Part shown: one piece after another, positions 1 to 35,380 of the stretch | Layout of the letters: the number at the start of each line of letters is the position of its first letter | Position numbering within the stretch: position 1 is the first letter of the stretch | Origin: Nitrospirota bacterium | GTDB taxonomy: Bacteria > Nitrospirota > Thermodesulfovibrionia > Thermodesulfovibrionales > Magnetobacteriaceae | Assembly (NCBI GenBank): GCA_015233725.1 | Contig: JADFXD010000025.1 | Span: forward strand, 1-35,380 | DNA length: 35,380 nt | Reading direction: 5' to 3' | The notes under the pieces: generated by a model | Told to the model about the DNA's origin: nothing | The model's input: only the letters and a program-made list of their open reading frames with translations | The model's database searches: none | Position numbers and translations under genes: made by a program

Positions 1-116
1 GAGAAATTTTTCTTGCATTTTTTAAACATTGTCAACAGGATTATGAACCATGCCTTATAAGCTAACAGAAATATACCAATACTGTCAACAGGCAAGCTAT
101 ATAACCAACCGCTAAG

Positions 117-141
117 GGGGGTAAAGTCACCCCATTTTTTT
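117..141 (+). terminator. Intrinsic terminator of an upstream gene
   Basis: A GGGGT stem (118-122) pairs with ACCCC (129-133) around a 6-nt loop and is followed by a run of seven T (135-141). It would end a + strand transcript coming from before the window. It lies just before the ileS promoter-like sequence. Confidence 0.5.
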
Positions 142-147
142 AGAACC

Positions 148-177
148 TTGACAATTACTAAGAACAAATGGTATTTT
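148..177 (+). promoter_or_regulatory. Candidate promoter of ileS
   Basis: A consensus -35 box TTGACA (148-153) is followed after 18 nt by TATTTT (172-177, four of six matches to TATAAT). The predicted transcription start is about 184, only a few bases before the ATG at 187. This argues that the TTG at 148 is part of the -35 box and not a start codon, and that the leader is nearly absent. Confidence 0.45.
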
Positions 178-186
178 TTAAATACT

Positions 187-2988
187 ATGAAAAAAGACTA
201 TAAGGACACACTAAACCTCCCGCAGACGGAGTTCCCCATGAAGGCAAACCTCGTAAAGAGAGAGCCTCAGACCCTTTCCTTCTGGAAAGACAACGCAATC
301 TACGAGCAGATGCTCGACAAGAACAAGGACAACACAAGCTACATCCTCCACGACGGCCCCCCCTACGCAAACGGTCACATACACACAGGACATGCCCTCA
401 ACAAGATACTCAAGGACATAATCGTGAAGTACAACTCCATGAGGGGCCACTACGCGCCCTACGTGCCGGGATGGGACTGCCACGGTCTGCCAATAGAGCA
501 TCAGGTGGATAAGGAGCTTGGCAGCAAAAAGGCCGAAATATCAGTCAACGAAAGGCGTATGCGCTGTCGCAAATACGCAGAGAGATTCGTAGATATCCAG
601 AGAGAGGAGTTTATGCGCCTGGGGGTCTTTGGCAGGTGGGATACCCCCTATGTAACGATGAGCTACGATTATCAGGCTACTATCGTTAGAGAGTTTCATA
701 AGTTTCTGACAAAGGGTTACGTCTACAAGGGTAGAAAGCCGGTACATTGGTGCTCCTCCTGCATGACGGCGCTGGCGGAGGCCGAGGTCGAATACAACGA
801 CAAGCGATCACCCTCCGTCTTTGTGCGCTTTAAGGTCGTGGCGGAAGACCTCCCAAGGATAACCACAGATGCCCACATAAAGGATATATATATAGTCATC
901 TGGACGACCACGCCCTGGACCCTGCCGGCCAACATGGCCCTGGCGGTGCATCCAGACCTCGACTACGCCGTGGTTGTCAAGGACGCAAGCGCCTATATCG
1001 TGGCAAGCGACCTCGTTGAGCGGTTGAGGGATACGATAGCTATTGGCGCGACAATCATCTGCAAGTACAAGGGCAGCGACCTGGCCGGGATTAGGACAAC
1101 GCATCCCTTCGTTGACAGGATATCGACGGTGGTAACGGCACCGTTTGTCAGCGCAGAGGATGGCACGGGCATCGTCCACATAGCCCCCGGACATGGCGAG
1201 GACGACTACGAGGTTGGCATACGCCACGGCCTTGATATCTACGCCCCGGTTGACAACGCGGGCAAGTTCACCGCAGAGGTGGACTTCCTCCAGGGTAAGT
1301 TTGTCCTCTCGGCAAACGAGGAGATCATAGAACTCTTAGGCAAGGGCAATGACCTCTTACACAGGGAGGACATCACACACTCATACCCACACTGCTGGCG
1401 CTGCAAGAGGCCGGTCATATTTCGCGCGACGGATCAGTGGTTTATCTCCATGCAGAGGTACGACTTAAAGGCTCGCTGCCTCGATGAGATAGAGCGCGTC
1501 AGGTGGGTTCCGGTCTGGGGTAGAGACAGGATCAATGCGATGGTCAAGAACAGACCGGACTGGTGCATCTCCAGGCAGCGCTCCTGGGGCGTCCCCATTG
1601 CCGTGTTGAGTTGCAAGGGTTGTGGCAAGGTCGTCACCGACCAGGACGTCCTGAATTTGATAGCCGATAAGGTGCAGGCACAGAGCGCCGATGTCTGGTT
1701 TGAGCTCCCCGCCGAGGCGTTCCTGCCACAGGGCTATGTATGTGGTGACTGTGGCGGTAAGGAGTTCGACAAGGAAAGCGATATCCTCGATGTGTGGTTT
1801 GACTCGGGTGTGAGTCACCAGGCGGTGCTACAGAGGTTTGAGGGACTCTCCTGGCCGGCCGATATGTACCTTGAGGGCAGCGATCAGCACCGGGGATGGT
1901 TTCAAAGCTCACTCATCACATCCACCGGCATAAGAGACAAGGCCCCCTTTAAGACCGTCCTGACACACGGCTTTGTCGTCGATGGCAAGGGCAAGAAGAT
2001 GTCAAAGTCCCAGGGCAACGTCATTAATCCATCGGATATAATCAATCAAAACGGTGCCGATATCCTGAGACTCTGGGTGGCGGCCGAGGACTACAGAAAC
2101 GATATCAGGATATCCAAAGAGATACTTGACCGACTTACCGAGGCATACAGAAAGATCAGAAACACGTGCAGGTTTCTCATCGGCAACATCTATGACCTCG
2201 ACGACGGGGACTACAGCAGCCACCTCACCGAGCTTGACAGATGGGCCATGCACAGGCTCCAGGTACTCATCGCTCAGGTGACAAAGGCCTACGATAGCTA
2301 CAGCTTCCATGAGGTCTTTCACTGTATACACAACTTCTGTATCATCGACATGAGCTCCTTCTACCTCGACATAATAAAAGACAGGGTGTATACCTTTGCC
2401 AGCAATGGCAACCAACGGCGGTCAGCACAGTGGACAATGAAGCAGACCCTGACAACGCTAACCGCTCTGATGGCACCGATCCTGTCCTTTACGGCCGAGG
2501 AGGTATGGCAGCACTTTAAGGGCAAGGGGCACGACAGCATATTTCTCACGGATTTTCCCAGCCCCAACCAGAGATTCATAGACGACGCACTCGACCAGAG
2601 ATGGCAGGCATTGATAAAGGTCAGAGACGTTGTAAACAAGGCCCTCGAGATAAAGAGACAGGAGAGGGTCATTGGCAACTCCCTTGAGGCAAGGGTCAGT
2701 CTCTTCTGTGATGAGTCATACATGTCGCTAATGAGTGATTATATGGATTTTCTGCCGACCCTATTTATTGTCTCTCAGGCGGAGCTACTGTCCTATGGTC
2801 AGCTCTCTGAGGCAAGGGCACAGGATATCTACAGGGTCGATAACCTGGCAGTAGATGTCGTAAAGGCAGAGGGACAGAAGTGTCAGAGGTGTTGGAATGT
2901 TAGCACATCTGTTGGCACCATCAACGATGAACCCGACCTCTGTAGCAGGTGCTACGATGTCCTCTATCCACAAGATGTCAAGCAATGA
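187..2988 (+). CDS. ileS: Isoleucyl-tRNA synthetase
   Basis: Class Ia aminoacyl-tRNA synthetase that charges tRNA-Ile in the cytoplasm, 933 residues from the ATG at 187 (usual bacterial length about 930-940). That start gives the typical N-terminus MKKDYKDTLNLPQTEFPMKA; an in-frame TTG at 148 overlaps a -35 box and is less likely. The HIGH signature appears as HTGH (66-69) within PPYANGHIHTGHALNK. The editing (CP1) domain contains TTPWTLPAN. KMSKS is at 604-608 in GKKMSKSQGN. The C-terminus carries a zinc-binding pair of CxxC motifs (CQRC and CSRC). The stop overlaps the lspA start as ATGA, so the two genes are probably translationally coupled. There is no T-box-like leader. Confidence 0.97.
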   Translation: MKKDYKDTLNLPQTEFPMKANLVKREPQTLSFWKDNAIYEQMLDKNKDNTSYILHDGPPYANGHIHTGHALNKILKDIIVKYNSMRGHYAPYVPGWDCHGLPIEHQVDKELGSKKAEISVNERRMRCRKYAERFVDIQREEFMRLGVFGRWDTPYVTMSYDYQATIVREFHKFLTKGYVYKGRKPVHWCSSCMTALAEAEVEYNDKRSPSVFVRFKVVAEDLPRITTDAHIKDIYIVIWTTTPWTLPANMALAVHPDLDYAVVVKDASAYIVASDLVERLRDTIAIGATIICKYKGSDLAGIRTTHPFVDRISTVVTAPFVSAEDGTGIVHIAPGHGEDDYEVGIRHGLDIYAPVDNAGKFTAEVDFLQGKFVLSANEEIIELLGKGNDLLHREDITHSYPHCWRCKRPVIFRATDQWFISMQRYDLKARCLDEIERVRWVPVWGRDRINAMVKNRPDWCISRQRSWGVPIAVLSCKGCGKVVTDQDVLNLIADKVQAQSADVWFELPAEAFLPQGYVCGDCGGKEFDKESDILDVWFDSGVSHQAVLQRFEGLSWPADMYLEGSDQHRGWFQSSLITSTGIRDKAPFKTVLTHGFVVDGKGKKMSKSQGNVINPSDIINQNGADILRLWVAAEDYRNDIRISKEILDRLTEAYRKIRNTCRFLIGNIYDLDDGDYSSHLTELDRWAMHRLQVLIAQVTKAYDSYSFHEVFHCIHNFCIIDMSSFYLDIIKDRVYTFASNGNQRRSAQWTMKQTLTTLTALMAPILSFTAEEVWQHFKGKGHDSIFLTDFPSPNQRFIDDALDQRWQALIKVRDVVNKALEIKRQERVIGNSLEARVSLFCDESYMSLMSDYMDFLPTLFIVSQAELLSYGQLSEARAQDIYRVDNLAVDVVKAEGQKCQRCWNVSTSVGTINDEPDLCSRCYDVLYPQDVKQ

Positions 2989-3461
2989 ACACAGGCAGTA
3001 TGGCGGGTGCAGGAGGACTTAACAAGGGGAGGTATTATGCCATCGCAATGGCCATATATCTCCTGGATCAGGGCGCCAAGCACCTGATAGTACAGACCTT
3101 GCCCCTACACGACTCAAGGGTGGTTTTACCGTTTTTTAACATAGTCTATGCAAGAAACATTGGTTCGGCCTTTGGGCTGTTTAAGGGGCTTGGCAATAGT
3201 ACCTTTATAGCGCTCTCCATCGTGGCTCTGGTAATACTTGCGGTACTTATCAGGATAAGCGACAGGGACCTCTATGCGTTGTCTCTACTGCTGGGTGGGG
3301 CGGCAGGCAACGCAACTGATAGGGTTGCAAGGGGATACGTGGTCGATTTTCTCGACCTGTACGCCGGCAGATATCATTGGCCAGCGTTTAACGTGGCCGA
3401 CTCGGCTCTTACGGTTGGGATCATGATCCTGATAATCAGCCAATTCAGAGCAAAAACATAG
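2985..3461 (+). CDS. lspA: Lipoprotein signal peptidase (signal peptidase II)
   Basis: Inner-membrane aspartyl protease that removes the signal peptide of prolipoproteins after diacylglyceryl transfer. From the ATG at 2985, which overlaps the ileS stop (ATGA), it is 158 residues, the normal family size; a GTG at 2949 lies inside ileS and is less likely. Four hydrophobic segments are visible. Family motifs are present: ARNIGSAFGLF (NxGxAF), GNATDR with VVDF supplying one catalytic Asp, and FNVADS supplying the other. The ileS-lspA order is common in bacteria and supports both calls. Confidence 0.95.
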   Translation: MNTGSMAGAGGLNKGRYYAIAMAIYLLDQGAKHLIVQTLPLHDSRVVLPFFNIVYARNIGSAFGLFKGLGNSTFIALSIVALVILAVLIRISDRDLYALSLLLGGAAGNATDRVARGYVVDFLDLYAGRYHWPAFNVADSALTVGIMILIISQFRAKT

Positions 3462-3511
3462 CATACAGAAAATAGTGCTTAGTCTTTAAGAAAAAAACAG
3501 GAGTAATTATT

Positions 3512-4126
3512 ATGGAAAAGATTGATCTGAAAAAAACACTTAAATACCTGTATCATCCATCAGCAACGGTGGTAGAGACTGTAGACGTCCCGGAGATGAA
3601 TTTCTTAATGATAGATGGCTCAGGCAACCCAAACACCACAGAGGCGTTTAAGAATTCAATAGAGAGCTTGTTTTCGCTTTCGTACACACTCAAGTTCATG
3701 TCCAAAAAACTTCCAATGGCAAAGGACTACACCGTAATGCCCCTGGAAGGACTCTGGTGGACGCAGGGGGATCAATTTGATATCCAGAACAAAGATGCCT
3801 GGCAGTGGACCTTAATGGTTATGCAGCCTGAGTACGTTACAAGGGCATTGTTTGAGGAGGCCGTTGTGCAGGCAAAAAAGAAAAAAAGCGTTGCACTGCT
3901 TTATGATGTAAGGTTTGAGAGCCTTCACGAAGGGCTATGTGCCCAGATTATGCACAAAGGCCCCTTCTCTAACGAAAGCCAGACCATCGAAATACTCCAT
4001 AGCTTTATCAAAGAGAAAGGCTACGTCCCCGTAGGTAAACACCACGAGGTATACCTCAGTGATCCACGTAAGGCGCTACCCGAGAACATGAAAACCGTCT
4101 TGCGGCACCCTGTAAAATCGGAATAG
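3512..4126 (+). CDS. GyrI-like small-molecule-binding domain protein
   Basis: A 204-residue soluble protein that resembles the stand-alone GyrI-like (SHS2/AraC effector-binding) family: MEKIDLKKTLKYLY, a FLMIDGSGNPN strand-loop, PLEGLWWTQG, and a C-terminal EVYLSDPRK. Family members bind small hydrophobic or cationic ligands; some hydrolyse them, and related domains inhibit gyrase or sense drugs. No DNA-binding domain is present, so it is not a regulator by itself. A clear ribosome site (AGGAG) lies 7-8 nt before the ATG. The ligand cannot be deduced from the sequence. Confidence 0.75.
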   Translation: MEKIDLKKTLKYLYHPSATVVETVDVPEMNFLMIDGSGNPNTTEAFKNSIESLFSLSYTLKFMSKKLPMAKDYTVMPLEGLWWTQGDQFDIQNKDAWQWTLMVMQPEYVTRALFEEAVVQAKKKKSVALLYDVRFESLHEGLCAQIMHKGPFSNESQTIEILHSFIKEKGYVPVGKHHEVYLSDPRKALPENMKTVLRHPVKSE

Positions 4127-4210
4127 GCCAATAAGGTCGCCCCTAAGCAACCAGGGTATTAAGAAGTGAGGGCTTTCCTCCCTGTACTTATCAATATCCT
4201 GTGGTCTGTA

Positions 4211-5545
4211 TCACACGGGTTCGACAACGACTGCCGATGACTGTCCACCAATCCCGTAGCTCACTGACAGGAATGCCCTGCCTGTGGCGGGGGCATGGAC
4301 AACCGGAATGTTGAGTCCAGCGAATTCCCTCTCGGGGCTGGCATAGTTTAATGTGGCCGGTACAAGCCTCTGTCTCAGGGCCGCGATTGCCATAATGGTC
4401 TCTGCAATGTCGCTTGCCGCTGCCATGTGTCCGGTGTATGGCTTTAGACCGCATATGGGTAGCGGGTAGCCTTGCAGCAGTGCCTTGATGGAGTTGAGCT
4501 CTGACCTGTCGCCTTTTTGTGTGGCGCTGCCGTGTGGAGATACGAAGGCCAGGTCCTCCACCTGACATTGCGCATCGACGAGCGCTTCCTCCATACACCG
4601 CCTTATGACCTGCCCTGGTACGCTTACAGAGGCGCCATCGGAAAACTCCACGTAGTTGCCAAACCCCTTGATCAACGCATATATCTTAGTGCCACGCTGC
4701 ATGGCCAGTTGGGCGTTTTCCAGCAGCAATGCCGCCCCTCCCTCAGACGGTATAAAGCCATCCCTATGTCGGTCAAACGGTCTGAAAGAGGCCGCCGCCT
4801 TACCACACCCCGACAACAGACCCAGTTGCGCCATCTCATACATCGGCACCTCCGTGATCCAGTTGCCGCAACCAACGGCAAGGGCTACGTCGGCCCTGCC
4901 CTGTCTGATCGCGCGCGCGGCCAGCTCTAAGGCCAGGGCGCCGCAGGGTGATTGGCTGGCCAGGGTGGTGTTAGGCCCCATAAACTGTGTAAAGGCGCTG
5001 AGGAAACTGAACAAATTGTTGGCGATGGATTCCAGCAGGTAGAAGGGGTTGACCCTGTTAAGGGCGGCGTTGTTAAGGCGCTCGTAGCTAACGTCCGCTC
5101 CGCCGCGGTGCCAGCTATCTGTTTGTGCTTCTTTTAGGGCAGCATAGAAAAAATCGTAACCGACCCTTGTAAAATCACCCGTGGCGATATACAGGGCGCG
5201 TCTGCCGGGGGGAATGTCAATCTGTTCTATGGCGAGCTGCGCGTGTGCGATGGCGTCCAGGGCCGCGGCAATACCAAGGATTGACCCGCGATTGAGGAAC
5301 TTCATCTGGTTGTTGAGCCTTGCCGGTATGGCAAAGGGATAACTCACCTCTTGCACCTTGCCGTAGTACTGGAGGTACCTGGGATAATCCTGGTTGGGGT
5401 CCGGCTCATTGCCAGGCAGGCCGTGATGTCTTATGCCGGTCTGCATCGACAGCATCCCCTGCCAGTTGTCGTGAACGCCGGTTCCCAGGGGGGTCACAAG
5501 GCCCATGCCGATAACCGCTACGTCTGTTGGCCTAAACTCTGTCAT
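4211..5545 (-). CDS. Beta-ketoacyl-[acyl-carrier-protein] synthase, FabF/FabB-like
   Basis: Condensing enzyme of type II fatty-acid or polyketide synthesis, 444 residues, a little longer than E. coli FabF. The thiolase-fold Cys-His-His triad is intact: C201 in SQSPCGALALE, H338 in SPHGSATQKGD and H373 in GLKPYTGHMAAASD, with the conserved K368. The motif around H338 is HGSAT instead of the usual HGTGT, and the C-terminal glycine-rich turn is SYGIGGQ. This points to a specialised ketosynthase rather than the housekeeping FabF. It follows the dehydratase gene by about 20 nt, so the two are co-transcribed. The substrate is unknown; no acyl-carrier protein gene is present in the window. An aryl-polyene-like or other secondary lipid role is possible but not shown. 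Confidence 0.9.
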   Translation of the reverse strand: MTEFRPTDVAVIGMGLVTPLGTGVHDNWQGMLSMQTGIRHHGLPGNEPDPNQDYPRYLQYYGKVQEVSYPFAIPARLNNQMKFLNRGSILGIAAALDAIAHAQLAIEQIDIPPGRRALYIATGDFTRVGYDFFYAALKEAQTDSWHRGGADVSYERLNNAALNRVNPFYLLESIANNLFSFLSAFTQFMGPNTTLASQSPCGALALELAARAIRQGRADVALAVGCGNWITEVPMYEMAQLGLLSGCGKAAASFRPFDRHRDGFIPSEGGAALLLENAQLAMQRGTKIYALIKGFGNYVEFSDGASVSVPGQVIRRCMEEALVDAQCQVEDLAFVSPHGSATQKGDRSELNSIKALLQGYPLPICGLKPYTGHMAAASDIAETIMAIAALRQRLVPATLNYASPEREFAGLNIPVVHAPATGRAFLSVSYGIGGQSSAVVVEPV

Positions 5546-5566
5546 AAACTCCAGCCTCGCAGGCTC

Positions 5567-6076
5567 TCACAGGATCAACTCCCGCCTCATGACCCCAAAG
5601 AGGTGTATCTGCTCATCCCTGTCCGCGATCTCCGTAAGGGGGATGGCGATACCCGAGAACTCGGCGATGACCTTTCGCTGCCCCAGGACGGTTCCGGTTG
5701 CCTGAAACAGGAGTCTTCGGTCTTCCGGCTTTTGGTCTTCGGGCTTTTGGTCTTTCGATTTTTGGTCTTTGTCTGGGTCGGCAGGATCAGGTAAGACGTC
5801 TACGACGATTTCGACCTGGTCGCCAGGGAGGGCAAAACCATAGAACCTGCACTTATGCACCGACTCCAGGACAAACCACTGTGTAAAGTCCGTCGAGGCG
5901 CACTGCAGCCACCCGGCAAGTTGCACCATCGCCTCCAGCAGCAGCACCCCCGGCATAACAGGATTCCTCGGAAAGTGGTACTCCAGGAAGTCCTCCGACA
6001 TGGCGACGTTCTTGACGCCCCGTATCTGTTGGCCGCTCCGGTAGTCAACGACCCTGTCAATTAACATGTAACGCAT
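5567..6076 (-). CDS. 3-hydroxyacyl-ACP dehydratase, FabZ/FabA-like hot-dog fold
   Basis: Probable dehydratase acting after FabG-type reduction, 169 residues. The FabZ active-site helix is readable: HFPRNPVMPGVLLLEAMVQ, with H34 and E48 as the expected catalytic pair. A low-complexity insertion of five-residue repeats (SKDQK, PEDQK, PEDRR; about residues 102-120) sits between strands of the hot-dog fold and comes from a 15-bp tandem repeat. FabZ proteins are usually about 145-150 residues, so the insertion roughly explains the extra length. The gene lies just upstream of the ketosynthase and was probably once in one operon with fabG-acpS beyond the inserted gene at 6233-7747. Confidence 0.88.
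   Translation of the reverse strand: MRYMLIDRVVDYRSGQQIRGVKNVAMSEDFLEYHFPRNPVMPGVLLLEAMVQLAGWLQCASTDFTQWFVLESVHKCRFYGFALPGDQVEIVVDVLPDPADPDKDQKSKDQKPEDQKPEDRRLLFQATGTVLGQRKVIAEFSGIAIPLTEIADRDEQIHLFGVMRRELIL
5712..5774. repeat. 15-bp in-frame tandem repeat in the dehydratase gene
   Basis: About four degenerate copies of a 15-bp unit based on TTTTGGTCTTCGGGC on the + strand encode the K/D/Q/P/E-rich stretch of the dehydratase. The unit is a multiple of three, so copy-number change keeps the reading frame. Confidence 0.75.
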
Positions 6077-6086
6077 CTTCTATCTA

Positions 6087-6180
6087 TTTACCTGCCCACA
6101 ATTATTATATACGAAAAGAATGAAAAAAAGGGAGGGCTTTGATTCTTTGTGGATGGGCGGAGTCCCGATCTTGCAGAGGA
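6087..6180. repeat. Degenerate end of the TAAGTACMTG MITE family, left of the CARF-HEPN-mCpol gene
   Basis: TTTACCTGCCCACAATTATT followed by ATATACGA (from 6087) matches the end of the full-length elements at 17686 and 20826, followed by a GGGAGGGCTTTG arm. The other terminal repeat is missing. It occupies the gap between the dehydratase start and the defence-like gene. Confidence 0.55.
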
Positions 6181-6195
6181 CCAGGTCAGCAGCAC

Positions 6196-6225
6196 TTGAC
6201 AAGATTTGTTCAAAATCTGTAAAAT
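6196..6225 (+). promoter_or_regulatory. Promoter of the CARF-HEPN-mCpol gene; predicted leaderless transcript
   Basis: Perfect -35 TTGACA (6196-6201), 18-nt spacer, -10 TAAAAT (6220-6225, five of six). Only 7 nt separate the -10 box from the ATG at 6233, so the expected transcription start is at or next to the A of the start codon. No Shine-Dalgarno sequence is present. Confidence 0.55.
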
Positions 6226-6232
6226 TTAACAT

Positions 6233-7747
6233 ATGGATATTAAAGATTATACCTTCAAGCTAATCATGGCTGGTAATTCGAACACCCATTCGATGATCAA
6301 TGCTATTATACGTGCAACAATACAACTGAGGTCTAATACTAAGAAAGAAAAGGTGACATTTCACCAGATACATATTTTTCACACAGAAGAATCCCTCAAC
6401 GCACTATTTAAGACTACTGATAAATGGATTGAGAAATGGCAGGAAGCCCTATCCCAATATGATATTCCCATAACAGCGATAGTACATCATGTGACCAAAA
6501 TAGAAGGTGAAAACGTCAAGCGATTCGATGATATTGTGGAGCAATTGCGAACAATAGTAAACCCTCTTCATAATGAGCTTTATTACGTTGATATATCAGG
6601 AGGTATTTCGTCATTAAAGACTATCTTAGCTATATTTGCATATGTCCTTGATATAGAGCATGTCTATTCGTTGGAGGTAAGTTTCTCTAAGGACCCGGAA
6701 ACAAGAAAGAAACAGTCGGGACTATTCTACAAGCAAATAGAAGCAGAAGGGCTTGACATCAAATATACCAAACTTCCACCAATTAAAAAGTTTGATGAGT
6801 TTGGACGATCTAATTACACAGAAATCCTTAGACATCGCCAGATTATTGACGACATTACAAGCAGCATGAAACAGTTGCTTCCTAAACACTTTAATTTGGA
6901 GCATTTGCGCTCATCCTTGTTATCTGGTATAGACTCTCGACTTATTGCAGAAGTAACAGGGGAAAGTTATAACTATCGCAATTCGGTATTTTCTTTTTCA
7001 GCCGGTATTGAGGAGGTCGTAAATATAATCTTAAACATAACAAATAATTCAAGCATAGAGAAAGAAACCTTGGGGGTTAAATTAGGAGAAATAAGAAAGT
7101 TGTGTGCAAGTAAAGACAAATATTTTATAAATGAAGAAGTTTTAGAAAGTCTAACAAAATTGATGAGTGGAATTCGTAACAACATAGCCCATCCTAACCT
7201 TGAAAAAGAACAAAGCAAAGAACTTTTAGCAACCCAATCACACCTGTCCGGACAGTTGGCAATAACATTCATAAAATTCACTATTAATGCACTCTTGCCA
7301 TTTTTAGAGCAAGATGGCAGAATTATTGAGATTCAAGGCGTAGATCATAAACAAGAAGATAACGCCATTTTTTACTTCGGATTCGATGGAGATGCAACTG
7401 GTGATTATCTTGAAACTGCGTTTGTAATGTCGGGTAAGGATGAAGAAGAGGTACAGATGAGAAGTAATATTTTGCATAAAGCCATCGCTACACTGAAAAA
7501 GTTAATATATAAAACAACAAAGGATCACAAATCTATAATCTTTGCAGAAGGTGACAACATACTATTTAAGTCTAAATTTGACAATACACTCCTTAATGAA
7601 ATACAGCTCGCATATAAAAAAGAAACTGGATTATCCAGCAGCATAGGATATGGAAAGACCTTAAGAGATGTTATGATAGCGCTGCGACTAGCTAAGGCCA
7701 AAAATGGGGATAGCATTGTGGGCATAAGCATTTCAGGTCAATGTTAA
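6233..7747 (+). CDS. Single-chain CARF-HEPN-mCpol protein: predicted cyclic-oligonucleotide synthase, sensor and RNase
   Basis: A 504-residue protein with three recognisable parts. Residues 1-170: Rossmann-like CARF domain with the ligand-loop motif YYVDISGGISSLK (117-129), like the D-(I/L)-T/S-G-G loop of Csm6/Csx1. Residues 200-360: helical HEPN-like region with R315-NNIA-H320, the Rx4-6H RNase motif. Residues 375-504: palm-type nucleotidyltransferase resembling the minimal CRISPR polymerase (mCpol): YFGFDGDATGDYLE with D385 and D387 as metal ligands, FAEGDNILF (437-445) at the place of the GGDD loop, and GYGKTLRDVMIALRLAKAK (472-490). Such domains make cyclic oligonucleotides that CARF-type sensors read. 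No cas gene, CRISPR array or second effector lies beside it, so synthase, sensor and toxin appear to be one chain. It is clearly richer in A+T than its neighbours and splits a lipid operon, suggesting transfer. Domain calls are from motifs by eye; the order of domains is firm, the fold assignments are inference. Confidence 0.78.
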   Translation: MDIKDYTFKLIMAGNSNTHSMINAIIRATIQLRSNTKKEKVTFHQIHIFHTEESLNALFKTTDKWIEKWQEALSQYDIPITAIVHHVTKIEGENVKRFDDIVEQLRTIVNPLHNELYYVDISGGISSLKTILAIFAYVLDIEHVYSLEVSFSKDPETRKKQSGLFYKQIEAEGLDIKYTKLPPIKKFDEFGRSNYTEILRHRQIIDDITSSMKQLLPKHFNLEHLRSSLLSGIDSRLIAEVTGESYNYRNSVFSFSAGIEEVVNIILNITNNSSIEKETLGVKLGEIRKLCASKDKYFINEEVLESLTKLMSGIRNNIAHPNLEKEQSKELLATQSHLSGQLAITFIKFTINALLPFLEQDGRIIEIQGVDHKQEDNAIFYFGFDGDATGDYLETAFVMSGKDEEEVQMRSNILHKAIATLKKLIYKTTKDHKSIIFAEGDNILFKSKFDNTLLNEIQLAYKKETGLSSSIGYGKTLRDVMIALRLAKAKNGDSIVGISISGQC

Positions 7748-7751
7748 GGCA

Positions 7752-7858
7752 TAAAGAGGGGGGGATAGGTGCACGCCTGGAGCGAAAAAGACCAGGAGCG
7801 TCCTGGAGCGAAAAAGAAGCTCCGCCGCCCCCTTTTTTTCTCTCTTTTCTTAGGACTG
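7752..7858. repeat. Palindromic repeat cluster right of the CARF-HEPN-mCpol gene
   Basis: Contains GGGGGGG, two copies of CCTGGAGCGAAAAAGA about 26 bp apart, the hairpin CCAGGAGCGTCCTGG (7792-7806), and an AAGCTCCGCCGCCCCC arm. The same modules occur at 9050-9130, 16630-16655, 19010-19085 and 29197-29260. It may serve as a terminator for the gene before it, since a pyrimidine-rich TTTTTTTCTC run follows. Confidence 0.6.
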
Positions 7859-7860
7859 AA

Positions 7861-8235
7861 CTATGCCAGCAGTATTACAGTTGCGGCGGCGTAGTCGGCG
7901 GTGTGGGAGATGGAGACGGTGGCCTCTTCGATGTTGCGCCGGTTCATCAATGCCCTGATCCAACCCTTCAGCGTTAGCGTTGGCCTGCCGGAGGGTTGAT
8001 TGTCAACCTCTATGTCCTGGAAGACGCCCATTGTTGTAAAGCCAATGCCAATGGCCTTGAGCATTGCCTCTTTTGCCGCAAACCGCCCGGCAAGCGACTC
8101 ATAAGGCCTGTTCAAACGCATACACACCATGCGCTCCTTTTCCGTAAAGATGTCCATCATAAACTGTGTGTTTCTGGATGCCACGTCCTTGAACCTCGGT
8201 ATGTAAACGATATCCAGCCCCTGAAACAGACGCAT
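7861..8235 (-). CDS. acpS: Holo-[acyl-carrier-protein] synthase (4'-phosphopantetheinyl transferase)
   Basis: Transfers the 4'-phosphopantetheine arm of CoA to acyl-carrier protein. At 124 residues it has the typical AcpS size. Magnesium-ligand motifs are present: GLDIV (D8) near the N-terminus and FAAKEAMLKAIG in the middle, plus VSISHTADYAAA near the end. The ATG overlaps the fabG stop (TGATG), so translation is coupled to fabG. An AcpS next to a reductase, a dehydratase and a ketosynthase suggests a dedicated carrier protein, but its gene is not in this window. Confidence 0.92.
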   Translation of the reverse strand: MRLFQGLDIVYIPRFKDVASRNTQFMMDIFTEKERMVCMRLNRPYESLAGRFAAKEAMLKAIGIGFTTMGVFQDIEVDNQPSGRPTLTLKGWIRALMNRRNIEEATVSISHTADYAAATVILLA

Positions 8236-8972
8236 CAGGATACGCTCAATCCGCCGTCAACGGCTATGGCCTGTCCCGTTATGTAGTCCGATGCGGGGGA
8301 TGCCAAAAACAACACAAGGTCGGCCACATCGGAGGGCGTTCCAAACCTCCCTGCGGGGATGTCCTTGAGTACCTCCTCGCCGGCTCGCTTTCTGACCCTC
8401 TTGCTCATATCCGTGAGTATCATCCCTGGCAGGACGGCATTTACCTGTATCCCCTTGGGGGCAAGCTCAACGGCACACGCCCTGGTGAAGGATATCACCC
8501 CGCCCTTTGAGGCCGCGTAGTTGGACTGTCCCCGCGTACATTTAACAGCCGCGATGGAGGCCAGGTTCACGATCTTGCCGGCGTGGTTGACTATCATCAG
8601 CTCGGCGGCCATGCGACTGCACAGAAACACCGCATTGAGATTGACATCCATTACACCTTGCCAGTCGGGCAGTTCCATTGCCAGCAGGAGCTTGTCCTTG
8701 ATGATGCCGGCGTTATTTATAAGGATGTCAAGGCGTCCATACTGTCTTTTCACGTGCTCAAAGAGCCCCTTGACCTCTGGTTCCCGGGTGATATCGGCCT
8801 TGAAGATTTCGCCGTTTTGACCCATCTGCAGCAGCAGCGACGCCGCAAGTTCGCCAGAGCCATTATAGGCAGCAACAACCCTGACACCCGCCCTGGCAAG
8901 CCTCAGCGATATCTCCCTGCCAATCCCCCTGGCCCCGCCAGTGACAATGGCTACCCTGCCAGTTAAATCCAT
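8235..8972 (-). CDS. fabG: 3-oxoacyl-ACP reductase, short-chain dehydrogenase family (FabG-like)
   Basis: NADPH-dependent reductase of the 3-ketoacyl intermediate, 245 residues, the usual FabG length. The nucleotide site TGGARGIG (11-18), the NNAG motif (86-89), the catalytic Ser139 and Y152-x3-K156 (YAASK) are intact, and the C-terminus VDGG is typical. First gene of the - strand set fabG-acpS-(interrupted)-dehydratase-ketosynthase. The label FabG describes the family; whether it serves the main fatty-acid pathway or a special lipid is unknown. Confidence 0.9.
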
Positions 8973-9007
8973 ATGTAAAAATCCATACGTAGAAGTCTAC
9001 AATAATT

Positions 9008-9135
9008 AACACCAAGGGGTCAAGAAATAAAAACAGGAAGAGAAGAAAAAAAAGGGGCGGCGGAGCTTCTTTACCGCTCCAGGACGCTCCTGGCCCCCTT
9101 CAGACCCCCCTGCACCCTTACCCCATAATTCTCAA
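9008..9135. repeat. MITE-related palindromic repeat cluster
   Basis: Reverse-orientation module: GGGGCGGCGGAGCTTCTTT, hairpin CCAGGACGCTCCTGG (9079-9093), GGCCCCCTTCAGACCCCCC and CCCCATAATTCTCAATC, matching the inner parts of the elements at 17686 and 20826. No terminal repeats remain. It fills the gap between the KAP-like gene and fabG. Confidence 0.6.
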
Positions 9136-9171
9136 TCTTACATTGTCCTTAGTCAAGGCAGGAGGCGATGT

Positions 9172-12100
9172 TTACGATGTTGCGTTTGTTGAACCTCGTT
9201 GCGGGTAGTAGCTTTCGGGATCATAAAGCGTATCGCCTTCAGTTCTCTCTCTGGTTATATCGATCATTTCCTTAATCTGTCCACTGTTTATCCTGAATCT
9301 TTCAACAGCGGCGTAGAAATGATACAGGCTGTCGTTAAAGTCGTCATTTAGATAGTACATCGTTTCAATCATATTTTTGTAGGCCTTTCTTTCGCTGTGT
9401 GTTTCTTTTGCACACAGGCAGTGATATCTGGCCATTTCATATTGATATTTTGTATCAATCGTTATCATTTCTGACGTACCAATAAGTTTTTTGAGAGTGT
9501 CTTCAATATTAGTCTGATGACTTTGTTTATTAAGAGGATTATAAAACTTCTCAAATATACGGTAGGCACGATAGTAATCGCACCAAATGGCAAGTTTTAG
9601 GTAAGTTGAAGCTATAAATGAATGGTTTGCATCATAAGAGAATCCATAAGTTTTACATATCTTAATTATTTCACGTAGGCAGAAAATAGAATCTGTTATT
9701 AAAAATTCGATAACAAACTGAGATTCTATATCCTTTCTAAAGGCATCTTTTATGGCTGACTTGTTGATTGAGACAATTGTAATGAGTTTATTAAACGATA
9801 TTATAATATCTTTCTTAATTTTATTTAATGGGTCATATGGTTTTCCTACAAGTTTATAATTCTGGTAATCGTCTTTCATTGACTCCATATAATTAGTATT
9901 ATGCGCCAAATAAACAAGAAGATTCTCATTCATATTTGCTTTAAAATTAAGTTCTATAACTCTATTTCTAATTGTATAGATAGTTGTATACGGTGAGATA
10001 AAATTATCATTAAATGCAACATCAGGACATTCACATTTTAATTTTATTTCGCTATAATTAATGATAACTTCTCGTATATCTCCAGAGAGTGAAAGATTAT
10101 CATAATCAACTTTATCGGAATTATCAAAAATTTCTTTAACCTTTTCTATTTCTAATCTGTGGACGTTTTCATATGACTTGTAAATACCCTGGATTATTCT
10201 CTTAATTATAGTGCTTCCTATCGTTTTAATTAAAAGCTTGTCGCATCTTATAATCAATTTATCAGGTGATACCTTAAGGCATTCTTGGATCAAAGATAAA
10301 ATCTTGCTAAACTGAAAAGAATATTCTTTGTGCATTCTCGCAGTTATAAAAAACAACGCAGAAGCACAATAAAAAGCAAAAACCTCATACAGTCTATTGT
10401 CCTTATAATGTGTATCAATAAACGTAATAAGGTTATCAGCATTAATGGTAATATCGTCATCATCTATACTTCCCAAGAAGTCAATGAAATCATCAGTTTG
10501 AATAAGTTTGGGTTCTACGCATGAGAGAAACGTATCTCCGATGTTAGATAATACATTTCCTATGGCCTTTGATACGATAGCATTCTTTTGAATGTAATGT
10601 CTGGAATCGTCATCTACGATTTTTTTCAGCATATTAATAAGAATATTTTTTGTGTTGGCCTTGCCTAAAAAAATTGAAGCTACTATTTCGATCCCAAGGT
10701 GATCTCTACACAATATCCTAAGACTTTTCATGTAGTACTCACAGGCTCGACATGGGTATTTAATTTTCTTGGCATCTTCAGTTTTTATTTTATCTACATT
10801 CACAGGTCCTGAACAAAAACCATTTTTTCTAAAACTGAAAAGAGCTTTCAATCTATTTGGCTTGATAGATTCATTGCCAGGAATTAGTCCAGTCTTATAA
10901 TATAAAATATCTCCTATTTTACAAGAAAATTCTGACTCTATAATAAACTTTTCTGAAATGTTTTCACTTCTAAGACTTTTGTGTTCTTCCTCAATTCTAT
11001 CGATATCACTATTGGTTATTCCATTTAAACTTTTCTTTTCAATAATTTGAAGTTTAGCTAGTAAGGGTTGGTAAATATGACGTTTATTTTCAAAAACAGA
11101 CATGGGAGAGTTTGATTTATTTATATTATTTATAACTTTTTCCTTGTGCTCAATAATAACAGATGTCAGTTTTTCATACGTTGTAAAAGCAGACGTAAAT
11201 GATTTTCCCTTTTCGTAGGCAAGGCCAAGTAACATCATAGCCCTTATATAGATATAAAGTGTTGAGATGTCCATTTTTTCTATGTCGATAGAGCGTAACT
11301 GTTGGATAGATTCCAGTAACTCGATTATAGCATCATGATATTCTTCATCATAAAAATACAGTTCTCCCAAGATCATATGAACAAAACTGATAGATTCGAT
11401 AAATGCAATATTTTTGTCTGAGTTAAGAAAATTGCCATATTTTTTTTCTAGGCTTTTCTGGTAGGCTTTATAATGTCTTTTTAGTGACAGTGACTCATCG
11501 AGGGTAAAATTAAAGGCAGCAGACTCTATTTCTGATATCTTTGACAGATATGAAATCTCATCTGCCATTCTCTTAATAAACCTGAAGTTGTATGGGCCGC
11601 TTAATATCTCATGAATATTATTTTTTGATAGAAACTGTATAATTCTCTCTATAAGTTCTCTTAATTCAGGAGCTTTGTTTATATCTAATATCTCCGGAGT
11701 TACCTCAAGACTCCTCCATGTAAAGGCATGTCTATGATATTTATATATATGATCCAGTATAAAGGCAGTTGAAACCAATATCTTATCACCAAAATCTTTC
11801 ATTGTTCTCTTTATGGCTAGAATAATAGGTGTCGCAATATATGAAACCAACCCTAGCGTATACTGATCATAAAAGCCAAACTCAAGGTACATATTATTTG
11901 AATTTCTACCTGCACATAAGTTTTTTGATGATTCCAATTCCTTCTTAGGTGGTTGTACAATGTGTTTCTCAAAATAACGTGTAAGCTTTTTGGGTGAACC
12001 GTTACTTCTGTATGTTAGATAGGTTATAAAATTATTGATGGTCACAATCAATTTTTCAATCTTTAGTTTTTCAATTGGATGCTTTTTCATATCATCTTGT

Positions 12101-14193
12101 TTGATATTAAATATCTCATCCTGTAGATACTCACGATAGGTTTTTAGTGAATCTTTAGGAGCCTTCTTTTCTTTACGAGTCCTTTCTTCTCTATAATAAT
12201 TTGGAATAAGGTATTTACAAACATACTGTTCTGTCATGTTTGTAATGTCGTATATCTTTTGATCGGTTGAGTCAGTCAAAAAGCTGTTTACATAAATAAC
12301 ATCATGGAAGATACTACCCATAAAATAATTCCTGTCAGATACATCAGCAAGTGAGGCGTCGTACATTTCTCTCCCAGCGATAAATATAAATTTAGCCTTT
12401 GCTGTGGTAAGAAAATACTTAAGATTTGACAGTATCTTTAATATAACATGCTGACGCTCTATAGGTTCTTGTATTGAAAGTGGTACGCTTCCGCTAACGG
12501 TTAAGGCCTGTGTTTCTTCTTTTTCTATTGTATTTACATAAGGTTCAATCTTGTCCAACTCATCAAAGATGAAGATAAATTGAGGTCTCCCTATCAATTT
12601 TGGAATCTTGTCTATTTCGTTTAAAACATCTATAAGTTGTTTTTCTATTTCACGAGCATCCGCCCTCGGATATGCCTTGCTTCGCCTATCAAATATTCTA
12701 AGCAATGGAAATTTTTCCTTTATTATCGATGCCTCAGCGCCGCTTTCTCTGGTAACCTGAGCATTGATACTGTCGTTTAATTCAGTTATGTTTCTGCGAA
12801 CAGTTCCAAACGTCCGCATCCCAAACAATTTATACCTGAATGGAAGTCCTCTTAAATACCATATCATAACAAAGCACACAATAAAGACATAATCTATTCG
12901 TTCAGGAAAAATACTAATGTTAGTTAAATTTTTAAATATCGGTATGTCATTGAGCAAAGCAATAAACTTATAAAACATTGTGTTTATTATAGTATCGAGA
13001 TAAATAGTTATAGTTTGTATTATTTTTCTATCCTTATCTTCTTTACATTCTATATTATTATTTCGCTCACATTTTCCAAATATTTTTTGCTGACTTGGAA
13101 AATACTTTACTATTTTACACCTTATTTCAATTTTACAACTTGTCATATTATTGGACATATTATTTGACACATAATTGGGCATCTTAATAGAATATATCAT
13201 ACTTGATAAGGTGAAAATAAAGATTAGTTTAAATAGTAGCCAAGGTATATCAGCTAAAGATAAACGTATTCCAATTCTTGAGAATTCATTAAACTGGATT
13301 ATAACATTTTTTGCTATTAGCCTCAATATATCAATTTCTTTTAGATTATCGTGTCCAAGATTAATCCTCACGTAAATACGACGATTATAATTAAGGTATC
13401 TAATTATAAAATCACGAAAGTAGTGCAAAATCTCAACAAAGTAGTGCCAATTTTTTATTAAAAGGTTATTTTCTTTTTTTAATTCTATTTTATGCTCTTT
13501 CAATATATAAAAAACAGTATTTCCTAAATATAAGCATAAAATAAAGAATAAATACCAGTCTAACTTGACTGCATAGCCAGAAATATTCTTTGATGAGATT
13601 TCGGTTGCTCCTATAGGAGTTGCAAGTAAATAAATTATCGACGCTAATAAAATATCTTGGAATAAGGCTTTTGCTTCAAGCTTGGATATTTCTTTTTTAG
13701 ATATTATAAATATGTCCTTAATAGGCTTTAGAATTTTTGTTTTACCACTTTTCAGATTTTCTCTTTCCAAATCACTTTTATAGAAATAAAAATAAAACAT
13801 AATGATTAGAATAATATTTATCCATATACTAAGAGAGTTTATCTCTATTAACGGTAATAAAAGCAGTAGCAACGCAATTCTGAAGTATCTCGACCATAAA
13901 GTGTTGTTCTTTCCGGACGTAGTTACCTTAGCAATAACCTTGCTAACCAGACTCGTCTTGCCCATCCCCTTAAAGCCGGTGACCAAATACGCCCCGGACT
14001 TTGACTCGTCGTTGGTGAGAATGTTTGTCAGCCTGTCTATTAACCGCTTGCGGCCAATAAACCTGCCGTCTGAGTTATCTATCTCCGAGGGGCCGTGGAA
14101 AAACGTATAACCATGCAACTCAAGATATATCCTCTTGATCTTCGACGAGTAATCCGATAAGGTTGCCCGTTGCTCTTCTTCTGTGTTTCCCAT
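9172..14193 (-). CDS. Giant membrane P-loop NTPase, KAP-like, with long helical C-terminal region
   Basis: A 1673-residue protein. Walker A is GFKGMGKT (73-80) and Walker B is FIFIFDELDK (539-548). Between them are four to five hydrophobic segments (about 106-137, 180-197, 213-232, 314-336 and 433-450). Membrane helices inserted between the two Walker motifs are the hallmark of KAP-family NTPases, which include the phage-exclusion protein PifA. A second ATPase-type segment, RINLGHDNLKEIDILRLIA, is at about 276-294. Residues after about 650 are Lys/Ile-rich helical repeats without a family I recognise; TPR-like packing is plausible for 900-1100. Base composition is far more A+T-rich than the flanks, suggesting horizontal transfer. 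A phage-defence or membrane-damage role is inference. It could instead be a STAND-type sensor of another class. Confidence 0.6.
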   Translation of the reverse strand: MGNTEEEQRATLSDYSSKIKRIYLELHGYTFFHGPSEIDNSDGRFIGRKRLIDRLTNILTNDESKSGAYLVTGFKGMGKTSLVSKVIAKVTTSGKNNTLWSRYFRIALLLLLLPLIEINSLSIWINIILIIMFYFYFYKSDLERENLKSGKTKILKPIKDIFIISKKEISKLEAKALFQDILLASIIYLLATPIGATEISSKNISGYAVKLDWYLFFILCLYLGNTVFYILKEHKIELKKENNLLIKNWHYFVEILHYFRDFIIRYLNYNRRIYVRINLGHDNLKEIDILRLIAKNVIIQFNEFSRIGIRLSLADIPWLLFKLIFIFTLSSMIYSIKMPNYVSNNMSNNMTSCKIEIRCKIVKYFPSQQKIFGKCERNNNIECKEDKDRKIIQTITIYLDTIINTMFYKFIALLNDIPIFKNLTNISIFPERIDYVFIVCFVMIWYLRGLPFRYKLFGMRTFGTVRRNITELNDSINAQVTRESGAEASIIKEKFPLLRIFDRRSKAYPRADAREIEKQLIDVLNEIDKIPKLIGRPQFIFIFDELDKIEPYVNTIEKEETQALTVSGSVPLSIQEPIERQHVILKILSNLKYFLTTAKAKFIFIAGREMYDASLADVSDRNYFMGSIFHDVIYVNSFLTDSTDQKIYDITNMTEQYVCKYLIPNYYREERTRKEKKAPKDSLKTYREYLQDEIFNIKQDDMKKHPIEKLKIEKLIVTINNFITYLTYRSNGSPKKLTRYFEKHIVQPPKKELESSKNLCAGRNSNNMYLEFGFYDQYTLGLVSYIATPIILAIKRTMKDFGDKILVSTAFILDHIYKYHRHAFTWRSLEVTPEILDINKAPELRELIERIIQFLSKNNIHEILSGPYNFRFIKRMADEISYLSKISEIESAAFNFTLDESLSLKRHYKAYQKSLEKKYGNFLNSDKNIAFIESISFVHMILGELYFYDEEYHDAIIELLESIQQLRSIDIEKMDISTLYIYIRAMMLLGLAYEKGKSFTSAFTTYEKLTSVIIEHKEKVINNINKSNSPMSVFENKRHIYQPLLAKLQIIEKKSLNGITNSDIDRIEEEHKSLRSENISEKFIIESEFSCKIGDILYYKTGLIPGNESIKPNRLKALFSFRKNGFCSGPVNVDKIKTEDAKKIKYPCRACEYYMKSLRILCRDHLGIEIVASIFLGKANTKNILINMLKKIVDDDSRHYIQKNAIVSKAIGNVLSNIGDTFLSCVEPKLIQTDDFIDFLGSIDDDDITINADNLITFIDTHYKDNRLYEVFAFYCASALFFITARMHKEYSFQFSKILSLIQECLKVSPDKLIIRCDKLLIKTIGSTIIKRIIQGIYKSYENVHRLEIEKVKEIFDNSDKVDYDNLSLSGDIREVIINYSEIKLKCECPDVAFNDNFISPYTTIYTIRNRVIELNFKANMNENLLVYLAHNTNYMESMKDDYQNYKLVGKPYDPLNKIKKDIIISFNKLITIVSINKSAIKDAFRKDIESQFVIEFLITDSIFCLREIIKICKTYGFSYDANHSFIASTYLKLAIWCDYYRAYRIFEKFYNPLNKQSHQTNIEDTLKKLIGTSEMITIDTKYQYEMARYHCLCAKETHSERKAYKNMIETMYYLNDDFNDSLYHFYAAVERFRINSGQIKEMIDITRERTEGDTLYDPESYYPQRGSTNATS

Positions 14194-14205
14194 ATGACAA
14201 GTATA
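14194..14205 (-). promoter_or_regulatory. -10 box of the KAP-like gene; predicted leaderless transcript
   Basis: Read on the - strand, TATACT (14205-14200, five of six to TATAAT) is followed by only 6 nt and then the ATG at 14193. No good -35 box is visible at the normal distance and no Shine-Dalgarno sequence can fit. Confidence 0.4.
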
Positions 14206-14329
14206 AATGCCGACAAAAACAAAAATCCAGTGAATTCTTCTTCACATGCAGAAAGCATTATATATTGAAACCGTTATATGAATCATCAAAGCGCATAAAC
14301 AAATCGTTGATCCACCAATCATAGCCACG

Positions 14330-14405
14330 CAGGAAGGGGTCAAGGGGGCTGGCCCCCTTGCAGGGGGGTAAGGGGGGGCGGAGCCGCCCCCTTTCTTGTT
14401 TTTTG
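14330..14405. repeat. Inner fragment of the MITE family
   Basis: AGGGGGCTGGCCCCCTTG and GGGGGGCGGAGCCGCCCCC form two strong hairpins, as in the elements at 17686, 20826 and 31032, and are followed by a T-rich run. On the + strand the second hairpin plus its T-run looks like an intrinsic terminator; it lies next to the 3' end of the glycoside-hydrolase-like gene. Confidence 0.65.
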
Positions 14406-14410
14406 TTTTT

Positions 14411-15667
14411 TTACTTGCTTTTTAGGCCGGCGTTGGTGTAGTTGTTTCTGGGGTTCCAGAGCATCCAGCCGTGTGAGCCGAACTGTTCGGCGGCGCTGAC
14501 CTGCTCCTTGATCTCCTTGGCCGTGAAGTGCCTTCTGTCAAATGCGTAGTCCTTGAAGGCCTGCAGCCACGGTCTGAATCGATTTGTCGGCACGTTGGTG
14601 CGCGCCTGGGCCCTCTTGAGGGAGAGATAGACGATCTTGTTTGAATTCGCGACGGGATTTTTGTACTCCGGTATCCCAAACTGAAACCCCGAGGGATAGA
14701 GCATTGGCGATACATAGTCGAGTTGATTTACGACGTCCTCTATCTTTTGCCCGATCTGTGTGTCATCAAGATTCCAGCATACGTAACCAAAGATATCGGC
14801 GGAGATGAAGACGTTGTAGGGTTCAAGCCTCTTCCTGGCCTCATTGAGGAATCCGGAGATGGCCTTTATCCGGTTTTCCTGGGTGTTTGGCATAGAGAAG
14901 GTAAGTCCCTTCACATCGGGAAACCTCACATAATCGAACTGTATTTCGTCAAAGCCTAGCTGTGCGGCCTCTTCGGCTATCTTGATGTTATATTCCCAGA
15001 CCTCCTTGCTAAAAGGCTCAACCCACGCCAGTTTTTCCCTATCGCGCCACATATCTCCGGATTTCCTCTTTATTGCCAGTCCGGGTCTTGCCTGGGCAAG
15101 CAGATTGTCCTTAAACACAACGATCCGAGCTATCAGATAGATACCCTTGCCCTTTAGGTTCTTTATCAGTTCCCTTACGTCCCTTACGGTGATGATCTTC
15201 TGTGCCCCGATCTCCGAGGCCAACGCTACCGAGCTCTTGTAGTTTATCATCCCCCTGTCGCCCTTGACGTCTATCACGAGGGCGTTGAGCTCTGTATGCT
15301 CTATAAGGTCGAGGGCGGAATTTCGTAGCTTTCTATCCCCGATGCCATAGAAGGACATATAAAGCGCCCTTGGCACAAACGGTGTCAACTTCACCTCAAC
15401 GGGGTCGCTGCCATTGATAACCTGCTCGTTTCTCGTATAGCCGTATGCCCTCACTGCCACTTTAGTTGCGGGGGAACTTACGTTATACGTGCCATTGTTG
15501 TCGGTGCGAAAGGTGCCATTGCCCACGGTTACGATGGCATCTCTTATGGGCTTTTTGGTGTTGGAATCCACAACCTTCACTACCAGGGCCGCCGCCGTAG
15601 TGCCAGGGGCCATTAAAGACATCACTAAGAGAAAAAAAACTACTAACACTTCAAGTCTTACGTTCAC
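14411..15667 (-). CDS. Secreted putative glycoside hydrolase (DUF4015-like TIM barrel) with N-terminal Ig-like domain
   Basis: 418 residues beginning with GTG at 15667, supported by a GAGG ribosome site. Residues 1-26 are a signal peptide. Residues 28-95 look like a carboxypeptidase-regulatory-like beta domain (VKVVDSNTKKPIRDAIVTVG). From about 100 on, the sequence follows the putative glycosyl hydrolase family DUF4015: VIDVKGDRG (131-139), FDEIQFDYVRFP (239-250), ISADIFGY, DYVSPMLYPS and a final GWMLWNP. The acidic residues in FDEIQFDY are the probable catalytic ones. It sits about 70 nt downstream of the deacetylase gene on the same strand. PgaB joins a deacetylase and a hydrolase domain in one chain, so the pair may act together on an extracellular polysaccharide; this is inference. 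Confidence 0.82.
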   Translation of the reverse strand: MNVRLEVLVVFFLLVMSLMAPGTTAAALVVKVVDSNTKKPIRDAIVTVGNGTFRTDNNGTYNVSSPATKVAVRAYGYTRNEQVINGSDPVEVKLTPFVPRALYMSFYGIGDRKLRNSALDLIEHTELNALVIDVKGDRGMINYKSSVALASEIGAQKIITVRDVRELIKNLKGKGIYLIARIVVFKDNLLAQARPGLAIKRKSGDMWRDREKLAWVEPFSKEVWEYNIKIAEEAAQLGFDEIQFDYVRFPDVKGLTFSMPNTQENRIKAISGFLNEARKRLEPYNVFISADIFGYVCWNLDDTQIGQKIEDVVNQLDYVSPMLYPSGFQFGIPEYKNPVANSNKIVYLSLKRAQARTNVPTNRFRPWLQAFKDYAFDRRHFTAKEIKEQVSAAEQFGSHGWMLWNPRNNYTNAGLKSK

Positions 15668-15738
15668 TGTATACCTCGTCTTTATATTTTAATTGTTTGG
15701 ATTTGGTTCTTTGGGTTTGATCATTTAGGTTTGATCCT

Positions 15739-16533
15739 CTACTTGGGGGGGCTCGTCAATATACCCTCAAAGGCCCTGCCCTGATTTGAGTTGCTCAGGA
15801 GATACCGTGGCAGCGCCATTATATTGTCCGCGTTGCCTGCGTGATGGCGCTCTATCGAAAAGGCGGCAACGTATCCGGCCTCCCTGGCCTTAGCGATCAG
15901 GTGGTCATCGTATATGCCAAAGGGCCATGCCAACAGGTCAATGTTGGTGTCAAGCTCTTTTTGGAGCTTCTCTTTTGACTTCTTCAGTTGCATATCTATC
16001 AGCTTATTATATGCGCTAGGGTCTAGTTTAGCCTTCTCCTTTTTGAAGTTAGGGTGCCAGTAGGTATGGGATTGGAGGTCGAAGAGGCCCGTCTTTTTCA
16101 GTTCCCTGAGCTGGTTCCAGGTCATGGCATATGAGGCGTTAGATATGGCCGAGGGATAAATAAAGAGGGTCACCGGCACGTTGTATTTTTTGACCAACGG
16201 CAACATGTCGGAATAGACTGACTTGTGGCCATCGTCGGCGACGATAACCACCGAACGTGGTGGAAGCGACGACCTCTTTTTAAGGTGGTAATCCACGAGG
16301 TCTCTCAGCGGGATCACCGTATAGCCGTTTTGTTTGAGATACTTGAGGTGCGACTCAAAGACGTTTGTCACGATCGTCATGCTGTCTGCAACCACAGGCC
16401 CGAAGCGATGATATAGCAGGATCGGCACCTGCGTCCCTGAATCCCCAGCCACCTCTCTGCCAAACAAGGGCGAGGCCACAACAAAAACGATAAACACAAC
16501 AGCCAACAACTTGGCCTTCATAGAGCTACTCAT
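15739..16533 (-). CDS. Polysaccharide deacetylase (NodB homology, CE4) with signal peptide
   Basis: 264 residues. A hydrophobic signal segment covers about residues 5-24. NodB motifs: VADDGHKS (98-105; D100 and D101) for the TFDDG motif, and QSHTYWHP (154-161; H156 and H160) for the metal-binding HxxxH. WPFGIYDD is the later conserved motif. It probably removes N-acetyl groups from a cell-envelope or exopolysaccharide sugar outside the cytoplasm. The ATG at 16533 and one at 16521 are both possible; neither has a strong ribosome site. It heads a likely two-gene unit with the glycoside-hydrolase-like gene. Confidence 0.87.
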   Translation of the reverse strand: MSSSMKAKLLAVVFIVFVVASPLFGREVAGDSGTQVPILLYHRFGPVVADSMTIVTNVFESHLKYLKQNGYTVIPLRDLVDYHLKKRSSLPPRSVVIVADDGHKSVYSDMLPLVKKYNVPVTLFIYPSAISNASYAMTWNQLRELKKTGLFDLQSHTYWHPNFKKEKAKLDPSAYNKLIDMQLKKSKEKLQKELDTNIDLLAWPFGIYDDHLIAKAREAGYVAAFSIERHHAGNADNIMALPRYLLSNSNQGRAFEGILTSPPK

Positions 16534-16625
16534 AAGAACTTACCACGAAAAACCTCATGCACTATAGTATCATGACTGCGTTGCCTATGTCAACGTCTTG
16601 CCACAGGGTAATTGAATTTGACCAG

Positions 16626-16690
16626 AAAGAAAAAAAGGGGCGGCGGAGCTTCTTTAAAATCTCTAATGCGATTGCCCTGAGTATAATCTT
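16626..16690. repeat. Short repeat fragment with GGGGCGGCGGAGCTTCTTT
   Basis: AAAAAAAGGGGCGGCGGAG plus CTTCTTT matches the repeat at 9050-9073. The following TCTCTAATGCGATTGCC resembles 29401-29417 upstream of pstB, so the unit may extend further than the palindromic part. Confidence 0.45.
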
Positions 16691-16695
16691 GATAC

Positions 16696-16725
16696 TTGAC
16701 TATGCAACTAACGATATTTTAGCAT
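16696..16725 (+). promoter_or_regulatory. Candidate promoter of the MEDS-LuxR gene; predicted leaderless
   Basis: TTGACT (16696-16701), 18-nt spacer, TAGCAT (16720-16725, four of six), then 7 nt to the ATG at 16733. The geometry equals that of the promoter at 6196-6225. Confidence 0.35.
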
Positions 16726-16732
16726 ACATGTT

Positions 16733-17680
16733 ATGAATAATGTCACAGAGACGAGTGCGCATATATGCCTTCTGTATAAGAAGCCTGAAGAGCAGTTTAA
16801 AGTAATAATGCCTTTTATCCGAAATGGGCTTGAGAGTGGTGAACAGTGCATTTATATCTGCAATGACAACAGCATAGATTGTCTTTTTAATCTTATGGAA
16901 GAGGGAGGCGTTGATGCTTACAAGGCGGTAAAATCGGACGCCTTGATAGTAATAACCGCACAAGAGGCATATCTGCAAGGAGGCCGTTTTTCGCCTGATT
17001 TTATGTTACGGTTTTTAGATAAAGCTATAATAAGCTCAAAAAATGCTGGTTTTAAGAGGCTTAGGGGGGCAGGAGAGGCGACATGGTCTGTAGACAGCAA
17101 TGCAGATATGGAATTATTAATAGAGTACGAGGCTAAAGTAAACTATATCTTTGAGAGAAATGATGTTGTTGCCTTGTGCCAGTACAATATCGGCAAGTTC
17201 TCCCCGGAAGTTCTCATTGATATGTTGTACACCCATCCTATGGTAATGTATGATAATGTTATGAGAAAAAACTTTTACTATATTCCACCGGATGAATATT
17301 TAGAAACCAGCAGAGGTTCGCTAACCCTGGAGAGAATGCTTTTGAATCTGGCAAGCATTGAAACAACCATACATGAACGTGCAAAGAATGTCCTTGAATC
17401 AATAATAGACGAGCTCAGAGACAAGCTCCTTAAAGTAGATGGTATCCCCACAACTGATGAAAAACCACCTATGAATCCAAATTTGGACAAAATAAAAACA
17501 CTCACAAAACGTGAGATAGAAATACTAAGATTGATAGCAAAAGGGCTAACAAAAACTAAAATCGCTGATATCCTCAATATAAACGATAACACAGTTACCC
17601 TCCACAATGCACACATTATGAGAAAACTCTCCCTAAATAGAACAATAGACCTGGTTTTATTTGCAATAAATAATCTTTGA
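16733..17680 (+). CDS. MEDS-domain sensor with C-terminal LuxR-type HTH
   Basis: 315-residue transcription regulator. Residues 1-175 match the MEDS sensory domain (methanogen/methylotroph, DcmR type): HICLLYKKPEEQFKVIMPFI, then GLESGEQCIYICND, GRFSPDFML and RGAGEATWS. A coiled linker (195-240) leads to a LuxR/FixJ helix-turn-helix at 257-300 (LTKREIEILRLIAKGLTKTK). MEDS domains are thought to sense small organic compounds or redox state in DcmR-like proteins; the ligand here is unknown. It has no receiver domain. No neighbouring gene is an obvious target. No ribosome site precedes the ATG, which agrees with a leaderless transcript. Confidence 0.85.
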   Translation: MNNVTETSAHICLLYKKPEEQFKVIMPFIRNGLESGEQCIYICNDNSIDCLFNLMEEGGVDAYKAVKSDALIVITAQEAYLQGGRFSPDFMLRFLDKAIISSKNAGFKRLRGAGEATWSVDSNADMELLIEYEAKVNYIFERNDVVALCQYNIGKFSPEVLIDMLYTHPMVMYDNVMRKNFYYIPPDEYLETSRGSLTLERMLLNLASIETTIHERAKNVLESIIDELRDKLLKVDGIPTTDEKPPMNPNLDKIKTLTKREIEILRLIAKGLTKTKIADILNINDNTVTLHNAHIMRKLSLNRTIDLVLFAINNL

Positions 17681-17683
17681 TTG

Positions 17684-17834
17684 TAAGTACCTGGACAAAA
17701 GTTTTTATATAAATGTAGGATTGAGAATTATGGGGTCAAGGGGACTGGTCCCCTTGTGGGTGGGTCTGAGGGAGGGCAAAGCCCTCCCTTCTTTCCCTAT
17801 TGCGTGTATATAATTAATTATGGGCAGGTACTTA
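17684..17834 (+). mobile_element. Full-length ~147-bp MITE-like element with TA target duplication
   Basis: Element 17686-17832 begins AGTACCTGGAC and ends GGGCAGGTACT, so the ends are inverted repeats; TA dinucleotides flank it (17684-17685 and 17833-17834). Inside are two hairpins: AAGGGGACTGGTCCCCTT, and GGGAGGGCAAAGCCCTCCC followed by a pyrimidine run. It has no coding capacity. TIR plus TA duplication is typical of non-autonomous relatives of IS630/Tc1-mariner elements; no matching transposase is in the window. It sits immediately after the MEDS-LuxR stop codon and may act as its terminator. Confidence 0.7.
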
Positions 17835-17999
17835 ATAGTTCAGGTGTACAGTTGAAACATTATATAAAGGGTAGTCCTGCAGAGACTGTGATACTCGATA
17901 TTTTGACCTTTGCATAATGAGGGTTAAGTCCAAGCGATATTATTCAGGGCAATTGCCCTTACCAGTGAGTGCATTAACGGTTTGCTCCAAAAAAATCCT
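17835..17999. other. Non-coding spacer before mdh with half of a second repeat type
   Basis: Together with the MITE this is a stretch of about 350 bases without a gene. It holds GGTAGTCCTGCA (17870-17881), one terminal arm of the element at 25402-25504, and a small palindrome GGGCAATTGCCC around 17948. No open frame worth calling is seen. Confidence 0.5.
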
Positions 18000-18028
18000 T
18001 TTACAATACCATCCCCTTGTTGTATAAT
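18000..18028 (+). promoter_or_regulatory. Sigma-70-type promoter of mdh; predicted leaderless transcript
   Basis: TTTACA (18000-18005, five of six), a 17-nt spacer, and a perfect TATAAT (18023-18028). Six bases (18029-18034) separate the -10 box from the ATG at 18035, so +1 is expected on the A of the start codon. Confidence 0.65.
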
Positions 18029-18034
18029 AGTGGC

Positions 18035-18964
18035 ATGAGAAAGAAAGTATCTATCATAGGAGCGGGACACGTGGGTGCCTCCACAGCCCAGTTGTTGGTG
18101 TATGAGGCAATGGCCGACGTTGTCCTTTATGACGTAGTTGAAGGGATGCCGCAGGGGAAGGCCCTCGATCTATCGGAGGCCTGTCCGTTGTATCGTTGCA
18201 GCGCCTCTATAATTGGAACAAACGACCTGGCTGATATAAAAGGCAGCGATATAGTCGTAATAACCGCCGGTATTGCCCGAAGGCCCGGGATGTCAAGGGA
18301 CGACCTCTTAAACACAAACGCCAACATATTGCGTGGCGTAAGCGCTGAGGTTGCAAGGTACTGCCCCGATGGTGTCGTAATCGTGGTCACAAACCCGATG
18401 GACGTGATGGCTCAACTGACATGGCAGGCAAGCGGGCTGCCAAAACAGAGGGTCATGGGCATGGGGGCAATCCTTGACGCCGCGCGATTCAGGACGTTTG
18501 TGGCCTGGCAGTTGAACGTCTCACCGGAGGCCGTGGAGGCCCTGACGCTTGGCGGACACGGCGACCAGATGGTGCCGATGCCCAGGTTTACAACCCTCAG
18601 GGGTGTGTCAATCACACATCTGCTGTCAGAGGAGGTCATCAAGGGGTTGGTTGAAAGGACCAGAAACGGCGGGGCAGAGGTGGTCTCTCTCCTTAAGAGT
18701 GGCAGCGCCTACTATGCACCAGCGGCCTCAATATTCCAGATGGTCAAGGCAATCCTCTTTGACGAAAAACAGGTGTTGCCTGTTGCCTGTCTCTTAGGTG
18801 GGCAGTATGGTGTCGATGGCGTCTTTGCCGGAGTACCTGCCGTCTTAGGCAAGGCTGGGGTAGAGCGGATCATAGAGCTTGACCTCAACCAACAGGAGAG
18901 AGAGGATTTTCAACGCTCCGTTGACGCGGTCAAAGGATTGCTGCAAAAACTCGGCTTAAAATAA
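18035..18964 (+). CDS. mdh: NAD-dependent malate dehydrogenase, lactate/malate dehydrogenase superfamily
   Basis: Interconverts malate and oxaloacetate in the TCA cycle. From the ATG at 18035 it is 309 residues, normal for the LDH-like MDH group; the in-frame TTG at 18017 lies inside the promoter and is rejected. Motifs: Rossmann IIGAGHVGAS, ITAGIARRPGMSRDDL (substrate-loop arginines), VTNPMDVM, and the catalytic His in TLGGHGDQMVP. Arg in the ARRPGMSR loop favours malate over lactate. It appears to be a single transcription unit. Confidence 0.95.
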   Translation: MRKKVSIIGAGHVGASTAQLLVYEAMADVVLYDVVEGMPQGKALDLSEACPLYRCSASIIGTNDLADIKGSDIVVITAGIARRPGMSRDDLLNTNANILRGVSAEVARYCPDGVVIVVTNPMDVMAQLTWQASGLPKQRVMGMGAILDAARFRTFVAWQLNVSPEAVEALTLGGHGDQMVPMPRFTTLRGVSITHLLSEEVIKGLVERTRNGGAEVVSLLKSGSAYYAPAASIFQMVKAILFDEKQVLPVACLLGGQYGVDGVFAGVPAVLGKAGVERIIELDLNQQEREDFQRSVDAVKGLLQKLGLK

Positions 18965-18989
18965 GGAACTAAGTATAAACTGTGAGCAA

Positions 18990-19090
18990 GAATAATGGGG
19001 TCAAGGGCACTGGTCTCCTTGCAGGGGGTTCTAAATGGGCCAGGAGCGTCCTGGAGCGACAAAGAAACGGAGCTGCCCCTTTCTTCTTCT
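18990..19090. repeat. MITE-related fragment with GGAGCGTCC hairpin
   Basis: AATAATGGGGTCAAGGGCAC and GGTCTCCTTGCAGGGGG come from the MITE interior; the hairpin CCAGGAGCGTCCTGG is at 19040-19054; a CGGAGCTGCCCCTTTCTTC arm follows. Terminal repeats are absent. It fills the gap between mdh and ndk. Confidence 0.6.
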
Positions 19091-19129
19091 TAAAAGTTGG
19101 ACACAAAAAACATAAGGAGTTTAGATTAG

Positions 19130-19549
19130 ATGGAAAGGACGTTGTCCATTGTCAAGCCTGATGGCGTTAAGAAAAACGTGATCGGCGAGGTTATCAGCCG
19201 TTTTGAAAAGAGCGGCTTCAAAGTTGTGGCCATAAAGATGCTGGCACTGTCAAGGCAAGAGGCAGAGGGGTTTTACATCGTGCATAAGGACAGACCGTTT
19301 TATGGCAGCCTTACGACCTTCATGTCGGATGGCCCAATTGTAGCTATGGTGTTAGAGGGTGATGGCGTGATAGACAAGGTCAGGACGATCATGGGCGCTA
19401 CCAACTACAAGGACGCAGCGCCAGGGACTATCCGGGCGGACTTTGCCACCGACATCGAGCGAAATGTCGTCCACGGCTCCGACTCAGCCGCCTCAGCCAC
19501 ATTTGAGATACCATACTTCTTTTCAGCCCTGGAGCTTTTCCAGAGTTAG
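19130..19549 (+). CDS. ndk: Nucleoside diphosphate kinase
   Basis: Transfers the gamma-phosphate of ATP to NDPs through a phospho-histidine. 139 residues, full length. [15 protein letters not shown] is the usual N-terminus; the active-site motif is NVVHGSDS with H115; the Kpn-loop region [17 protein letters not shown] is intact. A strong ribosome site AAGGAG precedes the ATG. It is followed closely by the histone-deacetylase-family gene on the same strand. Confidence 0.97.
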
Positions 19550-19592
19550 AGAAATTTTAAGCAACAAAAAAAAGGGGGCGTAAGCAAGCCAC

Positions 19593-20516
19593 ATGAAAAA
19601 GACAGGCCTTATTTATGATGACATCTATCTGACCCACTTGATGCCCGATGACCATCCCGAGTCCAGGGACCGGCTGTTGGCCATCATGTCCAGGCTAAGG
19701 GGGTCCGACGTATGGCCGCACCTCATTGCTATATCGCCTGAGAAGGCGTCCTTTGAGGACATAGAGGCGATCCACGACAAGCGCTACATCGAAAAGGCCA
19801 GGAACCTCGGGCATGGCTACCTCGATCCCGACACCTACATGTCTGAAAACACCCACGAGGCAGCCCTCTATGCAGCCGGCGCTATCATCGCCGCCATCAA
19901 GGCCTGTAAGTCCGGTGAGATAGAGCGGGCGTTCTGCGCGGTCAGACCCCCTGGGCACCACGCCGAGGCAGATAGGGGAATGGGGTTCTGCATCTACAAC
20001 AACGTGGCCATCGGGGCACGGTTTGCTCAAAAGGTTGGTTATCGCAAGGTCTTTATCGCAGACTTCGACGTACATCATGGAAATGGCACGCAGCACTCCT
20101 TCTACGACGATGACACGGTCTTTTACTTCAGCACGCATCAGTATCCGCACTACCCTGGAACCGGCTCCACCTCGGAGACTGGAGCAGGCAAGGGCAAGGG
20201 TTATACCTACAACATCCCCATGAACTACGGGGCAGGCGACAAACAGATGCACGAGGCCTATCACGACAGGCTGCACGAGCAAGTCAGTGCGTTTTCGCCG
20301 GATATCATCCTGGTATCCGCGGGTTACGATATCCACAAGGATGACCCTCTGGCTGGTTTCATGGTCACCGACAACGGCATCCAGGACATCGTAAGGGGGA
20401 TACTCAGCGCTAAGGCCGACATACCGGTGATATTTACGATGGAGGGCGGTTACGACCTTGACGCCATCTCAACGGGGGTGTTGATCAGCGTCAGGGAGTT
20501 GATTAATTATCAGTAG
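19593..20516 (+). CDS. Histone deacetylase family (AcuC/APAH-like) zinc amidohydrolase
   Basis: 307-residue arginase-fold deacetylase. Motifs: the catalytic His pair in RPPGHHAEADRGMGFCIYNN (H122 and H123), the zinc ligands in IADFDVHHGNGTQ (D157, D159, H161), FYFSTHQYPHYPGTG, and a late SAGYDIHKDDPL plus EGGYDL. Bacterial members deacetylate acetyl-lysine proteins (for example acetyl-CoA synthetase with AcuC), acetoin-related substrates or acetylpolyamines; which applies here cannot be told. It follows ndk by 43 nt. Confidence 0.93.
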   Translation: MKKTGLIYDDIYLTHLMPDDHPESRDRLLAIMSRLRGSDVWPHLIAISPEKASFEDIEAIHDKRYIEKARNLGHGYLDPDTYMSENTHEAALYAAGAIIAAIKACKSGEIERAFCAVRPPGHHAEADRGMGFCIYNNVAIGARFAQKVGYRKVFIADFDVHHGNGTQHSFYDDDTVFYFSTHQYPHYPGTGSTSETGAGKGKGYTYNIPMNYGAGDKQMHEAYHDRLHEQVSAFSPDIILVSAGYDIHKDDPLAGFMVTDNGIQDIVRGILSAKADIPVIFTMEGGYDLDAISTGVLISVRELINYQ

Positions 20517-20529
20517 AACGAGGTGTATC

Positions 20530-20727
20530 ATGAAGGTATATACGTCAACACAGGCAAAGGCGGAGTTAGATCGACTCCTTGAGTACATATCCTCATCGCG
20601 TCAGCCGGTTCAGATAACCGGCCAAAAAGGCGCCGCCATCCTGATATCCGAGGACGACTGGCAGGCAATACAGGAAACGCTGTATCTGTTCTCTCCACCC
20701 ATACTGGAGGAATCAATAGAGCAATAA
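20530..20727 (+). CDS. Phd/YefM-family antitoxin, without a partner toxin
   Basis: 65-residue protein with the YefM/Phd DNA-binding fold: STQAKAELDRLLEYISSSRQPVQITGQKGAAILISEDDWQ and the ETLYLFSPP stretch typical of YefM (ETAYLL). It begins 13 nt after the deacetylase stop with a GAGGTG ribosome site. A RelE/YoeB/ParE toxin would be expected just downstream, but only repeat sequence follows (20728-20976), so the toxin seems lost. It may persist as an autonomous antitoxin or small regulator. Confidence 0.75.
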   Translation: MKVYTSTQAKAELDRLLEYISSSRQPVQITGQKGAAILISEDDWQAIQETLYLFSPPILEESIEQ

Positions 20728-20825
20728 AGGGTAAAAAGATAGGGAGGGCTTTGCCCTACTGAGCCAGGGGACGCAGCCCCCCTCCCTTTGACCCCTTACT
20801 GCGCAGGCTTAAGTTGTAGTTTATA
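20728..20825. repeat. MITE interior debris after the orphan antitoxin
   Basis: GGGAGGGCTTTGCCC and GCCAGGGGACGCAGCCCCCC hairpins, then CCTTTGACCCCTTAC, match MITE inner modules in reverse order. No reading frame for a toxin is present. With the element that follows, the region 20728-21031 contains no gene. Confidence 0.5.
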
Positions 20826-20978
20826 AGTACCTGCCCATAAATAATTATATACGAGAAGATGAAGAAAGAAAGGGGCGGCTCCGCCCCCCTTTAGAACCCC
20901 CTGCAAGGGGGCCAGCCCCCTTGACCCCATAATTCTTAATCCTAAATATTTATATAAAAACTTTTGTCCATGTACTTA
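20824..20978 (-). mobile_element. Full-length ~151-bp MITE-like element, opposite orientation, TA target duplication
   Basis: Element 20826-20976 starts AGTACCTGCCCATAA and ends TTTTGTCCATGTACT, with TA on both sides. It is the reverse orientation of the copy at 17686-17832. Hairpins GGGGGCGGAGCCGCCCCTTT-type and AAGGGGGCTGGCCCCCTTG-type are both present when read on the - strand. Confidence 0.7.
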
Positions 20979-21031
20979 GTATTATTATTCGTATACCATT
21001 TTCCGTTTTCCTTGACATATGGCGATAGGCT

Positions 21032-22651
21032 ATGTCAAATTATATGGTAAGGTTTGACTCTATGATAGAAACTGATGAGCTGTTTAATATAAAAGAGGCC
21101 AGCGAGTGGGCAACGGTGCGGTTGGGTAAAACTGTGACCGTTTCAAACATCTCTTATCTGATACAGTATGGGCTAATCGCGAAGATCGGAGAAAACGGGA
21201 CAACGAAGGTATCCAGGCGGGAACTAACAGACTACTACAAGTCGTACAATGGCAACAGGGAGCTTTCCTGGAGCGATCAACTCGGTGGCGAGTTAAACTG
21301 GGCGTTATCCTTTGACAAATACACGGAGGCCGAGACCACAAAGCATGTCCACCGCCTTCATCCTTACAAGGGCAAGTTTATCCCACAGCTTGTGGAGTAT
21401 TTTCTTGACAGTCACACGGACGCCTTCAAGAAAGAGGCGGTCTTTAAAAGAGGCGACATCGTGCTTGACCCCTTCTGTGGCAGTGGCACGACGTTGGTGC
21501 AGGCCTGTGAGCTTGGCTTGCACGCAATTGGCATCGACGTATCTGCCTTCAACTCGCTGATTGCAAACTGCAAGAGCACCAGATACGACATAAAGGGTGT
21601 CCAAGCCGAAATCAACAGGATCACTGCAGCGTTCAAGGGGTTCCTCTCCAACTCGCACACTCTCGACTTTGATGAAAGACTGACACAGGCGCTCTGTGAG
21701 TTTAACAACAGGTATTTTCCCGTCCCTGAGTACAAGTATCGGGTAAGGCGTGCAGAGATCGACCAGGATAGGTACGGAGCAGAGAAGGAGGAGGAGTTTC
21801 TGCCGATATTTCACAGACTCGTCGGGGATTACAACATCAAGCTAAGGCAAGACAAGACGGAGACATTCCTTGACAGGTGGTACTTACAACACGTCAGGGA
21901 CGAGATACGATTCGTGTCTGATGAGATCAAGAAAATAAAATCCCCCATTATAAAAGACATCGTAAGCGTCATCATGAGCAGGACTATCCGCTCCTGCAGG
22001 TCTACCACCCATGCAGACCTTGCAACCCTGATTGAGCCGATAACGGCGACTTATTACTGTGCCAAACACGGCAAGATATGTAAGCCGCTCTTTTCAATCC
22101 TCAAGTGGTGGCAGACATACACCAGGGACACCATCAATCGACTGTCTCAATTTGACCGATTGCGGACAGACACCTCTCAGGTCTGCCTAACGGGCGACAG
22201 TAGGACAATGGATATCCTCGGAGCGCTCAGAGAGAAAGACCCTGCCTTTTCGGAACTGGCAGACAGACAAGGGATCAGAGGGATTTTCTCCAGTCCCCCC
22301 TACGTTGGCCTGATCGACTATCACGAGCAACACGCCTACGCCTACGACCTGTTTGGCCTTGAGAGAAAAGACAACCTCGAGATTGGCCCCCTCTTCAAGG
22401 GGCAAGACAGACAGGCACGGCAGGATTATATACAGGCCATCACCGATGTCCTAAACAACTGCAAGAGATTCTTATCAGAAGATTACTACATCTTCCTGGT
22501 GGCAAATGACAAGTACAACATGTACCCTACAATTTCCGAAGGCGCCGCAATGCAGATCGTAAACAGATACAAGCGGCCAGTATTAAACCGCACCGAAAAA
22601 AATAAGGGTGCGTATTCAGAGACAATTTTCCACCTAAAAAACAGAGGATGA
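21032..22651 (+). CDS. Site-specific DNA methyltransferase (amino-methyltransferase, SPPY class)
   Basis: 539 residues. An N-terminal segment (about 15-70) resembles an excisionase/MerR-type DNA-reading helix-turn-helix (NIKEASEWATVRLGK). Then come HPYKGKF (110-116), the AdoMet-binding DPFCGSGTT (146-154) and the catalytic SSPPYVGLIDY (SPPY at 421-424). SPPY and FxGxG mark an enzyme that methylates N4-cytosine or N6-adenine. A spacer of about 250 residues between them probably holds the target-recognition part. No restriction endonuclease gene is adjacent, so it looks like an orphan methylase, for regulation or anti-restriction. ATGs at 21032, 21044 and 21062 are all possible; TTGACA at 21012-21017 and a TAAGG before 21062 slightly favour 21062. 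Confidence 0.88.
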   Translation: MSNYMVRFDSMIETDELFNIKEASEWATVRLGKTVTVSNISYLIQYGLIAKIGENGTTKVSRRELTDYYKSYNGNRELSWSDQLGGELNWALSFDKYTEAETTKHVHRLHPYKGKFIPQLVEYFLDSHTDAFKKEAVFKRGDIVLDPFCGSGTTLVQACELGLHAIGIDVSAFNSLIANCKSTRYDIKGVQAEINRITAAFKGFLSNSHTLDFDERLTQALCEFNNRYFPVPEYKYRVRRAEIDQDRYGAEKEEEFLPIFHRLVGDYNIKLRQDKTETFLDRWYLQHVRDEIRFVSDEIKKIKSPIIKDIVSVIMSRTIRSCRSTTHADLATLIEPITATYYCAKHGKICKPLFSILKWWQTYTRDTINRLSQFDRLRTDTSQVCLTGDSRTMDILGALREKDPAFSELADRQGIRGIFSSPPYVGLIDYHEQHAYAYDLFGLERKDNLEIGPLFKGQDRQARQDYIQAITDVLNNCKRFLSEDYYIFLVANDKYNMYPTISEGAAMQIVNRYKRPVLNRTEKNKGAYSETIFHLKNRG

Positions 22652-22682
22652 TATAACAATGATAAATGTGCGATTAGGATTG

Positions 22683-22762
22683 GCCATTATGGGGTCAAGG
22701 GGACTGGTCCCCTTGCAGGAGGGGTCTAAGGGGAGGGCGGAGCCGCTCCCCTTCTTTCTTTA
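22683..22762 (+). repeat. MITE interior fragment between methyltransferase and HD genes
   Basis: AATTATGGGGTC-type start (ATTATGGGGTCAAGGGGAC), hairpin AAGGGGACTGGTCCCCTT, then GGGGAGGGCGGAGCCGCTCC and a pyrimidine run CCTTCTTTCTTT. It could terminate the methyltransferase transcript. The terminal repeats are missing. Confidence 0.6.
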
Positions 22763-22766
22763 GCGT

Positions 22767-23276
22767 ATGGATAACAGAGACAACATAGAGTTTGCCCTAC
22801 TGAGGGCGGCTGGATGTGCCCCAAACGTGATTGGGCACTGCAAGGCGGTCAAGGAGCTTGCCGTAGCGATTGCCAGTAAGGTTGACGGCGTAGACATGGA
22901 GCTTGTCAGGCGGGGAGCGCTGCTTCACGACATAGGCAGGAGCAAGACCCACGACATCAATCACGCCGTTGAGGGTGTGAGGATCGCCACGAGCATTGGC
23001 ATAGAACAGCCCGTCGTCGACATCATCGAGCGACACATCGGCAGCGGAATATCCAAGGAGGAGGCTCAGGGCCTTGGACTGCCCATCAATGACTACTTCC
23101 CAATGACAACCGAGGAGAAGATCGTCTCCTACGCCGACTCCCTCATAAGTGGGATACGCGTTATGAGCTTTGAGGAGACCCTTGCGCACATTAAGAGAAT
23201 CCTCGGTGCGGAGCACCCCGCAGTGGAACGTTTTACGGCGCTACACCAGGAGATACAATCGTGGATAAGACAGTAG
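22767..23276 (+). CDS. HD-domain (HDIG) metal-dependent phosphohydrolase
   Basis: 169-residue soluble HD-superfamily protein of the TIGR00295 type. Metal ligands: H24 in VIGHCKAV, H54-D55 in LLHDIGRSK, with H66 and H90 further on and a late Asp in SYADSLI. Family members hydrolyse phosphomonoesters or phosphodiesters of nucleotides; the substrate is not known. Its end overlaps the start of the exporter gene by 16 nt, indicating a common operon. Confidence 0.85.
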   Translation: MDNRDNIEFALLRAAGCAPNVIGHCKAVKELAVAIASKVDGVDMELVRRGALLHDIGRSKTHDINHAVEGVRIATSIGIEQPVVDIIERHIGSGISKEEAQGLGLPINDYFPMTTEEKIVSYADSLISGIRVMSFEETLAHIKRILGAEHPAVERFTALHQEIQSWIRQ

Positions 23277-25003
23277 CCAGGAGGCTGATCGCCCTCGCAC
23301 GACCCTATCTGTCAAAGGTGATAGTGGCGCTCTTGTGCGGGTTGCTTGCATCGGCCGTGATGGCTGCCATAGCGTGGCTGGTCAAGCCGGCCCTAGACAT
23401 CATCTTCATGGACAAGAAGTACCAGTACCTTAAACTGCTTCCCTTTGCCGTTATATTGTTGTTTGCGACGAAGGGGTTCTTGCATTTTTGCCAGCAGTAC
23501 CTGATCCAGTCTGCCGGCCTGTCCCTGATCAGGGACACCCAGAGCAAGCTGCACAACCACATTCTATACATGCCCGTTGAGTATTTCGACAAGGAGACAT
23601 CGGGAATACTGATATCCAGGGTCGTAAATGATGTCACGCTCATCGACAAGGTCATCTCCGATGTCATCAGGGCGACGGTGGTTGAGATGCCGAAGATATT
23701 CATCCTGTTGGGGATAGCGTTTTACAGGAAGTGGGACCTGACCCTGGTAAGCCTCCTTCTGGTGCCAGCTCTGGGCATCAGCGCCAGGAAACTCGGCAGG
23801 AAGGTAAAGCAAAAGGTCGCTGCGGCACAGAAAAACATGTCCCTGTTGACCCACAAACTATCTGAGTCCATAACGGGCATAAGGGTCATAAAGGTCTTTA
23901 ATCGCGAACCCTACCGAAACGAACGATTCATAGAGAGCAGCCTGGGCGTCTACAAGGACAACACCAAGGCCATAAAGTACAAGGAACTCAACAAACTGGT
24001 TGTAGACTTAATGACCGGCCTGGCCATAGGCTCGGTGTTGTTTTATGGCGGCATGAAGGTGGTCTCGGCAGAGATCACCCCTGGGGACTTTGCCTCCATC
24101 CTTACGGCCATATACCTCGTCTTTAGCCCAGTCAAGATAGTTGCCGAGTCATACACCACGCTGCAGAGCGTCAGGGCAGCCATCGAGCGGATTGACCACG
24201 TCCTTGAAACCCCGGTTGAGGACAAGGGCAAGGTTGAGATCAAGCAGTTTAATGATTGCATCAGCCTTGAGGGCGTGACGTTTCGCTATAACCCCGATGC
24301 ACCCCCCGTGTTAGAGGACATAAACCTCACGATCAAAAAGGGCGAGGTGTTGGCAATAATCGGTCCAAGTGGCACCGGCAAGAGTACGCTCGTCAATCTG
24401 CTGCCGAGGTTCTACGTCCCCAGCGCGGGTAGCATAAAGATCGATGGCATTGACCTCATGGAGCTTGATATCCAGTCTCTCAGGGGGATGATAGCCACGG
24501 TCAGCCAGGACATCGTCCTGTTTAACGACACTATCAGGGAGAACATCGCCTTTGGCAATGCCCAGTGTAGCCTTGAGCAGGTCAAGTGGGCGGCGGATAT
24601 GGCCTACGCTACGGAGTTTATCGAGCGATTGCCAGATGGCTTTGACACCGTTGTTGGCGAGCGAGGGCTGACGCTCTCCGGAGGTCAGAGGCAGCGTATC
24701 GCCATAGCCAGGGCACTGCTTAAAGACCCGCCTATCCTGATCCTCGATGAGGCAACCTCCTCGCTTGATAACGCCTCGGAGGCCATTGTCCAGAAGGCCC
24801 TCGATGGCCTGATGTTAGATCGGTCTCGCTCCTTACAGTCGCTGGGTCGGTCTCGCTCCTTACAGTCGCTGGGTCGGACAACCATAATCATCGCCCACAG
24901 ATTATCAACCATCAAGAACGCCGACAGGGTGATCGCCATAGAAAACGGCAAGGCACGCACAGTAACAACCCCCTCAGACCCACTGTTAAGTACCTGCCCA
25001 TAA
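23261..25003 (+). CDS. msbA: MsbA-type lipid A/lipid exporter (ABC half-transporter), with in-frame insertion and altered C-terminus
   Basis: 580-residue half-transporter with a six-helix membrane domain (residues 1-320) and an ATPase domain. Walker A GPSGTGKST is at 368-376, signature LSGGQ at 472-476, Walker B D496-E497, H-loop H546. GTG start at 23261 overlaps the HD gene. Two exceptional points: residues 521-538 are two identical 9-residue units (RSRSLQSLG twice) from a 27-bp duplication placed between LMLD and RTTIIIAHRLS, in the ATPase domain just before the H-loop; and after ENGKA the usual tail (typically an EGTHEEL-like stretch plus a final helix) is replaced, the stop lying inside a MITE end at 24989. 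Whether the protein is still active is uncertain, although all ATP-binding motifs are intact. Confidence 0.9.
   Translation: MDKTVARRLIALARPYLSKVIVALLCGLLASAVMAAIAWLVKPALDIIFMDKKYQYLKLLPFAVILLFATKGFLHFCQQYLIQSAGLSLIRDTQSKLHNHILYMPVEYFDKETSGILISRVVNDVTLIDKVISDVIRATVVEMPKIFILLGIAFYRKWDLTLVSLLLVPALGISARKLGRKVKQKVAAAQKNMSLLTHKLSESITGIRVIKVFNREPYRNERFIESSLGVYKDNTKAIKYKELNKLVVDLMTGLAIGSVLFYGGMKVVSAEITPGDFASILTAIYLVFSPVKIVAESYTTLQSVRAAIERIDHVLETPVEDKGKVEIKQFNDCISLEGVTFRYNPDAPPVLEDINLTIKKGEVLAIIGPSGTGKSTLVNLLPRFYVPSAGSIKIDGIDLMELDIQSLRGMIATVSQDIVLFNDTIRENIAFGNAQCSLEQVKWAADMAYATEFIERLPDGFDTVVGERGLTLSGGQRQRIAIARALLKDPPILILDEATSSLDNASEAIVQKALDGLMLDRSRSLQSLGRSRSLQSLGRTTIIIAHRLSTIKNADRVIAIENGKARTVTTPSDPLLSTCP
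24821..24874 (+). repeat. Two perfect 27-bp tandem units inside msbA
   Basis: Copies at 24821-24847 and 24848-24874 are identical and contain CTCCTTACAGTCGCTGGG. The same core occurs outside this gene at 26238-26254, 26809-26826 (one mismatch) and, as a variant, at 26148-26165. Confidence 0.9.
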
Positions 25004-25030
25004 TTAATTATATACGAGCAAGTGAGAAGG
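24987..25030. repeat. MITE end fragment covering the msbA stop codon
   Basis: TA (24987-24988) then AGTACCTGCCCATAATTAAT and TATATACGAG, identical in type to the left end of the copy at 20826. Only this end is present. It supplies the last codons and the stop of the msbA frame. Confidence 0.65.
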
Positions 25031-25080
25031 CAGGAGTAAAGATATTTCCCGATATACGTGTTGCCGTTGTTGTCTAGCCT

Positions 25081-25314
25081 ATGCCCATTGATTACAGACA
25101 ACTTAGGAGCTTGAAGGTCAGAGATTTGGTTAATGCCCTCCTGAAGGACAGTTTTTATTTGCGCAACCAAACAGGCACCCATCAACAATACCTGCACCAG
25201 GATGGTCGCAGAGTAACAGTATCTTATCATAAGTCCAGTGAAACCTTTGCACCCCAAATACTTAAGTCTATGATAGAAGTACAAGCTGAGTGGACAGAAC
25301 CAGTTAATCTATAG
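25081..25314 (+). CDS. HicA-family mRNA interferase toxin, without HicB
   Basis: 77 residues with the HicA/YcfA double-stranded-RNA-binding-like fold: KVRDLVNALLKDSFYLRNQTGTHQQYLHQDGRR and the later VSYHKSSETFAPQILKSMIE. The catalytic His is expected in GTHQQY. HicA is normally encoded with the antitoxin HicB; no HicB frame is present on either side, only repeats. It may be a decayed or silenced toxin, or be controlled from elsewhere. DNA upstream (24987-25080) is MITE-derived and has no obvious promoter. Confidence 0.8.
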   Translation: MPIDYRQLRSLKVRDLVNALLKDSFYLRNQTGTHQQYLHQDGRRVTVSYHKSSETFAPQILKSMIEVQAEWTEPVNL

Positions 25315-25676
25315 ATTGCCGGCAATCCCCTGTTTTAAATTACCTGCATATCTACTGCAAATGTCCTGGGTGCATTATTTTTAATGCTGCGTTTATAATA
25401 CGGTAGTCCTGCACAAGTAGTGGTGACTGTCAACTTAACACCCTCCCCTAACTCCTCCGATCAAGGGAGGGGGATTGAATATCACTACCGAATGCAGGAC
25501 TACCTACAATACTTGTTAGAGTAATGTTGTGATGTCGTTAAAGAATGTGAGCCAGGTGCGACAATTTAGCCAGGGGTCGATGCCCCCATGGAGCGGAAAA
25601 GAACAAGGAGGGTTTTTTTAGTGTGGCCGAAAAAGAGCCTAAAGAAGCTGAATAATGCAAACAAGGCCAGACGCAG
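25315..25676. other. Gene-free spacer made largely of repeats
   Basis: About 360 bases without a convincing gene. It holds the palindromic element at 25402-25504 and, at 25545-25612, a repeat shared with 29230-29290 (GAGCCAGGTGCGACAATTTA, then CAGGGGTCGATGCCCCCATG and GAGCGGAAAAGAA). A frame on the + strand crosses the end of this region but has no codon bias or match. Confidence 0.6.
25402..25504. mobile_element. Second MITE-like palindromic element, ~103 bp
   Basis: Ends GGTAGTCCTGCA (25402-25413) and TGCAGGACTACC (25493-25504) are perfect 12-bp inverted repeats, extended by TAGTGGTGA and TCACTA. TAC flanks both ends (25399-25401, 25505-25507), a possible target duplication. An inner hairpin CCCTCCC...GGGAGGG is present. 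One arm also occurs at 17870-17881. Confidence 0.6.
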
Positions 25677-26231
25677 TTACAACAATCCCGCGTGTCTTAA
25701 GGCCTCTTTTAATTCAGGGTCTTTCTCAGCTTTTTCTCTGATTGCTATTTCCAGTTTCTCAGCTTTCTCTACCCGAGCCTCAAGTTCTTTAGTGGTTCTT
25801 ACCACAGGGGCCAATGTTGTTCGTCTGTCCCATAGGATGAACCCGACAAGAGCAAGCATGCTGCTCATTGTTATGCTAATTATTGCATACATAAGCCCTA
25901 TGACATAGTCAAACTTCTGGTTGGTGGCCTTGATGTTATCATCAATCCTCTGGTTGACAGCCTTGAGACCGTCGTCGATCTTTTGGTTGGTGGCATCGAT
26001 TCTCTGGTTGACGGCCTTGAGACCATCGTCGATTTTTTGGTTTGTGGCCTTTAAGCCCTCTTCGATCTTAACTTCCATCCGAATCATCCGATCCCTGTCC
26101 GCCTGGGTGAATGACGAATCCGCCGCCTCCGCAACTGACGGCCCCGGCCCAGCGAATGTAAGGAGAGAACCCGACCAAACTCCAATTGCCTGGCTTATCA
26201 GCAAGCCAAAAAGTATCACAAATGTCCTCAT
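25677..26231 (-). CDS. Coiled-coil membrane protein, array paralogue 1
   Basis: 184 residues. Signal peptide (MRTFVILFGLLISQAIGVWS), a conserved SVAEAADSSFTQADRDRM block, then a coiled coil made of 11-residue units (KAVNQRIDDGL type), a membrane helix near residues 110-135, and a conserved tail LWDRRTTLAPVVRTTKELEA ending ELKEALRHAGLL. Compared with paralogue 4 the signal region has an extra SLLTFAGPG encoded by a copy of the short repeat CTCCTTACATTCGCTGGG. Ribosome site AAGGAG lies 7 nt before the ATG. Function unknown; topology suggests an envelope-anchored coiled coil. Confidence 0.8.
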   Translation of the reverse strand: MRTFVILFGLLISQAIGVWSGSLLTFAGPGPSVAEAADSSFTQADRDRMIRMEVKIEEGLKATNQKIDDGLKAVNQRIDATNQKIDDGLKAVNQRIDDNIKATNQKFDYVIGLMYAIISITMSSMLALVGFILWDRRTTLAPVVRTTKELEARVEKAEKLEIAIREKAEKDPELKEALRHAGLL

Positions 26232-26265
26232 AATTCACTCCTTACAGTCGCTGGTATGATTGCAG

Positions 26266-26802
26266 TTACAACAACCCCGCGTGCCTTAAGGCCTCTTTTA
26301 ATTCGGGGTCTTTCTCGGCTTTTTCTTTAATCGCGAGTTCCAGTTTCTCAGCTTTCTCTACCCGAGCCTCAAGTTCCCTGGTAGTTCTCACCACAGGGGC
26401 CAATGTTGTTCGTCTGTCCCACAAGATGAATCCGACAAGAGCAAACATTCCGCTAAGTAGTACATACATCAGGCCTTTGTTATCGTAGAACTTCTGGTTG
26501 ATGGACTTGAGGCTGTCATCAATCCTCTGATTGATGGCATCGAACCTCTGATTGATGGCATCGAACCTCTGGTTGGTGGCCTTGATGTTATCATCAATCC
26601 TCTGGTTGACAGCCTTTAAGCCCTCTTCGATCTTAACTTCCATCCGAATCATCCGATCCCTGTCCGCCTGGGTGAATGACGAATCCGCCGCCTCTGCGAC
26701 TGTAAGGAGCCAGGAGTGTCCTGGAGCAGTAAAGAACGGACCCGAATTAACAGCCACTACCGTGATAAACAGCCAGGCAAAAAGTATAATAAATATCTTC
26801 AT
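26266..26802 (-). CDS. Coiled-coil membrane protein, array paralogue 2
   Basis: 178 residues with the same plan as paralogue 1: signal segment, AEAADSSFTQADRDRM, coiled coil, membrane helix and RRTTLAPVVRTTRELEA tail. Its coil mixes 11-residue (KAVNQRIDDNI) and 7-residue (NQRFDAI) units. The signal-peptide region carries FFTAPGHSWLLT, encoded by the palindromic repeat TGCTCCAGGACACTCCTGG joined to CTCCTTACAG (26700-26737); paralogue 4 lacks it. Ribosome site AAGGAG precedes the ATG. Confidence 0.8.
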   Translation of the reverse strand: MKIFIILFAWLFITVVAVNSGPFFTAPGHSWLLTVAEAADSSFTQADRDRMIRMEVKIEEGLKAVNQRIDDNIKATNQRFDAINQRFDAINQRIDDSLKSINQKFYDNKGLMYVLLSGMFALVGFILWDRRTTLAPVVRTTRELEARVEKAEKLELAIKEKAEKDPELKEALRHAGLL

Positions 26803-26837
26803 AATTCACTCCTTACAGTTGCTGGGTATGATTGCAG

Positions 26838-27278
26838 TTACAACAACCCCACGTGCCTTAAGGCCTCTTTCAATTCAGGGTCTTTCTCTGCCCTTTCTTT
26901 CATTACGAGTACCAGTTTCTCTGTCCGATCTTCAAGTTCCTTTGTAGTTCTTACCACAGGGGCCAGGGTTGTTCGTCTGTCCCATAATATAAACCCGACA
27001 AGAACAAACATTCCGCTAAGTAGTACATACATCAGACCTCTGTTATCATCGAACCTCTGATTGATTGCCTTGAGGCTATCGTCGATTCTTTGGTTTATGG
27101 CCTTTAAGCCCTCGTCGAGCTTAATCTCCAGCCGGGTTATCCGATCCCTGTCCGCCTGGGTGAATGACGAATCGGCAGCGTTAGCAACTGCAATGAGCGG
27201 CTTCGAGCTAACGGCCACTGTCGGGTTTATCAGTAAGCCAAAAAGCATCACGCTAAAAAGCATCATCAGTGTCTTCAT
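26838..27278 (-). CDS. Coiled-coil membrane protein, array paralogue 3
   Basis: 146 residues, the shortest intact member. Signal segment MKTLMMLFSVMLFGLLINPT, AADSSFTQADRDRITRLE, only two or three coil units (KAINQRIDDSL, KAINQRFDDNR), a membrane helix and the common C-terminal tail with ELKEALRHVGLL. It starts 8 nt after the stop of paralogue 4 with no ribosome site of its own, so coupled translation is likely. Confidence 0.8.
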   Translation of the reverse strand: MKTLMMLFSVMLFGLLINPTVAVSSKPLIAVANAADSSFTQADRDRITRLEIKLDEGLKAINQRIDDSLKAINQRFDDNRGLMYVLLSGMFVLVGFILWDRRTTLAPVVRTTKELEDRTEKLVLVMKERAEKDPELKEALRHVGLL

Positions 27279-27286
27279 GATTGTAG

Positions 27287-27793
27287 TTATAGCAACCCCG
27301 CGTGTCTTAAGGCCTCTTTCAGCTCCGGGTCTTTCTCTGCCCTTTCTTTCATTACGAGTACCAGTTTTTCTGTCTGTGCCTCAAGTTCCTTAGTAGTTCT
27401 CACCACAGGGGCCAATGTTGTTCGTCTGTCCCATAGGATGAACCCGACAAGAGCAAACATTCCGCTCATTGTTAGGCTGAGTATTACATACATCAGTCCT
27501 CTGATCTCGTCGAACCTCTGATTGATGGCATCGAACCTCTGATTGATGGCATCGAACCTCTGGTTGGTGGCCTTGATGTTATCATCAATCCTCTGGTTGA
27601 CGGCCTTGAGACCGTCGTCGATCTTTTGGTTGACGGCCTTTAAGCCCTCTTCGATCTTAACTTCCATCCGAGTCATCCGATCCCTGTCCGCCTGGGTGAA
27701 TGACGAATCCGCCGCCTCTGCGACTGACGGACCCGACCAAACTCCAATTGCCTGGCTTATCAGCAAGCCAAAAAGTATAACAAATATCTTCAT
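27287..27793 (-). CDS. Coiled-coil membrane protein, array paralogue 4
   Basis: 168 residues. Signal peptide nearly identical to paralogue 1 (FVILFGLLISQAIGVWSG), SVAEAADSSFTQADRDRM, coil with 11-residue units followed by three 7-residue NQRFDAI/NQRFDEI units, membrane helix and common tail. Ribosome site AAAGGAG before the ATG lies in the end of the truncated paralogue 5, whose stop overlaps this ATG (ATGA). Confidence 0.8.
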   Translation of the reverse strand: MKIFVILFGLLISQAIGVWSGPSVAEAADSSFTQADRDRMTRMEVKIEEGLKAVNQKIDDGLKAVNQRIDDNIKATNQRFDAINQRFDAINQRFDEIRGLMYVILSLTMSGMFALVGFILWDRRTTLAPVVRTTKELEAQTEKLVLVMKERAEKDPELKEALRHAGLL

Positions 27794-27954
27794 AATTTAC
27801 TCCTTTGATTGATGGCCTTTAAGCCCTCTTCCAGCCGAGTTATCCGATCCCTGTCCGCCTGGGTGAATGACGCATCCGCACTGCTAACGGCGATTGCCAT
27901 GCTCAACAGCAAACCAAAAAGCATCATCCTAAACAACATCATCAATGTCTTCAT
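27790..27954 (-). pseudogene. Truncated first member of the coiled-coil array (paralogue 5)
   Basis: From the ATG at 27954 it encodes a signal segment (MKTLMMLFRMMLFGLLLSMA), ADASFTQADRDRITRLE and one coil unit (GLKAINQR), then stops after SKL at the ribosome site of paralogue 4. The membrane helix and tail are gone. The join looks like a recombination between coil repeats. A TACAAT box lies 5 nt before the ATG, so this fragment may carry the promoter of the whole array. Confidence 0.65.
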
Positions 27955-28021
27955 GATTAATTGTACCATAAAAACTCTAAAAACGCTAAGAAAAAAACCA
28001 GTGTCAACGGCCACAGCACCC

Positions 28022-28038
28022 AAATGCAAAAAGCATTT
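28022..28038. other. Small palindrome AAATGC-N5-GCATTT
   Basis: A perfect 6-bp inverted repeat in the gap between the array and the broken DUF1566 gene, next to a TTGACA (28037-28042) on the + strand. It could be an operator or a weak terminator; nothing more can be said. Confidence 0.25.
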
Positions 28039-28107
28039 GACAGGATATTGAGGGTTATGCTACGATGTCTCAATCGTTACAATATCTCAATTTAATTGCT
28101 AAAATAA

Positions 28108-29352
28108 TGTACGTTTTGGAGGCTGCCGAACAGAAAAGAGTTTCATAGCATAACCGATTATGGGAGATACAGCCCATCGCTTCCATCCGGTTATCCCTTC
28201 GCAAATTTGAAGTTGGGCGACTACTGGTCATCTACTATCTACACAAATACTACGTCCGGCGCGTGGGGTTTATACATGAATGTTGGCTCCGTCTACGCCT
28301 ACAACAAGTCCTACAGCACCTATGTATGGCCAGTTCGCACTTGGTCAGCCCCTACACCGACTCCCACTCCCACACCTACACCTACCCCAACGCCAACACC
28401 AACCCCCACGCCAAACTGTACCGTTACAATCACCCCAACGAGCAAGACCTTCACCTCAACCGGCGGCAATGACAACGTGAGCGTAACGACAACAACTGGT
28501 TGCGCATGGACGGCAACAAGCAACGACACCTGGATTACAGTAACATCCGGCAGTTCCGGCTCAGGCAACGGTACCGTGACGTACTCGGTAGCGGCAAACA
28601 ATACCACAAACTCACGGATCGGCACAATGACCATAGCGGGGCAGACATTTACGGTACTCCAGGACCACCTCTCCTGTAATTACAATCTTACCCCGACAAA
28701 CAAGAAATTTTCCGCACGCAACGTCCCTTCCAACTGGCAGGTCAAGGCTGCCGAGGACTTCGATGGTGACGGCAAGAGCGACGTCCTTTGGCAGGATACC
28801 ACAACCGGCGCAGTCTACATCTGGCTGATGAATGGAACTACGATAGCCTCGCAAGGTTATGCGGTCAAGGGTATGCCGGCAGACTGGCAGGTCAAGAGCG
28901 TTGGTGACTTCAACGGTGATGGCAAGGCCGACATCCTCTGGCAGGGCAAAACCGGCGACGTCTACATCTGGCTGATGGACGGGACAAGTATCCAGGGCGG
29001 CAGCGGTTACGTCGTCAAGGGGGTCCCGCCGGAGTGGCAGATCAAGGCCGTTGCCGACTACAATGGCGACGACAAGAGCGACATGCTCTGGCAGAACTCA
29101 AACGGAGACGTATATATGTGGTTTATGGACGGCTCTACGATCAACTCCGGAGGCTACGTGGACCAAGGAGTCCCCAGCCAATGGAGCATCTACTATAAGA
29201 AAAAGAGAAAGAGGAGGGCGGCGGAGCTTTCTTTTCCGCTCCAGGGGGTCAGCGACCCCTGGCTAAGTTGTCGCACCTGGCCCTCCTCAGACCTCCCCTG
29301 CAAGGGCACCAGTGCCCTTGACCCCATAATTATCAATCCTAATTTTATATAA
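28108..29352 (+). pseudogene. DUF1566-BACON-VCBS surface protein, broken at both ends
   Basis: The frame is open from 28108, just after a stop, and begins directly inside a DUF1566 (Lcl_C) domain: WRLPNRKEF, GRYSPSLPSGYPFANLK, DYWSSTIYTNTTSGAWGLY and YVWPVR. No start codon or signal peptide precedes it; TTG at 28207 is the first possible start and falls within the domain. A PT-rich linker follows (28350-28411), then a BACON-type Ig domain (28412-28663: CTVTITPTSKTFTSTGG to GTMTIAGQTFTVLQ), then three FG-GAP/VCBS-like units with FDGDGKSDVLWQ, FNGDGKADILWQ and YNGDDKSDMLWQ. A fourth unit is cut after VPSQWSI by a repeat, and the remaining residues are repeat-derived. It was probably an exported surface or adhesin-like protein. 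Confidence 0.65.
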
Positions 29353-29373
29353 AAATTTCTGTCCATGTACTTA
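29197..29373 (-). mobile_element. MITE copy in reverse orientation, cutting the VCBS gene
   Basis: Right end TCTGTCCATGTACT followed by TA (29372-29373) matches the copy at 20826. Inside are GGAGGGCGGCGGAGCTTTC, a hairpin CCAGGGGGTCAGCGACCCCTGG shared with 25560-25585, and AAGGGCACCAGTGCCCTT. The left terminal repeat is missing, replaced by A/G-rich sequence that joins the VCBS frame. Confidence 0.6.
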
Positions 29374-29464
29374 TTGTTTACTTGAATCAACGCACCAAAA
29401 TCTCTAATGCTATTGCCATTGTGCAATACATAAAAAAAACATGCTTTTATATTGCACTATATGA

Positions 29465-29470
29465 TATAAT
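29465..29470 (+). promoter_or_regulatory. Candidate -10 box for pstB-phoU
   Basis: Perfect TATAAT at 29465-29470, 42 nt before the pstB ATG. No consensus -35 box sits at 17 nt. No clear Pho-box direct repeats are visible. Confidence 0.35.
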
Positions 29471-29512
29471 TACTGCTTATGATGAGTGAAGATGTCATAG
29501 AGGTATTAAGCG

Positions 29513-30274
29513 ATGGAAGATGAAAGGGTGCTTGATGTTAAATCGCTGGGGTTTTATTACTCAAATGGTGTACAGGCTCTCAGGAATATCTCCTTGCCGA
29601 TATACAAGAAAGCGGTGACGTCGTTAATTGGCCCTTCCGGGTGTGGTAAGACCACTCTGCTGCGGTGCTTTAACAGGATGCACGACCTCTACCCGGGTAG
29701 CCGTTACGAGGGTGAGATATATTTCGACAACGCCAACATCCTATCCAGCTCGGTAGACCTCATACACCTGCGTTGCAGGATAGGGATGGTCTTTCAAAGA
29801 CCTACGCCGTTTCCGATGACCATATTTGAAAACGTGGCCTATGGGCTAAGACTAAAGGGCGTCAAGAACAAGCAGGAGCTTGCACAATCTGTTGAGAGGG
29901 CATTAAGGCACGCTGTCCTGTGGGATGAGGTCAAGGACAGGATAAACAGCAGCGCCTATAATCTGTCCGTCGGACAACAGCAGAGACTCGTGATAGCACG
30001 CTCGCTGGCCGTCAAACCTGAGGTGCTGCTCTTTGATGAACCCGCCTCTGCCCTCGACCCCGTATCCACGTCAAAGATAGAGGAACTGGCCACCATTCTC
30101 AAGAAATATTATACAATCGTCATTGTTACACAAAACATGCAGCAGGCCGCAAGGATATCGGACTGGACCGGTTTTATGATGCTTGGCGAGCTGGTGGAGT
30201 TCGGCAGGACGGACACCATGTTTACAAACCCCTCCAACGTTCTCACAGATGATTACATATCAGGGAGATTTTAG
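29513..30274 (+). CDS. pstB: Phosphate ABC transporter ATP-binding protein
   Basis: Energises phosphate import through PstCA at the inner membrane. 253 residues, normal size. Walker [10 protein letters not shown] is at 40-48, followed by [11 protein letters not shown] typical of PstB; signature LSVGQQQ starts at 151; Walker B is at D175-E176 ([12 protein letters not shown]). A ribosome site GAGGT is 9 nt upstream. The permease and binding-protein genes are not in the window. phoU follows after 2 nt, as usual in pst operons. Confidence 0.94.
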
Positions 30275-30276
30275 AG

Positions 30277-30945
30277 ATGTCAATAAAGGACGATGAACTA
30301 AAAATAATAAAGGAGATGCTCCTAAAGATGGCCTCTCTGGTTGAGGCTGCCATCAAGGACAGCGTCAAATCCCTCCTGGAGAGGGATGTAGAACTGGCCA
30401 ACAGGGTCATCAAAAACGACCACGTAATCAACAGCTACGACGTCCATATAGATGAGGCGTGCATTAAATTCATAGCCCGCCGGCAGCCAGTGGGCAAGGA
30501 CCTGCGCTTTATCACCACGGGGATGAAGATCACCACAGACCTTGAGAGGATCGCCGACCATGCCGTAAATATCGCTGAGAGGGCAGTTGAACTCAGCAAT
30601 GAGCCATTCAACAACACCTACGACGATATCTCCAGGATGAGAGAGGTCGCACAGCGAATGATCAAGGATGCCATCGGCTCATTCGTCAACGAGGACAAAC
30701 GACTGGCCAAGGACGTCATCATGCGCGATGACGAGGTGGACGACCTCAACGACGCCATAATCGACGAGCTGATGGTGATAATGACAAAGCACCCCGAGGC
30801 AATTGTCCACGCAACGAAATTGGCCTACATCTCAAGAAACCTCGAACGTATAGCAGATCACACCACCAATATAGCCGAAATGGTCATATACATGATAGAA
30901 GGCCGTATTGTCAGACATATAGCCGATACCCACGAAACACTATAA
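30277..30945 (+). CDS. phoU: Phosphate-specific transport system accessory protein PhoU
   Basis: 222-residue all-helical protein with two PhoU repeats: VEAAIKDSVKSLLERD...EACIKFIARRQPVGKDLRFITTGMKITTDLERIADHAVNIAE and the second FVNEDKRLAKDVIMRDDEVDDLND...ISRNLERIADHTTNIAEMVIY. The E/DxxxD metal-binding motifs (DLERIADH and NLERIADH) are intact. It signals phosphate sufficiency from the Pst transporter to a PhoR-type kinase. Co-transcribed with pstB. Confidence 0.95.
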   Translation: MSIKDDELKIIKEMLLKMASLVEAAIKDSVKSLLERDVELANRVIKNDHVINSYDVHIDEACIKFIARRQPVGKDLRFITTGMKITTDLERIADHAVNIAERAVELSNEPFNNTYDDISRMREVAQRMIKDAIGSFVNEDKRLAKDVIMRDDEVDDLNDAIIDELMVIMTKHPEAIVHATKLAYISRNLERIADHTTNIAEMVIYMIEGRIVRHIADTHETL

Positions 30946-30951
30946 GCACCA

Positions 30952-30979
30952 TCCCCCTGGCCTTGGGCATCAAGGGATG
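30952..30979 (+). terminator. Inverted repeat after phoU
   Basis: CCATCCC and GGGATGG form a stem around an 18-nt loop just after the phoU stop. No T-run follows, so termination there is only possible; the MITE hairpins at 31080-31140 may do the same job. Confidence 0.3.
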
Positions 30980-31029
30980 GGATATACGTAGAGAGAGAGG
31001 AAACGTTTACCGTGAAAATCTCATCTAAG

Positions 31030-31146
31030 TAAGTACATGGACAAAAGTTTTTATATAACATTATGATTGAGCATTATGGGGTCAAGGGGACTGGTCCCCT
31101 TGCAGGGGGGTCTGAGGGGGGGCAGCGCCGCCCCCTTCTTTCTTTA
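31030..31146 (+). mobile_element. MITE copy lacking its right end
   Basis: TA (31030-31031), AGTACATGGACAAAAGTTTT, then AATTATG-like GCATTATGGGGTCAAGGGG, hairpins AAGGGGACTGGTCCCCTT and GGGGGGCAGCGCCGCCCCC, and CTTCTTTCTTTA. The GGGCAGGTACT end is missing. It lies between the convergent 3' ends of phoU and the giant kinase, so its hairpins could serve as a bidirectional terminator. Confidence 0.65.
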
Positions 31147-31151
31147 TCTTG

Positions 31152-34100
31152 TTAGTCTGAGAGGAGTTTTTGGGCTTCTGTGCGCACCTTTTCGCTGTTG
31201 TCTGTGAGGGCCTTTTGGGCGAGCCTCTTTGCCTCTGAGCCTTTGAAGAACTCAAGGGCGGCCACGGCGTTTTTCCTTACCTCGTCGCTCTTGTTGCCCA
31301 TCAGCCTTTCAATTGTCTTAAGGGCAGCATCGACATCAAGCCTCTTGCTTGCTATTATCTTCCTGATGTAAGGCGCTATTGGCTCCGTGTCAATGTCGTC
31401 TCTTAGGGCATACTCTATTATGGCATTTACGGCCTCTGTGCTACCCATGTAGACAATGGTCTGCGCAACGAGCCGTTGCCTGGCGCCTTTGTCTACAGCA
31501 TCCTGACTAAATTCCCAGGCCTTAGGCGGATCGGTAAGGGCAACAAGCAGGGGGGAGAGGACATCGTTGCCTGCATAGGAGAGCAGATAGCTAAGGGCAG
31601 TGAGTGTCTCAGCGTTATTGCCACCTAAAAACTGAGAGATCAGAGCATCCTGGACATCTTTGCCCGCGCTTAAGACAACCAGACAGCTAACATTCTGTTG
31701 TGTCCGTGGCGGTGTTGACATTATGGCGGTCAGGTGTGTCTTTACCATATAAAAATAACTGTCCTTATATACGTTAAGGTCTTTAATATCGCAATTACCC
31801 GGGGACTTACCCTTGACGTAATCAAGCGCCTCGTGTGCCCTATCGTCGTTGGTAATGAAGAGGGCAAACCTGCTCAATGCCAACTCGTTATAGCGGTCCT
31901 TGCGCGAGGTATATATATAGGCCGCAAGCCCCACAACGACAAGGACTATCAACACCGCAACCGTCAACCTCAATATCTTTGTCCTGTCTGTCCTGGCATG
32001 TTCTTGCTGGCTTATTTCGTCCTTGCTCTTGGGTTCGTCCATCTCAAGGGTATGGAACTTAGGCACCGATTCCGTCCATTTATCTTGATACGAGGGCAGT
32101 TTGTCCTTTAACAGCTCCTCAGAGGCATACTCAAAACCCGCAGCCATAATCCTCGATCTCAGGATATCCAGGTCATCCTCGCTCCATGAGGGTTTGTTCT
32201 TTTCGACATTGCCCCGCCTGTACTGGTAGGATAGAAACTCAGAGACGATGCCATTTGCCTGCGTCTTGCAGTGTATGTCCTGTTGTTGGTCGAGCGTCCA
32301 GTTGAGAAACCACCTTATTACCTTTGAATCCATGCCGGCAGAGTACAGCAACCAGCCATCAGGGCTAAAGACGACGGCGCTGACGGCATCTCCATGCCCC
32401 TGTAGTTTTTGCAGGCACTCCTGGTTGTGGATGCTCCACAGAGACACCGTTGCATCCTTACCCCCGGAGGCAAAATACTGGCCATCGGGACTAAAGGCCA
32501 CGCACGTTGCTCCCTCCTCGTGGGCGTCATAGCGAGCTTGCAATCTCCTTGTGTTGTAGTTCCAGAGGCCAATTGAGCCGTCCTGACAGGCCGTAAGAAA
32601 CATGGAGTTATCGGGGCTTATGGCAGGGCTTAAGGCAATGGCGTTTATAATGCCATTATGCTCAACCCTGTCGCGTTCCTTCCCAGTTACGGAGTCAAAA
32701 AAGACCAGAGAGCCATCCTCCAGGGCGGCTATAACGGTCTTTTCGTTGTAACTCAAGGCAATGGCCATCACCCCACAGTCGGCAACGTCGAAGCGTCCCA
32801 TGTAGTTATCCGTATCTGTGCGCCATAGCCTGATGATGCCATAGTTATCCTTATTCGTGCCTGCTGAAAACAGGTGTTGTCCACTGCGCGTAAGCGCCAT
32901 AGAGCTAAGACCTCCATACTGGCGGCTATAAGCTATAAGGGGGACGCTGGAGTCGTCGTTCCAACAGATAACCTTGCCACTATCACAACCAGTAAAGACA
33001 TAGTTGTTACAATAACTTAGCACAAGGGCGGTTATGACGCCTGTGAAATTCTTGTCCCTGCCTTTAGAACTGTCGTAATCACTGCAATCATAGAGGCATT
33101 GCGTATGTTTCGTTGTGATATCAAACATTGCTGCCCTACCACCTGTGCCGGCTACAAACAAATGTTCACCACTGTATGACAGCCTCAGCGCTGTGATACC
33201 ATCCTCATCAAGGGGGCTGTATTCATCCGTCTTGATGGGCGCACGGATTGAGCTGCGTTTATATATTAACGGGATACTGGCTAATAGTTCGATGACCTTT
33301 GCGTTGTCTGCATAGCCTGAGAGCTCTCGAGCGCTGTCTATGAGGCTTAATACTTTTGGGTAGTCTTTGGTCTCTAGGCTTTGTTTTGCCGCTCTTATCC
33401 TTCTGTCAAACTCAAACCTGATGTCCCCTTTTCTGAGGGAGGCCGGAGGGACCAGGGCATAGTTGCAGGCGTATCTGTTGAGGTAGTTCAGGCAGATGAG
33501 CTCGTTATCCTGGGCAAACAATATCTGATGCCCCCTGTCACTTGTAGCCGCATCCGCGATAGGCCCCTTATACTTGAATTGCGTATGCAGCAGGCCGTTT
33601 TTCAGGTCTCGCACGTGCACCGTCCTCTGTCCGGTTGACAGGGCGAAGTTGTCATCATGGCTGAAGGCAACTGAGGTTATCCTTCCCCAATGTCCTCTAA
33701 AGGTGCTGATGCACTCTCCGGTGTCTGTGTCAAAGAGGCATACGGTATCATCTATGCCCCCTGTTAGGAGACGTTTGCCATCGGCGCTCAAGGCGATCGT
33801 GGTTGAACCGGTGAACTGGCCTTGACAGCTCAGTAATAATCTTCCAGTCTTTGTATCCCACTTACATGGAGCAGAGGACTTCATGGCGGAGTAGACGTAC
33901 TTACCGTCCTTTGAGATGGCGATGGCATACACCGCCTGGCCCTTTGACGCTCCAGGACGCTCCTGGTTCTTTGACGCTCCAGGACGCTCCTGGCTCTTTG
34001 TATTAAACACGCCGGCTCCCTTGCCACGTCGCAGGTCCCAGGCGCGTATCGTACCGTCCATCGAGGCCGATACCGCGTAGGCGGTGCTGCCGACAAAGAG

Positions 34101-35380
34101 CACGTCCGTGATGATATCTTCATGTCCGGTAAAGGTTTGCAGGCACTGTGCCTGCCCTATATCCCACAGGGCGATGCTCATGTCCTGGGAGGCCGAGAGG
34201 GCATAGCGGTGGTTGTTGCTTACGGCAAGGGCAGTGATCCCCATTGTATGACCCTTTAGGGTGGTAACGACCTTACCCGTGTGGAGAGCCACGAGGATGA
34301 GCCTTGAGTCGTTGCAACCTATCATTGCCATTTGAGGGACCATCTGGTCATTATCCGCTGTGGTATCCGACACGAGGGCAAGGGCGGTTATGCCGGAGTG
34401 TTCGAGAGCGAATCTGCTGGCTATGGCAAAGCCTGGCAGGGTGATATGGACGGCCTCCTCAATTGATTCTGGAAGCTCTCTGTATCGTTGCCTGCTGGCG
34501 GTATAAAATGCCTCGTAGTCCTCGTTGAGGTTTTTGAGGGCGAGGGCGTACCCTGTCACAACGGATGGGTCCTCCTTACCGGCCTGGATCAGTCGATTGA
34601 GGGCGGTCTTGGTCTCCCTCCATGAGTTGGCATCCTCGATGGGGGTTTCAGCGCTACAGTTCAGGAGGCCGACGTCACGGTAGACCTCAAGGTTGTCCGA
34701 ACCTGCCTCCGTCAACCCTTTGAGTATGTGGAGCGCCCTGTGCTCGTTTGAAAAAAACAGGGACAGCTTACCCATGAAGAACCTACCATGATTGGGCAGG
34801 GACAGTGTGTCGATGAACTCCTGCATCTTACCAAATGCCTCATCCTCGGACAGCACCCCTCTCTTACACTGGTAGAGTAAGAGGTTAAAGGCGGCCTGCT
34901 GGTGGAGCGGTTGTCGGTTAAGGGCATCTTTCCAGGCGCCTTCGGCCTTCTGCAACTGATTTATCGTGGCATATGAGACCCCCTGGTTGTTGTAGGAATC
35001 CGGTGCGAGCTCCTCCTGGCGTGCATCGGAGCGCGGGTACTCGTTACCGGTGAGGCGCTTGTAGATACCCTTTAGGCGGTCTCTGATCTCGGCGAAGTCC
35101 CTGGGTCTGTCGTATGGATCCTTTGCCAGACACTGAAGCATCAACTGGGCGAGTTCCTCGTCTATCGTTGGGGTAAACTCCGTCGGGTGAGGCGGGCTTG
35201 TCTCTGTGTGGAGCCTCTTCCACACGGTTATCTGGTAGAAGATGACACTGCTACGCTCCTGGTCTGTCAGCAAAAACGGGCGTCTTGAGCAGAAAAACTC
35301 ATACAGCATACATCCATACGCATAGATATCGGCGGGGAAGCCTGCATTGTGGGCATCCTCAAACTGCTCCGGGGCCATGT
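31152..35380 (-). CDS. Giant Ser/Thr protein kinase with WD40 propellers, membrane helix and HEAT repeats (partial, 5' end outside window)
   Basis: At least 1408 residues; the kinase N-lobe lies beyond the window. The visible part begins at the activation-segment APE motif (MAPEQFEDAHNAGFPADIYAYGCMLYEFF, with the subdomain IX Asp), ends the kinase C-lobe near residue 112, and continues with a TPR-like helical stretch (about 125-330). Two WD40 regions follow (about 335-640 and 730-1070) with repeats such as GHTMGITALAVSNNHRYALSAS and VAFSPDGQYFASGGKDATVSLW. One membrane helix is near 1136-1156 (LTVAVLIVLVVVGLAAYIY). The C-terminus (about 1290-1408) is HEAT-like, which would lie outside the cytoplasm. 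Two in-frame 9-residue units (QERPGASKN type) come from a 27-bp duplication at 33942-33995. Probably a membrane scaffold kinase; target unknown. Confidence 0.88.
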   Translation of the reverse strand, partial: MAPEQFEDAHNAGFPADIYAYGCMLYEFFCSRRPFLLTDQERSSVIFYQITVWKRLHTETSPPHPTEFTPTIDEELAQLMLQCLAKDPYDRPRDFAEIRDRLKGIYKRLTGNEYPRSDARQEELAPDSYNNQGVSYATINQLQKAEGAWKDALNRQPLHQQAAFNLLLYQCKRGVLSEDEAFGKMQEFIDTLSLPNHGRFFMGKLSLFFSNEHRALHILKGLTEAGSDNLEVYRDVGLLNCSAETPIEDANSWRETKTALNRLIQAGKEDPSVVTGYALALKNLNEDYEAFYTASRQRYRELPESIEEAVHITLPGFAIASRFALEHSGITALALVSDTTADNDQMVPQMAMIGCNDSRLILVALHTGKVVTTLKGHTMGITALAVSNNHRYALSASQDMSIALWDIGQAQCLQTFTGHEDIITDVLFVGSTAYAVSASMDGTIRAWDLRRGKGAGVFNTKSQERPGASKNQERPGASKGQAVYAIAISKDGKYVYSAMKSSAPCKWDTKTGRLLLSCQGQFTGSTTIALSADGKRLLTGGIDDTVCLFDTDTGECISTFRGHWGRITSVAFSHDDNFALSTGQRTVHVRDLKNGLLHTQFKYKGPIADAATSDRGHQILFAQDNELICLNYLNRYACNYALVPPASLRKGDIRFEFDRRIRAAKQSLETKDYPKVLSLIDSARELSGYADNAKVIELLASIPLIYKRSSIRAPIKTDEYSPLDEDGITALRLSYSGEHLFVAGTGGRAAMFDITTKHTQCLYDCSDYDSSKGRDKNFTGVITALVLSYCNNYVFTGCDSGKVICWNDDSSVPLIAYSRQYGGLSSMALTRSGQHLFSAGTNKDNYGIIRLWRTDTDNYMGRFDVADCGVMAIALSYNEKTVIAALEDGSLVFFDSVTGKERDRVEHNGIINAIALSPAISPDNSMFLTACQDGSIGLWNYNTRRLQARYDAHEEGATCVAFSPDGQYFASGGKDATVSLWSIHNQECLQKLQGHGDAVSAVVFSPDGWLLYSAGMDSKVIRWFLNWTLDQQQDIHCKTQANGIVSEFLSYQYRRGNVEKNKPSWSEDDLDILRSRIMAAGFEYASEELLKDKLPSYQDKWTESVPKFHTLEMDEPKSKDEISQQEHARTDRTKILRLTVAVLIVLVVVGLAAYIYTSRKDRYNELALSRFALFITNDDRAHEALDYVKGKSPGNCDIKDLNVYKDSYFYMVKTHLTAIMSTPPRTQQNVSCLVVLSAGKDVQDALISQFLGGNNAETLTALSYLLSYAGNDVLSPLLVALTDPPKAWEFSQDAVDKGARQRLVAQTIVYMGSTEAVNAIIEYALRDDIDTEPIAPYIRKIIASKRLDVDAALKTIERLMGNKSDEVRKNAVAALEFFKGSEAKRLAQKALTDNSEKVRTEAQKLLSD
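33942..33995 (-). repeat. Two 27-bp tandem palindromic units inside the giant kinase
   Basis: Units 33942-33968 and 33969-33995 differ by one base and both contain GCTCCAGGACGCTCCTGG. On the coding strand they give QERPGASK twice, between two WD40 blades. The same hairpin is found between genes at 7792-7806, 9079-9093 and 19040-19054. Confidence 0.9.

Follow-up and report, generated by a model that had tools for sequence, protein, structure and literature searches.

An A+T-rich ATPase gene beside a fatty-acid operon

The window analyzed here is a 35,380-nucleotide stretch of DNA from a Nitrospirota genome (contig G000:C120). Its minus strand contains an ATG-initiated open reading frame of 1673 codons at 9172-14193 with zero internal stops, in full agreement with the original prediction made from the same DNA (Table 1). 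The G+C content of the gene is 0.319 compared to ~0.5 around it, which bears out the strong A+T-richness noted earlier, and all copies of the gene are A+T-rich (0.27-0.36). Five further relatives longer than 1000 residues share 41-65% identity with the window ATPase over the alignment, and comparison with the copy in genome G001 yields a dN of 0.24 and a dS of 1.04. The resulting dN/dS of ~0.23 indicates, at the sequence level, that the gene is under purifying selection. Given these five relatives and the excess of dS over dN, the reading frame is not a chance ORF. The ATPase evolves faster than its neighbors, with 65% identity to the G001 copy compared to 84% for both KAS and the DUF4015 protein. 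Approximately 60 bases directly 5′ of the gene are common to the window copy, a second copy in the same genome, and the G001 copy, and include the palindrome-like GTGAA..TTCAC; this block was not seen at the copies in G002, G009, G014, and G007.

Table 1 Position of the ATPase gene, its predicted protein segments, and neighboring features in the window.
Feature	Coordinates	Strand	Basis
CARF-HEPN-mCpol gene; neighbor, not part of the ATPase system	6233..7747	+	PADLOC, Pfam, synteny
acpS and fabG, fatty-acid genes between the two A+T-rich genes	7861..8972	-	
1673-aa split-core membrane ATPase gene	9172..14193	-	ORF; relatives in 6/19 family genomes; purifying selection indicated
Residues 935-1673: C-terminal half with invariant cysteines and a weak TPR match (985-1010)	9175..11391	-	
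Residues 549-760: conserved putative sensor/lid region (FIAGREMYDASLADVSDR; YRSNGSPKKLTRYFE)	11914..12549	-	Alignment
Walker B FIFIFDELDK (residues 539-548), then invariant IEP	12550..12579	-	Alignment
Residues 307-454: second insert, variable loop between two predicted membrane helices	12832..13275	-	Hydropathy; alignment
Residues 268-306: conserved block (RINLGHDNLKEIDILRLIAKN)	13276..13392	-	49-87% identity to other full-length members
Residues 99-267: first insert, four predicted membrane helices	13393..13899	-	Hydropathy; identity blocks
Residues 44-98: GR motif, Walker A (73-80), next helix; AAA_16 match begins here	13900..14064	-	
Upstream block with palindrome-like GTGAAGAAGAATTCAC, candidate promoter/operator	14194..14260	-	Common to second copy in own genome and G001

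The second A+T-rich gene matches CARF_HEPN_mCpol in PADLOC (E 1.5e-214) and mCpol in Pfam (3.5e-33), and its product shows an RNNIAH motif of the HEPN type. It lies 1424 bases from the ATPase gene, matching the 1.4 kb originally given, and sits between a fabZ-like gene and acpS, on the opposite strand, within a fatty-acid operon. Since fabG, acpS, fabZ, and KAS are contiguous and uninterrupted in G002 and G011, we interpret the mCpol gene as having been inserted in the lineage of the window. It occurs in one of the 19 family genomes and is missing from the 18 others, including all five others that carry the ATPase.

Several repeats and one further gene were noted in the window. acpS-fabG lies between two related inverted arms of 50 nt, at 7792-7841 and 9044-9093, and a G+C-rich palindromic REP-like repeat occurs at 14341-14391, 20871-20923, and elsewhere. 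We rejected the idea that the G+C-rich repeats on the flanks mark the borders of an element: the palindrome CAAGGGGGCNNGCCCCCTTG, allowing up to two mismatches, is present 251 times genome-wide compared to zero for a reversed control. At 16733-17680, a gene with a G+C content of ~0.39, below that of its surroundings, encodes a MEDS-domain sensor fused to a LuxR-type DNA-binding domain.

Predicted membrane helices split the P-loop core at two points

The Walker A (GFKGMGKT, residues 73-80) and Walker B (FIFIFDELDK, residues 539-548) motifs are located as originally predicted. Five to six hydrophobic segments separate them, with a similar pattern in the other full-length relatives, in line with the earlier proposal of membrane helices between the Walker motifs. 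Using a six-sequence alignment, we compared the window ATPase block by block with the four other full-length members. Identities amount to 51-80% for residues 44-98, 21-36% for 99-267, 49-87% for 268-306, 25-39% for 307-454, 25-65% for 455-506, 55-76% for 507-760, 53-82% for 761-935, and 15-76% across four C-terminal parts. The core blocks (44-98, 268-306, and 507-935) are thus 49-87% identical compared to 21-39% for the inserts, and the hydrophobic stretches coincide with the two variable blocks, 99-267 and 307-454. Residues 268-306 are read from sequence as strand 2 and a helix of the P-loop core, and the designations sensor and lid for residues 549-760 are likewise provisional.

Hydropathy predicts four helices between Walker A and the 268-306 block (at about 98-116, 120-138, 174-194, and 213-231) and two between this block and Walker B (at about 309-334 and 426-454). 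These calls combine two scales that disagree on some helices: one misses at least one helix in the window protein and in the G001 and G014 copies, while the other finds those helices and adds weaker segments, such as 402-420 of the window protein within the second insert. With an even helix count in each insert, the chain would cross back to the side on which it started, and both Walker motifs would share one side of the membrane. The variable loop of the second insert is presumed to lie outside the cytoplasm. Judged from the sequence, four and then two predicted membrane helices break the P-loop core at two places, and a long C-terminal half with TPR-like motifs comes after it.

The C-terminal ~740 residues are poorly recognizable and contain TPR-like motifs. 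Pfam places TPR_6 at 985-1010 in the window protein, below the curated cut-off, and finds TPR_2 in two of the six members and TPR_8 in one. The original view that the last ~1000 residues resemble no nameable family needs one correction, since TPR models match weakly at ~985-1010 and in some other members. Five cysteines (C1127, C1148, C1151, C1162, and C1225) are invariant in all six sequences and could form a metal site. AlphaFold2 models of residues 1-935 and 760-1673, built with only the window sequence and the relative L003 as input, reached a pLDDT of 32 and are unusable for assigning the fold. The G001 copy (L016:16600-17786) extends ~400 residues past the others; Alpha-amyl_C2 matches one of the six members (3.1e-8), probably within this tail.

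Family relationships of the ATPase core

In Pfam searches, the intact window protein matches AAA_16 (PF13191) over residues 44-95 only (8.5e-7, 30.0 bits, below the cut-off of 32.6), STAND-type and TPR models score still weaker, and KAP_NTPase (PF07693) gives no match at E ≤ 1. We also searched with a composite from which residues 99-267 and 307-454 were left out. Its AAA_16 match spans composite residues 30-218, continues through Walker B to profile position 144 of 167, and scores 34.9 bits, above the cut-off of 32.6. All five composites match AAA_16; nSTAND1 (best 1.9e-4), NPHP3_N, NACHT, and NB-ARC weakly match three to four of them, and KAP_NTPase matches two (best E 4.4e-4) and is not the best family. 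Neither the full alignment nor the composite gave a significant match among PDB sequences, the best hits being an engineered TPR protein (E 0.068) and TnsC (0.13). Matches of the composites to PHROGs are weak and mostly to generic ATPases.

Distribution and genomic context

The ATPase is found in the same six genomes in all distribution searches. A single-protein search produced matches in six of 60 genomes, the window's own included; profile A1 identified six of 230 genomes of the class and six of 19 of the family; and composite A3 identified six of 395 genomes of the phylum. Five of the 12 good-quality family genomes carry it. The in-depth search covered same-phylum genomes and the single-sequence search of genome contigs reaches only close relatives; within the genomes searched, the ATPase appears restricted to one Nitrospirota family. 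No relatives were found among phages, plasmids, or viral contigs. Relative L003 comes from ‘Nitrospirae bacterium MYbinv3’ (taxid 2032655, Nitrospirota), which is listed among the genomes compared in a paper on magnetotactic Nitrospirae (PMC8353452); its contig begins with the same 4300 bases as contig C34 of G002.

Full-length copies are present in the window, in G001, in G009 (two), and in G014. In G002, which is placed in the window's genus, N- and C-terminal parts lie at the ends of two contigs. The second copy in the window's own genome (G000:C77) is cut by a contig end and is 71% identical over 187 residues, G007 retains a truncated N-terminal remnant with stops, and a third copy in G009 is a C-terminal fragment. 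tRNA genes lie close to the G007 remnant (L026:9229-9304) and to the G002 C-terminal part (L018:4499-4693).

The window copy sits between fabG and DUF4015. The ATPase is absent beside fabG in both G002 and G011 and beside DUF4015 in the three related loci with enough flank (G001, G003, and G005; the G018 contig ends too soon). No immediate neighbor is common to the ten copies and fragments, whose neighbors form four weak pairs (27-32% identity), all further off. The ten neighbors scanned are mostly non-defense proteins, including an acetyl-CoA hydrolase, a MORN-repeat protein, and a histidine kinase; PADLOC flags two of them, a DUF1848 protein next to the G014 copy (RTasDUF1848, 1.3e-59) and a zinc-ribbon protein next to the G001 copy (DrmB, 5.9e-4). 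Directly upstream of both full G009 copies are A+T-rich genes for proteins of 411 and 421 residues with hydrophobic segments (L020:9978-11213 and L022:8844-10109). These overlap or nearly touch the ATPase gene and show no mutual similarity at 1e-8; they may represent a partner gene that is lost or absent elsewhere.

The small defense island originally hinted at is not supported by these comparisons: acpS and fabG intervene, the mCpol gene occurs in one of 19 family genomes, and the ATPase copies have no common close neighbor. Homologs do lie largely beside housekeeping genes, an arrangement the original prediction had set against its own reading, yet the sites differ between genomes, as expected of an accessory gene. 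Patchy, multi-copy, decaying, and fast-evolving yet selected, the ATPase is best read as an accessory STAND/KAP-like membrane signaling ATPase.

A putative membrane-anchored signaling ATPase

Our preferred explanation, which we hold at somewhat less than an even chance, is a stand-alone membrane-anchored signaling ATPase of the STAND/KAP/AAA_16-like group with the following mechanism. The interrupted pieces would come together as a single ATPase fold facing the cytoplasm, and the C-terminal half would serve as a helical repeat sensor that keeps the ATPase off. Binding of a trigger would allow ATP to drive oligomerization, which would in turn rearrange the membrane helices and either change permeability or send a signal across the membrane. 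No separate effector domain, including an N-terminal one, can be named in the protein, so this membrane-acting step is putative. The trigger would most plausibly be a phage or other intracellular stress and the outcome growth arrest, with the ATPase acting alone and not with the mCpol protein.

An immune role is plausible by analogy to KAP and STAND defense proteins and from the accessory behavior of the gene. PADLOC returned no match for the whole protein and, on composites, weak matches to mad8 in two of five and to STAND_TPR in one of five; a test for a catalogued defense protein match or conserved defense neighbors yielded neither. It is conceivable, if doubtful, that the ATPase represents a previously undescribed, family-restricted class of membrane-embedded STAND/KAP-like immune sensor, with sensing, switching, and membrane effector in one polypeptide. 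Such a sensor would combine a core that four and two membrane helices divide at two places with a long outer loop and a C-terminal repeat sensor of its own. If correct, this would provide a one-gene candidate sensor-effector in uncultured Nitrospirota and add to the few P-loop ATPases with a core threaded through the membrane.

The original prediction had called the protein a KAP-like membrane NTPase. KAP NTPases, among them PifA and Kidins220, are known for a layout in which membrane helices separate Walker A from Walker B in some members; it has fewer helices than the ATPase described here and is not known to include a second insertion point. PMC11846954 counts Tmn among the KAP NTPases and notes its two unusual transmembrane domains. 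The same layout, the two composites matching KAP_NTPase, and an hhalign probability of 78% to a local KAP alignment would fit a divergent true KAP, like PifA or Tmn, that gained extra membrane helices. We nonetheless regard this as improbable: the intact protein lacks a PF07693 match, AAA_16 is stronger and is found in every composite, and hhalign gives about the same probability (76%) to a local AAA_16 alignment, both alignments covering only the region around Walker A. The ATPase is thus about equally far from KAP and AAA_16, which themselves align over 233 columns at 91%. Real KAPs occur in 19 of 60 related genomes, and at most of the loci read they show the signatures G-x-W-G-x-G-K and DD-h-DR, whereas the ATPase family has G-M-G-K and FDE-h-DKIEP and neither KAP signature. 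The part of the claim that stands is a membrane P-loop NTPase with helices between the Walker motifs; judged by its sequence, the protein is KAP-like in layout, but neither profile nor signatures support membership of the family.

A lineage-specific physiological membrane ATPase with no immune role, acting in envelope stress, membrane organization, or transport regulation, is an alternative that we consider unlikely. It would account for the mostly non-defense neighbors, including fabG and DUF4015 around the window copy, for the strong conservation of the core and C-terminus (dN/dS ~0.23), and for the confinement to one Nitrospirota family. It sits poorly with the presence in only six of 19 family genomes (five of 12 of good quality), the unshared neighbors, and the remnants and extra copies. 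These same remnants, the variable sites, and the two copies near tRNA genes could also point to a selfish or mobile element that keeps the gene for its own advantage, but the lack of phage, plasmid, or viral-contig relatives and of any integrase or transposase model among the ten neighbors scanned makes this rather more improbable. Finally, the ATPase could be the membrane effector of one defense module with the CARF-HEPN-mCpol gene, controlled by an mCpol nucleotide signal; both genes are A+T-rich and 1.4 kb apart, and membrane effectors occur in published mCpol systems (PMC12657218). Two nearby A+T-rich genes need not form one defense island. The genes lie on opposite strands with acpS and fabG between them, the fatty-acid operon is uninterrupted in G002 and G011, mCpol occurs in one family genome compared to six for the ATPase, and the mCpol protein already has a HEPN effector by family match. 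A shared module is therefore very improbable and already largely refuted.

Comparison with known systems

A literature search for STAND NTPases with transmembrane helices, antiphage activity, and TPRs found no paper. The accessible portion of the Panoptes paper PMC12657218 describes mCpol genes that are either coupled with HEPN and membrane effectors or fused to them, and contains nothing on the Nitrospirota ATPase; a term search of a further Panoptes paper, PMC12657230, gave no hit. Compared to Panoptes and other mCpol systems, mCpol is here only a window neighbor of the ATPase, and the linkage is not conserved. The ATPase resembles AAA_16/STAND proteins with TPR sensors in its best composite profile match, in the GR motif before Walker A, and in its TPR-like C-terminal repeats, but its core is split by membrane helices, its TPR matches are weak, and it has no recognized N-terminal effector. 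With the KAP proteins PifA, Kidins220, and Tmn it shares a P-loop with helices between the Walker motifs, a sporadic distribution, and disrupted copies. It differs from them in having six predicted helices at two insertion points, other Walker signatures, ~740 extra C-terminal residues, and an intact protein without a KAP profile match.

Follow-up and report, generated by a model that had tools for sequence, protein, structure and literature searches.

The kinase gene at the end of the stretch studied here contains a short repeat that also lies between genes, which raises the question of what kind of DNA can enter a conserved reading frame without breaking it. The window, a stretch of 35,380 nucleotides that forms one contig of the 3.32-Mb draft genome of a Candidatus Magnetobacterium, was of interest because a palindromic 27-bp repeat had been predicted to sit twice in tandem, in frame, between the WD40 blades of the kinase and to recur elsewhere in the manner of Rickettsia palindromic elements (RPEs). 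It was compared with the congeners Candidatus Magnetobacterium casense MYR-1 and the Nitrospirae bins nMYbin3 and MYbinv3; all four genomes of the genus are drafts, the present assembly being about 89% complete and one of the others (G003) 56% complete. The window had no Rfam match, and no report of such repeats in Magnetobacterium was found in the literature searched, which is weak evidence given the limited coverage of that literature. Comparison of these genomes indicates that the genus Magnetobacterium probably has a set of ultrasmall mobile elements, the repeat among them, and that their units of 24 or 27 bp would be among the smallest mobile elements on record.

Exact copies of the 18-bp core GCTCCAGGACGCTCCTGG, for which the chance expectation within the window is 0.01, were located at positions 33949, 33976 and 9076 on the plus strand and at 7792 and 19040 on the minus strand, and a copy with one mismatch was located at 26710 (minus strand). 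The tandem predicted in the kinase was present as two adjoining 27-bp units (Table 1), and among the remaining predicted positions a single one had to be corrected, from 9079 to 9076. Alignment of the exact copies revealed a conserved TTCTTTNNC preceding the core, and the full unit of this repeat, hereafter family A, is CCAGGAGCGTCCTGGAGCGNNAAAGAA in hairpin-to-tail direction (27 bp). The predicted unit length held, while the description as a palindrome applies to 15 of the 27 bp only, the rest being a tail. The first 15 nt consist of a 6-bp stem and a 3-nt loop and fold better than nearly all shuffled sequences. Compensatory changes were found in the stem, which occurred as CCAGGA/TCCTGG (137 copies), CCAGGT/ACCTGG (22), GCAGGA/TCCTGC (6) and GCAGGT/ACCTGC (3), and zero copies had a broken inner pair where the outer pair was the usual CG; two pairs only were tested in this count, since the pattern fixed the four central stem letters. 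Neighbouring family A units were spaced by 27 bp in 25 of 28 pairs and always had the same orientation. Genome-wide, the core was found 393 times with up to two mismatches (reversed-pattern control, 0), and with up to one mismatch there were 306 copies in this genome, 31 in MYR-1, 19 in nMYbin3 and 1 in MYbinv3, while two of 36 other relatives had one isolated match each at this threshold. Such draft copy counts are slightly inflated because one locus is present on two contigs (L145 1221, L146 5977). Matches to the core in Actinomyces, Oscillospiraceae, Bryobacterales, Elusimicrobia and a Deltaproteobacterium were single, lacked the flanking TTCTTTNNC and were at chance level in 257 Gb, and one IMG/VR match, an isolated hairpin on a phage contig of 37% GC that has no other unit, was judged to be due to chance or to an unrelated terminator.

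Table 1. Repeat units and their hosts in the window (positions in the 35,380-nucleotide window).
Feature	Position	Strand	Remarks
WD40-repeat Ser/Thr kinase hosting the insert	31152..35378	-	N-terminal part beyond contig end
Family A unit, kinase copy 1	33940..33966	+	TTCTTT..CCTGG orientation; gene and hairpin-to-tail direction on -
Family A unit, kinase copy 2	33967..33993	+	Head to tail with copy 1
Family A unit, intergenic	7792..7818	-	In GC-rich terminator-like hairpin; a second, degenerate unit follows
Family A unit, intergenic	9067..9093	+	In terminator-like hairpin (GGGGCGGCGGAGC / unit / CCCCC)
Family A unit, intergenic	19040..19066	-	In terminator-like hairpin
Family A unit, in small paralogue 2	26710..26736	-	One core mismatch; in frame, FFTAPGHSW, near signal peptide
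Partial family B unit	26695..26709	-	GCTCCTTACAGTCGC; joined directly to the A unit at 26710..26736
Two tandem family B units, in ABC transporter	24820..24873	+	27 bp each, in frame
GC-rich terminator-like repeat of the A-hosting family	14329..14391	+	Without A unit
GC-rich terminator-like repeat	31071..31133	+	Without A unit

The insert in the kinase gene consists of exactly two family A units, 54 bp in frame that encode 18 amino acids (SQERPGASKNQERPGASK). The host was judged to be a Ser/Thr kinase with WD40 repeats from its MYR-1 orthologue, which has kinase motifs. Seven orthologues, with identities of 64-72% (up to 72% within the genus) or 36-38% (other genera), lacked precisely these 18 residues in a single clean gap, and the absence of the QERPGASK stretch even from the distant ones is in favour of the predicted insertion. 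Since none of the seven has the insert, it was far more likely gained in this lineage than lost seven times. In the predicted structure of the kinase segment (mean pLDDT 84) the insert was the sole internal stretch with values below 50 (residues 124-139 of the segment), and it formed a loop between two strands of the beta-propeller at a WD40 blade junction, in line with the location between blades that had been proposed.

The ABC transporter at 23261-25003 hosts units of a second family, family B, which read RSRSLQSLG twice (RSRSLQSLGRSRSLQSLG) and directly precede the ATPase-domain strand TTIIIAHRLST. Its orthologues in three congeners (83-87% identity) were 18 amino acids shorter over the same span, and from this length we infer that the gap falls at the B units. 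At positions 25677-27793 a small coiled-coil-like protein with repeats like INQRFDAINQRFDA is encoded by four paralogues in tandem; the junction of A and partial B unit near the signal peptide of paralogue 2 recurs in locus L044, and in locus L124 an A unit is found at a place like that in paralogue 2. The GC-rich terminator-like repeat (GGGGTCAAGGGG...GGGGGCGGAGCCGCCCCTTTCTTT) is intergenic and dispersed, being present at window positions 14329, 17725, 22684 and 31071 and at many loci, and it is a host site for A units and for those of another family, D. In this genome many copies of the terminator-like repeat GGGGCGGCTCCGC / CCCCC hold an A unit at the point marked by the slash, and one copy that is filled by A here lacks the unit in MYR-1 and is shorter there by exactly 27 bp. 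Because A always lies at the same point in these repeats, many of these copies may stem from gene conversion or have been carried along with the repeat rather than being fresh insertions; the fixed position suggests either a preference for hairpins or gene conversion between repeats.

Gene context was surveyed in 1.24 Mb of this genome (37%, contigs with matches being favoured), and a simple gene finder was used on the same 1.24 Mb to separate in-gene from intergenic copies. Among the 152 family A arrays, 101 were intergenic, 50 lay within predicted genes and one was at an edge, so the repeat is, as predicted, a dispersed palindrome that occurs both between and inside genes without a break of frame, and its core is present in genes other than the kinase. 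Given a coding fraction of 0.785, the 50 in-gene arrays are far below what uniform insertion would give, a scarcity that fits selection against insertion into genes or a preference for terminators. Nineteen family A arrays had a good coding signal on both sides, and each of the six frame-orientation classes was represented, with the QERPGAxKN reading over-used (11 of 19 arrays, P ~3e-4 after correction). The consensus sequences have five of six reading frames open in families A, B and C, four in D and six in E; such openness is unremarkable alone, since five or more frames are open in 26% of random 27-mers. Because the unit length of every family is a multiple of three and most frames contain no stop codon, each unit that enters a gene lengthens the protein by 8 or 9 amino acids and would usually leave it functional. 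In a 1383-aa sensor-type protein (L097 3759-7910), five separate A arrays of 4, 1, 4, 1 and 2 units (12 in total) were present together with B-type repeats, and most of these units are missing from the MYR-1 orthologue.

When the 1.24 Mb were aligned with the 1.18 Mb surveyed in MYR-1, clean gaps at family A sites were exactly 27, 54 or 108 bp long. Gaps at family B sites measured exactly 27, 54 or 81 bp, those at family C sites 24 or 48 bp and those at family D sites 24 bp. At the empty sites the A units end in CCAGG and AAAGAA. Empty sites within genes were found in both species; for example, MYR-1 has a private in-gene insertion, tatggag[CCAGGAGCGTCCTGGAGCGAAAAAGAA]gcgga, where this genome reads tatggag gcggc. 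A flanking duplication of more than 1 bp was not found at ten clean empty sites, and no target consensus was seen at these ten by eye. Some A sites showed irregular gaps (24, 39 and 46 bp), which look decayed or composite or may reflect alignment slack. At L142 2782-2835, two A units in this genome correspond to CCAGGTGAGACC in MYR-1, a sequence that resembles what is left of a unit after decay.

Further families came from an unbiased gene-by-gene comparison of insertions, and families B to E were counted in 21 genomes; at least these four behave like A or share its layout. Family B (CCCAGCGACTGTAAGGAGCGAATCCGA, 27 bp) was present in 202 copies here and in 11, 3 and 1 copies in the congeners. 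It has the tail and no clear hairpin, and since it folds no better than shuffled sequences, a hairpin is not required by all families. Family C (GTGCGGCTGCACCAGCGATAAGAG, 24 bp; 63 copies here, 2 in MYR-1) showed a paired change in its stem (GGTGC..GCACC and GGTAC..GTACC). Family D (GGGGTGAGGCACCCCTGCCATAAA, 24 bp) had 53 copies here, 88 in MYR-1, 42 and 61 in the remaining congeners and, outside the genus, 4 in two genomes from a different genus within the same family, while family E (GCGGGTGCGACCCGCTGCGACAAGATT, about 27 bp) had 26 copies here and 27, 3 and 15 in the congeners. Families A, C, D and E have the same build, a hairpin of 13-15 nt and after it the tail [A/T]GC[G/C]NNAA[A/G] (type [A/T]GC[G/C]NNAAAGA), and a scan for this layout of hairpin plus tail gave 456 matches in this genome versus 51 in the reversed sequence, and 172 versus 29 in MYR-1. 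Units were also nested in one another: in MYR-1 family D is found within A units as well as in the terminator loop, and in this genome a 24-bp hairpin lies within an in-gene A unit. Since the genomes of the genus differ sharply in copy number, the bursts were species-specific, involving A, B and C here and D in MYR-1.

RPEs, to which the repeat had been likened, are 105-146 bp long and behave in the same way inside genes (PMC2229807), and they have CGTC at one end (PMC3733652). The Magnetobacterium units resemble them in being palindromic, dispersed, and both intergenic and in frame within conserved protein genes; however, RPEs have long stems in addition to their greater length and CGTC end, whereas the present units of 24-27 bp have a 6-bp stem and AAAGAA-type tails, so the likeness is one of behaviour and does not extend to membership. 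PARCELs (palindromic amphipathic repeat coding elements) are likewise palindromic DNA coding for repeated peptide units, but they form 25-residue amphipathic domains (PMC2996958) in repeat proteins, whereas the present units add 8-9 residues to the products of unrelated conserved genes and also lie in intergenic DNA. MITEs are characterized by terminal inverted repeats and target-site duplication, and the ten empty sites described above speak against such an assignment. Head-to-tail arrays of exact units are not known to us from RPEs. The small dispersed repeats (SDRs) of Nostoc punctiforme, reportedly described by Elhai et al. in 2008, are said to be 21-27 nt long and to comprise several families with a common secondary structure, compensatory changes, nested insertions and recent mobility without a known enzyme. 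The Magnetobacterium units match these features in length (24 and 27 bp), in the covarying hairpin (family B excepted) and in nesting, but differ in belonging to another phylum (Nitrospirota), in often forming head-to-tail arrays, and in lying in frame in conserved proteins with whole-codon lengths. Units that are 24-27 bp long, tandem, nested, divided into several families and provided with AAAGAA-type tails appear much closer to Nostoc SDRs than to RPEs, and the SDRs are by description the closest precedent that we know. PMC3116915 also mentions the SDRs.

On this evidence the units probably insert singly or as head-to-tail multiples, without target-site duplication, into genes, GC-rich terminator-like hairpins and other units. 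Most inserts would presumably be near-neutral, and selection would retain units in loops where they read as hydrophilic peptides. Our best guess, in which we have about even confidence, is that the moving form would be a single-stranded hairpin of DNA or RNA, with a cellular enzyme inserting it in trans. A bolder version is tentative: a dedicated Magnetobacterium enzyme might copy single-stranded hairpins of 24-27 nt and paste them without duplication and with a preference for other hairpins, the codon-multiple length being selected for hiding in genes, which would make the units a separate, frame-neutral class. One form of the single-stranded route, in which a short transcript would be reverse-transcribed and pasted in, has reportedly been proposed for the Nostoc SDRs. 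Spread through RNA would agree with the compensatory changes, the A-rich 3' tail and the lack of target-site duplication, and reverse transcriptases are encoded by two congeners (two in G001 and three in G002); however, searches for the domain were negative in the most copy-rich genome (about 89% complete) and in G003 (56% complete), so there is no clear link between reverse transcriptase and units, and we consider this form rather unlikely.

Replication slippage or template switching at hairpins would need no dedicated enzyme and could produce the tandem arrays, the nested copies and the hairpin-rich targets, but single units with exact ends also occur at sites without a local copy or visible homology, and as a general explanation it is unlikely, to about the same degree or slightly more. 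Far less probable is movement by a REP-associated tyrosine transposase (RAYT, Y1_Tnp) of the kind linked to REPINs, which are inverted doublets (PMC3116915). Similarities to REP elements are the short size of 20-40 bp, the palindromic structure, the high copy number (hundreds), the tag on one side of the hairpin and the fact that REPs lie inside genes, too, in some species (PMC3733652). The Magnetobacterium consensus, in contrast, has no GTAG tag, its pairs are direct tandems and not inverted doublets, and its units are inserted exactly into genes. The case against RAYT is that no Y1_Tnp domain was found in the three congeners, all of which carry units, by a search that was positive in 5 of 14 controls, and that this genome yielded only one truncated match near a contig end (L148, G000:C134:30536-30706). 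That the repeat is a conserved functional peptide, such as a selected QERPGAxK motif, and not mobile DNA is hardly credible, for despite the over-use of one of the six frame-orientation classes all six are present, the orthologues lack the peptide and most copies are intergenic. Least credible of all is an artefact of short-read metagenome assembly, since the same units are present in the independent assemblies of MYR-1 and nMYbin3, the former with private in-gene insertions, even though some contigs (C24, C28 and C69) end in A units and one locus is duplicated between contigs.

To our knowledge, no mover of such very small mobile repeats has been known since their description in cyanobacteria. 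Magnetobacterium, a lineage unrelated to those, is now a second case, in which such repeats occur in hundreds of copies and several families, with clear empty sites in a sister species and recent bursts. Owing to these empty sites and recent bursts, the mover of a 27-bp element becomes testable through closely related strains. If the units are mobile as proposed, conserved proteins can gain short loop insertions in whole-codon steps by this route.
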